Below are positions 1-64,000 of a stretch of DNA of 64,000 bases, one piece after another. The stretch is from Flavobacterium johnsoniae (lineage in GTDB: Bacteria > Bacteroidota > Bacteroidia > Flavobacteriales > Flavobacteriaceae), in NCBI RefSeq assembly GCF_001879205.1, contig NZ_MLFK01000005.1:558001-622000 (forward strand), given 5' to 3'. How positions within the stretch are numbered: position 1 is the stretch's first letter; each line of letters begins with the position of its first letter. The notes under the pieces were generated by a model. That model worked only from the letters and a program-made list of their open reading frames with translations, ran no database searches and was not told the DNA's origin. A program made the position numbers and the translations under genes.

Positions 1-2291
1 CCGAAAGAATAAATTCCGTTGACATCGATGTTCAGGACACTCGAACTAATGGTTAAATTGGTAACGTCGACTTGCTCTCCCCGCATATTGAGATGACCGG
101 ATAAATCACTGAAAGTAATATTTTCGACATCGCGAAACGGAAAAGCAAATTTCCCCACTTTTACAATAGGCTCAAAATTGAGTAATGCGCCTTGGTTAAC
201 TTTAAAATCCAGTTTTCCGTGCATCGAATTGGTGATTAATTCACCTTGGCCGTTGATAAACCCGCTTACGTTTGCAGTACTCGTTAATCTTCCCTTTATA
301 TTATTTGGATTAAAAGATTTGATCCCGAAATTGTTAAACGATCTTAAAAAACTCGCAATATCCACTCTGTTTACCTGCGCGTTTGAGCTGAAAGCATAAT
401 TTTTTCCGCTTGGTAAAATTTCACTGTTAAAAGTAATATTTCCGCCGGAAGTCTGCAGAGAACCATTTTTAATGACCAGTTTCGAGTCGAGCATTTGTAT
501 ACTTGCCGTTGTATTTGTCGCGGTCAATTTATTGTAATTGATTTTATCAGCTTTAATGTCGATTACTACAACACATTTTTCGATTACCGTTCGGAGATGA
601 TTGGAAATCGTTGGCCGTTTGGTGTTTTTAACTGCTGTTTTCTTTTTTTGTGAAGAAGCCAAAACGCCTAAAAACTGTTTCAGGTCAATATTTGGGCAGT
701 AAATTTTCCAGTTTACGAGCATTTTTTCGGGTGCGTCGTAATATAAGTTGAGGAAATTGTCGATTTTTCCTTCTATGAAAATAGTATTCTTTTTGTGTTT
801 GTAGGCAATTTGTTTGATAAGCAGTGCTTTTTCGGTAAAATCGAGATGAATATTGGTTTTTACCGCCTGAATATTTTTTGGGATATAATGAAACGAAGCA
901 TCATCAACATCAATATTTCCTATAAATCTAGGTTTGGTAATATACAAATCGACAATATCAAATTGAAATTTCAGATTGGCTTTGGCATGGCCATCTGTAA
1001 AATGAATCCATTTTTCGTTGCTGACTTCGTTGAGTCTTTCGATATCAAAATCAGAACTAACATTTCCGGTTGCAATGGGTTTTTCGAGATTGCTGATCAC
1101 GACTTGCGGAATCGTAAGCGGAATATTTTCATATTCTCCCGAAAAGCGCGTTAAAATAACAGCAGAGTTCGGATCATTAAATCCATCCTTTGGTTTGAAA
1201 TTGTTGGTAAAAATCCCCCTGAAATTACATTTGTCAATTTGACCGTCGGGAATCGTGAGTTCGTTGTTTTTGGCTACAGCCTGAACCACAATTTTAGGAT
1301 CGTCGTGAACATTCAAATCCCCTTTCAGATCGCAATTTACGTCAATTGGTTTCTTCAAATCAAACCTGTTCAATTTTGAACTGATATTTCCGGATAGCAA
1401 ATTAGAAGCGTTACTCCATAAAATGCGGGTATTAATGTTGATTCCGAAAAGAGAATTGGTTTTGCCAATGTTAAAATAGGCCACAATATCAAAGGAATCA
1501 GAACCAATTTTTAAGTTTTTGGTCGAGACATCAATCTTTTGCTTGTCGGCATGATAAGTAACAGCCAGAGTTCCTTTGAGTTCTTTTTGTTTGGCAAAAC
1601 TTCCGTGTACGGTATTAAACGCCAGGCTGTTTATTTTGGTTTCAATAAACAAATTGGTATTCCAGTCGTCTCCGTCATAATCAACTTTCGATTTTAAGTT
1701 GTGAACATCAAAATCAAACAATTTATTTCCAAGCTGATTGTCGATTGTAATATGAACATCGCTGAGGTCAATTTCATCAATTGTGGTTTCGGTTTCAGAT
1801 TTTTTACTGGGCGTTTTTTTCTTTTTCGGTTTAAAAATATCAGAGTTTGTGTAACCGTCTTTGGTTTTGTAAATGTAAACAGCAGCGTCGTTAATGAGGA
1901 TTTTATGAATGTTGACTTCCTTTTGCAGTAAACTCCAGACGTTTAAACGGGCTTCGATTTCTTTGGCTTTTAATAAGGTATGATGATGCGTGTTCCATTT
2001 ATTATCCTTGAGTTCGACATCTTTTAATGCCAAAGTGAAATTGGGAAAACCAGTTAAAAATTTATAATGAAAATCGCCAATATGAAATTTTCCGTTAATG
2101 TTTTCATTGATTTTGGTATTGATCTTGGCAATAATTTCGGTTTTATGCTGATTGAAGTAAATCGATAATCCTCCGCAGGCCAATAAAAGAAGCCCTATTA
2201 ACACCAAAATAAAAATACCGAAACGTTTGGCATATTTTTTAAAATGAGCCGATTGGAAAAAGTTTTTTATTTGGTGTAAAGTTTCCTTCAT
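1..2291 (-). CDS. AsmA-family protein, C-terminal part beyond the window
   Basis: This frame is open on the minus strand from an ATG at 2291 to the left edge, at least 763 codons, so the C-terminus is missing. The protein has a basic N-terminal segment, one membrane anchor at about residues 24-43 (rich in I, L, V, ending LLLLACGG), and then a long beta-rich region. Stretches such as GKFHIGDFHY and FTLALKDVELKD, and repeated NISSDF/GNIDVDDAS-like strands, are typical of AsmA/DUF748-type proteins. Family members anchor in the inner membrane, project a repeating beta-groove into the periplasm, and are linked to outer-membrane lipid homeostasis. It is transcribed divergently from thioredoxin. The family call is by eye from the overall pattern, so the exact subfamily is unknown. 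Confidence 0.75.
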   Translation of the reverse strand, partial: MKETLHQIKNFFQSAHFKKYAKRFGIFILVLIGLLLLACGGLSIYFNQHKTEIIAKINTKINENINGKFHIGDFHYKFLTGFPNFTLALKDVELKDNKWNTHHHTLLKAKEIEARLNVWSLLQKEVNIHKILINDAAVYIYKTKDGYTNSDIFKPKKKKTPSKKSETETTIDEIDLSDVHITIDNQLGNKLFDFDVHNLKSKVDYDGDDWNTNLFIETKINSLAFNTVHGSFAKQKELKGTLAVTYHADKQKIDVSTKNLKIGSDSFDIVAYFNIGKTNSLFGININTRILWSNASNLLSGNISSKLNRFDLKKPIDVNCDLKGDLNVHDDPKIVVQAVAKNNELTIPDGQIDKCNFRGIFTNNFKPKDGFNDPNSAVILTRFSGEYENIPLTIPQVVISNLEKPIATGNVSSDFDIERLNEVSNEKWIHFTDGHAKANLKFQFDIVDLYITKPRFIGNIDVDDASFHYIPKNIQAVKTNIHLDFTEKALLIKQIAYKHKKNTIFIEGKIDNFLNLYYDAPEKMLVNWKIYCPNIDLKQFLGVLASSQKKKTAVKNTKRPTISNHLRTVIEKCVVVIDIKADKINYNKLTATNTTASIQMLDSKLVIKNGSLQTSGGNITFNSEILPSGKNYAFSSNAQVNRVDIASFLRSFNNFGIKSFNPNNIKGRLTSTANVSGFINGQGELITNSMHGKLDFKVNQGALLNFEPIVKVGKFAFPFRDVENITFSDLSGHLNMRGEQVDVTNLTISSSVLNIDVNGIYSF

Positions 2292-2454
2292 TGGGTGTGG
2301 ATTTTCGGGATCATTAAAGATAAGAATAAAAAACGAATATGTTAAAGGACAGTTTATGGCTTGTAAATAAGGTACATGGAAATGTTATAATTATTGACGA
2401 TGCATTTATAATCAAAACTAATTTGGTAATGGTGTATGATTTGTTTTTAATTTT

Positions 2455-2462
2455 TAACTTTG
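2455..2462 (+). promoter_or_regulatory. probable -7 box of the thioredoxin promoter
   Basis: TAACTTTG matches the Bacteroidota consensus TAnnTTTG, 74 bp upstream of the thioredoxin ATG. No TTG element at the ideal distance is evident, so only the -7 half is supported. Confidence 0.4.
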
Positions 2463-2535
2463 TATCTCAGTTTTGAAACTATTATAAAAAAGTCTCCCGA
2501 GACAAAAGCTGAAGATAACTTAAAGAAAAATAATT

Positions 2536-2853
2536 ATGGCATTAGCAATAACAGATGCTACTTTTGATGAAGTAGTTTTAAAATCAGATAAACCAGTAAT
2601 GGTAGATTTTTGGGCAGCATGGTGCGGTCCTTGTAGAATGGTTGGTCCAATCATTGACCAATTAAGCGAAGAATATGCAGGTAAAGTTGTGGTTGGTAAA
2701 GTAGATGTAGATGCTAACCAGGAATTTGCTGCTAAATATGGTGTGCGTAACATACCAACCGTTTTGGTGTTTCAAAATGGTGAAGTAGTAGGAAAACAAG
2801 TAGGAGTAGCTCCGAAACAAGCCTATGCTGACAGCTTAGACGCTTTGTTGTAA
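2536..2853 (+). CDS. trxA: thioredoxin
   Basis: A 105-residue cytoplasmic thioredoxin, the usual length for TrxA. It carries the redox motif WCGPC at residues 29-33, the buried Asp in VMVDFWA (residue 24) and the cis-proline in NIPT (Pro74). It reduces protein disulfides using electrons from thioredoxin reductase, which is not in this window. The gene stands alone between the divergent AsmA-family gene and a convergent kinase, and a strong hairpin terminator follows immediately. There is no signal peptide, which argues against the periplasmic TlpA-like oxidoreductases common in this phylum. Confidence 0.97.
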
Positions 2854-2874
2854 TCGTAAGATTATGATTTATAT

Positions 2875-2902
2875 AAAAAAGGCCTGATTTTTCAGGCCTT
2901 TT
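2875..2902 (+). terminator. intrinsic terminator of trxA
   Basis: AAAAAAGGCCTGA, a short T-rich loop, then TCAGGCCTTTTTT: a GC-cored hairpin followed by a T run, 22 bp after the thioredoxin stop. Confidence 0.9.
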
Positions 2903-2927
2903 TTATTGGTTTTTTATTGGTTTTTTT

Positions 2928-3103
2928 AACACATAGAGACATAGATTCTGTTTTCTTAATAAAAAGGCATTTCATTTATTTAAACAAACATAGCGGTGTT
3001 TTCGGGAAAGAATTTGTTAGATTTTTGGATATAATTTATTCTATGTGTACTCTAATAAGTAAAACGCCTTTATGCGCAAAGAAAAACTATGTCCCTATGT
3101 GTT
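2928..3103. repeat. ACACATAG palindromic repeat, copy A
   Basis: The ends are 17-bp inverted arms, AACACATAGAGACATAG at 2928-2944 and CTATGTCCCTATGTGTT at 3087-3103, with one mismatch. An asymmetric core between them contains AAAAGGCATTTCATTT and AAACATAG. The same arms and core recur at 11588-11720 and, in opposite orientation, at 59021-59173. The right arm overlaps the 3' end of the neighbouring kinase gene and includes its stop codon. Confidence 0.8.
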
Positions 3104-5180
3104 GAGAAAAAATAATCGTAAAAGTTGTTCCCAAATCCGGTTGTGAATTCACTTCTATCTTACAATTTATGGCGTTTGCCAAATCCCGGATTAAATGCAG
3201 TCCCAATCCGGTTTTGATTCCGATAACTTCAGAATCGTCATAAAGGGCTTTGAATTTTTCCTGATTTTCTCCTGCGCCATTATCTGTTATAGAAAGAAAA
3301 GTTTGATTGTTGTGCTGAAAAGCTTTCCAGATTATTCGCGGGTTTTCTCTTTTTTCAAGTGCTTTTATGGCGTTTCCAGTTAAGTTTCTGATGATGGTTT
3401 TTAGGTAATTTTCATCAGTGCTTAAAATGATATTTTCGGGATTTTTAAATGAAATCTCAATATTTTCAAGAGCAGAAAAATGTTTTTGTGTTTCTTCAAA
3501 TAGTACTGCAACGGCAATTTCCTTAAAATGAGGTTTGAAGTTTTCCATTTGTCCTTTACTCCAAAGCAGAATATCTTCCATTGACGAAAGTAAATTTTCT
3601 GCTCCGGATATTATTTTGGTCTGCATTCGCAAGGCCGTTTCTTCATCAATCAATTCGGGATTTTCTTTTTGAAGATGTAAAAAGTGAATCAGGTTCGAAA
3701 CCGGACTTCTTAAATCATGATTTAAAATACTAAAGAATCTTGCTTTTATTTTATTGGCTTCATCGAGTTCCTGATTCAAAAGCTGTAATTTTTGGTTGGT
3801 TTTCTTTCGGTTTTGATTTTGGCTGAATAACAGTAATCCAATAATTGCAACCAGGGCCAGTCCGGATATTAAATACAACCGCTGTTTTTTAGCCTCTTCA
3901 ATCTGAATGTTTTTAATCGTATTTTGAGTCGAAAGATTTTTGATTTTTTCCTGTTTGGCTTTGTTTTGAAAGCGCGCTTCGGCATTTGCAATGCTTTGTT
4001 TAGCCGATTCGTGCATCATTTCGTCATTGTATTTACTGTAGATTTCGTTATAATAAAAAGCTTCTTTCCATTTTCCGAGCGCAGCATAACTCTGAGATAG
4101 TTTTTTATTAATAACAACAAACGATTCCTTGTCATATTTTAAAGCTTTTTCGGATGCTTTTGTCAATACTTCGATTGCTTTTTTATGTTCTCCTTTTTCA
4201 TTTAAAACCTTTCCCAAAACCGTATTAGCCTCCATCATTATATCCGGATCATTTGATTTTTGTGCATATAAAACGGCTTTTTGTGCACAATCATAAGCTT
4301 TGTTTATGCTGCCTTCGTTCGTAAAATACTCAGACATACTTCGATTTGCAAAACTTAAATTGATAAAGAGAGAATCTTTTTTTGTGGGGTATGTATATAC
4401 TAAATTGTAATATTTATAAATGCTGTCTTTTTTCTTTAGCGCCACGTAGCTGTGCAGGTAATAATTGCATAAAAAAGCACTGACATACGGGGAGTTTTTT
4501 ATGTAAGGTTTTGCCTCGTTAAAATATTCAATAGCCTTATTATATTGCTTCATTCGGGTATAAGTGCTTCCAATTTGAAGGTACGAGATCCCGATGTTCT
4601 CTTCGTTTGTTTTGTCTTTTTTGAGTAGTTTTTTGTACGCAATGGCTTTTAATTGGTAGCCAATAAAAGTCTCATATTCATAGTTATTCATGTAGTATTC
4701 AGCCAGGCTTCCGTTTAAAACCGCTTTTGTATAATTGCTTTTTGTGGTGTCGACAACCTGCTTAATGTATTTTGCCAGAGATTTTCCTTTTACGGTATCC
4801 TGAACAGAATAATAAACATAATTCAGCCGCATTAAAATCGAGGTTTCATTTTTAAGATGATGGGCTTTTCGAGCATATTTCCAGGCTTCTTCATAATTTT
4901 CCAATGCCTTTTGATATTGATTGTTGCTAAATTCAAAACCTTTCCCTTTTTGAAAATAAAACCGGCTTAAGTAGGCATTGTGATTTTTAGAAAGTGCAAT
5001 TCCTTTTTCTGCGACTTTTATGAGTTTAGGGTAATTTTCTGAATTTAAAAGTGCTGTCGAATAGTTGAGCCAGACTTTTAGTTTTTCATTTGTAGTTTTG
5101 TATGCGGCCAGATTTGGCTCCTCCTGCGCAAAAGCGGAGAATGTAATGAAAAACAGAAACAAAAAACCAGCCCTTTTCAT
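3087..5180 (-). CDS. TPR-containing sensor histidine kinase
   Basis: A 697-residue protein. It has a signal peptide (ending FSAFAQ), a long periplasmic region of tetratricopeptide-like helices (about residues 25-400), a coiled linker, one membrane span (about 430-450, LYLISGLALVAIIGLLLF), then a kinase core. His488 in FFSILNHDLRSP is the phospho-acceptor. The HATPase part shows the N box (RNLTGNAIKAL), DNGAG and GLGLHLIRD. Its ATG directly follows the TAA of the upstream LytTR regulator gene, so the two are translationally coupled and should form one two-component system. The last residues (QHIGT) and the TAG stop are encoded by a repeat arm, so the native C-terminus may have differed. The stimulus is unknown. 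Confidence 0.93.
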   Translation of the reverse strand: MKRAGFLFLFFITFSAFAQEEPNLAAYKTTNEKLKVWLNYSTALLNSENYPKLIKVAEKGIALSKNHNAYLSRFYFQKGKGFEFSNNQYQKALENYEEAWKYARKAHHLKNETSILMRLNYVYYSVQDTVKGKSLAKYIKQVVDTTKSNYTKAVLNGSLAEYYMNNYEYETFIGYQLKAIAYKKLLKKDKTNEENIGISYLQIGSTYTRMKQYNKAIEYFNEAKPYIKNSPYVSAFLCNYYLHSYVALKKKDSIYKYYNLVYTYPTKKDSLFINLSFANRSMSEYFTNEGSINKAYDCAQKAVLYAQKSNDPDIMMEANTVLGKVLNEKGEHKKAIEVLTKASEKALKYDKESFVVINKKLSQSYAALGKWKEAFYYNEIYSKYNDEMMHESAKQSIANAEARFQNKAKQEKIKNLSTQNTIKNIQIEEAKKQRLYLISGLALVAIIGLLLFSQNQNRKKTNQKLQLLNQELDEANKIKARFFSILNHDLRSPVSNLIHFLHLQKENPELIDEETALRMQTKIISGAENLLSSMEDILLWSKGQMENFKPHFKEIAVAVLFEETQKHFSALENIEISFKNPENIILSTDENYLKTIIRNLTGNAIKALEKRENPRIIWKAFQHNNQTFLSITDNGAGENQEKFKALYDDSEVIGIKTGLGLHLIRDLANAINCKIEVNSQPDLGTTFTIIFSQHIGT

Positions 5181-5885
5181 TTAGATCAGGTTTAGGTTTT
5201 CTTTGTAACTTCTGCCAACTGGAATTGTGACATTATTATTTAAAATGATTTCGGTCGAATTCATTTTTTGAATAAACTGTTTTTGCACGGCATAACTTCT
5301 GTGAATACGAATAAACGACTGAAAATGATCTTCTTTCAGCAAATTGCCAATGCTTGATAAAACGCAATGTCTTTTTTTGTCGGTAATAATCAGCGTATAA
5401 TCTTTTAAAGCTTCGAGGTATAAAATTTCGTGAAGTTTTACTTTGGTCTGATCGTGGCCTTCTTTAATATAAATCGTATCGCCGCCAATACTGGCTTCAA
5501 AAAGAGAAGCTTTAAGCCTGACCTCCATAAACTCTTCGATTCGGCTTACGGTTTGGGCAAAGCGGTCGAGTTTTAAAGGCTTCACGATAAAATCCAATGT
5601 TTCGATCTGAAAACTTTCTACCGCATGTTCCGGATGTGCCGTAATAAAAACGCAAACAGGAATCTCCATTGCCTTTTTTCTGAATTCAATTCCGTTTAAG
5701 TCCGGCATATCGATATCCAGAAATAAAACATCTACTTTTTGTTTTTCGATAAACGGAAGCGCATCTTCAGCCGACTCAAAAACGCCTAAAATATCTAAAA
5801 CCGGGAATTTTTTAGCAAAAGACAATACCGTTAGTCTGTCAATTTCGTCATCGTCCACAATAATACAAGAGTATTTTTTCATCAT
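5181..5885 (-). CDS. LytTR-family response regulator
   Basis: A 234-residue regulator. The receiver domain (residues 5-125) has the acidic patch VDDDE, phospho-acceptor Asp57 in LFLDIDMP, the conserved Thr in FITAHPEH and Lys in IVKPLK. A C-terminal LytTR DNA-binding domain (about 135-234) carries the phrases ILYLEALKDYTLI and FIRIHRSYAV. LytTR proteins bind DNA through beta strands rather than a helix-turn-helix. It lies first in a two-gene unit with the TPR histidine kinase, whose start codon abuts its stop, so that kinase is the likely partner. The start could be either of two adjacent Met codons. Confidence 0.95.
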   Translation of the reverse strand: MMKKYSCIIVDDDEIDRLTVLSFAKKFPVLDILGVFESAEDALPFIEKQKVDVLFLDIDMPDLNGIEFRKKAMEIPVCVFITAHPEHAVESFQIETLDFIVKPLKLDRFAQTVSRIEEFMEVRLKASLFEASIGGDTIYIKEGHDQTKVKLHEILYLEALKDYTLIITDKKRHCVLSSIGNLLKEDHFQSFIRIHRSYAVQKQFIQKMNSTEIILNNNVTIPVGRSYKENLNLI

Positions 5886-6089
5886 TCAAACTTATTTTAT
5901 GTCGTCTGTCTATTTAAAATGTTGTTTGTCTATTGGTTGTTTTTACCGCGGTTTTATTGCTGCAAATTTGTCTTGTAATTCAATCAGAAGATTAAAAATA
6001 AATAGCATTTACGGTCTTCTGAGTTTTACAAAAATAATGTTATTGAATTAAAAACTAACCATTTAATTAAATTTTAAAATCAAATAATT

Positions 6090-6686
6090 ATGAAATCTTT
6101 AAAGACACTTTTTACCCTTTTTGCAGCAGCCATTTTTACTGTTTCTTGCAGCAGCGACGACGATAATAATGACAACGGAATAAAATATGCAGAAGAAAAT
6201 CCGCTGGATGCTTATATGGCAGGAACAGGATTTAGTCAAAAAGCGGTTGATGTAAAAAATTCAGGAATTTATGAATACGGTTTTAGTTTTAAACCAAAAG
6301 TTACCGGAAAAATCAACTCTTTAATTGTTAAAATCCCAGATACAAACCCAACACTGCGCATTACGTTATGGGACGCTGCAACAAAAACAGTGATTAAATC
6401 TGAAACTATAAATGTAGCCACAGCAAACGTAACTGTTGAAAAAGCCATTTCGCCAATTGCCTTAACAAAAGACAAAGAATACTTTTTTACTGTAAACAGC
6501 GACGACTGGATTAACAGAACAAAGACTGACGGATCTGCAGCAACGTATCCTATTACAGCAGGAAATATCGTAATTACGGGGTACGCCTATATCTCAAGTA
6601 CTGCGGCAGAAACTCTTTTTCCAACCAATGCCCGTAATACCTATTATGCAGGAGATATTACGTTTAAATTTCAACAAACAGAATAA
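6090..6686 (+). CDS. surface lipoprotein with DUF4082-like domain
   Basis: A 198-residue secreted protein with a lipoprotein signal, the lipidated Cys being about residue 20 in FTVSCSSDDDN. The acidic run after the Cys resembles the lipoprotein export signal described in Flavobacteriia, so surface exposure is inferred. The rest is one beta-sandwich-like domain: YEYGFSFKPKVTGKINSLIVKIP, LRITLWDAATKTVI and YFFTVNSDDWINR resemble DUF4082, a domain found beside carbohydrate-acting or adhesive modules. It is monocistronic, with its own terminator. The function is not established. Confidence 0.75.
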   Translation: MKSLKTLFTLFAAAIFTVSCSSDDDNNDNGIKYAEENPLDAYMAGTGFSQKAVDVKNSGIYEYGFSFKPKVTGKINSLIVKIPDTNPTLRITLWDAATKTVIKSETINVATANVTVEKAISPIALTKDKEYFFTVNSDDWINRTKTDGSAATYPITAGNIVITGYAYISSTAAETLFPTNARNTYYAGDITFKFQQTE

Positions 6687-6717
6687 TTTTATTTTTGGAT
6701 AGTTTGAATTAGTAGTG

Positions 6718-6748
6718 AAAAAGGTTTGATTGATCATCAAACCTTTTT
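6718..6748 (+). terminator. terminator after the DUF4082-like lipoprotein gene
   Basis: AAAAAGGTTTGAT, a 5-nt loop and ATCAAACCTTTTT form a hairpin with a T run, 31 bp after the stop codon. Confidence 0.85.
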
Positions 6749-6880
6749 TGTGTAATTTTTTTAGACGCAATTCACGAATTTATTCTACAGTTAAGGATTG
6801 AAATAATTCATGAATTCCTAGCAAGCTTTTTAAAGCCCAAGTTTTTTTCTATTTTTAACGAATCTTATATTCCTTTAAAA

Positions 6881-9469
6881 ATGAAAATTCTATACACCTT
6901 TCTTTGTTCTGTTTTATTGATGACAATTGGTTTTTCTCAATCAAAAGAAAAAGAAAATGTGATTTTAGAAGAGGGAGTATCAGAGCAATTGGCCCACTTT
7001 CGTAAAAAACAGATTTCAGAAGTTCAATATGATTTGTATTTTGAAATTCCCTATAAAAAGACAGAAGATATTAATACCAGAATGAATCTGAAATTAATTA
7101 TATCAGATTTAAGTCAGCCGTTATATTTAGATTTTAAGGAGAAAACATCAAATATAAAATCTATAAAAGTAAATTCAAAAAGCACAGTAATTGTTCATGA
7201 AAAGGGGCATATTATTATCTCTCCTGAAGATTTAATTTTAGGAAAAAACCAGGTAGAGATTTCCTTCATTGCAGGGAATTTATCTTTAAATAGAAACGAT
7301 GACTTTTTGTACACATTATTAGTTCCGGATCGCGCAAGTACCTTGTTTCCCTGCCTGGATCAGCCAGATATTAAGGCAGCTTATACTATGGCTTTACAAG
7401 TTCCCAAAGGATGGAAGGTTTTAGCTGCTGCTCCGGTTACAGGAGTACATGAAATGGTGATTGATGGTGTTGATTTTATGGTTTGGGGATTTGGCAAATC
7501 AGATAAAATGAGCACCTATTTATTTTCTTTTGTAACAGGAGAATTCAAAAGCGTGAAGAAAGAAACGGGCAAGTTAGAAATGACGATGTTGTATCGCGAA
7601 AATAATCCCGAAAAAATACAAGTAAGTACCGATACAATTTTTAAGCTCCATCAGCAATCCTTAGATTTTCTGGAAAAATATACTAATTGCAGATTTCCAT
7701 TTCAAAAACTGGATTTTGCTTCGATTCCTGTTTTTCAATACGGCGGGATGGAACATGTAGGAGCGATTCAGTATAGAGAATCAAGTTTGTTTCTGGACAA
7801 CAGCGCAACGGACAGTGAAAAATTAAACCGCGCCAAACTCATCGCGCACGAAACGTCACACATGTGGTTTGGCGATTTGGTTACGATGAAATGGTTCGAC
7901 GATGTTTGGATGAAAGAGGTTTTTGCCAATTTCATGGCCGATAAAATCATGAACCCAATTTTCCCGAAAGTTAATCATAACCTGCAGTTTTTTACGGCAC
8001 ATTATTCCAGCGCTTTCGCGGAAGACCGATCTTTGGGTACGCATCCGATTAAACAGCATCTGGCCAATTTAAAAGATGCCGGATCGCTTTACGGGGCCAT
8101 TATTTACAACAAAGCCCCAATTATGATGCGTCAGTTAGAAGCTTCGATGGGAAAAGAAGCTTTCCAGAAAGGAATCGAAAAATATATTCAAAAATACGCC
8201 AATGACAATGCTGACTGGAATAATCTGGTAGAAATTCTGGACGACGAAACACCGCTCGACATGAAAAAATGGAGCGAAGTCTGGGTCAATAAATCCGGAA
8301 GGGCCATTTTTACGGATAAGATTGAATACAATTCTAAAAACAAAATCAAGAAATTCGAAATTCAGCAAAAAGCAGAAGACCAGTCAAGCAATATTTGGTC
8401 TCAGGTTTTTCAGATTGGTTTAGTTTATGCTGATGAGATAAAAGTTTTAACCGTAAATATTACAGATAAAACTCTGGTTTTAAAAGAAGCTGTCGGACTT
8501 GAAAAACCGCTTGCCGTTGTTTACAATTATAACGGTTTTGGATACGGCGTTTTTCCGCTTGACGGGAATAATTTAGATTATATCTTTACATTAAAAGATG
8601 AGGTTGCAAGAGCTTCGGGTTACAGCAATCTTTATGAAAATACGTTGCTTGGAAATGTTCCGCCAGATGCAGCTTTTAATTGTTTTTTTAAAGGAATTCA
8701 GACGGAAGAAAATGAATTGGTTTTGAGAGTTGCCTCAAATAGTTTAAATACGATTTACTGGAGATTTTTTACCTCAAAACAGCAAAATAAAGTTCAGGAA
8801 CAGCTCGAAGATGTTCTGTACCAGCGTTTGCAGGCTAATTTATCTGCCAATATAAAAAAGACTTTATTCGGCTTATTCAGTTCTGTTGCGTATTCTGATT
8901 CGGCGAAAGCCAGATTATATCAGATTTGGAATAAAGAAATCGTAATTCCGAATTTGAAATTGAACGAAGATGATTACACCAATATGGCGATGAATCTGGC
9001 GATTTTTAAACATGAAAAAGCCGATGAAATTTTAGAGAAAACCAGAACAACGATCACAAATCCAGATAAACAAAAACGTTTTGAGTTCCTGCTTCCTTCA
9101 CTTTCAAAAGACGAATTGGTTCGAAATGCGTTTATGGAATCTTTAAAAGATGATAAAAACCGCGAAAAAGAATCGTGGGTTTCGGTTGGATTGAGTAATA
9201 TTCATCATCCGCTTCGTCAGGAAAGTGCGCAAAAGTATATTAGATTTTCATTAGATTTGGTTGATGAAATTCAGCGTACCGGAGATATTTTCTTTCCGAA
9301 AGACTGGCTGGATAATACGGTTGGAAAGTATTCTTCGAAATTTGCTTTTGATGAGGTACAGCGATTCTTAAAAGAAAACCCTAATTTTAGTCCGATCTTG
9401 AAGCGTAAATTGTTTCAATCGACAGATTTGCTTTATAAAGCACAAAATATTAAAAAAGAAACCGAATGA
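6881..9469 (+). CDS. M1-family metallo-aminopeptidase
   Basis: An 862-residue exported zinc peptidase with a signal peptide (to about residue 19, IGFSQ). The M1 signature is complete: the exopeptidase motif GGMEH at about 288-292 and the zinc site HETSH (323-327) followed after 18 residues by Glu346 in KEVFANF. M1 enzymes remove N-terminal residues from peptides; the signal peptide places this one in the periplasm or outside the cell, probably for peptide scavenging. The C-terminal half is a helical ERAP1-like region. Its stop overlaps the start of the next gene (ATGA), so the two are translationally coupled. Confidence 0.95.
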   Translation: MKILYTFLCSVLLMTIGFSQSKEKENVILEEGVSEQLAHFRKKQISEVQYDLYFEIPYKKTEDINTRMNLKLIISDLSQPLYLDFKEKTSNIKSIKVNSKSTVIVHEKGHIIISPEDLILGKNQVEISFIAGNLSLNRNDDFLYTLLVPDRASTLFPCLDQPDIKAAYTMALQVPKGWKVLAAAPVTGVHEMVIDGVDFMVWGFGKSDKMSTYLFSFVTGEFKSVKKETGKLEMTMLYRENNPEKIQVSTDTIFKLHQQSLDFLEKYTNCRFPFQKLDFASIPVFQYGGMEHVGAIQYRESSLFLDNSATDSEKLNRAKLIAHETSHMWFGDLVTMKWFDDVWMKEVFANFMADKIMNPIFPKVNHNLQFFTAHYSSAFAEDRSLGTHPIKQHLANLKDAGSLYGAIIYNKAPIMMRQLEASMGKEAFQKGIEKYIQKYANDNADWNNLVEILDDETPLDMKKWSEVWVNKSGRAIFTDKIEYNSKNKIKKFEIQQKAEDQSSNIWSQVFQIGLVYADEIKVLTVNITDKTLVLKEAVGLEKPLAVVYNYNGFGYGVFPLDGNNLDYIFTLKDEVARASGYSNLYENTLLGNVPPDAAFNCFFKGIQTEENELVLRVASNSLNTIYWRFFTSKQQNKVQEQLEDVLYQRLQANLSANIKKTLFGLFSSVAYSDSAKARLYQIWNKEIVIPNLKLNEDDYTNMAMNLAIFKHEKADEILEKTRTTITNPDKQKRFEFLLPSLSKDELVRNAFMESLKDDKNREKESWVSVGLSNIHHPLRQESAQKYIRFSLDLVDEIQRTGDIFFPKDWLDNTVGKYSSKFAFDEVQRFLKENPNFSPILKRKLFQSTDLLYKAQNIKKETE

Positions 9470-10392
9470 AAATTGAATCGGAAATAGAGAAAGTCTCCAG
9501 TTTTCAGCATCTCGAAATGCTGGCAAATCAGGTTGTAGAAGGTTTTATATCCGGAATGCACAAGAGTCCGTTTCATGGATTTTCGGCTGAATTTGCAGAG
9601 CATAAAGTGTATAACGCCGGCGAAAGCACCAAACACATCGACTGGAAATTATTTGCCAAAACCGATCGTTTGTACACGAAACGTTTTGAGGAAGAAACCA
9701 ATTTACGCTGTCATCTTATTGTCGATAATTCATCATCCATGCATTATCCTGAACTCAAATCGAATCAGCCTTTTTATGAAAAAAAGATTGGTTTTGCAGT
9801 TTTGGCTTCGGCAGTTTTAATGAATATTTTAAAGAAACAGCGTGATGCCGTTGGTTTAAGCGTTTTCTCAGATAAATACGAATATTACGCTCCCGAAAAA
9901 GGAAGCGACCGTCATCATAGAATGTTGTTGAATAAACTGGAAGAATTATTGGTTCAGCCAAAAGTTAAAAAAACAACCGATACGATTACGTATTTACATC
10001 AAATAGCAGAAAAAATGCATCGCCGTTCGATGATTATTCTGTTTACAGATATGTTTCAGTCCGAAGACGATGAAAAACTTTTTAGCGCCTTGCAGCATTT
10101 AAAACACAACAAACACAAAGTGGTTTTGTTTCATGTCGTAGATCACGAAACAGAGCTTAAATTTGATTTTGATAATACCCCCAGAAAGTTTATCGACTTA
10201 GAATCGGGCGAAGAAGTTTCGATTTTTGCCGATAATGTAAAAGTAGAATATGAAAAAAGGGCAGAAGCCTATTTTAAAAATTTGGCTTTAACGTGTGCGA
10301 AGAACCAAATTAAGTACGTTCCGGTAAATGTAGGCGACAATTTTGAAAAAATATTGACTACATATTTGGTTGAAAAACAAAACTTTGCATAA
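9466..10392 (+). CDS. DUF58-family protein with von Willebrand factor A-like domain
   Basis: A 308-residue protein of the DUF58 family. The characteristic phrase GESTKHIDWKLFAKTDRLYTKRFEEE lies near residue 55-80 and is followed by a metal-site-like DNSSSM at 87-92. The family is usually encoded beside MoxR-type ATPases and aerotolerance (Bat) genes, but none is nearby. Instead the start codon overlaps the end of the M1 aminopeptidase gene, which is unusual. No signal peptide or membrane span is evident. Probable role: a chaperone or scaffold component working with an AAA+ ATPase encoded elsewhere; this is inferred from the family only. Confidence 0.88.
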   Translation: MKIESEIEKVSSFQHLEMLANQVVEGFISGMHKSPFHGFSAEFAEHKVYNAGESTKHIDWKLFAKTDRLYTKRFEEETNLRCHLIVDNSSSMHYPELKSNQPFYEKKIGFAVLASAVLMNILKKQRDAVGLSVFSDKYEYYAPEKGSDRHHRMLLNKLEELLVQPKVKKTTDTITYLHQIAEKMHRRSMIILFTDMFQSEDDEKLFSALQHLKHNKHKVVLFHVVDHETELKFDFDNTPRKFIDLESGEEVSIFADNVKVEYEKRAEAYFKNLALTCAKNQIKYVPVNVGDNFEKILTTYLVEKQNFA

Positions 10393-10430
10393 ATATTTAA
10401 AAATTTATTTCATTTTTTTTACAAAAACAC

Positions 10431-10460
10431 TTGCAGAAATGAAATTCTGTACTATCTTTG
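10431..10460 (+). promoter_or_regulatory. promoter of tRNA-Asp
   Basis: TTG at 10431-10433 and TATCTTTG at 10453-10460, separated by 19 bp, match the Bacteroidota -33/-7 pattern. The -7 box ends 18 bp before the mature tRNA. Confidence 0.8.
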
Positions 10461-10478
10461 CAACCGCAATAACGCAGA

Positions 10479-10552
10479 GGTTTGGTAGTTCAGTTGGTTA
10501 GAATACATGCCTGTCACGCATGGGGTCGCGGGTTCGAGTCCCGTCCAGACCG
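10479..10552 (+). tRNA. tRNA-Asp (GTC)
   Basis: A 74-nt cloverleaf: acceptor stem GGTTTGG with CCAGACC, D-arm with AGTTGGTTAGA, anticodon stem CATGC/GCATG with loop CTGTCAC (anticodon GTC at 10513-10515), T-arm GCGGGTTCGAGTCCCGT and discriminator G. The CCA end is not encoded. Confidence 0.97.
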
Positions 10553-10561
10553 CTTAAATTT

Positions 10562-10597
10562 AAAAATGCCTTTTCTTAACGGAAAGGCATTTTTTTT
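10562..10597 (+). terminator. terminator after tRNA-Asp
   Basis: AAAAATGCCTTT pairs with AAAGGCATTTTT and is followed by more T, 9 bp after the tRNA end. Confidence 0.85.
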
Positions 10598-10738
10598 GTT
10601 TATATTTTTAACCGCAAATTTTTGTATTATTCACTCTGATTTAATGACAAACGTTATGGAATTGGAATTTGGAATTTCAGATTTTGCAATTTAATTTCTT
10701 CTTATCTTTAATATCACAAATGCGCTGTATTAAAACGA

Positions 10739-11551
10739 ATGGAACACTCCGGTCAGAAACTAGATAAGTATTACATCAAGAAAGTAGATGCTGATAAAAA
10801 AAGCATTTACTGCCACCACGATTTGATGGGTGAATTGTTTGTGCCTCCACATAGACACAATAAAGCGCAAATGCTCTATGCCGAAGGTGATGTAGTTTTT
10901 GTAACGACGGAAACGAAAACCTATTTTTTGCCGGCAAGACATTTTATCTGGATTCCGAGTGGGGTTGAGCATAGCATTGAACCAAAATCTGAAAGTGTTA
11001 CAATGCGAAATTTGTATTTTCCGGTTGAAAAAAATGAAGATGAATTTTATCAGGTTGAAGGTATTTATCCTGTCAATAATTTATTGCTGCAAATGATGCT
11101 TTTTACCAATCGATGGAATGGCGATCTTAAAAAAGGAACGCCAAACTTTGCCATCGCCAAAGCAATAAAAGCAATTCTGCCACAAATTTGCACTAACAAT
11201 CTTCCGTTAGAATTACCGCAGCCAAAAGACAAACGACTTAGTAAAATCCTTCGTTATATTGAGAATAATCTCGGAGAAACGATTCTGTTTGCTGATGTTG
11301 CCCATGAATTTGGTTACAGCGAACGCTCTTTATACCGCTTGTTTCAAAAAGATCTTAAAATGTCTTTTATTCAATATTATACCATTCGCAGAATCTTAAA
11401 AGCAATTGAACTTTTATTAGAAAGAAAACTTTCTGTAAAAGAGGTGGCGCTAGAAGTGGGTTATAGCAGTGTCCCGACTTTTAGCAATACGTTTTTCAAG
11501 ATTTTAGGACAAAGACCTTCCGATTACTTAAATGGTGAAGATATTCTGTAG
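10739..11551 (+). CDS. AraC-family transcriptional regulator
   Basis: A 270-residue regulator. The N-terminal cupin-like sensing domain (about 30-130) carries PPHRHNKAQMLYA and FIWIPSGVEHSI. The C-terminal AraC/XylS domain (about 165-265) has two helix-turn-helices, including ETILFADVAHEFGYSERSLYRLFQK and SVKEVALEVGYSSVPTFSNTFFKILGQRPSDY. It lies 415 bp upstream of, and in the same direction as, a complete TolC/HlyD/MFS efflux operon. In this phylum such regulators commonly control the adjacent drug-efflux genes, so control of that operon is a reasonable inference. The ligand is unknown. Confidence 0.93.
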   Translation: MEHSGQKLDKYYIKKVDADKKSIYCHHDLMGELFVPPHRHNKAQMLYAEGDVVFVTTETKTYFLPARHFIWIPSGVEHSIEPKSESVTMRNLYFPVEKNEDEFYQVEGIYPVNNLLLQMMLFTNRWNGDLKKGTPNFAIAKAIKAILPQICTNNLPLELPQPKDKRLSKILRYIENNLGETILFADVAHEFGYSERSLYRLFQKDLKMSFIQYYTIRRILKAIELLLERKLSVKEVALEVGYSSVPTFSNTFFKILGQRPSDYLNGEDIL

Positions 11552-11966
11552 TTTTTTATTTCACGCAGATTTTGCAGATGAGTTTTTAACACATAGAATC
11601 ATAGTTTAGTTTGCAGTTAAAAGGCGTTTCACTTGCATTAACACACATAGTGCTGTGTGTAAATGATATGTCATTTATTTTATTCTTAAACAAATAAAAA
11701 AATCTATGTTTCTATGTATTAAGTATTGCCTAATCTACAGATTCAAAACTAAAAACCGTGCAAATCTGCCAAAATCTTTTCAAATCTGCATGAAATACCA
11801 CAAACCAAATTAATTTTGTAATAAATTGTTTGTCAGTATTTTAATATAACGTTTTCGAAAAACAAGATTTTAACGTTTGTCCGAAATGAATACGTTATTG
11901 ACTTTTTAGAATTATCAGTCATCGTAAAAATGAAGGAACTTTGCAGCATAAAATATTTATGTATTC
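11552..11966. repeat. intergenic repeat block between araC-type gene and efflux operon, with ACACATAG copy B
   Basis: This 415-bp gap holds no plausible gene. Copy B of the ACACATAG element spans 11588-11720, with arms AACACATAGAATCATAG and CTATGTTTCTATGTATT and the core AAAAGGCGTTTCACTT. It is bracketed by another repeat: TTTCACGCAGATTTTGCAGA upstream (about 11559) and AAATCTGC-rich sequence ending GCATGAAA downstream (to about 11795), so one palindrome is nested in another. The last ~150 bp, before the TolC gene, presumably hold its promoter, but no convincing TAnnTTTG box was identified. Confidence 0.7.
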
Positions 11967-13325
11967 ATGTTCCTTAAAACAACAAATTCTACAGACGATT
12001 GTTTTCTCAAAATCCTGCTGTTATTTCTAATTGTAATAGCATTTGACAGCTTGCAAGCACAGGAAATTCATTCGGTTTCATTAAAAGAAGCCGTGAAACT
12101 GGCTAAAGAAAACAACAGAAAAATCCTTAGATCTCAATTAGAGATTACGCTCTCGGAGCAAAACATCAAAGAAACGAAAGAACTCCGACTACCAGACATT
12201 GAGTTAAACGGTATGTATTCACGAATTACCAATATAACGGAATTCAAAGGAAGCGGTTTTCTTAAAGACAAAGAAGTTACTAAGGCAATTCCTGAAATTT
12301 ATGAGGTGAATTCGACTTTTAAAATGCCAATTTATGCTGGAAATAAGATTAATAATGCCATCAAAATTGCCAGCCAGGAAAGTGAAATTGCTAAAATAAA
12401 AACCGAAAAAACCGAAAATGATATTGAGCTCGAAGTGGTGGCCAATTATCTGTCGATTTATAAAATGATGGAACTTCAAAAGATTTTTGAAGAAAACATC
12501 AAAGAAGAAAAAAGCCGATTAAAAGAAGTACAGTCACTCCAAAAACATGGGACGGTGACTAAAAATGAAGTCATTCGTGCCGAATTGCAGCTTTCGGATC
12601 GTGAATTAAGTGCGCTTACAAATTCCAAAAACATAAAAATCGCACTTCACGATCTGAAAACTTTAATTCAGTTTCCGGAAAACGAAGAAATCTCGATCGA
12701 CACAACGGCTACTCTTGATGAATTGAATGGATTGGATCCGTATGATTTTTATATGAATAAAGCTTTGCAAAACGAAGAAATGCGTATTGCAAGCCAGGAA
12801 TTAAACATCAAAAAAACAGAATTGCAGTTGGTGAAAGGAAATTATCTGCCAACGGTAAACTTCTTCGGGAATTATGGTTTTTATTATCCTAACTACAAAT
12901 TTTTTCCGCCAAATCCGTATTTGTACACTTTAGGACAAGTGGGTATTGAAGCGCGTTTTGATATTTCGGCTTTGTATAAAAACAAAACCAAAGTAGAGCA
13001 GGCGAATAAAAAAATCGAATGGCAGCAAATGCAGTCTGAAATCATTAAAGATGAAATTCAGGACAAACTGTATAAAGAGCATACTCAATATCAGGAAATC
13101 CTTGAAAAATTTGTGGTGGTCGACAAAGCCTTGGATTTAGCCAATGAAAACTACCGAATTGTAAAGCTGAAATACTTAAATCAGTTAGTTTTAATAACCG
13201 AAATGGTCGATGCCGATAATGCTTTGCTTCAGGCGAAATACAACAAAATTTCTACCAGATTGGATGCGGTTCTAAAACATTACGAACTGCTTCATACCGC
13301 AGGGATCCTGCCTAACGAGATTTAA
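11967..13325 (+). CDS. TolC-family outer membrane efflux protein
   Basis: A 452-residue outer-membrane factor with an N-terminal signal region ending LQAQ and then two TolC-type repeats rich in coiled-coil helices (SLKEAVKLAKENNRKILRSQ is typical of the first helix). The length fits the family. It forms the trimeric exit duct for a tripartite pump; the adaptor and inner-membrane transporter follow in the same direction 68 bp downstream. The start used is the first ATG, which puts a short hydrophilic stretch before the hydrophobic core (FLKILLLFLIVIAF). Confidence 0.93.
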   Translation: MFLKTTNSTDDCFLKILLLFLIVIAFDSLQAQEIHSVSLKEAVKLAKENNRKILRSQLEITLSEQNIKETKELRLPDIELNGMYSRITNITEFKGSGFLKDKEVTKAIPEIYEVNSTFKMPIYAGNKINNAIKIASQESEIAKIKTEKTENDIELEVVANYLSIYKMMELQKIFEENIKEEKSRLKEVQSLQKHGTVTKNEVIRAELQLSDRELSALTNSKNIKIALHDLKTLIQFPENEEISIDTTATLDELNGLDPYDFYMNKALQNEEMRIASQELNIKKTELQLVKGNYLPTVNFFGNYGFYYPNYKFFPPNPYLYTLGQVGIEARFDISALYKNKTKVEQANKKIEWQQMQSEIIKDEIQDKLYKEHTQYQEILEKFVVVDKALDLANENYRIVKLKYLNQLVLITEMVDADNALLQAKYNKISTRLDAVLKHYELLHTAGILPNEI

Positions 13326-13393
13326 TTTTTTGAAGCAAGAGGTCAGATTTAAAAGTAGATAATAGAAAATAGACTAGAAAAGATATAGAGTTT

Positions 13394-14443
13394 ATGGTTA
13401 AGATAAAAAATGAAACTAGAAGAAACAAGACGTTTCATATACTTATAACAGTTATTGCATGTGCCCTTGTAGTAAGCGGGGTTATTTTGGGAATTTGGTT
13501 TTATGTATTTAACAGAAATCACGAAGAAACCAACGATGCTCAGGTAGAGCAATATGTAACGCCAATTATGTCCAGAATTACAGGTTATGTGCAGGAAGTT
13601 CGTTTTAACGAAAATCAATTTGTACATAAAGGCGATACTTTGGTGGTGATTGACAACAGAGAATACCAATCAAAATTGAATGTGGCTCTTGCCGATGTTC
13701 AAAATGCAAAGCAAAACAGTGTTGTTGCAGAGAAAAATGCGATAAATACAGCAAGCGCGACAGCAATTAACGAATCGCAATTAGACGCTGCCAAATCGAA
13801 TCTTTGGAAAACAAAATTAGAATACGAAAGATATCAGGCTTTGGTAAAAGATGAAGCTACAACGTCTCAGCAATTAGAAAAAGTTAAGGCAGATTATGAA
13901 TCGGCGCAGGCGCATTTTCAGGAAATGAAAAATAGAATTCATTCCGCAACTTTGAGTACTTCTGTAGCTGAGGCGAATGTTCCGACAACGCAGACTAATA
14001 TTGCATCCAAACAAGCTGTTGCAGATAATGCGGCATTATTTCTTTCGTACACGATCATTACAGCACCTTACGACGGCTGGGTTGGAAAACGAACTTTACA
14101 GCCGGGGCAATTGGTAAAAGAAGGGCAGTCACTGCTTTCAATCGTAAGTAAAGAAAAATGGATTACCGCCAATTTTAAAGAAACGCAATTGCAGTATTTA
14201 ACCGTTGGGCAGGAAGTTGAAATAAAAGCCGATGCTTTGAGCGACAAAACTTTCGTTGGTACAATTGCTTCTTTATCACCAGCGAGCGGGGCAAGATTTT
14301 CGCTGCTTCCTCCGGATAATGCAACAGGAAACTTCGTGAAAATCGAACAAAGAATTCCGGTTCGAATTCAGTTAAAAGATACCGACAAACTAACCGATTT
14401 TTTAAGAGCGGGAATGAATATCACCGTGATCGCGGCACACTAA
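13394..14443 (+). CDS. HlyD/EmrA-type membrane fusion protein
   Basis: A 349-residue adaptor with one N-terminal membrane anchor (about residues 13-37). A biotinyl-lipoyl-like half follows (DAQVEQYVTPIMSRITGYVQEVRFNEN), then a coiled-coil hairpin with VVAEKNAINTA and QLEKVKADYESAQ, the second lipoyl half (APYDGWVGKRTLQPGQLVKEGQ) and a beta-barrel domain. It bridges the inner-membrane MFS pump and the TolC duct. The next gene starts one base after this stop, indicating a translationally coupled efflux operon. Confidence 0.95.
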   Translation: MVKIKNETRRNKTFHILITVIACALVVSGVILGIWFYVFNRNHEETNDAQVEQYVTPIMSRITGYVQEVRFNENQFVHKGDTLVVIDNREYQSKLNVALADVQNAKQNSVVAEKNAINTASATAINESQLDAAKSNLWKTKLEYERYQALVKDEATTSQQLEKVKADYESAQAHFQEMKNRIHSATLSTSVAEANVPTTQTNIASKQAVADNAALFLSYTIITAPYDGWVGKRTLQPGQLVKEGQSLLSIVSKEKWITANFKETQLQYLTVGQEVEIKADALSDKTFVGTIASLSPASGARFSLLPPDNATGNFVKIEQRIPVRIQLKDTDKLTDFLRAGMNITVIAAH

Positions 14444-14444
14444 A

Positions 14445-16028
14445 ATGGAAGATAAAAGTATTTTTAAATCCTGGGTTCCAAAATGGGCAATCATTATTAT
14501 TTTGTTTGTCTGTCTTTTGCATTCCATGATTTTATTGGGAGTTTATACTTCAAACGTAACCTACGCAGCAAGTTTTCTGGACATCGAGCCAGAAGATCTG
14601 CAGTTTGCGATGTGCGTTACGTACGGAACTCTGCTTGCCACAATTTTAATTGAAAGCCGGTTTTCGAGTTTTTTCCCTGCAAAAAATTACCTGATGGCGG
14701 TGTATTCCTTAATCGGGATTACGATTGTTTCATCGGCCTATATTACCAATTTTTACCTTTTTTTAATGCTGAGAATTGCCGAGGGAATCTTAATGGCGCT
14801 TCCGGTAATTACAATCAGACAATTGTTAATTGAGCAGTTTAATTCTAAAAATGCCATTATAATTGGTTTTTCGTTTTACTACGGTTCGCTGTTATTGTCG
14901 ACGCCATTTATTATGAATATTGCGGTTTGGTTTCTGGATCATTACGATTGGAAATACATGCTGTATGTTTCGGGCGGCTTGCAGGTTTTGAATGTCTTTT
15001 TAATCTTAGTTACTTTTCGTGGGCACCGAATCACAAAGAAAATTCCGTTGTATCAAATCGACTGGATGAGTTATTTTTTGGTTTTAACTGCAATTCTTTG
15101 CGGTGCTTACTTTTTTGTTTATGCCGAGAAAAAGTACTGGTTTGAGTCTTCGCACATGGTTGTAATGCTTATGATTGCGCTCATCACGGGAGGATTGTTT
15201 ATTTTTAAAGAACTTTTAGTAAAAAGACCGACTTTTGATTTTGAAGTCTTTAAATACGCCAATCTCCGAATTGGATTTTTATTGTTTTTTCTTTTCTATA
15301 TCAGCAGGGCAACGCTGAGTCTTTGCCATTCGGCGATGTTTTCAATCTGGAATTGGGATCCGTCACGTGTGGCGGGCGTGCAATATATTAACGGACTAGG
15401 AAATGTAATCGGGCTTATTTTAGCGGCTTATTTCCTGATGAAATCGGTTTCTACTAAAATCATTTTTATGATTGGATTTTCGCTTATTGCGTTGTTTCAT
15501 TTTTGGTTTACGTTTCTTTTTGTGCCCGATGTAGCTTTGTCAGATATTATCGTTCCGTATATTTTGCAAGGAATCGGTGTTGGGTTTTTATTTGTTCCGC
15601 TCATCTTATTTACCACATCATCGGTTCCTGCAAATATGGCGGTCTCTTCGGGGATTGTTGGAGTTTCGGGGCGTTTTTGGGGGAGTACAATTGGTTTTTG
15701 CGTGATGCAGAATGCTGTTGTATTTTTAAACAAAAAACACTTTTTAAAATTAAGCCAATTCGTAACAGGCGAAAATCCTGAAGCACAGCAAACCATAACT
15801 GCAACTGCGCAAAGTTTTATGGCAAAAGGATATTCTGCAGATAATGCGAATACTTTAGCGCTGAAAAAAGTCTTCGGAACAGTTGCTAAACAAGCCACTT
15901 TATTGGCCGATATGGAGATTTATACGATTGTAGGTTATGGTTTAGTGGTTTTGATTATTTTGATTGCTTGTAATCAGCATTTAAGACAAACAATGACTTT
16001 GGTTAAAAGTAAGATTTGGATTGGCTGA
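14445..16028 (+). CDS. MFS multidrug efflux transporter, EmrB/DHA2-like
   Basis: A 527-residue polytopic protein with about 14 hydrophobic segments, as expected for the 14-span DHA2 branch rather than 12-span MFS proteins. Its position directly after an EmrA-like adaptor and a TolC gene supports the role of proton-driven drug exporter of a tripartite pump. The first span (WAIIIILFVCLLHSMILLGVY) and the signature region LMLRIAEGILMALPVI fit the family. The substrate cannot be read from sequence. It ends the operon; a repeat-rich gap follows. Confidence 0.93.
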   Translation: MEDKSIFKSWVPKWAIIIILFVCLLHSMILLGVYTSNVTYAASFLDIEPEDLQFAMCVTYGTLLATILIESRFSSFFPAKNYLMAVYSLIGITIVSSAYITNFYLFLMLRIAEGILMALPVITIRQLLIEQFNSKNAIIIGFSFYYGSLLLSTPFIMNIAVWFLDHYDWKYMLYVSGGLQVLNVFLILVTFRGHRITKKIPLYQIDWMSYFLVLTAILCGAYFFVYAEKKYWFESSHMVVMLMIALITGGLFIFKELLVKRPTFDFEVFKYANLRIGFLLFFLFYISRATLSLCHSAMFSIWNWDPSRVAGVQYINGLGNVIGLILAAYFLMKSVSTKIIFMIGFSLIALFHFWFTFLFVPDVALSDIIVPYILQGIGVGFLFVPLILFTTSSVPANMAVSSGIVGVSGRFWGSTIGFCVMQNAVVFLNKKHFLKLSQFVTGENPEAQQTITATAQSFMAKGYSADNANTLALKKVFGTVAKQATLLADMEIYTIVGYGLVVLIILIACNQHLRQTMTLVKSKIWIG

Positions 16029-16385
16029 AGTTTTTTTGTTTCAAGTTTCAAGTTTCAGGTTTCAGGTTTCTTCCGCATTTTATGTCATTTCGATCCCGAG
16101 ACTTCGGGAGAGAAATCTCCGCAAGTAACTCCGCAACGAAAGTCTAATCTTTGTAGAGCTACTTGCGGAGATTTGCTACGCCAGTTCGCTGTCGCTCGAG
16201 TCTCGTTCCTCGAAATGACAAACAGTACTTGTAATCATTACTTAAAATTAAAACTTCGCGTCTCTGCGCCTTCGCGACATTCAAAAAAACTCTTAGCGAA
16301 TCTCTGCGAAAAACCTCCGCGAATCTCTGTGAAATAACCCTTTATTGCCCTATCTTGCAACCTTTAAAAAAACAACAAAACAATT
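16029..16385. repeat. compound palindromic repeat block
   Basis: This 357-bp gap contains no gene but at least four repeat motifs in series. First come tandem TTTCAAGTTTCAGGTTTC phrases (about 16039-16071). Next is a GTCATTTCGATCCCGA-type element (about 16083-16220) that begins with that phrase and ends CGAAATGAC, with an internal stem of GAGAAATCTCCGCAAGTA against TACTTGCGGAGATTT. Last is a cluster of TCTCTGCGCCTTCGCG and GCGAATCTCTG phrases (16259-16338). The same motifs occur separately elsewhere in the window. Confidence 0.8.
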
Positions 16386-17048
16386 ATGAACCAAAAATGT
16401 GTAATTTTCGATATGGACGGCGTAATCTGCCACACCAATCCGCATCATGTCGTAGCATTCGAAGAGTTTTTCAATAAATATAAAATTCCGTATACGAATG
16501 AAGAATTCGAAGAACATATGTACGGAAAACACAATAGTTATATCATGACGCATTTCTTCAAGCGCCCCATTGAGGGAGAAGAACTGCTGAAACTAGAAGA
16601 CGAAAAAGAAGGAATGTTCCGTGAAATTTATAAAGACAAAGTAGAAACGATTCCGCATTATATGGATTTTTTGAGCGAATTAAAATCTCACGGATTCAAA
16701 ACGGCTGTTGCAACATCAGCACCGCGCGCCAATTTAGATTTAATTGCCAATTTCCTGAAACTCGACCAAAAAATGGATTCGATGATGTCCAGCGAAGACG
16801 TAACTTTTCATAAACCAAATCCGGAAGTTTATTTAAAATCGGCAGAGCGTGTTGGCGTTTCTCCGTCTGATTGTGTGGTTTTCGAAGATTCATTTTCGGG
16901 CGTTACAGCAGGATTAAATGCCGGAATGAAAGTCGTTGGCGTTTTAAGCACCCATACAAAAGAACAACTTCCGATATGTGATTTTTATATTAATGATTAT
17001 AGTGAAGTGAATGTAGATAAGATCCTTGAGCTTTTAGATAAAAAGTAA
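16386..17048 (+). CDS. HAD-superfamily phosphatase, beta-phosphoglucomutase-like
   Basis: A 220-residue cytoplasmic HAD hydrolase. It has motif I FDMDGVICHT with the two catalytic Asp, a helical cap (about 17-85), motif II VATSAP, Lys in TFHKPNPEVY (motif III) and motif IV VVFEDSFSGVTAGLNAGM. This layout matches the beta-phosphoglucomutase/phosphatase subgroup. In the maltose pathway beta-phosphoglucomutase acts after maltose phosphorylase, but this gene is about 47 kb from the GH65 gene, so a generic sugar-phosphate phosphatase is equally likely. It stands alone between two repeat blocks. Confidence 0.85.
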   Translation: MNQKCVIFDMDGVICHTNPHHVVAFEEFFNKYKIPYTNEEFEEHMYGKHNSYIMTHFFKRPIEGEELLKLEDEKEGMFREIYKDKVETIPHYMDFLSELKSHGFKTAVATSAPRANLDLIANFLKLDQKMDSMMSSEDVTFHKPNPEVYLKSAERVGVSPSDCVVFEDSFSGVTAGLNAGMKVVGVLSTHTKEQLPICDFYINDYSEVNVDKILELLDKK

Positions 17049-17148
17049 TTTGTAAAAAGTAAACTTTGCGCCTCTGCGTCTTTGCGAGATTAATTTTAAA
17101 GTATTAAACTTATGAATCTCTCGCAAAGTCGAGAAGGCGCAAAGTTTT
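17049..17148. repeat. AACTTTGCG inverted repeat between convergent genes
   Basis: AAACTTTGCGCCTCTGCGTC and a GCGAGATT segment are mirrored by AATCTCTCGCAAAG and AAGGCGCAAAGTTT. The repeat fills the gap between two convergent genes and could serve as a bidirectional terminator. Confidence 0.7.
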
Positions 17149-17973
17149 TTAATACTTCTTCTCCAAAAAAGCAATCCAGCCTTTTTCAAATTCTTCGGGA
17201 GTTATTTTTAATGTTTTTTCAATATCGCCAAACGACGAAATCAATTGAGGGACAATGTCTTTTCCCCATTTTGAAGTAACATATTCAATAATGGTATAAC
17301 CAATATTATAAATCTGATTGCTGTTATTTAGCTCTTCTAAAGTAAGATTTTTGCTTTTGGCATATTTTACGCTTAAGGTATTTACTTCTTTTGCTTCAAA
17401 AATACTAATCGATTCCCAAAGCCAGCGTGGATATTCGGTTCCAAATTTTTTATCAAACTCTTTTTCAAAAGTAAGTCGGTCTTGTGTGATAATCGTTTCT
17501 TTTGCTTTGTTAATTAATATATTGAGTTGAATGCAATGCGTAAATTCGTGAAGTGCCGTTTTGAGCGGATCGTCTGGGAAAATAGAATTAAACCAATTTG
17601 TCCAGATAAAATGAAATTCATTTGGACCGCGGCTAGTGCCTTTAGTGTTTTCTTTTAGGCCGGTAGCAGTATTGAATTTGTATTGTGAATCGTAAACAAA
17701 AACCTTTATCAACTTGTGTTTTACATCTTTTAGATTTTCTCTTATTGGAGCATAATTGTTCTCCAGATGTTCGCTTAATTTTTCAGCCTCACTTTTGTAA
17801 ATTCCATCATAGGAGATAATAAAATGTTCCGATTCTAAAGTTTGAGCTTTGTGTTTAACGGTAAAAGTCCGGATTGTTCTTGCAATGTAAAAAACGCCAA
17901 TAATTCCTAAAAGAATGACTAGTAATTTGTATTTCCTCATGTGTTCTAAATGTTTTTTAAAATTTAAAAACAA
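17149..17973 (-). CDS. membrane-anchored putative zinc metallopeptidase (peptidase MA-like)
   Basis: A 274-residue protein. An N-terminal hydrophobic segment (about residues 16-33, LLVILLGIIGVFYIA) anchors or exports it. The zinc motif HEFTH lies at 142-146 within LKTALHEFTHCIQL, and a downstream Glu in LWESISIFEAKEV may be the third ligand. The arrangement resembles peptidase MA-like proteins, whose substrates are mostly unknown. A start at Met12 (17940) would place the hydrophobic segment nearer the N-terminus and is a good alternative. It is flanked on both sides by palindromic repeats and has no operon partner. Confidence 0.65.
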   Translation of the reverse strand: MFLNFKKHLEHMRKYKLLVILLGIIGVFYIARTIRTFTVKHKAQTLESEHFIISYDGIYKSEAEKLSEHLENNYAPIRENLKDVKHKLIKVFVYDSQYKFNTATGLKENTKGTSRGPNEFHFIWTNWFNSIFPDDPLKTALHEFTHCIQLNILINKAKETIITQDRLTFEKEFDKKFGTEYPRWLWESISIFEAKEVNTLSVKYAKSKNLTLEELNNSNQIYNIGYTIIEYVTSKWGKDIVPQLISSFGDIEKTLKITPEEFEKGWIAFLEKKY

Positions 17974-18270
17974 GCAAAATATTGAGAATTAGGTTTTTGG
18001 TGTTTTAAAAATAAGAATATTTAAAGATTAAAACATAAAATAATTTGAAAAATTTATGAATTGCTAAGCTTTGGAGGATTTTACTCCCGCAATTCCGATA
18101 GGTATCGGAGCAGATGCGTAAAGTTTTTCCGCATTTTTTGTCATTTCGATCCCGAGACTTCGGGATCGAAATGACAAACTAGACTTTTAAGAAATAAGTA
18201 ATATGAATTGCCTCCTGCTTTAGCTGGAGGTTTTTTTATGTTTGAAAGGGAAAAAGGCTTTAGCCAAAAT
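17974..18270. repeat. intergenic block with a perfect 16-bp-stem hairpin
   Basis: No gene is seen here. At 18140-18175, GTCATTTCGATCCCGA, loop GACT and its exact complement form a perfect 36-nt palindrome. Its flanks (TTCCGCATTTT before, AAAC..AGACTT after) match those of the larger element at 16070-16230, as though this copy had lost the interior. At 18211-18237 CCTCCTGCTTTAGCTGGAGG followed by seven T forms a second hairpin, a possible terminator, with a related GGCTTTAGCC phrase at about 18256. Confidence 0.8.
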
Positions 18271-18744
18271 TTATCTGTTCTTTATCTTCAAAAAAATTTC
18301 ATTTCTAAACCAATTTTCATCTTCTGGAGTTTCAAAAATTCGTTTTGGAAGGAATATAGTTTGACCTTTTGAAATGTATAAAAGATAAAGATCTTTTAGT
18401 TCAAAAACTTTTATGAAATTTTGCACTGGAATTGTACTCTTAGATATTTTTCCCATTCCAGAATTGATTCTATCTGAGAATATTTCATGTTGTCTTTCGT
18501 AGAAAATAACCTTATTGTCTTTTGAATTGGCAAAAAGCCAATATTTATAAATCTTAAGAAGAAGATACATAAACCCCACAACTATAATAAAAACGCTAAA
18601 AGAATCTTTCTTTCCAATAAAAAGAACGAAAGCAGAAAACACCCACATAAAAGCAAATAACCATCCTCGTCTTTTTAATTCAAGTCTAACAAGGAACATG
18701 AAATATTCTTTTTTTGTAAGTTGAAATTTTTTGGTTGTAATCAT
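18271..18744 (-). CDS. YcxB-like membrane protein
   Basis: A 157-residue protein with two close hydrophobic segments (about 28-43 and 49-72), then a cytosolic beta-rich part (VIFYERQHEIFSDRINSGMGKISKSTIPVQNFIKVFELKDLYLLYISKGQTIFLPKRIF). The final strand pattern, ending in an LPKRIF-type phrase, resembles the YcxB-like domain found in many uncharacterised membrane proteins. It is transcribed just after the XRE regulator gene (33-bp gap), so the two probably form a unit. The function is unknown. Confidence 0.65.
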   Translation of the reverse strand: MITTKKFQLTKKEYFMFLVRLELKRRGWLFAFMWVFSAFVLFIGKKDSFSVFIIVVGFMYLLLKIYKYWLFANSKDNKVIFYERQHEIFSDRINSGMGKISKSTIPVQNFIKVFELKDLYLLYISKGQTIFLPKRIFETPEDENWFRNEIFLKIKNR

Positions 18745-18777
18745 TGAAGATTGGTGAAATTTGCTTTACTCGGATTA

Positions 18778-19008
18778 TTATTTCAAAGGAAAATCAAGCA
18801 ACTCTTTAAGGTCAATATCTAAAGCATTTGATATTCTTATTAAAGTTTTTATGCCAGTATTTATTTCAGCTCTCTCAATTCTCCCAATTTGATTTCTTGT
18901 AATTTCGCAATCATCAGCTAAAGCTTGTTGTGATAAGCCTTTCTTTTCACGTAGCTGCCTTATGTGAATGCCAAGATTTGAGATAAAAGTTTCTTCTGAA
19001 ATATTCAT
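18778..19008 (-). CDS. small XRE-family (Cro/CI-type) DNA-binding regulator
   Basis: A 76-residue protein that is essentially one helix-turn-helix domain: GIHIRQLREKKGLSQQALADDCEITRNQIGRIERAEINTGIKTLIRISNALDIDLKEL. This is the classic HTH_3 pattern. It is divergent from a 77-residue unknown gene, and a perfect palindrome lies in the gap, the expected place for an autoregulatory operator. Probably co-transcribed with the YcxB-like gene downstream. Confidence 0.9.
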   Translation of the reverse strand: MNISEETFISNLGIHIRQLREKKGLSQQALADDCEITRNQIGRIERAEINTGIKTLIRISNALDIDLKELLDFPLK

Positions 19009-19039
19009 ATTTCAAAAGTCATAACAATTATTTTTTGTT

Positions 19040-19059
19040 TTGACACATATTTGTGTCAA
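19040..19059. promoter_or_regulatory. candidate operator palindrome for the XRE regulator
   Basis: TTGACACA, spacer TATT, TGTGTCAA: a perfect 8-4-8 palindrome located 31 bp before the XRE start and 31 bp before the divergent start at 19091. TATATTTG at 19067-19074 is a -7 box for the rightward gene, so a bound regulator would cover its promoter. Confidence 0.65.
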
Positions 19060-19090
19060 TTATCATTATATTTGATCAAAAAATAAGATA

Positions 19091-19324
19091 ATGACTACAG
19101 GGATCCTTTCGAATGAAATTGAAAATAGATTAAAAGTTTTTTTTGTTGATGTTATCGATCCAAAAGATATGGCGAAAACAATACGAGAGGTAAATTATAT
19201 TCTTTCGTTATGCTCCATGCGAGGATGTGAAACAGTAGAATCTGAATTATCGAAAGTCGAAGATAATTTTTATTGGCTCAATAGATTGGCAGAAGTTCTG
19301 GATCCTTATTTGGATATTGTTTAA
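19091..19324 (+). CDS. small protein of unknown function
   Basis: A 77-residue protein preceded by a TAnnTTTG -7 box and divergent from the XRE regulator gene. It is predicted helical and acidic, without membrane segments or signal; two Cys occur in YILSLCSMRGCETVES. I do not recognise the family. Its position opposite a small XRE gene with an operator between them suggests co-regulation, and a toxin-antitoxin-like or stress role is possible but unsupported by any motif. The 174 bp that follow contain no gene that I can see. Confidence 0.5.
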   Translation: MTTGILSNEIENRLKVFFVDVIDPKDMAKTIREVNYILSLCSMRGCETVESELSKVEDNFYWLNRLAEVLDPYLDIV

Positions 19325-19498
19325 GTAGAAGAATCATTTCATTTTGACGAAAGGAGAAAACGAAAACAGCAAACCGACAAAAATTCCAGAGTGATTTCCG
19401 CGATTTTTTCATAGTTTGACAACCTGTTGGTGATGTTGGGAATCTTCTTTTGTCAAGGTGACAATGAAGTAGATGGAAGTAGAAAAAGTTAAATGTAT

Positions 19499-20062
19499 TT
19501 ATGCTAAAACTTCGTCTTTTTTTATTTTTCGAATAATTTCTTTAGATATATCACTAATGTTTTCGCTGATTCGGAAAGTATATTTTTTTCCATCTAATCT
19601 GCATTTATGACAATCTGCTAATTGATAATTATAGTCATCTAAGTCCATTGTAGTATCGCAAACCGGACAGTTTGGTTTTAAATCAGTAATTTCAAATGAT
19701 TGCCTATGAGATAACCATTTATAATCCCAGCTCCATTTTGATTTCTTTATTCCAAAAATATCACTTTTATAATTTTTATAATGATTATATGGAGTATCAT
19801 TTTTGTTTGTTTTTGGCGAAGTATATTTAATTTTTAATCTTGATTTTTCAAAACGAGTAATGATGATTAGAAAAAACACGATTAAAATTGCAAAATATAA
19901 GGGAATTTGCATATTAAAAATTTCCTTTAACCATTTGAAATTTAAAAAATTAGATTTTAAATTTTCGGGTAATTCGATATATAGTTTCAGAATAAAAAAG
20001 ACACTTGCTGTTATAAACCCAGCTAGCCATTTGTCAATAATCCATGAATATATTTTTTTCAT
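19499..20062 (-). CDS. two-span membrane protein with a zinc-ribbon-like domain
   Basis: A 187-residue protein. Two hydrophobic segments (about 12-28 and 52-69) are followed by a basic linker and a cytosolic Cys-rich module: CPVC at about 137-140 and CHKC about 20 residues later, a plausible four-Cys zinc ribbon. The family is not recognised. It lies 46 bp downstream of another membrane protein gene of unknown function in the same direction, so the two may act together. The A+T content is higher than in nearby housekeeping genes, which would fit an accessory origin. Confidence 0.55.
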   Translation of the reverse strand: MKKIYSWIIDKWLAGFITASVFFILKLYIELPENLKSNFLNFKWLKEIFNMQIPLYFAILIVFFLIIITRFEKSRLKIKYTSPKTNKNDTPYNHYKNYKSDIFGIKKSKWSWDYKWLSHRQSFEITDLKPNCPVCDTTMDLDDYNYQLADCHKCRLDGKKYTFRISENISDISKEIIRKIKKDEVLA

Positions 20063-20108
20063 TTAATGCTCTTTTAAATTATTTATTTTAAGATGTTTGC
20101 AAATCATT

Positions 20109-20858
20109 TTAGCTATTTACCAAACGATAGAACTTTTTACCAGTTTCGGTTACCACATAGTGACCATTTTGTTTTGGGCTAATTATATCATAAGATTCTA
20201 ACAATGTTAAAAACTTGCTATCAGTTTCGTCTACAGGAGAAAGACTTCTTTGAATAAAGAAAAGGATGTTTTCATATTCTTTAAGTTCTTTGGGATTGTT
20301 TTTTACTCTATCTGCAAAAATTAATAATTCATCTTGAGAATTATTGTTTTCACTTTCGCTATTAATAAAATTATTTAGAATTGTAGTGGGTTCTTTTTTT
20401 CGATATTCTTCTATTTCTAAATTTAGCTGTTTTATTTCTAGGTTTTTATCATCTACTAGCTTTGCAAATCTTTCTTCTTGTTTAGATATTTGTTCTCGTA
20501 ATTCTATTGATTGTTCTATAGTTAATAGTTGTTTTCTATCTACAATTTTTTTTTGATCAACTCTCCATTTATTAAACTTTAATGAAAGCCAATATGCGCC
20601 ATTTGTCATAAATGGAACTAGAGTTATAATAATGATTGATGAAAGTAAAGGAAAAATGAACACGTTTCCAGTAGATGAAAAATTATTGATTATGTAATCA
20701 ATTTTATTGGAATCGATTTTATCTTGAGAAACGAAAAAAGTAAGGTATAAAATTTTCCAGTTCCATAAACACCACGAAATTATAAAAGAACCATAGAATG
20801 GACTAGTAGTTCTTTCATATATAATTTGATCAAATGATTTTTTTAGGTCGTCTATCAT
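20109..20858 (-). CDS. membrane protein with coiled coil and winged-helix-like tail
   Basis: A 249-residue protein of unrecognised family. The N-terminus reads IIYERTTSPFYGSFIISWCLWNWK and is followed by hydrophobic segments (about 19-40 and 68-90). A strongly charged coiled coil (about 105-150) leads to a C-terminal region (about 170-249) ending LLESYDIISPKQNGHYVVTETGKKFYRLV, which looks like the wing of a winged-helix domain. A membrane-tethered helical sensor or a DNA/protein-binding anchor is conceivable. It sits between tRNA-Leu and a zinc-ribbon membrane protein gene. Confidence 0.55.
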   Translation of the reverse strand: MIDDLKKSFDQIIYERTTSPFYGSFIISWCLWNWKILYLTFFVSQDKIDSNKIDYIINNFSSTGNVFIFPLLSSIIIITLVPFMTNGAYWLSLKFNKWRVDQKKIVDRKQLLTIEQSIELREQISKQEERFAKLVDDKNLEIKQLNLEIEEYRKKEPTTILNNFINSESENNNSQDELLIFADRVKNNPKELKEYENILFFIQRSLSPVDETDSKFLTLLESYDIISPKQNGHYVVTETGKKFYRLVNS

Positions 20859-20970
20859 TCTTAATTTGAATTGTTAAAATTCAAAAATAAAAATAGAAAA
20901 CGATAAAATGAAATTGTAGTAAATTCTTTATCAACAACTTTAACAACAAAAAACAAAAGGAAGTAAAAAC

Positions 20971-21005
20971 AAAAAAGCTTCTGAAAATCTTCAGAAGCTT
21001 TTTTT
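20971..21005 (-). terminator. terminator after tRNA-Leu
   Basis: AAGCTTCTGA and TCAGAAGCTT form a 10-bp stem with A/T tracts on both sides, so it can work in either direction. It begins a few bases beyond the tRNA-Leu 3' end. Confidence 0.85.
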
Positions 21006-21008
21006 AAG

Positions 21009-21090
21009 TGCGGATAATAGGACTCGAACCTACACGCCTTGCGGCACCAGATCCTAAGTCTGGCATGTCTACCAATTTCACCATATCCGC
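21009..21090 (-). tRNA. tRNA-Leu (TAG)
   Basis: An 82-nt tRNA with acceptor stem GCGGATA/TATCCGC, discriminator A, anticodon stem CCAGA/TCTGG with loop CTTAGGA (anticodon TAG), the long variable arm typical of leucine tRNAs (TGCCGCAAGGCG) and T-arm GTAGGTTCGAGTCCTAT. The CCA end is not encoded. An open frame reading through it on the same strand is incidental. Confidence 0.97.
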
Positions 21091-21103
21091 TCAATTGTGG
21101 GTG

Positions 21104-21132
21104 CAAAGATAAGCATACTTTCGAATATTCAA
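21104..21132 (-). promoter_or_regulatory. promoter of tRNA-Leu
   Basis: On the minus strand, TATCTTTG (21111-21104) is preceded by TTG at 21132-21130, an 18-bp spacing, matching the Bacteroidota promoter pattern seen at tRNA-Asp. Confidence 0.7.
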
Positions 21133-21199
21133 AGAAAAATTTCAAAAAAATTATTAATTCTCTTTTTTGTACTTTTGGTTTTCTATAAAAATAATTTAA

Positions 21200-22588
21200 A
21201 TGGAAAATATTAAGTCCTACGTTCAACAACATAAAGATCGGTTTATCAATGAATTGATCGAATTATTAAAGATTCCGTCGGTTAGTGCCGACACTGCATA
21301 TTCTCAAGATGTTATTGATACAGCAGAGGCTGTAAAAGAAAGTTTATCTAAAGCAGGCTGCGATTTTGTCGAAACTTGCGATACTCCGGGTTATCCAATT
21401 ATTTATGGAGAAAAAATAATCGACCCAAATCTTCCAACGGTTTTGGTTTACGGGCACTATGATGTGCAGCCACCAGATCCTTTAGAATTATGGACTTCAC
21501 CGCCATTTGAACCGGTTATAAAAACTACAGATATTCACCCAGATGGTGCAATCTTCGCGCGTGGAGCATGTGATGACAAAGGTCAGATGTACATGCATGT
21601 AAAAGCACTTGAATATATGGTGCAAACTAATAACCTGCCTTGTAACGTAAAATTCATGATCGAAGGAGAAGAAGAAGTAGGTTCAGCAAGTTTGGCCTGG
21701 TTCGTAGAACGCAATCAGGAAAAACTGAAAAATGACGTGATCCTGATTTCAGATACTGGAATGATTTCTAATCAACAGCCTTCGATTACGACAGGTTTAA
21801 GAGGTTTGAGTTATGTTGAGGTTGAAGTTACAGGACCAAACCGCGATTTGCATTCTGGTTTATACGGTGGTGCAGTAGCAAACCCAATTAATATTTTGGC
21901 AAAAATGATTGCTTCTCTTCACGACGAAAACAATCATATTACCATTCCGGGATTCTACGATAAAGTTCAGGAATTATCTGCAGAAGAAAGAGCCGAAATG
22001 GCAAAAGCGCCTTTTAGTTTAGAAAAATATAAAAATGCTTTGAACATCGCTGATGTTTATGGTGAAAAAGGATATGTAACCAACGAACGCAACTCAATTC
22101 GTCCGACGTTAGACGTAAACGGAATTTGGGGCGGTTATACTGGCGAAGGTGCCAAAACGGTTATTGCGAGTAAAGCTTTTGCCAAAATCTCAATGCGTTT
22201 GGTTCCAAATCAGGAATGGGAAGAAATTACAGAATTGTTTACAAAACACTTTACAAGCATTGCTCCGGCTGGAGTTACGGTAAAAGTTACGCCGCATCAC
22301 GGTGGTCAAGGTTATGTTACGCCAATTGACAGTATCGGATATCAGGCGGCAAATAAAGCGTATACAGAAACATTTGGAGTTCCTGCGATTCCGGTTCGTT
22401 CTGGAGGAAGTATTCCAATTGTGGCTTTGTTTGAAAAAGAATTAAAAAGCAAAACAATTTTAATGGGCTTTGGTTTAGATTCTGATGCTATTCACTCGCC
22501 AAACGAGCATTTCGGGATTTTTAATTATCTGAAAGGAATTGAAACTATTCCGTTGTTTTACAAGTATTTTGTGGAATTGAGTAAATAA
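21200..22588 (+). CDS. M20-family dipeptidase
   Basis: A 462-residue cytoplasmic metallopeptidase. It has the M20 metal site GHYDVQPPDP (His and catalytic Asp), bridging Asp in GACDDKGQ, the Glu pair in IEGEEEVGS, a later Asp in LISDTGM and the C-terminal His in DSDAIHSPNEHFG. A dimerisation domain with GPNRDLHSGLYGG interrupts the catalytic domain, as in the carnosinase/CNDP-like branch. It hydrolyses dipeptides to amino acids. A TACTTTTG -7 box lies at 21170-21177, just before the ATG, and a strong terminator follows. It is monocistronic and divergent from tRNA-Leu. Confidence 0.95.
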   Translation: MENIKSYVQQHKDRFINELIELLKIPSVSADTAYSQDVIDTAEAVKESLSKAGCDFVETCDTPGYPIIYGEKIIDPNLPTVLVYGHYDVQPPDPLELWTSPPFEPVIKTTDIHPDGAIFARGACDDKGQMYMHVKALEYMVQTNNLPCNVKFMIEGEEEVGSASLAWFVERNQEKLKNDVILISDTGMISNQQPSITTGLRGLSYVEVEVTGPNRDLHSGLYGGAVANPINILAKMIASLHDENNHITIPGFYDKVQELSAEERAEMAKAPFSLEKYKNALNIADVYGEKGYVTNERNSIRPTLDVNGIWGGYTGEGAKTVIASKAFAKISMRLVPNQEWEEITELFTKHFTSIAPAGVTVKVTPHHGGQGYVTPIDSIGYQAANKAYTETFGVPAIPVRSGGSIPIVALFEKELKSKTILMGFGLDSDAIHSPNEHFGIFNYLKGIETIPLFYKYFVELSK

Positions 22589-22623
22589 AGTTTTGCCACG
22601 AAGGCATTAAGTTTCTTTTAAAT

Positions 22624-22657
22624 AAAAAAATCCGTTCAGAAATGAACGGATTTTTTT
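22624..22657 (+). terminator. terminator of the M20 dipeptidase gene
   Basis: AAAAAAATCCGTTCA, loop GAAA, TGAACGGATTTTTTT: a perfect 15-bp stem and T run starting 36 bp after the stop. Confidence 0.93.
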
Positions 22658-22749
22658 ATTTGTACTCTTTTTTATTGTGGTTTAAGGAGAGAAGACCTTT
22701 GCCCCTTTGTCTCTCTGACCCTGTGTGCCTAAAAAAAGAAACTTTTTTC

Positions 22750-22802
22750 TTGCATATTTAAAATTTAATTCTACATTTGTAGAAACGAATCTATAATTGT
22801 AG
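22750..22802 (+). promoter_or_regulatory. BlaI-type operator pair overlapping the operon promoter
   Basis: Two dyads, CTACATTTGTAG (22771-22782, perfect at both ends) and CTATAATTGTAG (22791-22802), are centred 20 bp apart, two helical turns. The first contains TACATTTG, a perfect TAnnTTTG -7 box, with TTG 19 bp upstream at 22750-22752. Known BlaI/MecI operators are TACA/TGTA dyads. The BlaI-like regulator is encoded by the third gene of this operon, so direct autorepression is expected. Confidence 0.8.
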
Positions 22803-22807
22803 AGCAA

Positions 22808-23236
22808 ATGAATTTGAAGAAGCTTTTTTTAGTATTGTTTTGCGGGTTAGTGCTTTTGAGTTGTAAAAGCAAACCGATTAATCAGAAGATTGACAGGAAA
22901 AAAGAAGGCGTTTGGATTGATGATTATACGCAAGATGGTACAAATTACAAATCGTACGAATATTATAAGAATGATCTTCCTGTAAAAAAATGGAAAATGT
23001 ACATTAATGGAAAAATCTACAAAACAGAGAAATACAAAAACGGAATCTGTATTGCAAAAACCTATTATGAAAATGGGAAATTAGAATCGAAAGGAAAAAC
23101 AAAATTAGAATCGAATTCGGTTGAAACGCATTGGTTTTATTTTGGAGAATGGAAGTTTTATTCGGACAAAGGAAAATTAAAAAGCATTAAAAATTACGAC
23201 AAAGGAGAATTAATATCAGAACAAAATACTAACTAA
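22808..23236 (+). CDS. lipoprotein with MORN-like repeats
   Basis: A 142-residue protein with a lipoprotein signal (Cys at about residue 19 in LLSCKSK). Repeats of the YwqK/MORN type follow: YYKNDLPVKKWKMYINGKIYKTEKYKNG, YYENGKLESKG and WKFYSDKGKLKSIKNYDKGEL. Such repeats occur in antitoxin-like and envelope proteins of Bacteroidota, but their role is unclear. It is the first gene of a tightly packed four-gene operon with a DUF6624-like protein, a BlaI-type repressor and an M56 membrane peptidase, and begins 6 bp after the operator. A substrate or reporter of the M56 sensor is one possible role (inference). Confidence 0.75.
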   Translation: MNLKKLFLVLFCGLVLLSCKSKPINQKIDRKKEGVWIDDYTQDGTNYKSYEYYKNDLPVKKWKMYINGKIYKTEKYKNGICIAKTYYENGKLESKGKTKLESNSVETHWFYFGEWKFYSDKGKLKSIKNYDKGELISEQNTN

Positions 23237-23254
23237 ACCGAAAACTTTTAACCT

Positions 23255-24217
23255 ATGAAAAAACTAATTGCTTTCTTTTTTATTACAATGAATATTGGTT
23301 TAATGCAAGCTCAAACTTACAAAGAGTGGGTTCGCAAAGCCGATTCTTTTTATGTGGCAAAAAACTACAAAACGTCGGTTTCATATTATGATAAAGCTTT
23401 TAAAATAGAACAAAAAAACAATCGTGATTTATACAATGCAGGCTGTTCTGCTTCTATGGCGAAAGAAAATAAAAAAGCCTTTAAGTGGCTGAATCTTTCT
23501 ATAGATAACGGATATGAGAATATTGCCCATATTAAAATCGACAATGATTTAAAACCCTTGCACTCAGAAAAAAATTGGAATAAAACAATTGAAAAACTGC
23601 AAAAGAAATTAGATATCATTGGAGCAAATTATGATAAGGTGCTGGAAAAGCAACTTGCAGAGATTTATACCGATGATCAGCAAATTCGCGGAGAATTTAT
23701 GAACGTTTACAGAGCTTCTAACCCTGATAAAAAGAAAATGGACAGTATTGGTAAAATTATGGAGAGAAAAGACAGCATTAATCTTATTAAGGTTATGAAA
23801 ATACTGGACGAAAGGGGCTGGCTAGGAAAAAATGTAGTGGGAACACAGGGAAATCAGACGTTGTTTCTGGTTATTCAGCATTCTGATTTAGAATACCAGC
23901 AAAAGTATCTGCCCATGATGAGAGAGGCGGTTAAAAATGGCAATGCAAGTCCAGGGAATCTCGCATATTTAGAAGACAGAGTAGCTTTGAGAGAAGGAAA
24001 AAAACAAATTTATGGCAGTCAGAGTTCAAAGAATAAAAAGACTAATAAAATTTGTATAGCGCCAATGATAGATCCGGATAATGTAGATAAAAGACGCGCA
24101 GAGGCAGGACTTGGCACAATGGCCGAATATGCAGTAAAAATGAATATTGAATGGAATTTAGAGGAATATAAAAAAGAATTGGCAGAAACAGAAAAACTTG
24201 AAAATAGTAAACCATGA
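23255..24217 (+). CDS. exported TPR and DUF6624-like protein
   Basis: A 320-residue protein with a signal peptide (to about 20, GLMQAQ). An N-terminal TPR-like helical pair (YVAKNYKTSVSYYDKAFKIEQKNNRDLYNAGCSAS) leads into a C-terminal region containing LDERGWLGKNVVGTQGNQTLFLVIQHSDLEYQQKYLPMM, which resembles DUF6624. No catalytic function is assigned to that family. It starts 19 bp after the MORN-repeat lipoprotein gene and its TGA overlaps the ATG of the BlaI-type gene, so it belongs to the operon and probably acts in the periplasm. Confidence 0.75.
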   Translation: MKKLIAFFFITMNIGLMQAQTYKEWVRKADSFYVAKNYKTSVSYYDKAFKIEQKNNRDLYNAGCSASMAKENKKAFKWLNLSIDNGYENIAHIKIDNDLKPLHSEKNWNKTIEKLQKKLDIIGANYDKVLEKQLAEIYTDDQQIRGEFMNVYRASNPDKKKMDSIGKIMERKDSINLIKVMKILDERGWLGKNVVGTQGNQTLFLVIQHSDLEYQQKYLPMMREAVKNGNASPGNLAYLEDRVALREGKKQIYGSQSSKNKKTNKICIAPMIDPDNVDKRRAEAGLGTMAEYAVKMNIEWNLEEYKKELAETEKLENSKP

Positions 24218-24588
24218 TACAACTATCAAACTCAGAAGAGCAATTAATGGAACATTTATGGAAGCTTGAAAAAGCTTTTATGAAAGATTTGCTCGAAGCG
24301 TATCCGGAGCCAAAACCGGCAACCACAACCGTGGCGACGCTTTTAAAACGAATGATCGACAAGAAATTTGTGGCCTACAACGAATTTGGGAATTCACGTG
24401 AATATTATCCGCTGGTAAAGAAAACAGACTATTTTGCGAAACATGTAAAAGGGCTGATTAGTAATTTCTTTAATAACTCTGCTTCTCAATTTGCTTCGTT
24501 TTTTACAACCGAGACTAATTTGTCGACTTCGGAACTAGAAGATCTTAAAAAAATAATCGATTCAGAAATTCAAAAAAAGAAAAAATGA
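24214..24588 (+). CDS. BlaI/MecI/CopY-family repressor
   Basis: A 124-residue winged-helix repressor: SNSEEQLMEHLWKLEKAFMKDLLEAYPEPKPATTTVATLLKRMIDKKFVAYNEFGNSREYYPLVKK covers the DNA-binding domain, and the rest is the helical dimerisation part with the usual cleavage-sensitive region. In BlaI/BlaR systems a membrane peptidase inactivates this repressor on a signal. The genes overlap by 4 bp on both sides. The TACA/TGTA dyads upstream of the first gene are its likely targets. Confidence 0.95.
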   Translation: MIQLSNSEEQLMEHLWKLEKAFMKDLLEAYPEPKPATTTVATLLKRMIDKKFVAYNEFGNSREYYPLVKKTDYFAKHVKGLISNFFNNSASQFASFFTTETNLSTSELEDLKKIIDSEIQKKKK

Positions 24589-25808
24589 TAACCTATCTTT
24601 TAAAATCGGGACTGCTGCTTATGATTTTTTATGCAGTGTATAAACTTTGGTTAGAAAACGAAAAAATGTTTCGTTTTAATCGCGCTTATTTATTAGGAAG
24701 TTTGGTTTTTAGTTTGATAATTCCGTTACAGTTGTTCTCAATTGGAGCACTTTTTTCAACTCAAATAAAGACTATTCAATTAGACGAAATTATGATTGTG
24801 AGCAATAAAGAGGTTTTAAACAAGCTCAATTTCAATGAAATTTTAATGTATGTTTTAAGTATTGCGTATGTTGTTATTGCAATGATTTTAATTGTTCGTT
24901 TTTTAGTAAATGTATTTTCGTTTTATCGTAAAATGAAAAAAAGTAAAATACAGCTTGTAAACGGTCAAAAAGTTGTTTTAACAAAAGAGAGCGTTTTGCC
25001 GCATTCTTTTTGGAATACCATTTTTATCAATCAGGAAGATTTTGAGAACAGTAAAATCCCATCAGAATTAATAGCGCATGAAAAAGCACATTTACAGCAA
25101 AAACACACCTTAGATATTTTGTTTATAGAAATTTTGAAAATTTTGTTTTGGTTTAATCCATTATTTGTTTTCTATGAAAAAGCTATTAAACTTAACCACG
25201 AATTTTTAGCCGATGAAGCTGTAAATAAGCAATTTGGAGAGGTTAAAAGTTATCAAAATCTGTTGCTTGATTTTGCATCGCACAAATCAACAATTGCCCT
25301 TGCCAGTAATATCAACTATTTAATAACTAAAAAACGTTTGCTTATGATGACCAAAAAAGAATCTCCAGTTAAAATTGGATTGAAAGTTTGTACAGTTTGT
25401 GCTGTTTATATTTTATTGTTATTTGTTTTTAGTAACGATAGCATTGCGCAATCGAGTGGTAATTTTAAGAATCAAGAAGATTATAAAATTACTCTGGATA
25501 CAACGAGTGTAAAAGAACCGCAATTTCCCGGCGGAATAAATCAGTTTTATATGTTCGTGGGTAAAAACTTTAAAATACCTGCCGAATTATCTAAGAAGCA
25601 GCTTGATGGTAAATTAACAATGGAATTTATGGTTGAAAAAGACGGAAGTTTATCTGAAATTAAAGCGGTAAAAGATCTGGGATATGGTTTAGCTGATGAA
25701 GCAATCAGGGTTTTAAAACTTTCTCCAAAATGGATTCCTGCTTCTGAAAACGGCCAACCTGTTCGCGTAAGTTATACGCTGCCTATTACTATTATGGCGA
25801 ATAAATAG
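24585..25808 (+). CDS. BlaR1-like M56 metallopeptidase with C-terminal TonB domain
   Basis: A 407-residue membrane protein. It has four hydrophobic segments (about 5-20, 35-58, 88-113 and 284-300), a zinc motif HEKAH at 165-169 in the loop after the third, and the further ligand region LNHEFLADEAV about 35 residues on. Beyond the last span lies a periplasmic TonB C-terminal-like domain (about 315-405: EPQFPGGINQFYMFVGKNFKIPAE and LKLSPKWIPASENGQPVRVSYTLPITI) instead of the penicillin-binding sensor of BlaR1. It probably senses an envelope signal and inactivates the BlaI-type repressor encoded just upstream; the antibiotic connection is not implied. Confidence 0.92.
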   Translation: MITYLLKSGLLLMIFYAVYKLWLENEKMFRFNRAYLLGSLVFSLIIPLQLFSIGALFSTQIKTIQLDEIMIVSNKEVLNKLNFNEILMYVLSIAYVVIAMILIVRFLVNVFSFYRKMKKSKIQLVNGQKVVLTKESVLPHSFWNTIFINQEDFENSKIPSELIAHEKAHLQQKHTLDILFIEILKILFWFNPLFVFYEKAIKLNHEFLADEAVNKQFGEVKSYQNLLLDFASHKSTIALASNINYLITKKRLLMMTKKESPVKIGLKVCTVCAVYILLLFVFSNDSIAQSSGNFKNQEDYKITLDTTSVKEPQFPGGINQFYMFVGKNFKIPAELSKKQLDGKLTMEFMVEKDGSLSEIKAVKDLGYGLADEAIRVLKLSPKWIPASENGQPVRVSYTLPITIMANK

Positions 25809-25951
25809 GTTTTTTTGAGGTTCAGAGGTACAAAGGTTCAGAGGTACAAAGGGGCAAAGTTTTTTGCTTGCTATTGGCTTTCGCCGAATGTTCTTGTTAA
25901 AGAAGAAAAACCTATGTCCCTATCAACCTTTGCCTCTTTGTACCTTTGATT
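25809..25951. repeat. AGAGGTACAAAGG inverted repeat
   Basis: Two direct copies of GGTTCAGAGGTACAAAG plus GGGGCAAAG (25819-25860) are mirrored by CAACCTTTGCCTCTTTG and TACCTTTGA (25924-25949). The middle includes CCTATGTCCCTAT, a piece of the ACACATAG family. A related half-copy (CTTTGCCCCTTTGTCTCTC) lies at about 22697. Confidence 0.7.
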
Positions 25952-25986
25952 AAAAAAAAATCCGCTTTCAGAAGACTGGAAGCGGA
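25952..25986 (-). terminator. terminator of the saccharopine dehydrogenase-like gene
   Basis: TCCGCTTTCAG, loop AAGA, CTGGAAGCGGA with a nine-base A tract on the left: read on the minus strand this is a hairpin followed by nine T. Confidence 0.85.
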
Positions 25987-26032
25987 AAAATAAACTAAAA
26001 AAAAATTCTAAAAAATCAAAGTTGAATCCGAG

Positions 26033-27397
26033 TTAAAATAAATCCGGATTGTATCCAAAATAAGGCATGGTTTGTTCGTTAAAAACTACGCCATACTCTT
26101 CTAATTCTTTTAAAATAGGTTCATAAACTTCTTTTTTTATCGGAAGCTGAACTCCCGGAGTTGTGATTTTTTTATTTAAAATCAACAAAGTCGCTATTGC
26201 AACAGGAAGTCCGACAGTTTTTGCCATGGCAGTATAAGTTTGATCATCGCCAATACAAACCATTTTAGAGTCAATTTGTTTCTTTTCGCCGTTTAGTTCG
26301 TAACCAAATTTATGATACATTACAATCATATCTTTGTCTTCAGGCTCTAAAGTCCAGCTGTCTGTTAAGATTTTTTCTAAAATTTGAGCAGGAGTTGCAT
26401 TTGGCAGGTTTACTTTTTTGTTTGGATTGAATAAATCCAGCTCTAAAAGTTTGTCCCACATAATATCATCCTGATCAATTTTCAGAATCAGGCGCGTTTT
26501 AATTTCGACGGAATCTGTAGGATGATAGGGCAAAAATGAGTTTACAAACTGACGATAGCTCATGTTTTCAGAATCTTCCATGATATAGCTGTCATCTGTC
26601 ATTCCAAGCTGCACAAACATATTCCAAGCCTTCGAAAAACCAACTCTTCTGATAGTTCCTCTGTACAAAGTCAGGACGTCATCTAAACCATAAATAGAGC
26701 GGTATTTAAGAGAGTCGCGGTTTGAATAGGCTTCAAACTTTCCATAACCTTCCACTTCGAGAAATTCGGTTCTGCGAAAAACAGTTCCGTATGGGATATA
26801 TTTATAAGTTCCTTCCTGAATAAATTTTGCTGCACCGCCTTGTCCGGCCAAAACTACGTTTCTTGGCGCCCATGTAAATTTATAATTCCATAAATTATTA
26901 TCACATTCCGGGGCGACTAAACCACCGCAGAATGATTCAAACAACAGCATATTACCGCCTTTTTCCCGAATTTCATCAATAACTTTCATGGCACTCATAT
27001 GGTCGATTCCTGGATCGAGGCCAATTTCATTCATGAAAATCAGGTTGTTTTTCTTAGCGTCTTCATTAAGAGCCTGCATCGCATCACTTATATAAGAAGC
27101 GGTTACAAGATGTTTTTTAAACAAAAGACAATCTTTAGCAATTTCTATATGCAGATGTGCCGGAAGCATCGAAATAACAATTGAAGCTTTTTCGATTGCA
27201 GCTTGTCTTTCTTCTGTATCAAAATTATTTAGAGCAATTGGAGTTGCGTTAGGATGTTTCTGAGTTTTTTTCTCGGCTAAAGCCAAAGATAAATCGGCTA
27301 CAACAACATGCAGGTTTTCGGCTTCTGATTTTGCCAGTAAATAGCGAATCAACGAAGATGCTGATCTGCCCGCTCCAATTATTAAAACGCTTCTCAT
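26033..27397 (-). CDS. saccharopine dehydrogenase-family oxidoreductase
   Basis: Starting at MRSVLIIGAGRSASSLIRYL gives a 454-residue protein with the Rossmann glycine motif at its N-terminus; an ATG 24 bp upstream would only add a hydrophobic octapeptide. The following part matches the saccharopine dehydrogenase family (VISMLPAHLHIEIAKDCL, NEIGLDPGIDHMSAMKVIDEI, ESFCGGLVAPECDNNLWNYKFTWAPRNVVLAGQGGAAKF). The family couples NAD(P) to saccharopine cleavage in lysine metabolism, and relatives make carboxynorspermidine. The long C-terminal domain favours the lysine-degradation type, but the exact substrate is inferred. Confidence 0.88.
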   Translation of the reverse strand: MRSVLIIGAGRSASSLIRYLLAKSEAENLHVVVADLSLALAEKKTQKHPNATPIALNNFDTEERQAAIEKASIVISMLPAHLHIEIAKDCLLFKKHLVTASYISDAMQALNEDAKKNNLIFMNEIGLDPGIDHMSAMKVIDEIREKGGNMLLFESFCGGLVAPECDNNLWNYKFTWAPRNVVLAGQGGAAKFIQEGTYKYIPYGTVFRRTEFLEVEGYGKFEAYSNRDSLKYRSIYGLDDVLTLYRGTIRRVGFSKAWNMFVQLGMTDDSYIMEDSENMSYRQFVNSFLPYHPTDSVEIKTRLILKIDQDDIMWDKLLELDLFNPNKKVNLPNATPAQILEKILTDSWTLEPEDKDMIVMYHKFGYELNGEKKQIDSKMVCIGDDQTYTAMAKTVGLPVAIATLLILNKKITTPGVQLPIKKEVYEPILKELEEYGVVFNEQTMPYFGYNPDLF

Positions 27398-27583
27398 AAT
27401 TCTAATATTTAACACAAACATATTAAAATGTTATAAATATAACAAATTTAATTCTAAAAATGATAATTTTTTCGAGAGTAAACAAGTCAAAAAATATTGA
27501 TTTTGGGCTGAAATAATTAGAAAACTAAAATGAATATTGAACAGGATGAAGTATTTTTGTTTAAAATTAAAAGTTTAGAAAAT

Positions 27584-27970
27584 ATGAAAAGAAGAATAGT
27601 TTTAACTGGAGCCTTTATTGGAATGTTAGCCATTATTTTTGGTGCTTTTGGAGCGCATTTACTAAAAAAATATTTGTCTATAGAAGAGTTAAACACTTTT
27701 GAAGTCGGGGTGCGTTACCAAATGTATCATGCCTTATTTCTTCTTTTTCTTTCAACCCGAAAAGATATTGCTGAGAAAACCATAAAAACCATCTATAATC
27801 TAGTTGTTGCCGGTGTTGTTCTGTTTAGCGGATCGATTTATTTATTAGCTACAAAAAGTCTTACACTTTTTGATTTCAAAATTATCGTATTCGCAACACC
27901 TTTGGGCGGATTCTTATTAATTATTGCCTGGGCGGTATTATTTCTTACTATTTTGAGGAAAAAATCATAA
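27584..27970 (+). CDS. DUF423-family small membrane protein
   Basis: From the ATG at 27584 this is a 128-residue protein with four hydrophobic segments and the family's opening phrase VLTGAFIGMLAIIFGAFGAHLLKKYLSIEELNTFEVGVRYQMYHALFLL. DUF423 proteins (YgdD-like) are inner-membrane proteins of unknown function. An upstream in-frame ATG at 27530 would add 18 hydrophilic residues before the first span and is less likely. It stands alone between the divergent saccharopine dehydrogenase-like gene and pckA. Confidence 0.9.
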   Translation: MKRRIVLTGAFIGMLAIIFGAFGAHLLKKYLSIEELNTFEVGVRYQMYHALFLLFLSTRKDIAEKTIKTIYNLVVAGVVLFSGSIYLLATKSLTLFDFKIIVFATPLGGFLLIIAWAVLFLTILRKKS

Positions 27971-28174
27971 AATCCCGAAAAAAAAATTCTGTGTAAAAAT
28001 TAATCTTTAATTTTGTCTCATAATTAACATATAAAGTTACTTATGTGAATTTTTATTGCTTTTTATCTCCTTTGATAAAAAATATAACAATTTGCAAACT
28101 TGTGCTTTACGCTCAGGAATTAGTAAAATTATATTTTGTTGCACCAAAAAAATAACACACACAACATTAAATTT

Positions 28175-29779
28175 ATGGACAATAACACACTTTTCGCGCA
28201 ATCGATTTCGTTAAAAGAATTAGGAATAGAAAATGCAACGGTTCGTTACCAGTTATCAGCAGATGAATTGCATGCGATAACTGTGCAGTCAGGACAAGGT
28301 GTTGAGGCCTCTACAGGTGCTTTGGCAATTAATACGGGCGAGTTTACAGGACGTTCTCCACAAGATCGTTTTATTGTAAAAGACAGTATTACAGAAGATA
28401 AAGTATGGTGGGGAAATGTAAATATCCCGTTTGCACCAGAAGCTTTTGAGAAATTATACAATAAGGTAACAGCATTTTTATCAAACAAAGAAGTTTTTGT
28501 TCGCGATTCTTATGTATGTTCAGATCCAAATTATAGACTAAACGTTCGCGTGGTTACAGAAACGGCTTGGTCAAATTTGTTTTGCTACAATATGTTCCTA
28601 AGACCGGAAGAGTCTGAACTTGCAAACTTTACACCAGAATGGACTGTAGTTTGTGCTCCAAGTTTTATGGCAGATCCTGCCGTAGACGGAACACGTCAGT
28701 CTAATTTTGCTATTTTAGATTTTACTAAAAAAATAGCTTTAATTGGCGGAACTGGTTATACAGGTGAAATGAAAAAAGGAATTTTTTCTGCTTTAAACTT
28801 CATTTTACCAGTTTTTAAAAATACACTTCCAATGCATTGCAGTGCCAATGTTGGTAAAAACGGAGATACAGCAATTTTCTTTGGTTTATCAGGAACAGGA
28901 AAAACAACTTTATCTGCAGATCCGGAACGTAAATTAATTGGAGATGATGAACACGGATGGACTGCTGAAAATACTGTTTTCAACTTTGAAGGCGGATGCT
29001 ACGCTAAAGTAATCAACTTAACAGAAGAAAATGAACCGGACATTTTTAGAGCGATCAAAAAAGGAGCGCTTTTAGAAAATGTGGTTTTCAAACCAGGGAC
29101 TAACGAAGTTGATTTTGATGATGTTTCAATCACTCAAAATACACGTGTAAGTTACCCAATAACGCATATTGATAATATTCAGCCGGACTCTATCGGTCAT
29201 AATCCAAAAAATATATTTTTCCTTACAGCAGATTCATTCGGAATCCTGCCTCCAATTTCAAAACTGACTCCCGGCCAGGCGGCATATCACTTTATTTCAG
29301 GATATACAGCAAAAGTAGCCGGTACAGAAGCTGGAGTTACAGAACCACAGCCTAATTTCTCTGCTTGTTTTGGAGCGCCTTTCATGCCTTTGCATCCAAC
29401 AAAATATGCTGAAATGTTAAGCAAAAAAATGAAAGATGCGGATGTAAAAGTTTGGTTAATCAACACAGGCTGGACAGGCGGTGCATACGGTACAGGAAGC
29501 CGTATGAAACTAAAATATACTCGTGCTATGATTACAGCTGCGTTAAACGGAGAACTGGATAATGTAGAGTACAAAAATCACGCAGTATTTGGAATTGCAA
29601 AACCACAATCTTGTCCTAACGTTCCTGAGGAAATTTTAAATCCTAGAAATACTTGGGAAGACAAAGATTTATACGATAAAAAAGCGTTAGAATTAGCTCA
29701 GAAATTCAAAGCTAATTTTGCCAAATTTGAAGAGTTTGCCAATGCCGAAATTTTGGCCGGCGCACCGATTACAGAATAA
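28175..29779 (+). CDS. pckA: ATP-dependent phosphoenolpyruvate carboxykinase
   Basis: From the ATG at 28175 the protein has 534 residues, the usual length for the ATP-type enzyme. It contains the oxaloacetate-binding region GEFTGRSPQDRFIVKD, the kinase-1a motif GLSGTGKTTLSAD, the kinase-2/metal region GDDEHGW, and the C-terminal NTGWTGGAYGTGSRMKL and adenine-binding NTRVSYPI. It converts oxaloacetate and ATP to PEP, CO2 and ADP in gluconeogenesis, which fits growth on peptides and amino acids. An in-frame TTG at 28136 is unlikely as a start because it adds a non-conserved Asn/His-rich leader. A strong terminator follows. Confidence 0.97.
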   Translation: MDNNTLFAQSISLKELGIENATVRYQLSADELHAITVQSGQGVEASTGALAINTGEFTGRSPQDRFIVKDSITEDKVWWGNVNIPFAPEAFEKLYNKVTAFLSNKEVFVRDSYVCSDPNYRLNVRVVTETAWSNLFCYNMFLRPEESELANFTPEWTVVCAPSFMADPAVDGTRQSNFAILDFTKKIALIGGTGYTGEMKKGIFSALNFILPVFKNTLPMHCSANVGKNGDTAIFFGLSGTGKTTLSADPERKLIGDDEHGWTAENTVFNFEGGCYAKVINLTEENEPDIFRAIKKGALLENVVFKPGTNEVDFDDVSITQNTRVSYPITHIDNIQPDSIGHNPKNIFFLTADSFGILPPISKLTPGQAAYHFISGYTAKVAGTEAGVTEPQPNFSACFGAPFMPLHPTKYAEMLSKKMKDADVKVWLINTGWTGGAYGTGSRMKLKYTRAMITAALNGELDNVEYKNHAVFGIAKPQSCPNVPEEILNPRNTWEDKDLYDKKALELAQKFKANFAKFEEFANAEILAGAPITE

Positions 29780-29800
29780 AGGGCTATTACTAATTCAAAG

Positions 29801-29834
29801 AAAAAAGCTGTTCAGTGATGAACAGCTTTTTTTT
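29801..29834 (+). terminator. terminator of pckA
   Basis: AAAAAAGCTGTTCA, loop GTGA, TGAACAGCTTTTTTTT: a 14-bp stem and T run 22 bp after the stop. Confidence 0.93.
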
Positions 29835-29835
29835 G

Positions 29836-30003
29836 TTTCAGGTTTCAGGTTTCAGGTTTCAAGTTTCACGTTGAACGAAATGCTTGTCAAGCTATGCGAA
29901 GTCGAAGCCCGCGCAAAGCACTTCGACTTCGCTCAGTGTGACAGCGGATTTAAGTCTCGATAAAACCTGAAACCTGAAACTTGAAACCTGAAACTTGAAA
30001 CAA
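29836..30003. repeat. nested TTTCAGGTTTC and GCGAAGTCGAAG palindromes
   Basis: The outer arms are tandem TTTCAGG/TTTCAAG heptamers (29836-29869), mirrored by CCTGAAA/CTTGAAA heptamers (29965-30002). Inside lies a different element with perfect 12-bp arms GCGAAGTCGAAG (29896-29907) and CTTCGACTTCGC (29921-29932), followed by CAGTGTGACAG. The gap separates convergent pckA and the phytase gene. The inner phrase also occurs inside a coding sequence at about 37617-37634. Confidence 0.85.
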
Positions 30004-30009
30004 AATAAA

Positions 30010-31068
30010 CTATTTCTTCCCTTCATCAATACGTTTTTGGATCAAATCCCATGCGTAATAATGAAATGTCATTCCGTTACTCATGGCTACGAAAAGTCCG
30101 TTTTTATATTTTGGGCCTAAGTTTACACTTGTAACATCTGCACCATCACATTCTATTGTTGAGGTTGGAACTTCTGCTAATAAAGGATAATTGTTTGGAT
30201 TTCCGTTTGCACCTTCTCTCGGATAAACCATAAAAGAATTTGCCTGTTGGTTTGAAACTAGAATATATCCGGTAGAATCTGTTTTTTTGTAGATTGCAAT
30301 TCCTTCGTGGTCTGCTTTGAAATCTTTTTGACCAAAGAAAGCCAGTTCTTTATTGTCATTTAAAGCCGGATCTGCTTTATATTTTCTGATTCCAACCTGC
30401 TCGTCACAATAATAGATGCTTCCTAGTTCATTATCAACCGCAATTGCTTCAATTTCTTTCTTTCCGCTGTAAGTCCCGAATTTTCGAACCACTTTTGCAG
30501 CAGCGAATTTTCCGTTTCCGGAAAGTTCATACTGCCATAGATAGCTTCCGGAAGGCCCTGTTTTTCTTCCCACAATGGCAAAAATCTTCTGATCGCTTGG
30601 ACGGGTATACAAAGCAACTCCCATTGGGTCACGTTCTGCATCCCCTTCAAAAACAGGAATACCGCCATTGTCAATCGGTTCTAAATCCGGCAGGCTGAAG
30701 ATTCTTATTTTGTTGCTTTCGCGCTCTGTCGTAACGGCAATATCTACTTTTTTTCCGTTAATAATTAATCCGTAAGCGATATCCACATTATTTGGTCGTT
30801 TTAGCGGAATTGATTTTTTAAGAATTTTTCCATTCAAATCAAAAGCATATAAGCCGCCGTCTGTATCTTTATCTGTTCCCACAATAATACTTTTTGAAGC
30901 ATCTGCTGGATTAATCCAAATTGAAGGACCATCTGTATCGTGAGGTAAAGCCTCGGTAACAGTTGTTGGTTTTACGGCATTTGGCGAAACGGGCGCTAAT
31001 TTATCGTCTTTACAAGCTGTAAAAGAAAGGCTTAAAAGTAAAAAAGCAAGTATCGATTTATTTTTCAT
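30010..31068 (-). CDS. beta-propeller phytase (3-phytase), lipoprotein
   Basis: A 352-residue protein with a lipoprotein signal; the Cys at about residue 19 is followed by KDD, resembling the flavobacterial surface-export signal. The rest matches the BPP-type phytase fold: HDTDGPSIWINPADASKSIIVGTDKDTDGGLYAFDLNGK, RPNNVDIAYG, DPMGVALY, EGIAIYKK and IECDGADVTSVNLG, with many Asp/Glu available for calcium. It releases phosphate from phytate at the cell surface. It follows a TonB-dependent receptor gene in the same direction (74-bp gap), so binding, hydrolysis and import are probably linked. Confidence 0.92.
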   Translation of the reverse strand: MKNKSILAFLLLSLSFTACKDDKLAPVSPNAVKPTTVTEALPHDTDGPSIWINPADASKSIIVGTDKDTDGGLYAFDLNGKILKKSIPLKRPNNVDIAYGLIINGKKVDIAVTTERESNKIRIFSLPDLEPIDNGGIPVFEGDAERDPMGVALYTRPSDQKIFAIVGRKTGPSGSYLWQYELSGNGKFAAAKVVRKFGTYSGKKEIEAIAVDNELGSIYYCDEQVGIRKYKADPALNDNKELAFFGQKDFKADHEGIAIYKKTDSTGYILVSNQQANSFMVYPREGANGNPNNYPLLAEVPTSTIECDGADVTSVNLGPKYKNGLFVAMSNGMTFHYYAWDLIQKRIDEGKK

Positions 31069-31142
31069 TAGGGTGTTTTATTTTAAATGAATTAGACAGA
31101 ACCGCTAAGTCCTGTCTAATTTAGTAGTTTTTAGTATTGATT

Positions 31143-33953
31143 TTACAAGTCTAATTTCAATCCGAAATTATAACGAGCCTGATAGTATTCTGCTTGTTTT
31201 GTATGTGCTTCAATGCCTTGGTAGTAACGTAATGGCTGATTGGTTAAGTTGTTAGCTTCAGCAAAAAGACGAAGTTTTGGCGTAATTTTGAAAGAAGCAT
31301 TGGCATCTAAGAAAAATTGTTTGTCATAATAACTGTCTTTGTATGACTCTGAACCTAATTCATCTAAATAATCAGATGTAAAGTTGGTTGAGATTCTGGC
31401 AGAGAAACGTTTGTTTTCCCAAGACAAAGATCCATTAAACATATGTGGTGTTGTTCCGGGAAGGCTGATATCGTTTCTTTCGTTTCCGTCTTCATCGGAA
31501 ATTCCTTTTGCTTTAGATTTTGTGTAAGTGTAGTTTAAATAAACCGCAAAACCTTTTAAGAATTTACCAGGAAGAAAATCTAACTGACGCTGAAAAGCAA
31601 CTTCAAATCCGTAAACATCAACTGTATCTCCGTTTCTTGACTGTAAAAATGACCAGTTTTCGCCAACCGGAATTGGGTTTGCCTGATTTGGGAAATCCGC
31701 AGCGAATTTTGCACTGTCGTATTGATTATCGCTGTAGTTGTAAATGAAATCATTTAATTTTTTGTAGAAAACACCTCCAGAAATTAATCCGACAGATTTG
31801 AAATAATTCTCGGCCATGAAATCATAATTGTATGAATAGGTTGCTTTAAGATCTGGATTTCCGGCCGTAATCTCTTTATCTGCAGCAATATTGTTTACAT
31901 AAGGAGCCAATGCATAATAGTTGGGTCTTGCCAGTGCCGTTGTAGCTGCGGCTCTTAAAACTAAATCTTTAGTAGCATTGTATTGAATAGAGATGCTTGG
32001 CAATAAGTTAGTATAAGAATTTTTCGTATTGATTTTATTCTCTAATTCTTCTTCGTCTAAGACACGGTTTCCGGTATAATCAATATGAGTATTCTCCATA
32101 CGGAAACCTAGCACCATAGAAAGTTTGTCGTTAAAATCCTGATCCCATCTTACATAAGCTGCATAAATATTTTCTTTGGCATTGTAATTTACAGCCAAAT
32201 ATTCTGCAACATCAGCTTCTTTATCAAATAATGCGGCGTTGTTTAAATCTAAACTTCCTAAGAAAGAAGCTGAAGCAAATGTTCCGGGTACATATTTACT
32301 TCCCGGATTAAAATTTTTCCCATCATAGTAACTTGTTGGAACATCCGATAATAATTCCATATCATCATTGATTGGAGAGTAAGAATAGAAAACATTATTT
32401 CTTTCTTTTTCTTTTAAACGAAGTCTAAGACCTGTTCTCAATCTTCCTTTTTCTCCTGCGATTACAGAAAATGGAAAACGGATGTTTACTTTTGCTCCAA
32501 ATTCGCTTTCGCTGGTTTCATCTGTATTTTCAGTAACCGAGTCAAATTTGAATTCATCAACAGATTCTCCAACAGTTGTCATTAAAGGAAATCTAGGATT
32601 AGATAAATCTTCGAACATTTCTAGACCTTTTTGACGGTATTCGATATAGCGTTCTCCCGGACGATATTCTCTGGCTTTTGCATAGTTGGCAGACCAGTCT
32701 AAATCTAAAGAAGAATTAATTAAATGCTCTCCACGAAGAGAATAATTTTGTACACGCTGATCTTCAAGTCTTCTGTTTTTGTTGCGATTGTTGTCGAGAC
32801 CACCTTTTGTCTGACGTTTTACACGACCTTCAAAACCGGTGATTTCTTCCCCGTTATAAATAGGTTCGATATCATCGTAAGTGGTTCTAAAACGGTTTTC
32901 TCTATCATCTCTCCAGTTGTAGATTGCGTTAGCAAAAATGGTATTATTTTCGTCAAATTTATAATCTAATGCGACAGATCCGCTGCGACGAATACGCTGT
33001 ACATCATATTCTCTAATTTCTGATGCCTGCAAATATTCATTTCCAAACTCATCTTTAACCCATTCGTTTTCGATGTTGTCAGATCCGTAATCAACATTGT
33101 TATAAGAACCGCTGAAAACTGCGCCTAATTTATTGTCGAAAAAACGATTACCATAAACTAAACCTGCAGTATAACTTGCGTGTTCACGTATTGGAAGATA
33201 GCCTCCAGCAAGAGTTGCAGAGATTCTTTCTCCATTTGGTGTTGCTCTTGTAACCAAATTTACAGAACCTCCAATAGCATCTGCATCCATGTCTGAAGTC
33301 AGGGTTTTGTTTACTTCGATGGTCGAAATCATATCAGAAGGAATCAAGTCCATTTGTACGTTTCTATTGTCTCCTTCGGCAGATGGAATACGGTCGCCAT
33401 TTAAAGTTACCGAGTTTAAAGATGGAGCAAGACCTCTAATAATAATATTACGAGCTTCACCCTGATCATTTTGCATCGTGATACCCGGAACACGTTTTAA
33501 AGCGTCTCCAACGTTGGCATCTGGAAAACGACCCATTTGATCAGATGAAATTACGTTTCCGATATTTTTATTGTTTTTTTGCTGATTCAGTGCTTTGGCC
33601 TGACCTTTTAAAATGTCTCCAACCACAACTTCATTCAACTCTGTTCCAGAAGTTTTAAGTGCAAAATCTACAACATTGTTTTTGCCTTGTTCTACCGTGA
33701 TCTCATGAATAGTTGAAGTGTAACCAATATATTTTACTTCAACTTTATAAGTTCCGGCATTAATATTTAATAATTCAAAACGCCCGTTGTAGTCAGAAAC
33801 GGTGTATTTGTTTTCTCCAACAATCTGAACCATGGCTCCAGGCAGAGGAAGTTTGTCGTCAACATCTAAGACTTTTCCGGAAATTATAGCCTTTTGGGCA
33901 TAACCTGAAAAGGCTAAAAATAGAAACGTTAATAATAAATAGATTTTTTTCAT
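31143..33953 (-). CDS. TonB-dependent receptor associated with phytase
   Basis: A 936-residue outer-membrane receptor with a signal peptide (ending SGYAQ), an N-terminal carboxypeptidase-like regulatory domain (about 22-105: ISGKVLDVDDKLPLPGAMVQIVGENKYTVSDYNGRFEL), a plug domain (about 120-235, PDANVGDALKRVPGITMQND and NIIIRGLAPSLNSVTLNGDRIPS) and a 22-strand barrel ending in the expected aromatic-rich strand (YYQARYNFGLKLDL). No SusD partner gene is adjacent. The phytase lipoprotein gene is directly downstream, so the substrate is probably phytate or a product of it; this is inferred from context. Confidence 0.95.
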   Translation of the reverse strand: MKKIYLLLTFLFLAFSGYAQKAIISGKVLDVDDKLPLPGAMVQIVGENKYTVSDYNGRFELLNINAGTYKVEVKYIGYTSTIHEITVEQGKNNVVDFALKTSGTELNEVVVGDILKGQAKALNQQKNNKNIGNVISSDQMGRFPDANVGDALKRVPGITMQNDQGEARNIIIRGLAPSLNSVTLNGDRIPSAEGDNRNVQMDLIPSDMISTIEVNKTLTSDMDADAIGGSVNLVTRATPNGERISATLAGGYLPIREHASYTAGLVYGNRFFDNKLGAVFSGSYNNVDYGSDNIENEWVKDEFGNEYLQASEIREYDVQRIRRSGSVALDYKFDENNTIFANAIYNWRDDRENRFRTTYDDIEPIYNGEEITGFEGRVKRQTKGGLDNNRNKNRRLEDQRVQNYSLRGEHLINSSLDLDWSANYAKAREYRPGERYIEYRQKGLEMFEDLSNPRFPLMTTVGESVDEFKFDSVTENTDETSESEFGAKVNIRFPFSVIAGEKGRLRTGLRLRLKEKERNNVFYSYSPINDDMELLSDVPTSYYDGKNFNPGSKYVPGTFASASFLGSLDLNNAALFDKEADVAEYLAVNYNAKENIYAAYVRWDQDFNDKLSMVLGFRMENTHIDYTGNRVLDEEELENKINTKNSYTNLLPSISIQYNATKDLVLRAAATTALARPNYYALAPYVNNIAADKEITAGNPDLKATYSYNYDFMAENYFKSVGLISGGVFYKKLNDFIYNYSDNQYDSAKFAADFPNQANPIPVGENWSFLQSRNGDTVDVYGFEVAFQRQLDFLPGKFLKGFAVYLNYTYTKSKAKGISDEDGNERNDISLPGTTPHMFNGSLSWENKRFSARISTNFTSDYLDELGSESYKDSYYDKQFFLDANASFKITPKLRLFAEANNLTNQPLRYYQGIEAHTKQAEYYQARYNFGLKLDL

Positions 33954-34045
33954 TGTGTTGTTTAGTTTGATTTGCTTGCGAAACTAGACTCTTAGTATTA
34001 CTAAAACCCTTAAAAAAAATTAATATAGTGTTATGATTCCCGTTC

Positions 34046-34079
34046 AACATTAGAAATAGATTAATGTTAAAATAACATT
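34046..34079. promoter_or_regulatory. cluster of alternating TAATGTT/AACATTA half-sites
   Basis: AACATTA (34046-34052), TAATGTT (34062-34068) and TAACATT (34073-34079) form two overlapping inverted pairs; the right pair is a perfect 7-3-7 palindrome, AATGTTA-AAA-TAACATT. The cluster lies about 93 bp upstream of the receptor gene and 113 bp upstream of the divergent DUF4407 gene, a plausible regulator-binding region. The regulator is unknown. Confidence 0.45.
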
Positions 34080-34191
34080 TAATAAAAAAGGAATTTTATA
34101 AGAGACAAGTAAAAACAAATCAACTATTTGCCTGAGAATTAAAATTTTGGCGCTAAATTTGCCGTATCATCATAATCAAAAATCATCAATC

Positions 34192-35292
34192 ATGTTAAAA
34201 CAATTTTTTATCCTTTGTTCCGGTGCTGACCGAGACTTATTAGAAGGATGTTCAGAAGGCGAACAAACCAAATATGTTGGTATTGGTGCCACCGTGTTTT
34301 TTACTGCAGTTATGGCTTTTCTGGCCAGTGCTTATGCACTTTTTACTGTTTTCGATTCTATTTACCCGGCTTTAATTTTTGGATTTGTATGGAGTTTACT
34401 AATTTTTAATCTGGACCGATTTATCGTTTCCACAATTAAAAAGAGGGATCGTTTTATGGATGAATTCCTGCAGGCGACGCCGCGAATTATACTGGCCGTT
34501 ATTATCGCAATTGTAATTTCTAAACCTCTTGAAATTAAAATTTTCGAAAAAGAAATTAATACCGTTTTATTGAAAGAAAAAAACGAAATGGAGCTGGCCA
34601 ATAAAAAACAAATTGGAACTTATTTCAAAACAGATTTAGATAAGAATAAAGCAGAAATTGCAGCTTTGAAAGCGGATATTGTAAAGAAAGAGAAAGAAGT
34701 AAATGCTTTGTATTCGACTTATATAACAGAAGCAGAGGGGACTGCGGGAACTAAGAAATTAGGAAAAGGCCCGGTTTATAAAGAAAAACGCGAAAAACAC
34801 GATGCTGCTTTAAAAGAATTTGCAGCACTAAAAACAGCAAACGAAGCTAAAATTGCCGAAAAAGAAAAAGCAGGTGTAAAGCTTCAGACCGATTTAGATA
34901 AAAAAGTTTCGCAGACACAGCCTATTATCGAAGGTTTCGACGGATTGATGGCACGTATTAATGCGCTGAATAAACTGTCTTGGCTTCCGTCATTTTTTAT
35001 CATGCTGTTGTTTCTGGCGATCGAAACGTCTCCAATTATTGCTAAATTATTAGCACCAAAAGGCGAATTTGATTTTAAGCAGGAAGAAGCCGAAACGGCG
35101 ATGAAAGCTACTTTAGAGCAGAACAAATACCAGCGGGAATTATTGGTTAAAACGAGCGCCGAAATGCACGATAAAGTATATGCGGATATTGCCGGCGATA
35201 ATGGATTGTACGATCTGCAAAGGAAAAATGCAAAAGAGCTGCTGGAATTGCAGTCACATAAATTTGTAGAAAAACAGAAAGCGACCTTGTAA
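34192..35292 (+). CDS. DUF4407 membrane protein with long coiled coil
   Basis: From the ATG at 34192 this is a 366-residue protein. The family opening FFILCSGADRDLLEGCSEGEQTKYVGIGATVFFTAVMAFLASAYALF is followed by further spans at about 60-80 and 105-120, a long Lys/Glu-rich coiled coil (about 130-260) and a last span near 278-296 (SWLPSFFIMLLFLAIETSPIIAKLL). DUF4407 proteins are common in Bacteroidota and have no established function. An in-frame TTG at 34147 is not a credible start. The stop is followed at once by a tandem heptamer repeat and a terminator. Confidence 0.9.
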   Translation: MLKQFFILCSGADRDLLEGCSEGEQTKYVGIGATVFFTAVMAFLASAYALFTVFDSIYPALIFGFVWSLLIFNLDRFIVSTIKKRDRFMDEFLQATPRIILAVIIAIVISKPLEIKIFEKEINTVLLKEKNEMELANKKQIGTYFKTDLDKNKAEIAALKADIVKKEKEVNALYSTYITEAEGTAGTKKLGKGPVYKEKREKHDAALKEFAALKTANEAKIAEKEKAGVKLQTDLDKKVSQTQPIIEGFDGLMARINALNKLSWLPSFFIMLLFLAIETSPIIAKLLAPKGEFDFKQEEAETAMKATLEQNKYQRELLVKTSAEMHDKVYADIAGDNGLYDLQRKNAKELLELQSHKFVEKQKATL

Positions 35293-35301
35293 AAGGTAAT
35301 C

Positions 35302-35336
35302 TGTAAAATGTAAAATGTAAAATGTAAAATGTAAAA
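35302..35336. repeat. tandem heptamer TGTAAAA, five copies
   Basis: Five consecutive copies of the 7-bp unit TGTAAAA follow 9 bp after the DUF4407 stop codon. The reverse complement (TTACATTTTACAT) occurs at about 35405-35417, so the ends of the intergenic region are inverted relative to each other. Confidence 0.9.
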
Positions 35337-35370
35337 AGTCTTAAGCTCTAATGAACTTAAGACTTTTTTT
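35336..35370 (+). terminator. terminator between convergent genes
   Basis: AAGTCTTAAG and CTTAAGACTT form a 10-bp stem followed by a T run. Confidence 0.85.
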
Positions 35371-35411
35371 ATTTCCAGTAAGAAGTCATTTCACTTCTCA
35401 CAAATTACATT

Positions 35412-36128
35412 TTACATATAACTCAAAATCTCTTTCTTATAAGCATCATATTCTCCCTGCATGATCAAACCGTTGTCAAGCAATTTTTTGTAATTCTGTA
35501 ATTTGTCAAAAAGTTCTTCTTTAGATAAATCGCTTAATTTGCGTTCTCCGGTTGAAGGCTGTGCTGGCTGAATTGGTTCAAACGTTTCAGTATATACTGG
35601 TGCTGCAGGTAAAATTTCTGCAAAACTCGTTACTTCCTCTGTTTCAACTTCTTCAATTTCTTCCGCTTCCTCTGTTTCTTCTTCAAAAACAGGTTCAGCT
35701 GTTTCCTGAATTGGAGTTGCTGTAACAACTGGATTTTTCAATAAATCTAATTGTTCTTTAGCATAAGTATAAATTTTTCTAGCCTGAATTTTTGGGATAT
35801 AATCTATAGAAACAGCTAAATCTGTTTTAGTGCCAAAAGAAAATTCAGAACCTAAAATATTTTCTTTTACAAAAGTACTTGCAATGTCATCCCAAGTGTA
35901 ATCTGTAAAATCCATAGAAAGACCTAAATTTTTAGGTTTACAGATAATAATACGCTTGTTTGTTAATACAATGCTGTCTGGAAAAACAGTAATTGCAGGC
36001 TTTTTTTGCACTGCGATATATCCAACTTCTTCGCCTTTCATTAATAAATCTGTAAGTTTCGAAGTGATTTTTTCAATCGCCTTTGGATCTTGTTCTTCGT
36101 TCAGAAATTTTTTAAATTGTTCTTTCAT
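35412..36128 (-). CDS. PH-domain and SHOCT-domain protein
   Basis: A 238-residue soluble protein. Residues about 25-130 resemble a bacterial PH-like (YokE/bPH) domain: EEVGYIAVQKKPAITVFPDSIVLTNKRIIICKPKNLGLSMDFTDYTWDDIAS. A long acidic, Glu/Pro/Thr-rich linker follows (about 135-200). The C-terminus is a SHOCT motif: LFDKLQNYKKLLDNGLIMQGEYDAYKKEIL. SHOCT motifs usually mediate oligomerisation. The function is unknown. It is convergent with the DUF4407 gene. The stop codon lies near the TTACATTTTACAT half of the flanking repeat. Confidence 0.8.
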   Translation of the reverse strand: MKEQFKKFLNEEQDPKAIEKITSKLTDLLMKGEEVGYIAVQKKPAITVFPDSIVLTNKRIIICKPKNLGLSMDFTDYTWDDIASTFVKENILGSEFSFGTKTDLAVSIDYIPKIQARKIYTYAKEQLDLLKNPVVTATPIQETAEPVFEEETEEAEEIEEVETEEVTSFAEILPAAPVYTETFEPIQPAQPSTGERKLSDLSKEELFDKLQNYKKLLDNGLIMQGEYDAYKKEILSYM

Positions 36129-36177
36129 GGTTGTAAAAGTTGCTAAGTTTTTTTTTCTTACGATGCAAATGTAATGC

Positions 36178-36549
36178 CTAATTTTCTAATTCGATAATTT
36201 CACTCTGAATTTTCTTTGTCAAACTTTTGAAAACCAAATCATACGAATGATCGATGAGTTCTTTAACGAATTTGTCCGGAAGATTTCCGTTTAAAGCCAC
36301 CGTATTCCAATGTACTTTACTCATATGAAATCCTGGTTGTATTTCGTCATATTCTGCTCTGAGTTCCTGTGCGCGGTCCGGATCGCATTTTAGATTAACA
36401 GACTGCTCATTTTTTTCCCATTGTGATAAAGAAGATAAAGCAAACATTTTACCTCCTACTTTAATAACCAAAGTGTCTTCATCAAAAGGAAAATGTTCAC
36501 TCGCGCCTTTTTTCGAAAGACAATATTCGTAAAACGTTTCTAAATTCAT
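36178..36549 (-). CDS. MmcQ/YjbR-family protein
   Basis: A 123-residue protein with the family pattern LETFYEYCLSKKGASEHFPFDEDTLVIKVGGKMFAL, KCDPDRAQELRAEYDEIQPGFHMSKVHWNTV and a final helix DHSYDLVFKSLTKKIQ. MmcQ/YjbR proteins adopt a CyaY-like fold and are often described as DNA-binding, without a defined role. It lies 49 bp beyond the start of the PH-SHOCT gene, on the same strand and upstream of it. Confidence 0.93.
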   Translation of the reverse strand: MNLETFYEYCLSKKGASEHFPFDEDTLVIKVGGKMFALSSLSQWEKNEQSVNLKCDPDRAQELRAEYDEIQPGFHMSKVHWNTVALNGNLPDKFVKELIDHSYDLVFKSLTKKIQSEIIELEN

Positions 36550-36571
36550 ATTATAAAAAAGTTATGATTCA

Positions 36572-36628
36572 ACACGAATTGCACGAATTTCACTAATTGA
36601 ACTGTTTCGGGGCAATTAGTGAAATTAA
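36572..36628. repeat. CACGAATT-family inverted repeat
   Basis: The arms AATTGCACGAATTTCACTAA (from 36578) and CAATTAGTGAAATT (36613-36626) belong to the same family as the outer arms at 37048-37066 and the element at about 56236-56352. Confidence 0.65.
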
Positions 36629-36634
36629 TGTTTA

Positions 36635-37033
36635 TTAGACTATTTTTTCCATCATTTTTTCAGGATGATTGAGCTTTGTAAATCCGAATTTCTCATATAA
36701 AAAATGAGCGTCGGTTGTGGCTAATCTCCAAATTTTCACATTTTGAAGCTGCGGTTCCTTCATCATCGTTTCAATTAAAATTGATGAATAGCCTTTACCG
36801 CGATGTTCTTCGATTATAAAAACGTCCATTAAATAAGCAAAAACAGCGTAATCAGTTATCACGCGTGCAAAGCCAATTTGTTTGTCATCTAAATAGATTC
36901 CAAAACAAACCGAAGCATCAATTGTGGTCTGCACTTCTTCAATTGTTCTTCCGGCTGCCCAATAAATGTCTTTTAAAAAGTTTTGTATAAACGGAACGTC
37001 GAGTTTGGTTTTATCAGTTGATACTGTTATCAT
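36635..37033 (-). CDS. GNAT-family N-acetyltransferase
   Basis: A 132-residue acetyltransferase with the acetyl-CoA-binding segment VFIIEEHRGKGYSSILIETMM (R/Q-x-x-G-x-G type) and the upstream strand IGFARVITDYAVFAYLMDVFI. The C-terminal LYEKFGFTKLNHPEKMME is characteristic. The substrate cannot be predicted. It is an isolated gene between two repeat blocks of the CACGAATT type. Confidence 0.93.
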   Translation of the reverse strand: MITVSTDKTKLDVPFIQNFLKDIYWAAGRTIEEVQTTIDASVCFGIYLDDKQIGFARVITDYAVFAYLMDVFIIEEHRGKGYSSILIETMMKEPQLQNVKIWRLATTDAHFLYEKFGFTKLNHPEKMMEKIV

Positions 37034-37047
37034 TGAAATTTTTTTTT

Positions 37048-37181
37048 GCCACTAATTACACGAATTTTCGCTAATTTCTTTTTTTATTTTTTGCCACAGA
37101 TTAAAAAGATTTACACAGATTGAATCATTTTTAATCCTTTAATCTGTGGCAAAAAACAAGTTTAATTCGTGAAATTAGTGG
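37048..37181. repeat. nested inverted repeats: CACGAATT outside, GCCACAGATT inside
   Basis: The outer arms are GCCACTAATTACACGAATT (37048-37066) and AATTCGTGAAATTAGTGGC (37163-37181). The inner arms are TTGCCACAGATTAAAA (37091-37106) and AATCTGTGGCAA (37141-37152). The inner pair is a separate family that occurs alone at about 58949-59008. Confidence 0.85.
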
Positions 37182-37189
37182 CGACATCT

Positions 37190-38008
37190 TTAAATCTTAT
37201 ATAAAATCGGTTTTGAGGGACTTGCATCATTTTCAAACGAAGCAATTTGAAGATTTAGTATATAATTTCCATCTTCAATTTCGTTTGAGACATAAATCAT
37301 TTCGGTAATTGTTGCGTTTAATCTTGCTTCGGAATTTAGATTAACAGTGTCTTTTACATTCCAAAACGCTTTGTGCGCCAGTAATTTGCCTTCATCATGT
37401 TCTTTATCAACGCTTGGTAAATCGATCAGTAAATGCTGGATTTCGCTTTCGCGGATGAAAATCGCAGCATCTTCAGATAAATATGGCGGATTGGTATTCG
37501 AATATTTTCGAGATTTTTTATCTTTTTGATTTGGAAGTGTTCGAATTACTAAAGCTTCTTTTGTCACGCTGAGCGATCCCGAGGCTTCGGGAGAAGCGCT
37601 TTCACCACCTGTCATGCTGAGCGAAGTCGAAGCACTCAACGCTTTTTCAAGCAGTTCTTTTGTAATCACAAAATCATCTCCCATTTTTTCAGGCTGAACC
37701 GTTATCAATTTTGCAAAAAAGAAAAACTGTTTAAGTGATTGATTTATGCTGTAAAAATCATTAGTAATATGCCCCAGACATTCTGTGTGCGTTCCATGTC
37801 CATGCGGATTGAAGAAAATATTATTAAAATTCGTAGATGATTTTCCTTCCGAAACTTTTCCTATCCAATCACCAAAAACTACTGGTTCAATAACAGGTTT
37901 TTCGATGTACCATGCAATTGGATTTTCGTCTGTATTGGTTAAAGGAATCGAGATATCGATGGGTTTTGATAAGTCAATTTGATATTTGTAGTTGAGAATT
38001 GCTAGCAT
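37190..38008 (-). CDS. cyclase (kynurenine formamidase-like) family protein with in-frame repeat insertion
   Basis: A 272-residue protein of the metal-dependent cyclase/formamidase family. PHGHGTHTECLGHI is the zinc signature HxGTHxD-like (with Glu in place of Asp), and LLIDLPSVDKEHDEGKLLAHKAFW holds the C-terminal active-site region. Between VITKELLEKAL and VIRTLPNQ lies a low-complexity Ser/Ala/Glu segment (SASTSLSMTGGESASPEASG and a few more residues). It is encoded by about 75 bp (37563-37637) that match intergenic repeat phrases. The insertion keeps the frame (25 codons). Family members normally pass directly between these parts. Activity may be retained if the insert forms a surface loop. 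Confidence 0.85.
   Translation of the reverse strand: MLAILNYKYQIDLSKPIDISIPLTNTDENPIAWYIEKPVIEPVVFGDWIGKVSEGKSSTNFNNIFFNPHGHGTHTECLGHITNDFYSINQSLKQFFFFAKLITVQPEKMGDDFVITKELLEKALSASTSLSMTGGESASPEASGSLSVTKEALVIRTLPNQKDKKSRKYSNTNPPYLSEDAAIFIRESEIQHLLIDLPSVDKEHDEGKLLAHKAFWNVKDTVNLNSEARLNATITEMIYVSNEIEDGNYILNLQIASFENDASPSKPILYKI
37563..37637. repeat. in-frame palindromic repeat inside the cyclase-family gene
   Basis: Two related halves, GTCACGCTGAGCGATCCCGA with GCTTCGGGAGAAGCGC, and GTCATGCTGAGCGAAGTCGA with AGCAC, are joined by a short spacer. The phrase CTGAGCGAAGTCGAAG occurs reversed at about 29920-29936 in an intergenic repeat, and the CCCGAG..CTTCGGGA hairpin occurs at about 16095 and 18151. 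Confidence 0.8.
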
Positions 38009-38094
38009 AATGGAACACGGATTTTACGGATATTCTAACGCAGATTTCACGGATTTATCAGCGTTGATTGCATCCGTTTTATCATCGTTCAAAT

Positions 38095-39228
38095 TTATTC
38101 TTCCAAATTTAGATAAAACAGATCACTTGCAATTCCATCTGTTAAAAATTTTCCTTTTGGAGTTGGTTTTAGAATGTTGTTTTCAATCGAAAGCAAATCG
38201 TCGTTTAAAAATTTTTGAGATTGTTTTTTCAGATAATTCAAATATTCCAAACCAAATTCATTTTCAATTCTGTCTAAAGAAACGCCCCAAATCGTTCGCA
38301 ATCCAGTCATAATATATTCATTATAACGGTCAGAAATAGTCAGGATTTCAGTTTCTATAGGAAGTTCGTTGTTCTGAATCGATTTTAAGTACAACGAATT
38401 ATTCGCAATATTCCAGCCTCGTTTTTCGCCGTCGTAACTATGCGCCGAAGGACCAATTCCGATATATTTTTTACCTAACCAGTAAGCCGAATTGTTTTTG
38501 GAGAAATAGTTTTCTTTTCCAAAATTGGATAGTTCGTAATGGATAAAGCCGTTTTTTTGAAGCGTGTCGACTAAAATCATGAAATGGCTTGACGCTGCTT
38601 CGTCTTGTGGTTCAGCAATTTTTCCTGTTTGAATTAATTTGCTCAAAGCCGTTCTCGGTTCAACCGTCAAAGCATAACTTGAAATATGCGGAATGCCAAA
38701 ACTCAAAGCTGTTTCGATATTCTGTTTCCACATTTCATCACTCATTCCCGGGATTCCGTAAATCAAATCCAACGAAATATTGTCAAAATACTTCGTCGCT
38801 TCTTGTAAACATTTTATGGCTTCCGCCGAATTATGAGCGCGATTCATCATTTTCAAATCTTCTTCATAAAAAGACTGAATCCCGATACTTAAGCGGTTAA
38901 TCGGACTTTTGGATAATTCCCAAATTCGCTCGGCAGACAAATCATCTGGATTAGCTTCCAATGTAATCTCCGGATTTTCTACAACTTTATAGTTTTTATA
39001 AACTTCTGAAATTAAAAAATTGATTTCTTCATTTGATAAAACAGAAGGAGTTCCGCCACCAAAATAGATGGTTTCGATTTCGTTGTCACTTTCAATTTTA
39101 CGCATCGCAATTTCTTTGGCCAAAGCCAAAACCATCTCGTCTTTCTTTTTCATCGAAGTTGAAAAATGAAAATCACAATAATGGCAAGCCTGCTTGCAGA
39201 ATGGTATGTGAATGTAGATGCCGCTCAT
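38095..39228 (-). CDS. hemW: radical SAM heme chaperone HemW (coproporphyrinogen oxidase-like)
   Basis: A 377-residue protein with the radical SAM cluster motif C11-x3-C15-x2-C18 (CKQACHYCDFHF) at the N-terminus, then the SAM-binding GGGTPS and EANPDD. It lacks the N-terminal extension of true HemN, which favours the HemW-type heme chaperone, as is usual for the short form in Bacteroidota. The C-terminal winged-helix-like part is present (LRTIWGVSLDRIENEFG). The gene lies downstream of ruvC on the same strand, separated by a CAGTCTCAG/CTGTGACTG repeat, so co-transcription is uncertain. Confidence 0.92.
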   Translation of the reverse strand: MSGIYIHIPFCKQACHYCDFHFSTSMKKKDEMVLALAKEIAMRKIESDNEIETIYFGGGTPSVLSNEEINFLISEVYKNYKVVENPEITLEANPDDLSAERIWELSKSPINRLSIGIQSFYEEDLKMMNRAHNSAEAIKCLQEATKYFDNISLDLIYGIPGMSDEMWKQNIETALSFGIPHISSYALTVEPRTALSKLIQTGKIAEPQDEAASSHFMILVDTLQKNGFIHYELSNFGKENYFSKNNSAYWLGKKYIGIGPSAHSYDGEKRGWNIANNSLYLKSIQNNELPIETEILTISDRYNEYIMTGLRTIWGVSLDRIENEFGLEYLNYLKKQSQKFLNDDLLSIENNILKPTPKGKFLTDGIASDLFYLNLEE

Positions 39229-39229
39229 T

Positions 39230-39296
39230 TTTAGTTTTCAGTCTCAGTTTTCGGTCACAGTCTCAGCTGTAAACTGTGACTGTGACTGTAAACTAT
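39230..39296. repeat. CAGTCTCAGT/ACTGTGACTG inverted repeat
   Basis: Tandem CAGTCTCAGTTTTCGGTCAC phrases and their mirror ACTGTGACTGTGACTGTAAA fill the 64-bp gap between ruvC and hemW. The ruvC stop codon (CTA on the plus strand at 39293) lies at the repeat edge. Confidence 0.7.
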
Positions 39297-39847
39297 TTTC
39301 TAATTTTATCCTCATTTTGTTTCACAAAAGCATCCCATCCCGAATAACTTTTTCCTGCTACGACTTTTCCTGAATTAAAGAAATGACAAACTGCAGCCGC
39401 CAAACCATCGGTTGAATCGAGGTTTTTGGGTAATTCTTTTAAGCCTAAAAGCTGTTGGAGCATTTTAGCAACCTGTTCTTTACTGGCATTTCCGTTTCCG
39501 GTTATGGCCATTTTTATCTTTTTTGGTTCGTATTCTGTAATGGGAATATCTCTTGAAAGTCCGGCAGCCATAGCAACGCCTTGTGCACGCCCAAGTTTCA
39601 GCATCGATTGTACGTTTTTACCAAAGAAAGGCGCTTCAATCGCAATTTCATCAGGATGATGCGTTTCAATTAATTCGATGGTTCTTTCAAAAATGATTTT
39701 TAGTTTTTGATAATGATTGTCGTATTTGGACAATTGCAATTCGTTTAACTGCAAAAATTCCATTTTTTTATTGATAACTTTTATCAATCCAAAACCCATA
39801 ATTGTGGTTCCGGGGTCAATACCTAATATGATGCGTTCTTTTGTCAT
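39293..39847 (-). CDS. ruvC: Holliday junction resolvase RuvC
   Basis: A 184-residue nuclease of normal length. The catalytic acids are in the expected places: Asp11 in ILGIDPGTT, Glu in [22 protein letters not shown], and Asp pairs in [13 protein letters not shown]. RuvC cleaves Holliday junctions with RuvAB during recombinational repair. The Glu and Asp spacing fits RuvC rather than YqgF. The gene precedes hemW on the same strand and has no ruvAB neighbour here. Confidence 0.97.
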
Positions 39848-39856
39848 TTTTTGTAA

Positions 39857-39966
39857 TTACACAGAGATTCACGAAGAAACTCGAAGATTCACAAAGTTTA
39901 ATACCTTACTATTTATAAAAAATCTTTGCGAAACTCTGTGGGGCTTAGCGAATCTTTGTGAAATAG
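39857..39966. repeat. ACAGAGATTCACGAAG inverted repeat between divergent genes
   Basis: TTACACAGAGATTCACGAAG and GATTCACAAAG (39857-39896) are mirrored by CTTTGCGAAACTCTGTG and GCGAATCTTTGTGAAAT (39924-39964). The phrase is related to GCGAATCTCTGTGAAATA at about 16319. It lies in the divergent promoter region of ruvC and the YbhN-type gene. Confidence 0.65.
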
Positions 39967-39981
39967 CTTTACTTTTGCGGC

Positions 39982-40926
39982 ATGATTTCAATTCCTCACA
40001 AAGCTAAGCAATTCCTGGTTCTTCTAGTCAAACTTTTGATTGTTGGCGGCGCATTTTATTTTATCTACAATCAGCTGGCTAACAACGATAAGCTCGACTG
40101 GAATAAATTCATTGTTTTGTTCCGAAAAAATCAGTCGGTTTTGGGTATTGCGTTTATATTGCTTTTGAGTGTTTTGAATCGCTATTTTGAGATTTTAAAA
40201 TGGCAGAATCTGGCCAAATTAATTCATGAAATTTCAGTTTACGAAGCCACAAAACAGGTTTTAGCCGCTTTAACTGCCGGAATTTTTACGCCAAACGGAG
40301 TAGGAGAGTACGCTGGAAAAGCATTATATTATCCAAAATCTGATGCCAAAAAAGTGGTTTTCCTAAACTTAATCTGCAACGGAATCCAGATGATTTTGAC
40401 TGTTATTTTTGGAATATTTGGTTTGCTGTATTTCAATGCACAATACAATGTTATCACATCTAAAGCGGTTGCGATTTTGTTTGGAGGATTTGTTGTCGTT
40501 TTGATTGTTTTATTTTCTCTTAAAAAGATCAAAATCAAAGGATATTCAATTGAAAAACTGATTCATAAAATCAACGAAATTCCAAAAGCAATTCATCAGA
40601 AAAATATTCTTTTGGGTATTTTAAGATATTTGGTTTTTTCGCATCAATATTACTTTTTGTTTCTCGCTTTTGATGTTGATCTGCCTTATTTAGTTTTAAT
40701 GTCTGCCGTTACATCGGTTTATTTTCTGGCTTCATCACTGCCTACTTTTCAGTTTTTAGATTTTGCGGTAAAAGGCAGTGTCGCCATTTACTTCTTCGGA
40801 ATTCTGGGCGTAAATGAATGGATTGTAGTTTTTATAAGTACACTTATGTGGTTTCTAAACGTGGTTCTGCCAGTTGTTTTAGGAAGTTATTTTGTACTCA
40901 ATTTTAAAACAAAAACTGCCGAATGA
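39982..40926 (+). CDS. YbhN/LPG-synthase-like integral membrane protein
   Basis: A 314-residue polytopic protein with about eight hydrophobic segments. The family phrases LAALTAGIFTPNGVGEYAGKALYYP and ASSLPTFQFLDFAVKGSVAIYFFG match the lysylphosphatidylglycerol synthase transmembrane (YbhN) family. No cytosolic aminoacyl-transferase domain is present, so it is not a full MprF. It overlaps the following glycosyltransferase gene by 4 bp (ATGA), so the two form an operon; this pairing suggests a role in envelope lipid or glycolipid transport. Confidence 0.9.
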   Translation: MISIPHKAKQFLVLLVKLLIVGGAFYFIYNQLANNDKLDWNKFIVLFRKNQSVLGIAFILLLSVLNRYFEILKWQNLAKLIHEISVYEATKQVLAALTAGIFTPNGVGEYAGKALYYPKSDAKKVVFLNLICNGIQMILTVIFGIFGLLYFNAQYNVITSKAVAILFGGFVVVLIVLFSLKKIKIKGYSIEKLIHKINEIPKAIHQKNILLGILRYLVFSHQYYFLFLAFDVDLPYLVLMSAVTSVYFLASSLPTFQFLDFAVKGSVAIYFFGILGVNEWIVVFISTLMWFLNVVLPVVLGSYFVLNFKTKTAE

Positions 40927-42026
40927 TTTTTGCTTTCTTCATCATATTAACCATTTATATTGTAAACATTGGTTTGCTTATTTATGGTTTTTTTAAAGTG
41001 AAGCAATATCAAAAAACAGATTTAAATCCGCAGACCAGCTTTACTATTATAGTTCCGTTTAGAAATGAAGAAGAAAATCTTCCGAAGCTTTTACATAGCT
41101 TTTCAAATCTAAATTATCCAACAGATTTATTTGAAGTGATTTTAGTCGATGATAATTCGAAAAAGAAGTTTCAAGTCTCACACTTCACATTTCACATTTC
41201 ACAAATAAATAATATTCGGGTTTCAAATTCTCCCAAAAAAGACGCCATAACAACCGCAATGCATCACGTAAAAACCAATTGGGTAATTACCACAGATGCA
41301 GATTGTATAGTGTCCAAAAACTGGCTTTTGACTTTTGATAATTATATTCAGGAAAACAAAGTTTCTATGCTCGCCGGCGCAGTTACTTATGCGTGCGAAA
41401 ACTCATTTCTGCATCACTTTCAGCAATTAGATCTGACAAGTCTGCAAGGTGCAACAATTGGAAGTTTTGGTTTAAACAAAGGATTTATGTGCAACGGTGC
41501 TAATTTTGCGTACACAAAATCATTGTTTAAAAGTCTAAACGGTTTTGATGGAAATGATAAAATTGCCAGTGGCGATGATGTTTTTTTGCTTCAAAAAGCA
41601 ATCGAAAAATTTCCAAATGAAGTTCATTATTTAAAAGCCAAGGAAGCAATTGTTCTCACAAAACCAACCGAAGACTGGAAATCATTATTCTATCAAAGAG
41701 TACGCTGGGCGGCCAAAACAAGTTCGTATAAGAGTAAGTTTGGAAAGTATCTGGGCTTAATTGTTTTCTTTGGGAATTTGAGTTTTGTTATTGCCTTTTT
41801 CTTATTTCTTTTCGGAATTTTTGGTTATCCTTTTTTAGTTGTATTTGCTTTTTTGAAATTTGCAATAGATTTTGTTTTGCTTTATAAAACAAATCATTTT
41901 TTGACTAATACCAAAATTAAAAGTCTTTTATTGAGCAGTTTACTATATCTGTTTTTCAGTTCAACTGTAGCTTTATACAGTTTGTTTGGTTCTTATGAAT
42001 GGAAAGACCGGAAATTTAAAATGTAA
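40923..42026 (+). CDS. family-2 glycosyltransferase with an in-frame repeat insertion
   Basis: A 367-residue membrane-bound GT2 enzyme: N-terminal span (about 3-23), nucleotide-sugar binding FTIIVPFRNEEENLPKLL, LVDDNS, TTDADC (DxD), the acceptor region ASGDDVFLLQKAI, QRVRWAAK (QxxRW), and two or three C-terminal spans. Between LVDDNSKKK and NNIRVSNSPKKDA the chain reads FQVSHFTFHISQI, encoded by a TTTCAAG/TTCACAT repeat. The catalytic motifs are intact, so the enzyme may still work with a changed loop. It ends the operon with the YbhN-like gene. The acceptor is unknown. Confidence 0.9.
   Translation: MIFAFFIILTIYIVNIGLLIYGFFKVKQYQKTDLNPQTSFTIIVPFRNEEENLPKLLHSFSNLNYPTDLFEVILVDDNSKKKFQVSHFTFHISQINNIRVSNSPKKDAITTAMHHVKTNWVITTDADCIVSKNWLLTFDNYIQENKVSMLAGAVTYACENSFLHHFQQLDLTSLQGATIGSFGLNKGFMCNGANFAYTKSLFKSLNGFDGNDKIASGDDVFLLQKAIEKFPNEVHYLKAKEAIVLTKPTEDWKSLFYQRVRWAAKTSSYKSKFGKYLGLIVFFGNLSFVIAFFLFLFGIFGYPFLVVFAFLKFAIDFVLLYKTNHFLTNTKIKSLLLSSLLYLFFSSTVALYSLFGSYEWKDRKFKM
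41168..41204. repeat. TTTCAAG/TTCACAT repeat phrase inside the glycosyltransferase gene
   Basis: AGTTTCAAGTCTCACACTTC and then two and a half TTCACAT units (TTCACATTTCACATTTCACA) are low in complexity and resemble the TTTCAAGTTTC intergenic family. They encode FQVSHFTFHISQ in the GT2 reading frame. Confidence 0.65.
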
Positions 42027-42084
42027 TTTTCAAATTCCAAACTCCAAGTTTTAAGAAATTATATGATAATAAGAAATAGTAAAA

Positions 42085-42573
42085 CTATTTTTTGTCTTTT
42101 GCTTTAATAATAACAGGCAAAATAAACTGCGTTTTTACGGGAACGCCGCGTTTTATAGCCGGGTTTACTTTAGGAAAATCGATTAAACGAGCATGAAGAA
42201 TGCTGTCAATTCTAATCGTGTCATAAGCAACTGAATCTTTTTGAAATTCGGGTTCAAATTTCATTTTCGAATTAGGAAAAACAGTCACTTTTACCTGAAT
42301 CGTATCCAGATCCGGATAAAGAATAGACAAACTGTCAACATCCAGTTTTTCCTGAATAAGCTGCGACATCACATCAAAAAAGCATTTTTGGCGTTGTTTT
42401 TTATCGCTTATGGTTTCGCAGTCGGCAACAGTAGGATATTCGTCTACTTCTTTCCAATTAATCGATTTTAGTTCTTTTTGAAGTAATTCTTTTTCAGACG
42501 GAACCTGCTTCTCAAAATATTGACAAGAATTGAAAAATATAAAAACTAAAAAATAGAAAAAATTAGACCTCAA
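42085..42573 (-). CDS. putative lipoprotein with TonB C-terminal-like region
   Basis: A 162-residue protein with a lipoprotein signal (Cys about 17 in FFNSCQYFEK). The C-terminal half (LDTIQVKVTVFPNSKMKFEPEF through VNPAIKRGVPVKTQFILPVII) resembles the TonB C-terminal domain, as in many uncharacterised flavobacterial energy-transducer-like proteins, but there is no transmembrane anchor or Pro-rich linker. A function in periplasmic sensing is possible. It is convergent with the glycosyltransferase gene and followed on its strand by nothing recognisable. Confidence 0.65.
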   Translation of the reverse strand: MRSNFFYFLVFIFFNSCQYFEKQVPSEKELLQKELKSINWKEVDEYPTVADCETISDKKQRQKCFFDVMSQLIQEKLDVDSLSILYPDLDTIQVKVTVFPNSKMKFEPEFQKDSVAYDTIRIDSILHARLIDFPKVNPAIKRGVPVKTQFILPVIIKAKDKK

Positions 42574-42620
42574 GATTTTGATTTTGAATTGGAAAATGAA
42601 TTAATGATATAAAAATACGA

Positions 42621-43001
42621 TTATTTTTTTTGAGAAGCTTTATAAACTAAATAATCTTCATAGCTTTCAGAAAGCCATTTTTCTTTATTCTCTGCCGCAA
42701 CTTCTTTTTGATCAGGATATAATTTTTCAAGCCTGTTGGAAAATGCTGCAATTTGAACAGTATAATTATAAAATTCAGCTTTGGTTAAAACAATATTAGG
42801 GTCATTTTTACGATTAAAAAACTCAAAGAAAAGTGCGTCAAATTCTTTCAAAGAGAAATTTAATACCTTTTTCTTAGTACTTTTATAAATACTGTCTTGT
42901 ATAAGCTGATCGTCAATTGAAATCTTTTTGCTTTGAGCAAATGCAGAAGTTCCAGTTGAAATCAAGATCAAGAACAAAATTAAAGATGAAAAACAACGCA
43001 T
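42621..43001 (-). CDS. small exported protein of unknown function
   Basis: Starting at the ATG at 43001 (MRCFSSLILFLILISTGTSAFAQS) gives a 126-residue protein with a clear signal peptide; the upstream in-frame ATG at 43073 overlaps the divergent DUF456 gene and adds an implausible leader. The mature part is helical and Lys-rich (IDDQLIQDSIYKSTKKKVLNFSLKEFDALFFEFFNRKN and YTVQIAAFSNRLEKLYPDQKE). I do not recognise the family. It is divergent from the DUF456 gene. Confidence 0.7.
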   Translation of the reverse strand: MRCFSSLILFLILISTGTSAFAQSKKISIDDQLIQDSIYKSTKKKVLNFSLKEFDALFFEFFNRKNDPNIVLTKAEFYNYTVQIAAFSNRLEKLYPDQKEVAAENKEKWLSESYEDYLVYKASQKK

Positions 43002-43051
43002 TTCTGTTTTTATTTTAAATAAAAAATGTAAGTGCAAAATTACAAAAATAT

Positions 43052-43552
43052 ATGGATTTACTATTAGTGACATTAGGTTTTATATGCATGGTTGTAGGGA
43101 TATTTGGGAGTTTTCTGCCTGTTTTACCGGGGCTTTCTTCTTGCTGGGTTGGCTTATTGCTTTTATATTTAACCAAAGCAGTCGAAAACAATTACTGGCT
43201 TTTAGGAGTAACACTTTTGCTTACTATCATTATTACTGTTTTAGATTATGTTATTCCGGCAAAAGGCACTAAAAAATTTGGAGGAAGTTCTTATGGTGTC
43301 TGGGGAACGAACATTGGTTTGATCGTGGGAATTTTGGTTCCAATCCCTTTTGGAGTTATCATTGGCCCTTTCGTTGGAGCATTAATTGGGGAGATGATTT
43401 ACGATTCAACTAATCATAAACGTGCTTTCAAAGCGGCGACAGGATCTCTTCTAGGGTTCCTTGCTTCGAGCTTTATAAACTTTATGTTCTGCATAATTTA
43501 TTTGGGAATTTTTATCCACACAACATGGGAATATCGAAACTTATTGTTTTAA
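43052..43552 (+). CDS. DUF456-family membrane protein
   Basis: A 166-residue protein with four or five hydrophobic segments. The family phrases GSFLPVLPGLSSCWVGLLLLYL, YVIPAKGTKKFGGSSYGVWGTNIGLIVGILVPIPFGVIIGPFVGALIGEMIYDSTNHKRAFKAATGSLLGF are characteristic. It has no known function. The start codon lies 51 bp from the divergent exported-protein start, so both promoters sit in a very short interval. Confidence 0.92.
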   Translation: MDLLLVTLGFICMVVGIFGSFLPVLPGLSSCWVGLLLLYLTKAVENNYWLLGVTLLLTIIITVLDYVIPAKGTKKFGGSSYGVWGTNIGLIVGILVPIPFGVIIGPFVGALIGEMIYDSTNHKRAFKAATGSLLGFLASSFINFMFCIIYLGIFIHTTWEYRNLLF

Positions 43553-43641
43553 TTATGTAACAAATATTTAGCTTTTTTCTTATTTTTTATTTTTTTTAAG
43601 AAAAATTCGAACTTTTTAAGAAAAAAAAATCACTGCGTTTT

Positions 43642-43653
43642 GCCTACGTAGGC
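43642..43653. promoter_or_regulatory. 12-bp perfect palindrome GCCTACGTAGGC
   Basis: GCCTACGTAGGC lies in the 277-bp gap before the DUF937-like gene, in otherwise A/T-rich DNA. It is a GC-rich dyad with no loop, unlike a terminator, so a protein-binding site is possible. The rest of the gap has no gene that I can see; runs of A and T (43570-43630) are present. Confidence 0.35.
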
Positions 43654-43829
43654 GTTATATTTACTGGTATTGAGCGTTTTTTGTGTTAAAGTCCTCATAA
43701 TCTATTCACTAAATTCTTAACTTATTTTTTGGATATGTTAAAATATTTTATATTTTTATCCTGATAAACGATAAAAAGCCCCACTTTGTCGATTATTTTG
43801 AATGAGTATAAATAATTATTTAATAAGTT

Positions 43830-44438
43830 ATGAGTATGACCCCAAACCTACAAATTGAGCTTAGACGTTTTATTTCTTCTAATGTTGTTTCAAAGCTAAA
43901 CAAGTTTTATTTTGAAAATGATGCACTCTTAATAAAGGGAATTGATGTTTCGATAGGTACAGTTTTAATGGGTCTCTATAACAAAGCAGAAGAATCTGGT
44001 TTTTACAAAGGAATTGTTTCTCAAATTGAAGATAATTCAAGTTTTTACCAGGAAGTCGATTTTACTTCCGGCAGAATTTTATCAGTCGACGACTGTTACC
44101 GCATAGAAGGAAATCCAATACTTAAGGAAATCTTCACCAATAAAAAAGGCCGAATTTCTGAAATGATTTCAAACGAAGTCGGCATCAAAAGCGAAACAGC
44201 CCGCGAAATACTTAACTTCTCTGCACTTCTTGTAGTCTCTTATCTTAAAAATAATATCCAATTACTCGATAGTCTAAAACTACTTTTAGAAGAACAAAAA
44301 AGAGACATTTTAAACAGCATTCAGCCCGGAATTAAAATCATCCTCGGATTTTCATGTTACGAATCTGTTGAAGACAAAAATCAAAACATCGGAAGATCAA
44401 TCTTTACTCTTTTCGGACACAACTTTTTCAGTTTCTAA
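43830..44438 (+). CDS. DUF937-like protein
   Basis: A 202-residue cytoplasmic protein. The repeated helical pattern ILSVDDCYRIEGNPILKEIFTNKKGRISEMISNEVGIKSETAREILNFSALLVVSYLKN resembles DUF937 (NPILKEIF..k.g.is..ia...gis...a..il.l..P.v...l). DUF937 family proteins are short helical proteins of unknown function. It has a separate promoter region and is convergent with the pseudouridine synthase gene; an imperfect hairpin (AATCCCGCC/CAGGATT) lies in the intergenic space. Confidence 0.7.
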   Translation: MSMTPNLQIELRRFISSNVVSKLNKFYFENDALLIKGIDVSIGTVLMGLYNKAEESGFYKGIVSQIEDNSSFYQEVDFTSGRILSVDDCYRIEGNPILKEIFTNKKGRISEMISNEVGIKSETAREILNFSALLVVSYLKNNIQLLDSLKLLLEEQKRDILNSIQPGIKIILGFSCYESVEDKNQNIGRSIFTLFGHNFFSF

Positions 44439-44502
44439 AATAAAAAAAATCCCGCCTTACAAAGTAAAACAGGATTAGTATTTAAGTCAATTAAGAAACG
44501 TT

Positions 44503-45411
44503 TTATGCGTTTTTTAAATTGATAACTTCTTGATCTGTCAAAAAGCGCCAGTTTCCTCTAGGAAGATTCTTCTTAGTTAAACCAGCAAAAGCAACACGGT
44601 CAATACGAAGTACATCATAGTCAAAGTGTTCAAAAATAGCACGAACCACTTTTACATTAGATGAACGAAGTTTTAGGCCTACTTCACTTTTTGCTTCTTT
44701 CTCAATATAACTTATTTCCTCAACAAATACACGGTGGCCGTCAAGAACTAAGCCTTTGCTTATTTTTTCTAAATCTTCAAACTTCAGGTTTTTATCTAAA
44801 GAAACCTGGTAAATTTTAGACGATTTTTGATTTGGTAAAGTAAATTTACGAATCATATCTGTATCGTTGGTAAAGAGCAGCAATCCAGTTGTGTTTTTGT
44901 CCATTCTTCCAACTGCAGCAATTTTTGCATTAGTAGAACCGCGAACTAGCTCCAGAACGTTACGATATTCCTGACCTTCGTCAAATGCAGTAGTAAAGTT
45001 TTTTGGTTTGTTTAATAAGATGTATTCTTTCTTTTCAGGAGTCAAAACAACACCGTCAAAATTTACAACATCATTTAGTTTTACTAAATAACCCATTTCA
45101 GTTACCGGAACACCATTTACTTTCACGTTTCCAGACTGAATATATATATCGGCATCACGACGAGAACAAACACCAGAATTAGAGATGTATTTGTTCAAAC
45201 GAATTTCGTCTGAAGCCTTTTGTCTCTTTGGTGCCTGATTCTGTTTCTTAAGTTTTTGCGCAGCTTCTTCTTCTGCAGCCTTAACAGCAGGTTTCACTTT
45301 CTTTGGCCCTTGAGCGCGTTTAGCCATAGGAGGTTTTGGCTTGCTAGAGTTTGATCTTGAACTATTTGGTCTCGATCCGCCTCTTTTATTATTGCCTTCC
45401 TTATTGTTCAT
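44503..45411 (-). CDS. RluB/RsuA-family pseudouridine synthase
   Basis: A 302-residue protein with a basic, Ser/Asn/Lys-rich N-terminal extension (about 1-65), an S4 RNA-binding domain (about 68-125: IRLNKYISNSGVCSRRDADIYIQSGNVKVNG), then the catalytic domain with VGRMDKNTTGLLLFTNDTD (Asp nucleophile in RMDKNTTGL). It isomerises specific uridines in 23S (RluB/E/F type) or 16S rRNA. The N-terminal basic extension is common in Bacteroidota members and probably binds RNA. A CAAAGATA sequence (TATCTTTG on the coding strand) at 45429-45436 is a -7 box upstream of the start. Confidence 0.94.
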   Translation of the reverse strand: MNNKEGNNKRGGSRPNSSRSNSSKPKPPMAKRAQGPKKVKPAVKAAEEEAAQKLKKQNQAPKRQKASDEIRLNKYISNSGVCSRRDADIYIQSGNVKVNGVPVTEMGYLVKLNDVVNFDGVVLTPEKKEYILLNKPKNFTTAFDEGQEYRNVLELVRGSTNAKIAAVGRMDKNTTGLLLFTNDTDMIRKFTLPNQKSSKIYQVSLDKNLKFEDLEKISKGLVLDGHRVFVEEISYIEKEAKSEVGLKLRSSNVKVVRAIFEHFDYDVLRIDRVAFAGLTKKNLPRGNWRFLTDQEVINLKNA

Positions 45412-45540
45412 AAATTCTGTAATTTGTGCAAAGATAGTTTTTTCCTGCTAATAAATCTTAAGTTCAATGTTCTTAGATTGATAGCTTTTAAATTTAAGAT
45501 AATTTGAAGCATCACAATTGGCTTTTTTTCAGGCATGGTT

Positions 45541-45610
45541 TCCCGCTTTTCGTTTCAATCTTTTATGGCGAACCCCGCCATAAAAGGATTTTCACTTTAA
45601 TCGGGGCTAG
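45541..45610 (-). ncRNA. candidate structured RNA or repeat, Flavo-1-like
   Basis: On the minus strand a long hairpin CTTTTATGGCG, a 5-nt loop and CGCCATAAAAG (plus-strand 45560-45586, perfect 11-bp stem) sits between AGCCCCGATTAAAGTGAAAA and ATTGAAACGAAAAGCGGGA, and CCCCG can pair with CGGGA. This layout resembles an interspersed Bacteroidota structured element (possibly Rfam Flavo-1, from memory). The rest of the 298-bp gap (45412-45709) holds no gene that I can see. Confidence 0.5.
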
Positions 45611-45709
45611 AAAATCAAACAATAGGTTTCTTTTTTAGCATTTAGCTATTCACAAAGTTGCTCAAAGAAAACATTTGCAAAAAAGAAAAGCCTGCAACGA
45701 TGAAACAAT

Positions 45710-46636
45710 CTAAAACGTAGAAATCAATTGACGTCCGTGCCACAAAACACTCGGGTTAATCAAAACGATGCAGAAAACGCCTGAAACGATCAGGAATTTT
45801 AAAACATTATGCAGTAATAAAAACTGTTCTTTAGAATTTGATCTCCACAAATAAAGCAGGAAAAAAAGTAAAACAATGAAACATACATAAAAGTAAATAT
45901 CCATATAGCCAACATCATAAATGTTGACCAAAATATAAACCGGAATTATGGTTAAAAAAGTCAAAACTGTTATAATTTGTTTCGAAACTTTTTCATTAAA
46001 CTTAATTGGAATGGTATGATAATCGTTGGCCAGATCACCTTTTAAATTCTCCAGATCCTTTATCATTTCCCGAATTAAAAGCAATAAAAACAAAAACATG
46101 GCATGCGCTGAAATTACAGCAAAATGGCTTCTGTGATTTTCAATTTCTTCAAATGAAATCGAATTGTAGAAATACAATAAAATGGCAAAAAACGGAATTA
46201 CAGCCATAAATGCGGCAGTTAAATTCCCTACAATTGGGTATTTCTTTATTTTATGAGAGTAAAACCAAATCAGGAAAATATAAGCCGAAAAAAATAAAAA
46301 AGCACGCCACGAAACGATTGACGCCATTAAAACCGCCAGGAAATTAAGGCTGAAATAAACAGTCAGTTTTGTTTTCTGGCTCACTAATCTGTCCAGCATG
46401 GATTTATTAGGGCGGTTAATTAAATCTTTCTGGCTGTCGTAAAAATTATTGATAATATAACCCGAAGCAATTGTAACCGCTGAAGCAAATACAATCAAAA
46501 ACAAATAAAAATCGAGCAGAATATCCAGAGCTCTTTTTTCCGGAGCCAGAATAAAAATCGCCGATAAATACTGAGCCAAAACAATAATCGGGATGTTATA
46601 ACCGCGTACCACAGAAAACAAACTAACAATTTTCAT
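45710..46636 (-). CDS. UbiA-family prenyltransferase
   Basis: From the ATG at 46636 (MKIVSLFSVVRGYNIPIIVL) a 308-residue membrane protein with about nine spans; an ATG 30 bp upstream is also possible. The first Asp-rich motif NNFYDSQKDLINRPNKS and the second MIKDLENLKGDLANDYHTIP fit UbiA enzymes, which transfer a polyprenyl chain to a membrane acceptor. Bacteroidota homologues near mevalonate genes are often annotated as geranylgeranylglycerol-phosphate geranylgeranyltransferase. Mevalonate-type genes lie downstream on this strand's upstream side, supporting a linked isoprenoid cluster. The exact acceptor is uncertain. Confidence 0.85.
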   Translation of the reverse strand: MKIVSLFSVVRGYNIPIIVLAQYLSAIFILAPEKRALDILLDFYLFLIVFASAVTIASGYIINNFYDSQKDLINRPNKSMLDRLVSQKTKLTVYFSLNFLAVLMASIVSWRAFLFFSAYIFLIWFYSHKIKKYPIVGNLTAAFMAVIPFFAILLYFYNSISFEEIENHRSHFAVISAHAMFLFLLLLIREMIKDLENLKGDLANDYHTIPIKFNEKVSKQIITVLTFLTIIPVYILVNIYDVGYMDIYFYVCFIVLLFFLLYLWRSNSKEQFLLLHNVLKFLIVSGVFCIVLINPSVLWHGRQLISTF

Positions 46637-46734
46637 TACTAAAAGTTTGTGTTGTCTGCTTAACATAGATTATAAATTGTGGATTAGGATTAAATTAGAT
46701 TTTGAAGTTAAAGGATATTTTTTAAACCTGAAAT

Positions 46735-47325
46735 TTAGAGCTTGTTTTTTAACAATTCTTTAGAGCCATAACCTAATTTACGAATGCAGGCTAAAGCTTG
46801 TTTTTGAGAAATTCCAACTTCTCTAATGTCTTTCTTTTCTACAAAACAAACAGAACCGCTCCATGGGTTTGGGGCATCGGGAATAAAAACAGTAAAATTG
46901 TTTTCGTCGATTTGTTCTATTAAAAAAGCAAATTGCCAGCCGGCATCTGTAGGAACAAGAATCACTTTTAAATTTTCATTAGATTCAAATCCCATCATAT
47001 TTTCATTCATGTTCTTCATGAAAGAATATCCGGGAACAAAGCTTAATACGCCATTTTCTAATTTCTGAATCATTTTTTTTGCTCCGGCTGTTCTGGCAAG
47101 TATGCCTGCGGTAAAACAAATGAGAATTAAAATTAGGGTTCCAACAAGTTCCTGAATTGCAATTCCTAAAACATGCACTCTGGGCAGGTGATTGACAAGC
47201 GGAAGAGTTACTTTTTGAATTATTCCGTAGCCTTTTTCAAGAATAATCAGTAAGACGACTAAAGGTGCCAAAAATAAAATTCCTCCTAAAAAAGTTGCTT
47301 TAATTATTTTTAAAATGCTTTTCAT
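46735..47325 (-). CDS. DUF502-family membrane protein
   Basis: A 196-residue protein with two spans (about 10-27 and 53-75), then the conserved cytosolic/periplasmic part with GYSFMKNMNENMMGF, VILVPTDAGWQFAFLIEQI, FTVFIPDAPNPWSGSVCFVEKKDIREV. The family is widespread and of unknown function. It is transcribed with the surrounding isoprenoid genes (gap of 70 bp to the kinase gene upstream). Confidence 0.9.
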   Translation of the reverse strand: MKSILKIIKATFLGGILFLAPLVVLLIILEKGYGIIQKVTLPLVNHLPRVHVLGIAIQELVGTLILILICFTAGILARTAGAKKMIQKLENGVLSFVPGYSFMKNMNENMMGFESNENLKVILVPTDAGWQFAFLIEQIDENNFTVFIPDAPNPWSGSVCFVEKKDIREVGISQKQALACIRKLGYGSKELLKNKL

Positions 47326-47395
47326 AATAATAAATAACTTTTTAGGGTGAAAACTTATGAAAATCTACTCAAATAACTTCGGCTTTTAAGAGTTC

Positions 47396-48334
47396 TTAGA
47401 ATTGATAAACAACTTCTAGTTTATAGTCTTTTAGAGAAGCTTTTGCTTTTTTTAAATCTTCCGTAAAACCAAGGATATAACCGCCGCCTCCAGAACCACA
47501 AAGTTTTAGGTAATAATCGTTTGTGTCAATTCCGTTCTGCCAGATTCCGTGAAATTGCTCCGGGATCATTGGTTTAAAGTTATTTAAAACAACTTTAGAA
47601 AGCTTTTTAGTATTGGTAAACAAAGATTTCATGTCGCCATGTAAAAAGTTTTCTACACAAGCATCAGTATATTTCACGAATTGGTTTTTAAGCATAGTAC
47701 GAAAACCTTTGTCTTTTAGGTTTTCCATAAAAATGTTAACCATTGGTGCTGTTTCGCCTACAATTCCAGAATCTAATAAAAACACAGCGCCTTTTCCGTC
47801 AAAACTTTGAGTCGGAATTCCGGTTGCTTCAATATTATCTTTAGAATTAATTAAAATCGGGATACTCAAATAGCTGTTTAACGGATCTAAACCAGAACTT
47901 TTTCCGTGGAAAAAGCTTTCCATTTGAGCAAATATATTTTTTAATTGTAGTAGTTTTTCGCGTGTTAAATTCTCTAAAACCGTGATTTTGTTTGTTGCAT
48001 ATTTATCATAGATCGCAGCTACAAGAGCACCGCTGCTTCCTACACCATATCCTTGAGGAATACTGGAATCGAAATACATTCCGGTTGCTACGTCATTTTT
48101 TAAAGTTTCTAAATCAAAAGTAACCAATTCCGGCTGTTGTGACTGTAAGACTTCAAGGTAAGAGGCAAAACTTGTTAAGCTTTTATTTGATGCAACGGCT
48201 TCGGCAGAAGGTTCTTCAGACTTCTTTAAAGCACCGTTGTAAAAATTATAAGGAATAGAAAGTCCTTTAGAGTCGCGGATAATTCCGTATTCTCCAAAGA
48301 GTAATATTTTTGAGTAAAATAAGGGTCCTTTCAT
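47396..48334 (-). CDS. GHMP-family kinase, mevalonate kinase-like
   Basis: A 312-residue kinase with the GHMP pattern: N-terminal SKILLFGEYGIIRDSKG (substrate-binding), the phosphate loop PQGYGVGSSGALVAA (motif 2) and KLCGSGGGGYILGF (motif 3). Together with mvaD on the same strand it suggests the mevalonate pathway, where mevalonate is phosphorylated and later decarboxylated to isopentenyl diphosphate. Whether it is mevalonate or phosphomevalonate kinase cannot be told from the motifs alone. Between it and mvaD lies a small inserted-looking gene. Confidence 0.88.
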   Translation of the reverse strand: MKGPLFYSKILLFGEYGIIRDSKGLSIPYNFYNGALKKSEEPSAEAVASNKSLTSFASYLEVLQSQQPELVTFDLETLKNDVATGMYFDSSIPQGYGVGSSGALVAAIYDKYATNKITVLENLTREKLLQLKNIFAQMESFFHGKSSGLDPLNSYLSIPILINSKDNIEATGIPTQSFDGKGAVFLLDSGIVGETAPMVNIFMENLKDKGFRTMLKNQFVKYTDACVENFLHGDMKSLFTNTKKLSKVVLNNFKPMIPEQFHGIWQNGIDTNDYYLKLCGSGGGGYILGFTEDLKKAKASLKDYKLEVVYQF

Positions 48335-48347
48335 AATTGAAAATGAA

Positions 48348-48368
48348 TAATTAACAATTGATAATTAT
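48348..48368. repeat. 21-bp palindromic direct repeat, left copy
   Basis: TAATTAACAATTG, A, then TAATTAT: identical at 20 of 21 positions to 48732-48752, in the same orientation. The small four-helix-bundle gene lies between them and its stop codon is inside this copy. Confidence 0.85.
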
Positions 48369-48715
48369 GTGTTTTTTGAAGTTTTTACAATACTTGTTAG
48401 TAATCGCAAAAGCTCTGTTATTTTTGGTTTAATATTTAAAAAATCTATATCAGATAGATATTTCGTTTCATACAGCAAATCTAACCAATATTCAGTCTCG
48501 TTTGCCTCTTTTAAAGAAATAGATAATTTATGAATGAAATCTGCTTTGCTTTGCGCATGTTCAGCTTCTCTGATATTCGCTCCAATGGATGTGCCTGAAC
48601 GTAACATCTGTCGTGATAATACAAATTCTCTTTTCTCAGCTAAAACTTTATAAAGGTTAACAACATCAATTGCAAAAGCAAAAGATTTTTCTTTAATAAT
48701 GTTCTTTCTCTCCAT
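48365..48715 (-). CDS. S23-type four-helix-bundle protein
   Basis: From the ATG at 48715 a 116-residue helical protein: FAFAIDVVNLYKVLAEKREFVLSRQMLRSGTSIGANIREAEHAQSKADFIHKLSISLKEANETEYWLDLL is the family signature. Such proteins were first noted as ORFs in 23S rRNA intervening sequences and occur in many stand-alone contexts, where their role is unresolved. Here it lies between the mevalonate-type kinase and mvaD genes and is bracketed by two near-identical 21-bp palindromes that contain its stop codon and the mvaD stop, suggesting an inserted cassette. Confidence 0.85.
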   Translation of the reverse strand: MERKNIIKEKSFAFAIDVVNLYKVLAEKREFVLSRQMLRSGTSIGANIREAEHAQSKADFIHKLSISLKEANETEYWLDLLYETKYLSDIDFLNIKPKITELLRLLTSIVKTSKNT

Positions 48716-48731
48716 AAAATTAATCAATTAT

Positions 48732-48752
48732 TAATTAACAATTGTTAATTAT
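48732..48752. repeat. 21-bp palindromic direct repeat, right copy
   Basis: The first 20 bases, TAATTAACAATTGTTAATTA, are a perfect palindrome. The copy overlaps the last codons and stop of mvaD and matches 48348-48368 at 20 of 21 positions. Confidence 0.85.
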
Positions 48753-49833
48753 CAACTAATAAAGCGCCTTCTCCAATTTTGTCGCAAATGTACTGACCAT
48801 TCTGACAAAATACAACTAATTCTTCCTGAATAAATTGCAATACTTTATTGCTAACGTTTTCGGGATAAAGTACATGCACATTTGCACCGGCATCCAGTGT
48901 AAAACAAACTGGAATCTGTGTTTCTTGTCTAAATTTCCAGATTGCATTTATAATTTGCAGCGTATTTGGTTTCATCAAAATAAAATACGGCATGGATGTC
49001 ATCATCATGGCGTGCAAAGTTAAAGCTTCACTTTCTACAACTTTGATAAATTCTTCTAAATTACCGCTTTCAAAAATCTTGATTAACTGATCTAAATTTT
49101 CGTGTGCCTGAGCAAAACGTCTTTCAGCGTACGGATGATTGTGCATTAAATCATGTCCAACTGTACTCGAAACTTGTTTTTCGCCTTTGTCAACCAATAA
49201 AATAGTGTCCTGGTAATTCTTGAAGTTTTCATGAATGGTATAAGGAAATTCAACTCCAAATAAATCCGAACTTTCTTGAATATTCGCTTGATTTCCCCAA
49301 ACAACTACTTTTCCTTTTACACTTCGGCAGGCACTTCCTGAACCTAAACGGGCAAGAAATGAAGCTTTTTGATAAAAATATTCATCCGTCATCTCAGGAT
49401 TTAGCAATTTCTCCAAACTCATAAAATTTATTGCCAAAGCCGCCATTCCTGAAGCCGAAGATGCAATTCCGGAACTATGCGGAAATGTATTTTGTGTATC
49501 AATCGTAAAATGATATTCTTTTAAAAAAGGCAGATAAACTTCAACTCTTTCTAAAAACTTCTGGATTTTTGGTTTGAAATCTTCTTTTGGTTTTCCTTCA
49601 AAAAGTAAATCAAAAGAAAAATTTTCATTATTGCCTTTTTTTGAGAAAGCCAATTTTGTAATCGTTTTACAATTGTTTAAAGTAAAACTTACCGAAGGAT
49701 TTGCGGGAATCTGATTGTCTTTTTTCCCCCAATATTTAACTAATGCGATATTGCTGGGAGCGCTCCATTCAAAATTTCCGTTTTCGATTGTTGAAGTATA
49801 TGGATTTGGAATAAAATCAGCTGTTGTAAACAT
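48745..49833 (-). CDS. mvaD: diphosphomevalonate decarboxylase
   Basis: A 362-residue GHMP enzyme. Substrate and nucleotide motifs are visible: SAPSNIALVKYWGKKD (N-terminal), TFPHSSGIASSASGMAALA (phosphate loop), GSGSACRSVKGKVVVWG, and an Asp in FTLDAGANVHVLYP (catalytic-type Asp). It decarboxylates diphosphomevalonate to isopentenyl diphosphate. The gene's last codons lie in a 21-bp palindromic repeat. A TATCTTTG -7 box (plus-strand CAAAGATA at 49850-49857) lies 17 bp upstream, so this is the promoter-proximal gene of the isoprenoid cluster. Confidence 0.93.
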   Translation of the reverse strand: MFTTADFIPNPYTSTIENGNFEWSAPSNIALVKYWGKKDNQIPANPSVSFTLNNCKTITKLAFSKKGNNENFSFDLLFEGKPKEDFKPKIQKFLERVEVYLPFLKEYHFTIDTQNTFPHSSGIASSASGMAALAINFMSLEKLLNPEMTDEYFYQKASFLARLGSGSACRSVKGKVVVWGNQANIQESSDLFGVEFPYTIHENFKNYQDTILLVDKGEKQVSSTVGHDLMHNHPYAERRFAQAHENLDQLIKIFESGNLEEFIKVVESEALTLHAMMMTSMPYFILMKPNTLQIINAIWKFRQETQIPVCFTLDAGANVHVLYPENVSNKVLQFIQEELVVFCQNGQYICDKIGEGALLVDN

Positions 49834-49887
49834 GAATTATAAATTTTGGCAAAGATAGTTTTTTCACCATAATAGATAATTTTTTCA

Positions 49888-49952
49888 CCATATAAGTTAT
49901 GTAAGATATTATAAGCGGGCTTTGCTCAAATGAACTTATAGAACGTATATGG
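49888..49952. repeat. CCATATAAG inverted repeat, copy 1
   Basis: CCATATAAG followed by TTATGTAAGA at the left end and GAACTTATAGAACGTATATG at the right. Imperfect arms; the clean version occurs at 61066-61141. It lies between the divergent mvaD and tspO genes. Confidence 0.65.
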
Positions 49953-49996
49953 TTTAAATTTTCTTTTGAATATTTTTGAATTCAAAATTTGATATC

Positions 49997-50473
49997 ATGA
50001 ATAAGTTTATAAAAATCGCTATAGCTTTAGTAATTTGTTTAACAGTAGGATATTCTGCCAGCACCGTTACAAGACCAAGTGTAGAATCATGGTATCCAAC
50101 GATTGTAAAACCTGTTTTTAATCCGCCAAATTGGATTTTCATGCCGGTTTGGACAGTGCTTTATATTTTTATGGCGATTGCAGCAGGTTTAGTTTGGGAT
50201 AAAATAAAAGAACAAACCGAAAAGGTAAAAACAGCACTTCTTTTCTTTTTGATTCAATTAACGCTCAATGCCATTTGGTCCTATTTATTTTTCGGATTAA
50301 AAAATCCGCTTTTGGCTTTAATAGAAATAATTCTTCTATGGCTGATGATTTATGAAACGTATTTAAAATTCATCAAAATCAATAAAATATCCGGATATTT
50401 ATTGATTCCGTATTTTGCCTGGGTTGGGTTTGCGACGATTTTGAATGCCAGTATTTGGTGGTTGAATAAATAG
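49997..50473 (+). CDS. tspO: TspO/MBR-family membrane protein
   Basis: A 158-residue protein with five hydrophobic segments and the family motifs STVTRPSVESWYPTIVKPVFNPPNWIFMPVWTVLYIFMAIAAGLVW and LTLNAIWSYLFFGLKNPLLALIE. TspO proteins bind porphyrins and may act in porphyrin degradation or stress signalling. The start at 49997 (MNKFIKIAIALVICL) is preferred over an ATG 21 bp upstream, which adds a hydrophilic heptapeptide. It is divergent from mvaD across a CCATATAAG repeat. Confidence 0.93.
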   Translation: MNKFIKIAIALVICLTVGYSASTVTRPSVESWYPTIVKPVFNPPNWIFMPVWTVLYIFMAIAAGLVWDKIKEQTEKVKTALLFFLIQLTLNAIWSYLFFGLKNPLLALIEIILLWLMIYETYLKFIKINKISGYLLIPYFAWVGFATILNASIWWLNK

Positions 50474-50500
50474 ATTTTTAGTTTCAGGTTTCAGGTTTTT
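50474..50500. repeat. short TTTCAGGTTTCAGG repeat
   Basis: AGTTTCAGGTTTCAGGTTT follows the tspO stop codon, another member of the TTTCAGGTTTC family. Confidence 0.6.
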
Positions 50501-50535
50501 CTTTGTTCCAGGTTTAATCAATATTTTATTACTTT

Positions 50536-51516
50536 ATGAATAAATTCAAGGTTTTTGTTATTGCTTTAGTTTTAATTTCTTTTAAAACGTTTGCTTGTTT
50601 GAATGGAGAATCGAAAATTCTTAAAAATGGAGCTTATGCGTATCAAGATTATGACGGCTTTGTTCCTGTTGGACATCATTTTTTTTCTGGGGATTTCCCT
50701 AAATTAATAGTTGAACTTGATAGTTTATACAAAAAAACAAATGATCTCGATTATTTATCAGACAAAGGATATCTTTTAATAGTCTTGGGGAAATATCAGG
50801 AAGCTTTAAATTTATATTTGAATATCGAAAAAAGGGAACCTAATCGATATTCTACAGCATCCAATATGGGAACGCTTTATGAATTGATGGGCGAAAATCA
50901 AAAAGCCTATACCTGAATTAAAAAATCTATTGAAATTAATCCTGAATCTCACAATGGATCCGAATGGCTGCATTTAAAAATATTAGAAGCTAAAATCAAG
51001 AATTTAAAAGATATTTCTGGTCAGTTTTTAATTAATACGAATTTTGGAAATAAAGGCGAACCTCAAACCAAATTGTCTAAAACTCAAATAGACGAATTGC
51101 TTCAATCTATTTATTATCAGGTAAATGAGCGAATGTCATTTATAGAACCAAAAGATAAAGTTATTTCGATACTGCTTTTTGAACTGGCAAATCTTACTGA
51201 ATTAAAAGGAGAAAACGAAAATGCACTTCAGATTTACAGAACTGCCCGAGTTTATGGCTACGATGGAGATTTAATCGTAGCGAGAATGATTAATAGTGCG
51301 CAAAGCGGATTTGATTATTATCGCATAAAAGCAGGAACTTACGGTGCTCAATTAAGAGATTTACGAGAAAGTAAAAATATTGTTCATCCGGATTACTTAT
51401 ACCAGATCGAAACAAGCGTACTAGTTTTGTCTATAGTAAGTATCGTATTGCTGATCGCTTTAATTGTATTTTTCTTAAAATGGAAGAAATTAAAAAAGTC
51501 TATTTCAGCTTCTTAA
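50536..51516 (+). pseudogene. TPR-type protein gene interrupted by a single in-frame TGA
   Basis: One reading frame runs from the ATG at 50536 to the TAA at 51514-51516, about 326 codons, broken only by TGA at 50914-50916. The frame is the same on both sides. The first part has a signal peptide (KTFACLNG) and TPR-like helices (YLSDKGYLLIVLGKYQEALNLYLNIEK and STASNMGTLYELMGENQKAYT). After the TGA it reads IKKSIEINPESHNGSEWLHLKILEAKIKN and ends with one membrane span (about VLVLSIVSIVLLIALIVFFL). A TGG Trp codon changed to TGA by one base explains the break. It may be a recent pseudogene or an assembly error. Confidence 0.8.
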
Positions 51517-52207
51517 ACTCTTTATTTTTAGCATATAAAAAATCCATTGTAGCCAAAACATTCGGATCTTCTAAAAGTGTTTTTGATTTGGGGTCTGCGT
51601 CGCAGAAATTAATAAAAAGCTCTTTTTCTTCAGGTTTTATTTTTAAATTTTTTAGAAAGAAATCTGGAGGACAAGCAGCAATAACCAGTTTCTTAAAACG
51701 GTCGTCGGCAACTTCAATTGTTTTCTTCTTCTTACCTTTTAAAGGGAATGAAACTCGAAGCGCTTCTCTAATTGAATTATCACTAACTCCTGTATTCCAG
51801 AATAAATCTTTGGCATTTTTAGTGATTAATACATTTGCAACATCATCAGCACTAATCTTAACTTTATCAAATTCAACCTTATTTATTATAACTTCATTCA
51901 ATTCTTCAGGTTTTAGAATCATGTTAACGAAGAGATTGTTGTTCTCAATATCTTTGGTGGTGATTTTTAATCTAGTAAATAAATAATTCTTTGCAAAAAA
52001 CAATAAACTGTCTTTCTCTTTTACTAAAATCGAAAATTCTCCCAATTCATTGGTAGTTGTACTGATTTTGGCAGTTTTATTGATAACCTCGACTTTATTA
52101 AGAGGAGCTTTGTTAGAAACGACGTTGCCCTGAATTACTTTTTCTGTTTGTGAAGTACTTAGCTGATAAGTCAGAAATGAAATAGTAGTAAGTAATTTTA
52201 CTTTCAT
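51500..52207 (-). CDS. carboxypeptidase-like regulatory-domain protein, paralogue 1
   Basis: A 235-residue exported protein: signal peptide (residues 1-20, TTISFLTYQLSTSQ) and a CarboxypepD_reg-like beta domain (about 22-110: VIQGNVVSNKAPLNKVEVINKTAKISTTTNELGEFSILVKEKDSLLFFAKNYL), followed by a helical C-terminal region (about 150-235, FLKNLKIKPEEKELFINFCDADPKSKTLLEDPNVLATMDFLYAKNKEFKKL). It lacks the barrel of TonB receptors. The neighbouring gene encodes a close copy. The role is unknown, probably periplasmic. Its 3' end overlaps the convergent TPR gene by 17 bp. Confidence 0.85.
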   Translation of the reverse strand: MKVKLLTTISFLTYQLSTSQTEKVIQGNVVSNKAPLNKVEVINKTAKISTTTNELGEFSILVKEKDSLLFFAKNYLFTRLKITTKDIENNNLFVNMILKPEELNEVIINKVEFDKVKISADDVANVLITKNAKDLFWNTGVSDNSIREALRVSFPLKGKKKKTIEVADDRFKKLVIAACPPDFFLKNLKIKPEEKELFINFCDADPKSKTLLEDPNVLATMDFLYAKNKEFKKLK

Positions 52208-52217
52208 AGAGGAAATT

Positions 52218-52940
52218 TTAGTTTTTGGTTTCAGAATTTAGTTTTTTAAATTCTCGATTTTTAGCATATAAAAAGTCCATTGTATAAAGTAAATTTTTCT
52301 GCTGCACTAAAATTTCGGCCTTAGGATCGGCATCGCAAAATTGAAGGAATAAATCTTTTTCTTCAGGTTTTAATTTTAAATCATTTGTAAAAAAATCCAT
52401 CGGGACAGTCGCTTCCGCTAATTTTTTAAAATCTAATTCTTTGGATTTAATCTTCTTAGCTTTTTTATCTTTTTTCATAAATAAGCTAAAAATAGCCAGC
52501 AAATCAGCACCATTGGTAATGCCGCCGGTGTAAACGCCAGGATTAGATAGTGCCGGCTTTGAAATCACGGTAGAGTTTTCGTCTGCAGCACCAACATGAG
52601 GAAGTTTAATATTGGTAATCACTATTTCATCCAGTTCTTCCGGTTTCAAAATCATATTTACAGAAATATTATTTTGATCTATATTTTCTTGGGAAATTTT
52701 TAATCTTTTGAAAAAATAATCCTTTGAAAAGAAAAGTAAACTGTCTCTCTCTTTTACTAAAATAGAAAACTCACCAAGTTCATTTGTTCTCGTGCTGGTT
52801 TTGGCCGTTTTATTAATCACTTCTACTTTATTAAGCGGAACGTTTTGCGAAAGGACTTTTCCGTTTAGTAGTTTTTCCGTTTGAGAAATACTTAACTGAT
52901 AAGTGAAAAAAGAAATTGTGGTGAGTAATTTTACTTTCAT
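52218..52940 (-). CDS. carboxypeptidase-like regulatory-domain protein, paralogue 2
   Basis: A 240-residue paralogue of the downstream gene, separated by 10 bp. The signal peptide and regulatory domain are almost identical (MKVKLLTTISFFTYQLSISQ; PLNKVEVINKTAKTSTRTNELGEFSILVKE). The middle (about 118-160, a Gly/Ala/Ser-rich stretch including SNPGVYTGGITNGADLLAIFSLFMKKDKK) differs. The C-terminal helices agree again (LKLKPEEKDLFLQFCDADPKAEILVQQKNLLYTMDFLYAKNREFKKL). The pair is a recent tandem duplication with divergence concentrated in the middle segment. Function unknown. Confidence 0.85.
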   Translation of the reverse strand: MKVKLLTTISFFTYQLSISQTEKLLNGKVLSQNVPLNKVEVINKTAKTSTRTNELGEFSILVKERDSLLFFSKDYFFKRLKISQENIDQNNISVNMILKPEELDEIVITNIKLPHVGAADENSTVISKPALSNPGVYTGGITNGADLLAIFSLFMKKDKKAKKIKSKELDFKKLAEATVPMDFFTNDLKLKPEEKDLFLQFCDADPKAEILVQQKNLLYTMDFLYAKNREFKKLNSETKN

Positions 52941-53013
52941 CTGGTGGTATTTAGTTGAAAGTAAAATTATTAGAATTGTCTTAATGAAAACTTACAGAAT
53001 CTGTAAATTCTTG

Positions 53014-53688
53014 TTAATTAAACAAGATAGAGTTTGTGAATTTCTCCAATTGTCCATTATTAAATAAAACTGGACCGTGGCCAAAACAAAGTATTTTTGG
53101 TTTTAATGAAGCTAATTTCAGAATGGATTTTCTATTAGTTTCTTTATCAGCTGTGAACAAATGAGGAGGCTCGTGTAACCCGGTTTTTGTTGTGAGCAGA
53201 TTCATATTAGTCATAACATCTCCAACAATCAAAATTCCGTCTTTTTCTCTGAAAAAAGATAAATGACCTCTTGAGTGTCCTGGTGTTTCTATAACAATAA
53301 ATTCGCCAATTTTATCTCCTTCTTTTAGGGTTTTAGAAACAGGATGACCTTTTCCTGCCCAGAAATTCTTCTGAAATTTTGAAATAATATGATTTGGATT
53401 TGGGTATTCTGTAATTACATTTCCGTTTTCGGCAAATTCTTTTTCAGCTTGACTGCATAAAAGAGGAATGTTCAAAGTTTCACAGATTATTTTACTGCTT
53501 CCCTGATGATCGGCGTGTGCGTGCGTTAATACGTGTTGGGTAACGAGTTTGTCTTTAATTGATTTTAATATTTTACTGGCAGATGTTCTAATTCCTGCAT
53601 CAATTAAAACATCTTCAATTAAATAACAGTTGATGGCATTTCTTGGGAATAATGGGATTTGATAAACGTCTTTGGCAATATTCTTCAT
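53014..53688 (-). CDS. MBL-fold metallo-hydrolase
   Basis: From the ATG at 53688 (MKNIAKDVYQIPLFPRNAINCYLIEDVLIDAG) a 224-residue metallo-beta-lactamase-fold enzyme with the motif HAHADHQGS (HxHxDH), GHSRGHLSFF (third His), a metal-bridging Asp in LIVGDVMTN and a final His in CFGHGPVLF. Such hydrolases act on many esters, thioesters or lactones; the narrow form of the active site does not tell which. An upstream ATG at 53733 adds a basic leader and is less likely. Lies downstream of the Crp-type regulator gene. Confidence 0.9.
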   Translation of the reverse strand: MKNIAKDVYQIPLFPRNAINCYLIEDVLIDAGIRTSASKILKSIKDKLVTQHVLTHAHADHQGSSKIICETLNIPLLCSQAEKEFAENGNVITEYPNPNHIISKFQKNFWAGKGHPVSKTLKEGDKIGEFIVIETPGHSRGHLSFFREKDGILIVGDVMTNMNLLTTKTGLHEPPHLFTADKETNRKSILKLASLKPKILCFGHGPVLFNNGQLEKFTNSILFN

Positions 53689-53748
53689 CTTTTCAAATTT
53701 TATTTTGACAAAGATTCGAATTAGATTCTTCAATCCACTTGATAAATG

Positions 53749-54321
53749 TTAAGAAATATCCTGACGGATTCTGCTCAGTGATTCTGGAGTAATTCCTAGA
53801 AAAGAAGCGATATAAATTAAAGGTGTCCGCTTAATTATTTTGGCTGGAGCCGAAGCTAAAAAAGTTTGATATTTTTCTTTGGCAGGAATCATTTGAAGTT
53901 TTAAAACTCTGTCTGCCATACAAAGGTAATTCTGTTCCGCTAAAATTCTTCCAACACGTTCCCAATTAGGGACTTCGTTATATAGAAATTGCATTTTTTC
54001 GAAAGTGATCGAAAGGACTTCACAATCTTCGATGCATTGTATGTTCTCAAAAGAAACAGATTGATTGATGAAACTGGAATATGAAGCAATAAAACCTTCG
54101 TCGCAGCTTAAATAAGTGGTGATTTCTTTTCCGTCTTTTAAGTAGTAAACACGAGCTAAACCTTCGACAATAAAAAAGATTTTGCTGCTGATTTTCCCCA
54201 TGGAAAAAAGAAATTCTTTAGCCGTACATTTTTCATATTCAAAACAAGAATCGATCTTTTCGATTTCTTTTTCAGAAAACGAAGCAATCGACAATATTTG
54301 TTTTTGTAATTCAGCATTCAC
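53749..54321 (-). CDS. Crp/Fnr-family transcriptional regulator
   Basis: A 190-residue regulator with a cyclic-nucleotide-binding-like beta barrel (about 25-110: FLFSMGKISSKIFFIVEGLARVYYLKDGKEITTYLSCDEGFIASYSSFI) and a C-terminal helix-turn-helix (RTPLIYIASFLGITPESLSRIRQDIS). The SRIR-type recognition helix is typical of the Bacteroidota Crp subgroup. It is encoded between the HAD phosphatase gene and the MBL-fold hydrolase gene, which it may control (inference from position). Confidence 0.92.
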   Translation of the reverse strand: MNAELQKQILSIASFSEKEIEKIDSCFEYEKCTAKEFLFSMGKISSKIFFIVEGLARVYYLKDGKEITTYLSCDEGFIASYSSFINQSVSFENIQCIEDCEVLSITFEKMQFLYNEVPNWERVGRILAEQNYLCMADRVLKLQMIPAKEKYQTFLASAPAKIIKRTPLIYIASFLGITPESLSRIRQDIS

Positions 54322-54323
54322 GA

Positions 54324-54971
54324 TTACAATATTTCAATTAATTCTGAAGCTCTATTGACAACCAATTTCGCGCCACTGTTTTTTAATTCTTCTTCAGTTC
54401 TGTAACCCCATGTAACCCCAACCGGAAACATATTAGCGTTTATTGCGGTTTGCATATCAATATCAGAATCGCCTACAAAAAGAATTTCTTCGGGTTTTAA
54501 ATTCCATTTTTTACTAATTTCTACAGCTTCAAACGGATTTGGTTTTTTTAGCGCTTCGGTGCTTAAACCAATTGCATCATCAAAATGCCCTGGAAATATT
54601 TCTGAAACAATTTTTTTGGTCAATTCGTCTGCTTTATTCGAAAAAACAGCCATTTTAATATTTCCTAAAGCCGGATTGTTCAATAATTCTAAAATGCCGT
54701 CATAGGGTTTTGTTTTGAGCGTACAAGCTTTGCGATATTCATTAACCATGCAGTCAAAACAAATTTGAATTTGCTCTTCATTATTATTAGCAGCAGGTAA
54801 AGCTTTGCTGACCAAATTTCGCAAACCGCTTCCTATAAAATATTGATACGTTTCGTAAGTATGAGTTGGATAGTTTAGACCTTGAAGTACCGTATTCATT
54901 GCGTCTGAAATGTCTTCCAATGAGTTTACTAAGGTTCCGTCTAAATCAAAAATAATTCCTTTAAATTTCAT
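54324..54971 (-). CDS. HAD-family phosphatase, phosphoglycolate phosphatase-like
   Basis: A 215-residue HAD hydrolase with FDLDGTLVNS (motif I), a helical cap (about 18-80), VFSNKADE (motif II), a Lys in ALKKPNPFEAV (motif III) and LFVGDSDIDMQTAINANM (motif IV). The phosphoglycolate phosphatase (Gph) type is the best guess. The gene lies 3 bp from the Crp-type gene and 5 bp from the HI0933-type oxidoreductase gene, so all three appear to be one transcript. Confidence 0.88.
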   Translation of the reverse strand: MKFKGIIFDLDGTLVNSLEDISDAMNTVLQGLNYPTHTYETYQYFIGSGLRNLVSKALPAANNNEEQIQICFDCMVNEYRKACTLKTKPYDGILELLNNPALGNIKMAVFSNKADELTKKIVSEIFPGHFDDAIGLSTEALKKPNPFEAVEISKKWNLKPEEILFVGDSDIDMQTAINANMFPVGVTWGYRTEEELKNSGAKLVVNRASELIEIL

Positions 54972-54976
54972 TCTAT

Positions 54977-56185
54977 TTATATATTATTGGCCAAAATAAA
55001 GCCGCTTGTCCATGCATTTTGAAAATTAAAACCTCCTGTAATAGCGTCGATATTTACAATTTCGCCGGCAAAATAAAGGTTTTGGTGAATTTTGCTTTCC
55101 ATGGTTTTAAAATTGATTTCTTTTAAATCGATACCGCCCGCGGTTACAAATTCTTCTTTAAAAGTGCTTTTTCCGTTTACCTTAAATTCGGCTTTTGTAA
55201 GTTGAAGCGTTAAATTCTGCAATTGATTTTTAGATAAATCAGCCCATTTTGTTTCTGCATCAATTCCAGAAGCCAAAACCAGACTTTCCCATAAACGATT
55301 TGGAAAATCAAAGGGAGATTTTTTTGAAACTGCTTTTTTAGCATGTTCTTGTTTTAGATCTTTTAAGGTTTTTTCGGCATCTTCAAAATCAACATCATTT
55401 AACCAATTGACGAAAATCGTAAACTGATAATTTTTATCGTGTAAAATGCGAGCGCCCCAAGCCGAAAGTTTTAAGATTGCCGGGCCGCTCATTCCCCAAT
55501 GCGTAATTAACAAAGGTCCTGTCGATTCTAGTTTGGTATCTTTTACGTTTACGGTAACTTGGGCTGCAACGCCCGGTAATTCTTTAATTCTGGAATCTTT
55601 AATGTTAAAAGTAAATAGGGAAGGGACGGGGCTTACAATTGCGTGTCCGTGTTCCTGAAGCATCTCCCAAATTTTTGGATTGCTTCCTGTTGCCATTACT
55701 AATTTTTCGGCAGCGAAATTATCGCTTTGTGTATCAATTTTCCAGTGATTCTCTTTTTTAAAGATCGACTGCACACTTTGTCCAGTCAGTACTTTTATAC
55801 CTAATTTTTCGGTTGCTTTTAAGAAACAATCAATTATGGTTTGAGATGAATTAGAAACCGGAAACATTCTGCCGTCTTCTTCAATTTTTAATTCTACGCC
55901 ATGTTTTTCGAACCATTCGATGGTATCTCCCGAACAAAATTGATGAAACGGACCTCGAAGTTCTTTTTCGCCTCGCGGATAAAACTTTACTAATTCGTTA
56001 GGCTCAAAACAGGCGTGCGTAACATTGCATCGTCCGCCTCCAGAAACGCGCACTTTAGAAAGTACTTCTTTTCCTCTTTCTAAAATGGCAATTTTTAGTT
56101 TCGGATTTTTCTCTGCAATATTAATCGCAGTAAAAAAACCTGCAGCTCCTCCGCCAACAATTATTATGTCGAAATTTTTAATCAT
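54977..56185 (-). CDS. HI0933-family FAD-dependent oxidoreductase
   Basis: A 402-residue flavoprotein with the dinucleotide-binding motif IIVGGGAAGFFTAINIAEKNP at the N-terminus, the family signature KVRVSGGGRCNVTHACFEP, and the C-terminal FAD-binding phrase YFAGEIVNIDAITGGFNFQNAWTSGFI. The HI0933/YhiN family is widespread but its substrate is unknown. It is the first gene of the tight cluster with the HAD phosphatase and the Crp-type regulator. Confidence 0.94.
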   Translation of the reverse strand: MIKNFDIIIVGGGAAGFFTAINIAEKNPKLKIAILERGKEVLSKVRVSGGGRCNVTHACFEPNELVKFYPRGEKELRGPFHQFCSGDTIEWFEKHGVELKIEEDGRMFPVSNSSQTIIDCFLKATEKLGIKVLTGQSVQSIFKKENHWKIDTQSDNFAAEKLVMATGSNPKIWEMLQEHGHAIVSPVPSLFTFNIKDSRIKELPGVAAQVTVNVKDTKLESTGPLLITHWGMSGPAILKLSAWGARILHDKNYQFTIFVNWLNDVDFEDAEKTLKDLKQEHAKKAVSKKSPFDFPNRLWESLVLASGIDAETKWADLSKNQLQNLTLQLTKAEFKVNGKSTFKEEFVTAGGIDLKEINFKTMESKIHQNLYFAGEIVNIDAITGGFNFQNAWTSGFILANNI

Positions 56186-56399
56186 ATTTTATTTTTTTGC
56201 CACAACTCGAGCGATAGCGAACAGGCGAAGCAATTTCACGAATTGGCACTAATTTTTTCTCTTGCCACAGATTAAAATGATTTAAACAGATTTCTTGCTA
56301 ATTGAACAAATTTGAATAAAGATTAATTCGTGAAAATTAGTGTAATTCGTGGCGAAAAAATCCTTTTAATCTGTGTAATCTATGGCTAAAACTTAAACT
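56186..56399. repeat. interlocked CACGAATT and GCCACAGATT repeats
   Basis: The order of arms is 1-2-1'-2': CACGAATTGGCACTAATTTT (about 56237-56256), GCCACAGATTAAAA (56264-56277), AAAATTAGTGTAATTCGTGG (56333-56352), then TTTTAATCTGTGTAATCTAT and GGC (56364-56386). Arms cross rather than nest, so both hairpins cannot form at once. A GCGATAGCGAACAGGCGAAG phrase precedes. The gap holds no gene. Confidence 0.75.
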
Positions 56400-57077
56400 T
56401 TATATTTTGTCTGGATTATCAGAGATAATTCCGTTTACTTTATAACTTTTTACTTTTTGAATATCTTCTTCAGAGTTTACTGTCCAAGATAAAACTAAGA
56501 ATCCTTTTTCTTGAATTTGTTGAACATTCTCTTTATTCAATAACTGATAATCAGGATGGATGGCTTTTGCTTTTGTTTTTTCGGCGAAAGCCAGAGCGGT
56601 ATCAAGATCTTCTTCTGTTAAAACACCAATTGGAATATTCGGATTTAGGTTTGATGTTTCTTCCAGCATATTCCAATCAAAACTTGAAATTATAAAATGA
56701 TTATAACTCCAGTTTTTTTCTGAAATGTATTGTTCAATTAACTCAACAACTTTCGCAGCAGTTCCTAAACCTTTTAATTCAATATTAATGAAGCATTTTT
56801 TATCAACTAAATCAAAGACTTCATTTAGTGTTGGAATTTGACATTTTCCATCAATTAAAAATGATTTTAAGTCAGACAGAGAAAAAGTATTCACGATCCC
56901 TTTTCCATTAGTGGTTCTGTCTATTGTTTCGTCATGGATTACGATGATTTGTTCGTCAGCGCTTAAGTGAACATCAAGTTCAATTCCGTCTGAATTTAAT
57001 TCTAAGGCTTTCTGAAAAGCTTTTAAAGTATTTTCAGGTTCGTAGGCTTTGGCGCCTCTGTGAGCTATTTTTAGCAT
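56400..57077 (-). CDS. glycerophosphodiester phosphodiesterase
   Basis: A 225-residue enzyme with the GDPD signature: HRGAKAYEPENTLKAFQKALELNSDGIELDVHLSADEQIIVIHDE (catalytic His, Glu and Asp metal ligands), IELKG, and the C-terminal LVLSWTVNSEEDIQKVKSYKVNGIISDNPD. It hydrolyses glycerophosphodiesters to glycerol-3-phosphate and an alcohol. No signal peptide is present, so it is cytoplasmic (UgpQ-like). Flanked by repeat blocks on both sides. Confidence 0.95.
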   Translation of the reverse strand: MLKIAHRGAKAYEPENTLKAFQKALELNSDGIELDVHLSADEQIIVIHDETIDRTTNGKGIVNTFSLSDLKSFLIDGKCQIPTLNEVFDLVDKKCFINIELKGLGTAAKVVELIEQYISEKNWSYNHFIISSFDWNMLEETSNLNPNIPIGVLTEEDLDTALAFAEKTKAKAIHPDYQLLNKENVQQIQEKGFLVLSWTVNSEEDIQKVKSYKVNGIISDNPDKI

Positions 57078-57091
57078 TCTACAGTTTTTTT

Positions 57092-57242
57092 CTTAACCGC
57101 AAAGGTCGCAAAGTTTTACGCAAAGGCCACAAGGTTTGTAAAAAAAGTTAGCCACAGACTATTAGGATTAATGCAGATCTTTAAAAAACCTTTCAATCCT
57201 AATAATCTGTGGCTAAAAAAACTTTGCGCCCTTTGCGGTTAA
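57092..57242. repeat. nested repeats: AACCGCAAAGG outside, GCCACAGA inside
   Basis: The outer arms TTAACCGCAAAGGTCGCAAA (57094-57113) and TTTGCGCCCTTTGCGGTTAA (57223-57242) enclose inner arms TTAGCCACAGACTATTAGGA (57150-57169) and TCCTAATAATCTGTGGCTAA (57197-57216). The TAA stop of the amylase gene (TTA on the plus strand at 57239-57241) lies inside the outer arm. Confidence 0.85.
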
Positions 57243-58906
57243 ATCATCTCTAGTAAAACAATATCAAAATCATTTTCTATAATTACTTTTCCGTCAATTA
57301 CATCAACTTCTTGATTTGAATAAGTGTCTTTTAGTTTTGTTCCGTTTGGGAAAACGTCGCCAACAGGAAGTTCTTTTCTGCCTTTTGGCAAATCTACTCC
57401 CATGATTACCTTATCTGTAAAAGCGCCTTTGGTAAAAGTTCTTGAGAAAGTATATGGATACGGATTAATTAATTTATGAACACCAGCTCCAACAGCCGGA
57501 TGATTTCTTCTAAACTGCCCAAGTTTCTGCCAATGTAAAAGCGTCTTTTGAGTTTCAGGATTATTTTGAATATCATCCCAATTCATATTCGAACGAAGAG
57601 TGGCATCGCCCTGAGTTCCTTCAACAACTAAAGATCTTGCCGATTCGTCTCCATAATAAACCTGAGACATTCCTGGTGAAAGTAATAATTTAGTTCCTGA
57701 TTCTATAGTTTTAGTTCTGTTACGATCAAAAGGATCTCCGTCGTCGTGAGAAGACATATAATTGAGGACAGAATATCCTTTTAAGTCATTGTTCAACGCA
57801 TTTGAATATTTAGAAAATAAACCCTCATAATCGTTTTGAGCGGCATTCCATTTAAATTCAAAATTGATCATGCTGTTAAATCCATTTTGAAAATAATTTA
57901 CTTTTCGGTCTCCAAAATCATAATCCTGTCCACCGCTGATTCCATAACCGTAAACCTCTGCAATGGTGTAAAACGGATTTTGATCTAAAATTTCCAGCGG
58001 ATGATGCTTTTTCCAGGTTTCAAATGCATAATCACATTCTTTTTTAAAGTCGGCCCAGACATTTTCATCGGTATGTTTTACAGTATCACCTCTGTAGCCA
58101 TCAATTCCAAATTCGAGAATATAATCTGTGAGCCATTTTATGATGTAATATTTCGGAGTTCTTGGATAACCGGTTCTTTTGAAAAATTCGTCAAGCGAAG
58201 CAATTTCTTTTTCGTAACGTCCTTCTTTCTTCCATTTTTCGATTAAAAAAGGAGGCAGTTCAACTTCCTGATTGCTTTCGGTTTTTACGTCTGGAAGATT
58301 CTCCACCAAAGTACACATCGTAGTGTTTTCAAAAGATTTGTAGTCGCAGACAACTCCTGTTCTTACCCAGTCAGAAGGCCACACAGGATCTTCCGGAGTT
58401 ACCGGCCCTGTATGATTAATAACGCCGTCTAAAACAATTCTGATTCCGTGTCCGTGAGCTTTTTTTACCAAATTAGCCAAATCTTCTTTGGTTCCAAAGT
58501 TAGGGTCTAATGCTGTCCAGTCTTTTGCCCAATAACCATGAAAGCCATAGCTAAGCCCAGTTCCTTCGTCAACACCATCGTGAATCTGTTCGACAATCGG
58601 CGTAAGCCAAATAGCGTTTATTCCTAATTTATCAAAATATCCGGATTCAATTTTTTTGGTAATTCCTATGATATCGCCTCCTTCAAAGCCGCGTAATTTT
58701 CCCGGCGTTTTGGTTCGGTTAAAATTAACATCGTTGGAAGTGTCTCCATTGTAAAAACGATCGGTAAGTAAAAAATAAACATTTGCTCCCTCCCAAACGA
58801 AAGGTGTCTTCGAAGTATTTTCTTTATTCATTGAAACTGATTTTGAGCCAGAACAACTCATTGTTAAGTATACTAAAGATAAAAAAAGGAAAGTGTATTT
58901 TTTCAT
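57239..58906 (-). CDS. GH13 alpha-amylase, lipoprotein
   Basis: A 555-residue enzyme with a lipoprotein signal (Cys18, LTMSCSG). The GH13 barrel shows conserved regions I DGVINHTG, II GYRGDTVKHT (catalytic Asp), III TIAEVYGYG (general acid Glu) and IV SSHDDGDPF. The C-terminal domain ends at VIIENDFDIVLLEMI. It hydrolyses internal alpha-1,4 bonds of starch or maltodextrins at the cell envelope. It is the last gene of the maltodextrin cluster on this strand. Its stop codon is supplied by a repeat arm. Confidence 0.93.
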   Translation of the reverse strand: MKKYTFLFLSLVYLTMSCSGSKSVSMNKENTSKTPFVWEGANVYFLLTDRFYNGDTSNDVNFNRTKTPGKLRGFEGGDIIGITKKIESGYFDKLGINAIWLTPIVEQIHDGVDEGTGLSYGFHGYWAKDWTALDPNFGTKEDLANLVKKAHGHGIRIVLDGVINHTGPVTPEDPVWPSDWVRTGVVCDYKSFENTTMCTLVENLPDVKTESNQEVELPPFLIEKWKKEGRYEKEIASLDEFFKRTGYPRTPKYYIIKWLTDYILEFGIDGYRGDTVKHTDENVWADFKKECDYAFETWKKHHPLEILDQNPFYTIAEVYGYGISGGQDYDFGDRKVNYFQNGFNSMINFEFKWNAAQNDYEGLFSKYSNALNNDLKGYSVLNYMSSHDDGDPFDRNRTKTIESGTKLLLSPGMSQVYYGDESARSLVVEGTQGDATLRSNMNWDDIQNNPETQKTLLHWQKLGQFRRNHPAVGAGVHKLINPYPYTFSRTFTKGAFTDKVIMGVDLPKGRKELPVGDVFPNGTKLKDTYSNQEVDVIDGKVIIENDFDIVLLEMI

Positions 58907-58920
58907 TATTTTAGAATATT

Positions 58921-59185
58921 TTAGGATGGATTGTGTTGAAAAAAAACAGCCACAGATTACAAGATTAAAATGATTTTTTAAATCTGTGATAATCTGGTAA
59001 TCTGTGGCAATAAAATTTTAAACACATAGAAACATAGCTTTTCTTTGTCTTTAAAAGATTTAAATATATGATTAGTCATTTTAACACATAGTAGTGTGTT
59101 TGTGAAGGCTATGTTTGTTTAAACAAAGTGAAACGCCTTTTCACGAGACAGAAAATCTATGTCCCTATGTGTTTAAATAAAATAT
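58921..59185. repeat. intergenic GCCACAGATT hairpin and ACACATAG copy C
   Basis: GCCACAGATTACAAGATTAA (from 58949) pairs with a segment ending GGTAATCTGTGGC (to 59008), a member of the GCCACAGATT family standing alone. At 59021-59173, arms AACACATAGAAACATAG and CTATGTCCCTATGTGTT enclose the asymmetric core AAGTGAAACGCCTTTT, in the opposite orientation to copies A and B. No gene is visible in the 279-bp gap. Confidence 0.8.
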
Positions 59186-61048
59186 TTATTCTAATTCTAG
59201 AACTACTGCTGATTTTGGTTCTAATTTAATTTCTGAACTTAAATCAAATGTTTTTCCTGTAATAACATCTTTTCCAGATTTAAAGTTTTTGATGTTTTCT
59301 TTGAAACGATTTGTTTTTACAACCTGCTCTTTTGCATTGTTATTGAAAACTACCATTACTGTTTTAGCATCAGTATATCTGAAATAAACGTAGGTATTAT
59401 TTTCTGGAATATAATGTGTCATTTTTCCGAAATGAACCGCTTCATTTGATTTTCTCCAATTGAATAATTTCGAAGTAAAATCAAAGTATTTTGCCTGTTC
59501 AGCCGTTCTTTCTGCTGCAGTCAGAGCGTTGTTTTTATCGCCAGCCCAGCCACCTGGAAAATCCTGACGAATATCGGCATCTCCTTTGCTTTTATCGCCG
59601 CCCATTCCAATTTCTGAACCGTAATACAATTGCGGAATTCCACGAACTGTAGCCAATAAAGTCATCGCCAGTTTGTATTTTGGAAGATCGTATTTGAACT
59701 TATCATTCATACGATCGGTATCATGATTTTCGGCAAAAACTAAAATGTTATTCGTATTTGGATATAAATAATCCATTGCAAAATTGTTATAGAATTTAAT
59801 CAACCCGTTGTCCCAGCTTGGTTCGTCTTCATTAAAAGCAGAAGTAACCTGACTTTGAAGCGTAAAATCCATTACACTTGGCAGATTCGAATTGTAATTT
59901 TCGATTGCTCCAATTTTACTGTCTTTTTGCCAATACGCTAAATTTGCCTGATTGTGCATCCAGATTTCTCCAACAATATTAAAGTTTGGATATTCATTGG
60001 TAATCGATTTTGCCCAATTGGCCATTGCTGTCTGGTCAGAGTAGTTATAAGTATCTACTCTGAATCCGTCAAGATTAGCAAATTCTATCCACCAGATAGC
60101 GTTTTGAGTTAAGTATTTTGCAACTAAAGGATTTCTTAAATTCAAGTCTGGCATAGAAGGTACAAACCAGCCGTCCACACAAACTTCCTGATCTATTTTT
60201 GAAGCGTGAATATCTGTAATTACTTCACGTCTGTGGTGTGTTTGTGTGAAAGTCTCGAATTGATTGAACCATGTTTTAGTTGGGATATCTTTCATCATCC
60301 AATGTGTGATTCCCCAGTGATTCGTAACATAATCCATCACCAGTTTCATGTTCTTTTTGTGCATTTCTGCAGAAAGACGAGCGTAATCATCATTCGTTCC
60401 GTAACGAGGATCGATTTTGTAAACATCAGACTGACCGTAAGTATGATACGAATGCTGTTTGTCATTGTCTTCGCATAAAGGTGTGCTCCATATTGTAGTT
60501 GCACCAAGAGACGAAATATAATCTAAGTTTTTAATGATTCCTTCGATATCACCACCGTGACGCCCGCTTGGATCCTGACGGTTTCCTTTTTCAGTTAAAG
60601 AAGCGTCGCTGTCGTTTTTAGGATTTCCGTTAGCAAAACGATCCGGCATGATCAGGTAAATCATGTCTGATGCGTCGTAACTTTTTCTGTCGGCAGAATT
60701 GGCTCTTCTTTCTTTAAGAGCATATTTTTGAGTAAAAGCGACTTTATTTTTGTTTTTGAAAGAGAAAACCAATTCAGAAGCTTTTAAGTTCTGCGTATCA
60801 ATGGTTACGAAAAGGTAATTCGGGTTCTCTGTTTTTTCTACGTTTTTAATCGCCACATTGTTTGAAACCGAAGCTTCGTATTGTGCAATGTTTTTTCCGT
60901 AGAACATAATCTGCAGTTCCGGATTTTTCATTCCTGCGTACCAGAAAGGCGGTTCTACTTTTTGGATTTGCGCTTTCGCGGAAGCGGAAAACAACAAAAC
61001 CAATAGTATAAATCTAAAGATATGATGGTTTATTTTTAGGCTGTTCAT
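59186..61048 (-). CDS. GH13 maltodextrinase/neopullulanase, SusA-like
   Basis: A 620-residue exported enzyme: signal peptide (ending SASAKAQ), an N-terminal beta-sandwich domain (about 28-115, PFWYAGMKNPELQIMFYGKNI), then the GH13 barrel with DYVTNHWG, GFRVDTYNYSD (catalytic Asp), VGEIWMH (general acid Glu) and FAENHDTDR. The N-terminal domain and GH13 subfamily resemble SusA/cyclomaltodextrinase enzymes, which work in the periplasm on maltodextrins from SusCDE-type import. The gene precedes the lipoprotein amylase gene on the same strand, with the GH97 and GH65 genes upstream. Confidence 0.92.
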   Translation of the reverse strand: MNSLKINHHIFRFILLVLLFSASAKAQIQKVEPPFWYAGMKNPELQIMFYGKNIAQYEASVSNNVAIKNVEKTENPNYLFVTIDTQNLKASELVFSFKNKNKVAFTQKYALKERRANSADRKSYDASDMIYLIMPDRFANGNPKNDSDASLTEKGNRQDPSGRHGGDIEGIIKNLDYISSLGATTIWSTPLCEDNDKQHSYHTYGQSDVYKIDPRYGTNDDYARLSAEMHKKNMKLVMDYVTNHWGITHWMMKDIPTKTWFNQFETFTQTHHRREVITDIHASKIDQEVCVDGWFVPSMPDLNLRNPLVAKYLTQNAIWWIEFANLDGFRVDTYNYSDQTAMANWAKSITNEYPNFNIVGEIWMHNQANLAYWQKDSKIGAIENYNSNLPSVMDFTLQSQVTSAFNEDEPSWDNGLIKFYNNFAMDYLYPNTNNILVFAENHDTDRMNDKFKYDLPKYKLAMTLLATVRGIPQLYYGSEIGMGGDKSKGDADIRQDFPGGWAGDKNNALTAAERTAEQAKYFDFTSKLFNWRKSNEAVHFGKMTHYIPENNTYVYFRYTDAKTVMVVFNNNAKEQVVKTNRFKENIKNFKSGKDVITGKTFDLSSEIKLEPKSAVVLELE

Positions 61049-61065
61049 AGTGAGTAGAATTTAAA

Positions 61066-61141
61066 CCATATAAGAAATGTAAGAACATTTAAGGCAAAAA
61101 CTGGGGAGGTTTCTATTTAAATGGACTTACATTTCTTATAT
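61066..61141. repeat. CCATATAAG inverted repeat, copy 2
   Basis: The arms ATATAAGAAATGTAAG (61068-61083) and CTTACATTTCTTATAT (61126-61141) are perfect 16-bp inverted repeats around a central region with CTGGGGAGG. It is the clean member of the family seen at 49888-49952 and lies between the GH97 and SusA-like genes. Confidence 0.85.
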
Positions 61142-61152
61142 CATTAATTAAA

Positions 61153-64000
<2,848 letters not shown>

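Follow-up and report, generated by a model that had tools for sequence, protein, structure and literature searches.

The cyclase / kynurenine formamidase-like gene (PF04199) at 37190..38008 (-) of the Flavobacterium johnsoniae DNA analysed here (64,000 nucleotides in all, hereafter the window) raises the question of how codons that read like an intergenic palindromic repeat come to lie inside a conserved enzyme gene, and what becomes of them there. A first-pass annotation of the window had taken about 75 bp of this gene for one repeat inserted in frame. Repeat DNA is confirmed at this place, but as two repeats (37563-37598 and 37611-37634) and not as one element. Both are REP-type palindromic repeats in frame, and we think it likely that their loop goes on gaining and shedding such elements, probably since a loop predicted to be unstructured tolerates the codons that they bring.

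Two repeat units in the cyclase gene and their copies in the genome

The cyclase open reading frame is open over 272 aa, so that the reading frame is kept as had been annotated, and it scores 63.7 bits against Pfam family PF04199 (cut-off 23.1). The alignment profile of the gene matches the solved kynurenine formamidases 4co9 and 4cz1, neither of which was found with the single cyclase sequence as query, and the best Foldseek match of the predicted fold is 4co9 (E 1e-12). Both repeat units sit in the segment bounded by VITKE and EALVIRTLPN; the named F. johnsoniae protein P0118 has ISTSLNVTSLDRASTSLSVT in this loop. In the structure prediction, residues 131-147 between helix 117-131 and strand 152-157 have a pLDDT below 50, and the repeat-coded residues fall into this predicted low-confidence loop. 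Residues H69, T73, H74, E76, and H80, which we take to be the metal binders, are invariant among 39 aligned homologues, with filled and empty loops alike. Given the open frame and these invariant motif residues, the repeat-coded residues are likely part of the mature enzyme. Because the loop is predicted to be unstructured and the motif residues are invariant with and without repeats, it probably tolerates filler, and the repeat-coded peptide is probably neutral filler.

The plain REP unit, GTCATGCTGAGCGAAGTCGAAGCA at 37611..37634 (+), contains the exact core of the repeat, has pairing arms (TGCT/AGCA), and is read from the opposite strand as ..STSLSMT... The long-tip REP unit, GTCACGCTGAGCGATCCCGAGGCTTCGGGAGAAGCG at 37563..37598 (+), likewise has pairing arms (CGCT/AGCG), is read from the opposite strand as ..SPEASGSLSVT.., and carries TCCCGAGGCTTCGGGA in place of the tip AGTC; its longer hairpin tip is made by the inner palindrome CCCGAGGCTTCGGGA at 37578..37592 (+). 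The unit could be aligned with two other genomic long-tip copies. Both units lie on the same strand, head-to-tail and in frame, and both begin with an exact GTCAYGCTGAGC (at 37563 and 37611), though this 12-mer alone at up to 2 mismatches has 4 window matches against 2.69 expected, which is within chance.

Longer phrases do stand out in the window. CTGAGCGAAGTCGAAG is exact at 37617-37632 (+) and again at 29921-29936 (-), where the first-pass annotation had correctly noticed it in reverse, and at up to 3 mismatches it has 3 window matches against 0.23 expected. The second of these exact sites belongs to an inverted copy pair at 29886-29907 (+) and 29921-29942 (-), inside no ORF of at least 100 aa. 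CCCGAGGCTTCGGGA has 4 window matches against 0.04 expected, one of them the identical palindrome on the other strand. The annotation had also likened a phrase of the insert to sites at 16095 and 18151; one-mismatch relatives of CCCGAGGCTTCGGGA do lie there, but they are part of a different repeat, GTCATTTCGATCCCGAGACTTCGGGA... This second repeat type occupies 16084-16119 and 18140-18175, with one copy a near-perfect palindrome and a tip related to that of the long-tip REP.

The window has several other features. Short tandem-like runs of CAGGTTTCAAGTTTCA lie beside palindromic repeats at 16040-16071 and around 29840-29990. Directly downstream of the cyclase gene, at 37048-37182, a large nested inverted repeat is seen by eye, with GCCACAGATTAAA ... 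TTTAATCTGTGGC inside GCCACTAATTACACGAATT ... AATTCGTGAAATTAGTGGC. Rfam at its gathering threshold gives three matches in the window, namely two tRNAs and a Flavo-1 RNA (RF01705) at 45535-45612 (-) with 74.5 bits, and none over the repeat.

The annotation's idea withstood a search for further copies of the DNA phrase: the 22-nt core GTCAYGCTGAGCGAAGTCGAAG occurs at up to 3 mismatches in 62 places of the 5.49-Mb genome (30 forward, 32 reverse; none for the reversed control). The long-tip form has 6 genomic places, the cyclase unit included, again with no match for the control. An ORF scan of the DNA around these 62 core and 6 long-tip copies places 65 of the 68 inside no ORF of at least 100 aa, the exceptions being the two cyclase units and one copy in an SDR gene (L030). 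Apart from the cyclase units, the repeat is thus nearly confined to DNA outside genes.

More than dispersal marks this repeat as REP-like. It is short, palindromic, mainly extragenic, and present in many similar copies, and its copies form inverted, BIME-like pairs: an opposite-strand copy lies within 100 bp of 33 of the 62 cores, a same-strand core within 100 bp of none. Coding pairs are direct and genomic pairs inverted. The arms covary: of the 61 own-genome copies that lie elsewhere than in the cyclase gene, 50 pair at positions 5-24 and 54 at positions 6-23, where shuffles average 32.1 and 26.3. The tag of the GTAG / CGTC super-family is lacking; the unit starts with GTCA, and the preceding base, judged by eye, is other than C in most of the contexts inspected. 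Residence in frame in a conserved gene with relatives lacking the repeat, as expected of protein-coding palindromic repeats, is found for the cyclase gene, for the SDR gene, and for hemW of relatives.

The loop codons of many related species keep the spelling of the repeat. We compared 91 species: the own genome, 10 more, and the 80 named cyclase loci that ranked best among 381, a choice biased in favour of loops resembling that of the query. At up to 1 mismatch, 55 of the 91 loops contain the 14-nt centre of the repeat, and none of these 91 ORFs contains it elsewhere; the remaining loops have a long tip (3), 2 to 4 mismatches (13), or more than 4 (20). STSL occurs 51 times in loops from 44 species and is written with TCG (47/51), ACT (51/51), TCG (50/51), and CTC (50/51), whereas in the rest of the ORFs TCG makes up 19% of Ser, ACT 13% of Thr, and CTC 1.9% of Leu codons. 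Pairwise synonymous codon difference is 0.056 in the STSL codons against 0.322 in the flanks, a level reached by only 1 of 196 flank windows. The arms of coding units are paired at positions 6-23 in 55 and at positions 7-22 in 54 of 57 units (shuffle means 44.1 and 41.8), counts that are inflated by relatedness. Positions 5-24 are paired in 53 of 57 units against 50.3 in shuffles, which is weakly beyond expectation; when each distinct unit is counted once, the observed value is reached in 294 of 2000 shuffles. Codon choice and paired arms together show that the repeat-coded segments are DNA elements and not look-alike Ser-rich peptides.

Filled and empty loops in Flavobacterium

The cyclase gene has a match in 182 of 199 Flavobacterium genomes, and the loops of 90 genomes were set beside repeat counts; 30 first loci were the best of the matches listed, and 60 further genomes were hand-picked among them. 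Of 151 rows, 3 duplicated the flanks of another one and were removed, and 148 cyclase rows, chosen and not random, entered the tree. Repeat-derived codons are present in 88 of these, 53 loops seem to be empty, and 7 are left unassigned. The 88 filled rows divide into 72 of the own type, 11 of the ISTALDVT type, 4 with sense-strand motifs, and 1 of another kind. Five rows of the whole set (L093, L200, L245, L252, and L125) were reassigned by hand after inspection of their DNA. Cyclase homologues from other genera of the family, where 45 genomes besides the own one matched and 29 loci were fetched, are filled in 0 of 29 rows as read by eye. The proposed insertion therefore also stands against distant homologues, none of which shares the Ser/Ala-rich segment.

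Different repeats fill the same loop in different clades. The ISTALDVT / LSTALEVT loops are read from a repeat with the core TCGAGCGCAGTCGAGA. A search of 24 genomes at up to 1 mismatch found this core in 18, G029 having 66 copies and G007 having 23, with no match for the control. Dense BIME-like clusters of this repeat on both strands are seen at G129:C32:222529-224518 and G029:C1:254105-255957. On the strand opposite to the own repeat, the loop FVISTKEKS of L210 comes from an exact GTCATTTCGACGAAGGAGAAATCACA, of which its genome (G177) holds 21 near copies, 7 of them exact and one of these the loop itself (control 0). The L214 loop has a variant of GTCATTTCGACGAAGGAGAAATCACA, with 3 near copies in its genome (G141), the L215 loop has a further sense-strand motif whose core has 6 near copies in G071, and the L241 loop has another sense-strand motif, different from that of L215. 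Yet another motif underlies the loop RASLGMT of L207. Filled loops of the ISTSLNVT kind have the same length as empty loops, which points to replacements rather than pure insertions.

An abundant repeat does not by itself go with a filled loop: the cyclase loop is empty in the repeat-rich genome G083 (87 copies) and in G129 (36 copies of the other core, in the TCGAGCGCAGTCGAGA-type comparison). Setting loop type beside the current repeat variant of each genome (GAAG and GGAG counts) revealed no clear rule by eye.

The adjoining gene is affected as well. This is hemW at 38095..39228 (-) (TIGR00539, 279 bits against a cut-off of 205.4). Of 82 species compared, 33 have a repeat-like hemW loop between KEIxxRK and ETIYFGGGTPS, as classed by author-defined patterns that leave 3 seemingly decayed repeats (L113, L120, and L137) among the 42 "other/empty" rows. 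The 33 repeat-like loops are PFDSAQ-like (11), LLDSARSD-like (14), long-tip (3), or contain the short inner palindrome only (5, NDPEFSG). In our own sequence the hemW loop is IESDNE (GAAAGTGAC...) at 39079..39096 (-), as counted from the ORF, and reads RKIESDNEIE; it is one of 7 rows with GAAAGTGA, and F. hungaricum (L075) has a similar loop. Judging from the filled L086 beside L088, this loop may be the scar of an excised REP.

The SDR repeat has the opposite orientation to the cyclase one and is read as VILSEVE. The 31 SDR rows, judged by reading and composed of the own one and 30 loci from 34 matching genomes hand-picked in the repeat-richest clade, comprise 7 filled, 22 empty, and 2 decayed loops, and filling is a clean gain of 7 codons. 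The hemW, SDR, and cyclase repeats are read in different frames. The 168 loci that we fetched contain 70 cores. The cyclase gene accounts for 43 of them, hemW for 8, and the SDR gene for 5, and the other 14 do not lie well within a long ORF; as the sample is centred on two of these genes, the numbers give no rate.

Probable turnover of the loop repeats and competing explanations

That relatives carry other repeats or none at the same spot makes it likely that repeats keep entering, changing, and leaving these proteins. We consider it on balance probable that at least four repeat types entered the cyclase loop independently and on both strands, that repeats also fill the hemW and SDR loops, that hairpins reshape the repeats through arm copying, excision scars, and tandem growth to seven units, that species swap them, and that REPs in this way are a mobile source of in-frame codons. 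Copies would reach the loop by rare insertion or by copying from elsewhere in the genome, and selection on the enzyme would let only stop-free, in-frame products survive. The hairpin would then drive change at replication, with template switching equalising the arms, deletions between short direct repeats, and tandem slippage, and short-tract recombination between species would both spread and remove filled alleles. Several observations count against this reading: coding pairs are direct although genomic ones are inverted, repeat-rich genomes can have an empty loop, some filled loops are as long as empty ones, RNA folds of the units do not surpass those of shuffles, and no mobilising enzyme could be linked to the repeats.

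A gene tree built without the loop has at least 31 changes between filled and empty states, and these mix gain, loss, and exchange because a tree of one gene is prone to recombination. Four filled/empty sister pairs have both supports at 95 or more: L094/L136, L111/L137, L239/L249, and L234/L252 (with L252 labelled by hand). In the first of these pairs, the sequences are identical over the downstream stretch shown and 93.5% identical over 336 columns upstream, and some 30 bp adjoining the repeat are strongly divergent. This difference looks like a short recombination tract or allele replacement rather than a fresh insertion. Similarly, L125 of the F. johnsoniae clade has a loop resembling the ISTALDVT/LKLGxPKEA loops of another clade, which suggests exchange between clades.

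Changes within the repeat DNA are also visible. F. hungaricum (L075), the tree sister of our own sequence (L031), shares the start of the long-tip unit and has undergone an in-frame deletion of 30 nt between two direct repeats of GAAGC. In Flavobacterium sp. UGB4466 (L115), positions 617-816 of the locus hold 7.4 tandem copies of a 27-bp, 9-codon unit of the NASTSLNVT type; its sister L099 has two units in the loop.

Among the rival explanations, a single ancestral gain in the F. johnsoniae clade fares best. Vertical descent, decay, hairpin rearrangement, and recombination between species would then account for all later differences, with no re-entry within the clade, and we regard this as possible, if tentatively so. 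Throughout this clade, as far as it was read, the own repeat type keeps to one strand and one frame, and the DNA of ISTSLNVT loops is near-identical in many species. The altered bases adjoining the repeat in L094/L136 and the seemingly imported loop of L125 fit this account too. Position 5 of the 57 coding units is C (48) or T (9) and never G, which is present in at least 37 of the 61 own-genome copies outside the cyclase gene, so that the coding copies are no random sample of the repeats in the genome. The missing G favours shared ancestry in the F. johnsoniae clade or else selection at the protein level. However, one gain leaves the opposite-strand and unrelated repeats of other clades unexplained, the long-tip forms match dispersed copies of the own genome, and the tree changes named above speak against it, though their number is inflated by threshold labels and recombination.

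Insertion of the repeats at a preferred target by a RAYT (REP-associated tyrosine transposase) appears improbable. PF01797 does have matches in 34 of 60 genomes searched, but none of 30 PF01797 loci has any of the three repeat cores within about 1.5 kb, in a comparison with one locus per genome, a few of them shortened by contig ends, and in a family of which not every member is a RAYT. Moreover, the only PF01797 stretch of our own genome is broken by two stops. This Y1 transposase stretch (L147 / L167, G000:C9:124625-124939) has both stops in frame and no tested REP core nearby.

We find it improbable, too, that an mRNA hairpin was selected as a regulatory element for stability or translation with the codons as its by-product. 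The arms of the coding units do stay paired well above the shuffle means given above, but template switching between arms would yield paired arms without selection, and the hairpin is absent from many close relatives. RNA folds of the repeat units are no better than those of dinucleotide shuffles (z about 0 to -1), for which reason we build no claim on RNA stability. Finally, it is scarcely credible that a Ser/Thr-rich linker arose at the protein level and came to look like the repeat through chance or convergence: the loops ISALLNEKT and ISTLINGKT have no clear repeat and do resemble ISTSLNVT as peptides, but chance resemblance is rejected by TCG and CTC codons fixed to the repeat DNA, paired arms and long-tip palindromes, the lack of matches at up to 1 mismatch elsewhere in the 91 ORFs, and the empty homologues of other genera.

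Recurrent entry and loss of repeats, the reading that we prefer, has consequences beyond this locus. Dozens of related bacteria, many of which are named strains, present filled, empty, decayed, and expanded alleles of one loop, and two further genes do likewise, so that it becomes possible to date, and to test by experiment, how coding repeats enter, are tolerated, and are lost. Ser/Ala-rich "insertions" of flavobacterial proteins can be repeat DNA, and the cyclase loop may offer a natural example of proteins being altered by template switching and by short-tract recombination.

Comparison with known systems

In-frame palindromes are known chiefly from Rickettsia, with scattered cases elsewhere. 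The Rickettsia palindromic elements (RPEs) belong to obligate intracellular bacteria, and Flavobacterium is largely free-living; RPE-1 is around 100 to 150 bp long, compared to about 24 to 36 bp for the Flavobacterium units. The annotation had proposed that RPEs behave like the cyclase insert, and this is apt as a way of working. RPEs are described as in-frame residents of ORFs whose protein products are likely functional (PMC3733652).

The same source deals with GTAG- and CGTC-tagged REPs, which are mostly intergenic, with some wholly in ORFs where dimers or groups encode 20 to 30 residues, and notes that recB of two Xanthomonas species has REPs in nearly the same position (PMC3733652); its main text has no word beginning with Flavobacter. 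The enterobacterial RU-1, RU-2, and RU-3 are small, MITE-like mobile repeats of 103 to 168 bp with reading frames that are now part of annotated proteins, and the abstract of that study makes no mention of recurrent filling of one loop (PMC2759123). Template switching between the arms of inverted repeats, which equalises arms and makes clustered codon changes, is described in yeast genes (PMC8604942), whereas in the Flavobacterium loop it is suggested by sequence patterns. The RepRanger table includes two Flavobacterium genomes (PMC12306157). Our search of CC0, CC BY, and CC BY-SA literature by titles and abstract openings found no report of in-frame repeats in Flavobacterium, nor did the exact phrase have a match.

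In being short palindromic repeats that are mostly intergenic and in some cases lie in ORFs, the Flavobacterium repeats are like the GTAG/CGTC REPs as these are presented in PMC3733652. Unlike those, they start with GTCA and fill one loop with several repeat types from both strands, next to empty sister alleles and with a neighbouring gene affected likewise. Protein-coding REPs and Rickettsia RPEs are thus already known, and what is new here is the probable recurrent turnover of repeats at fixed loops.
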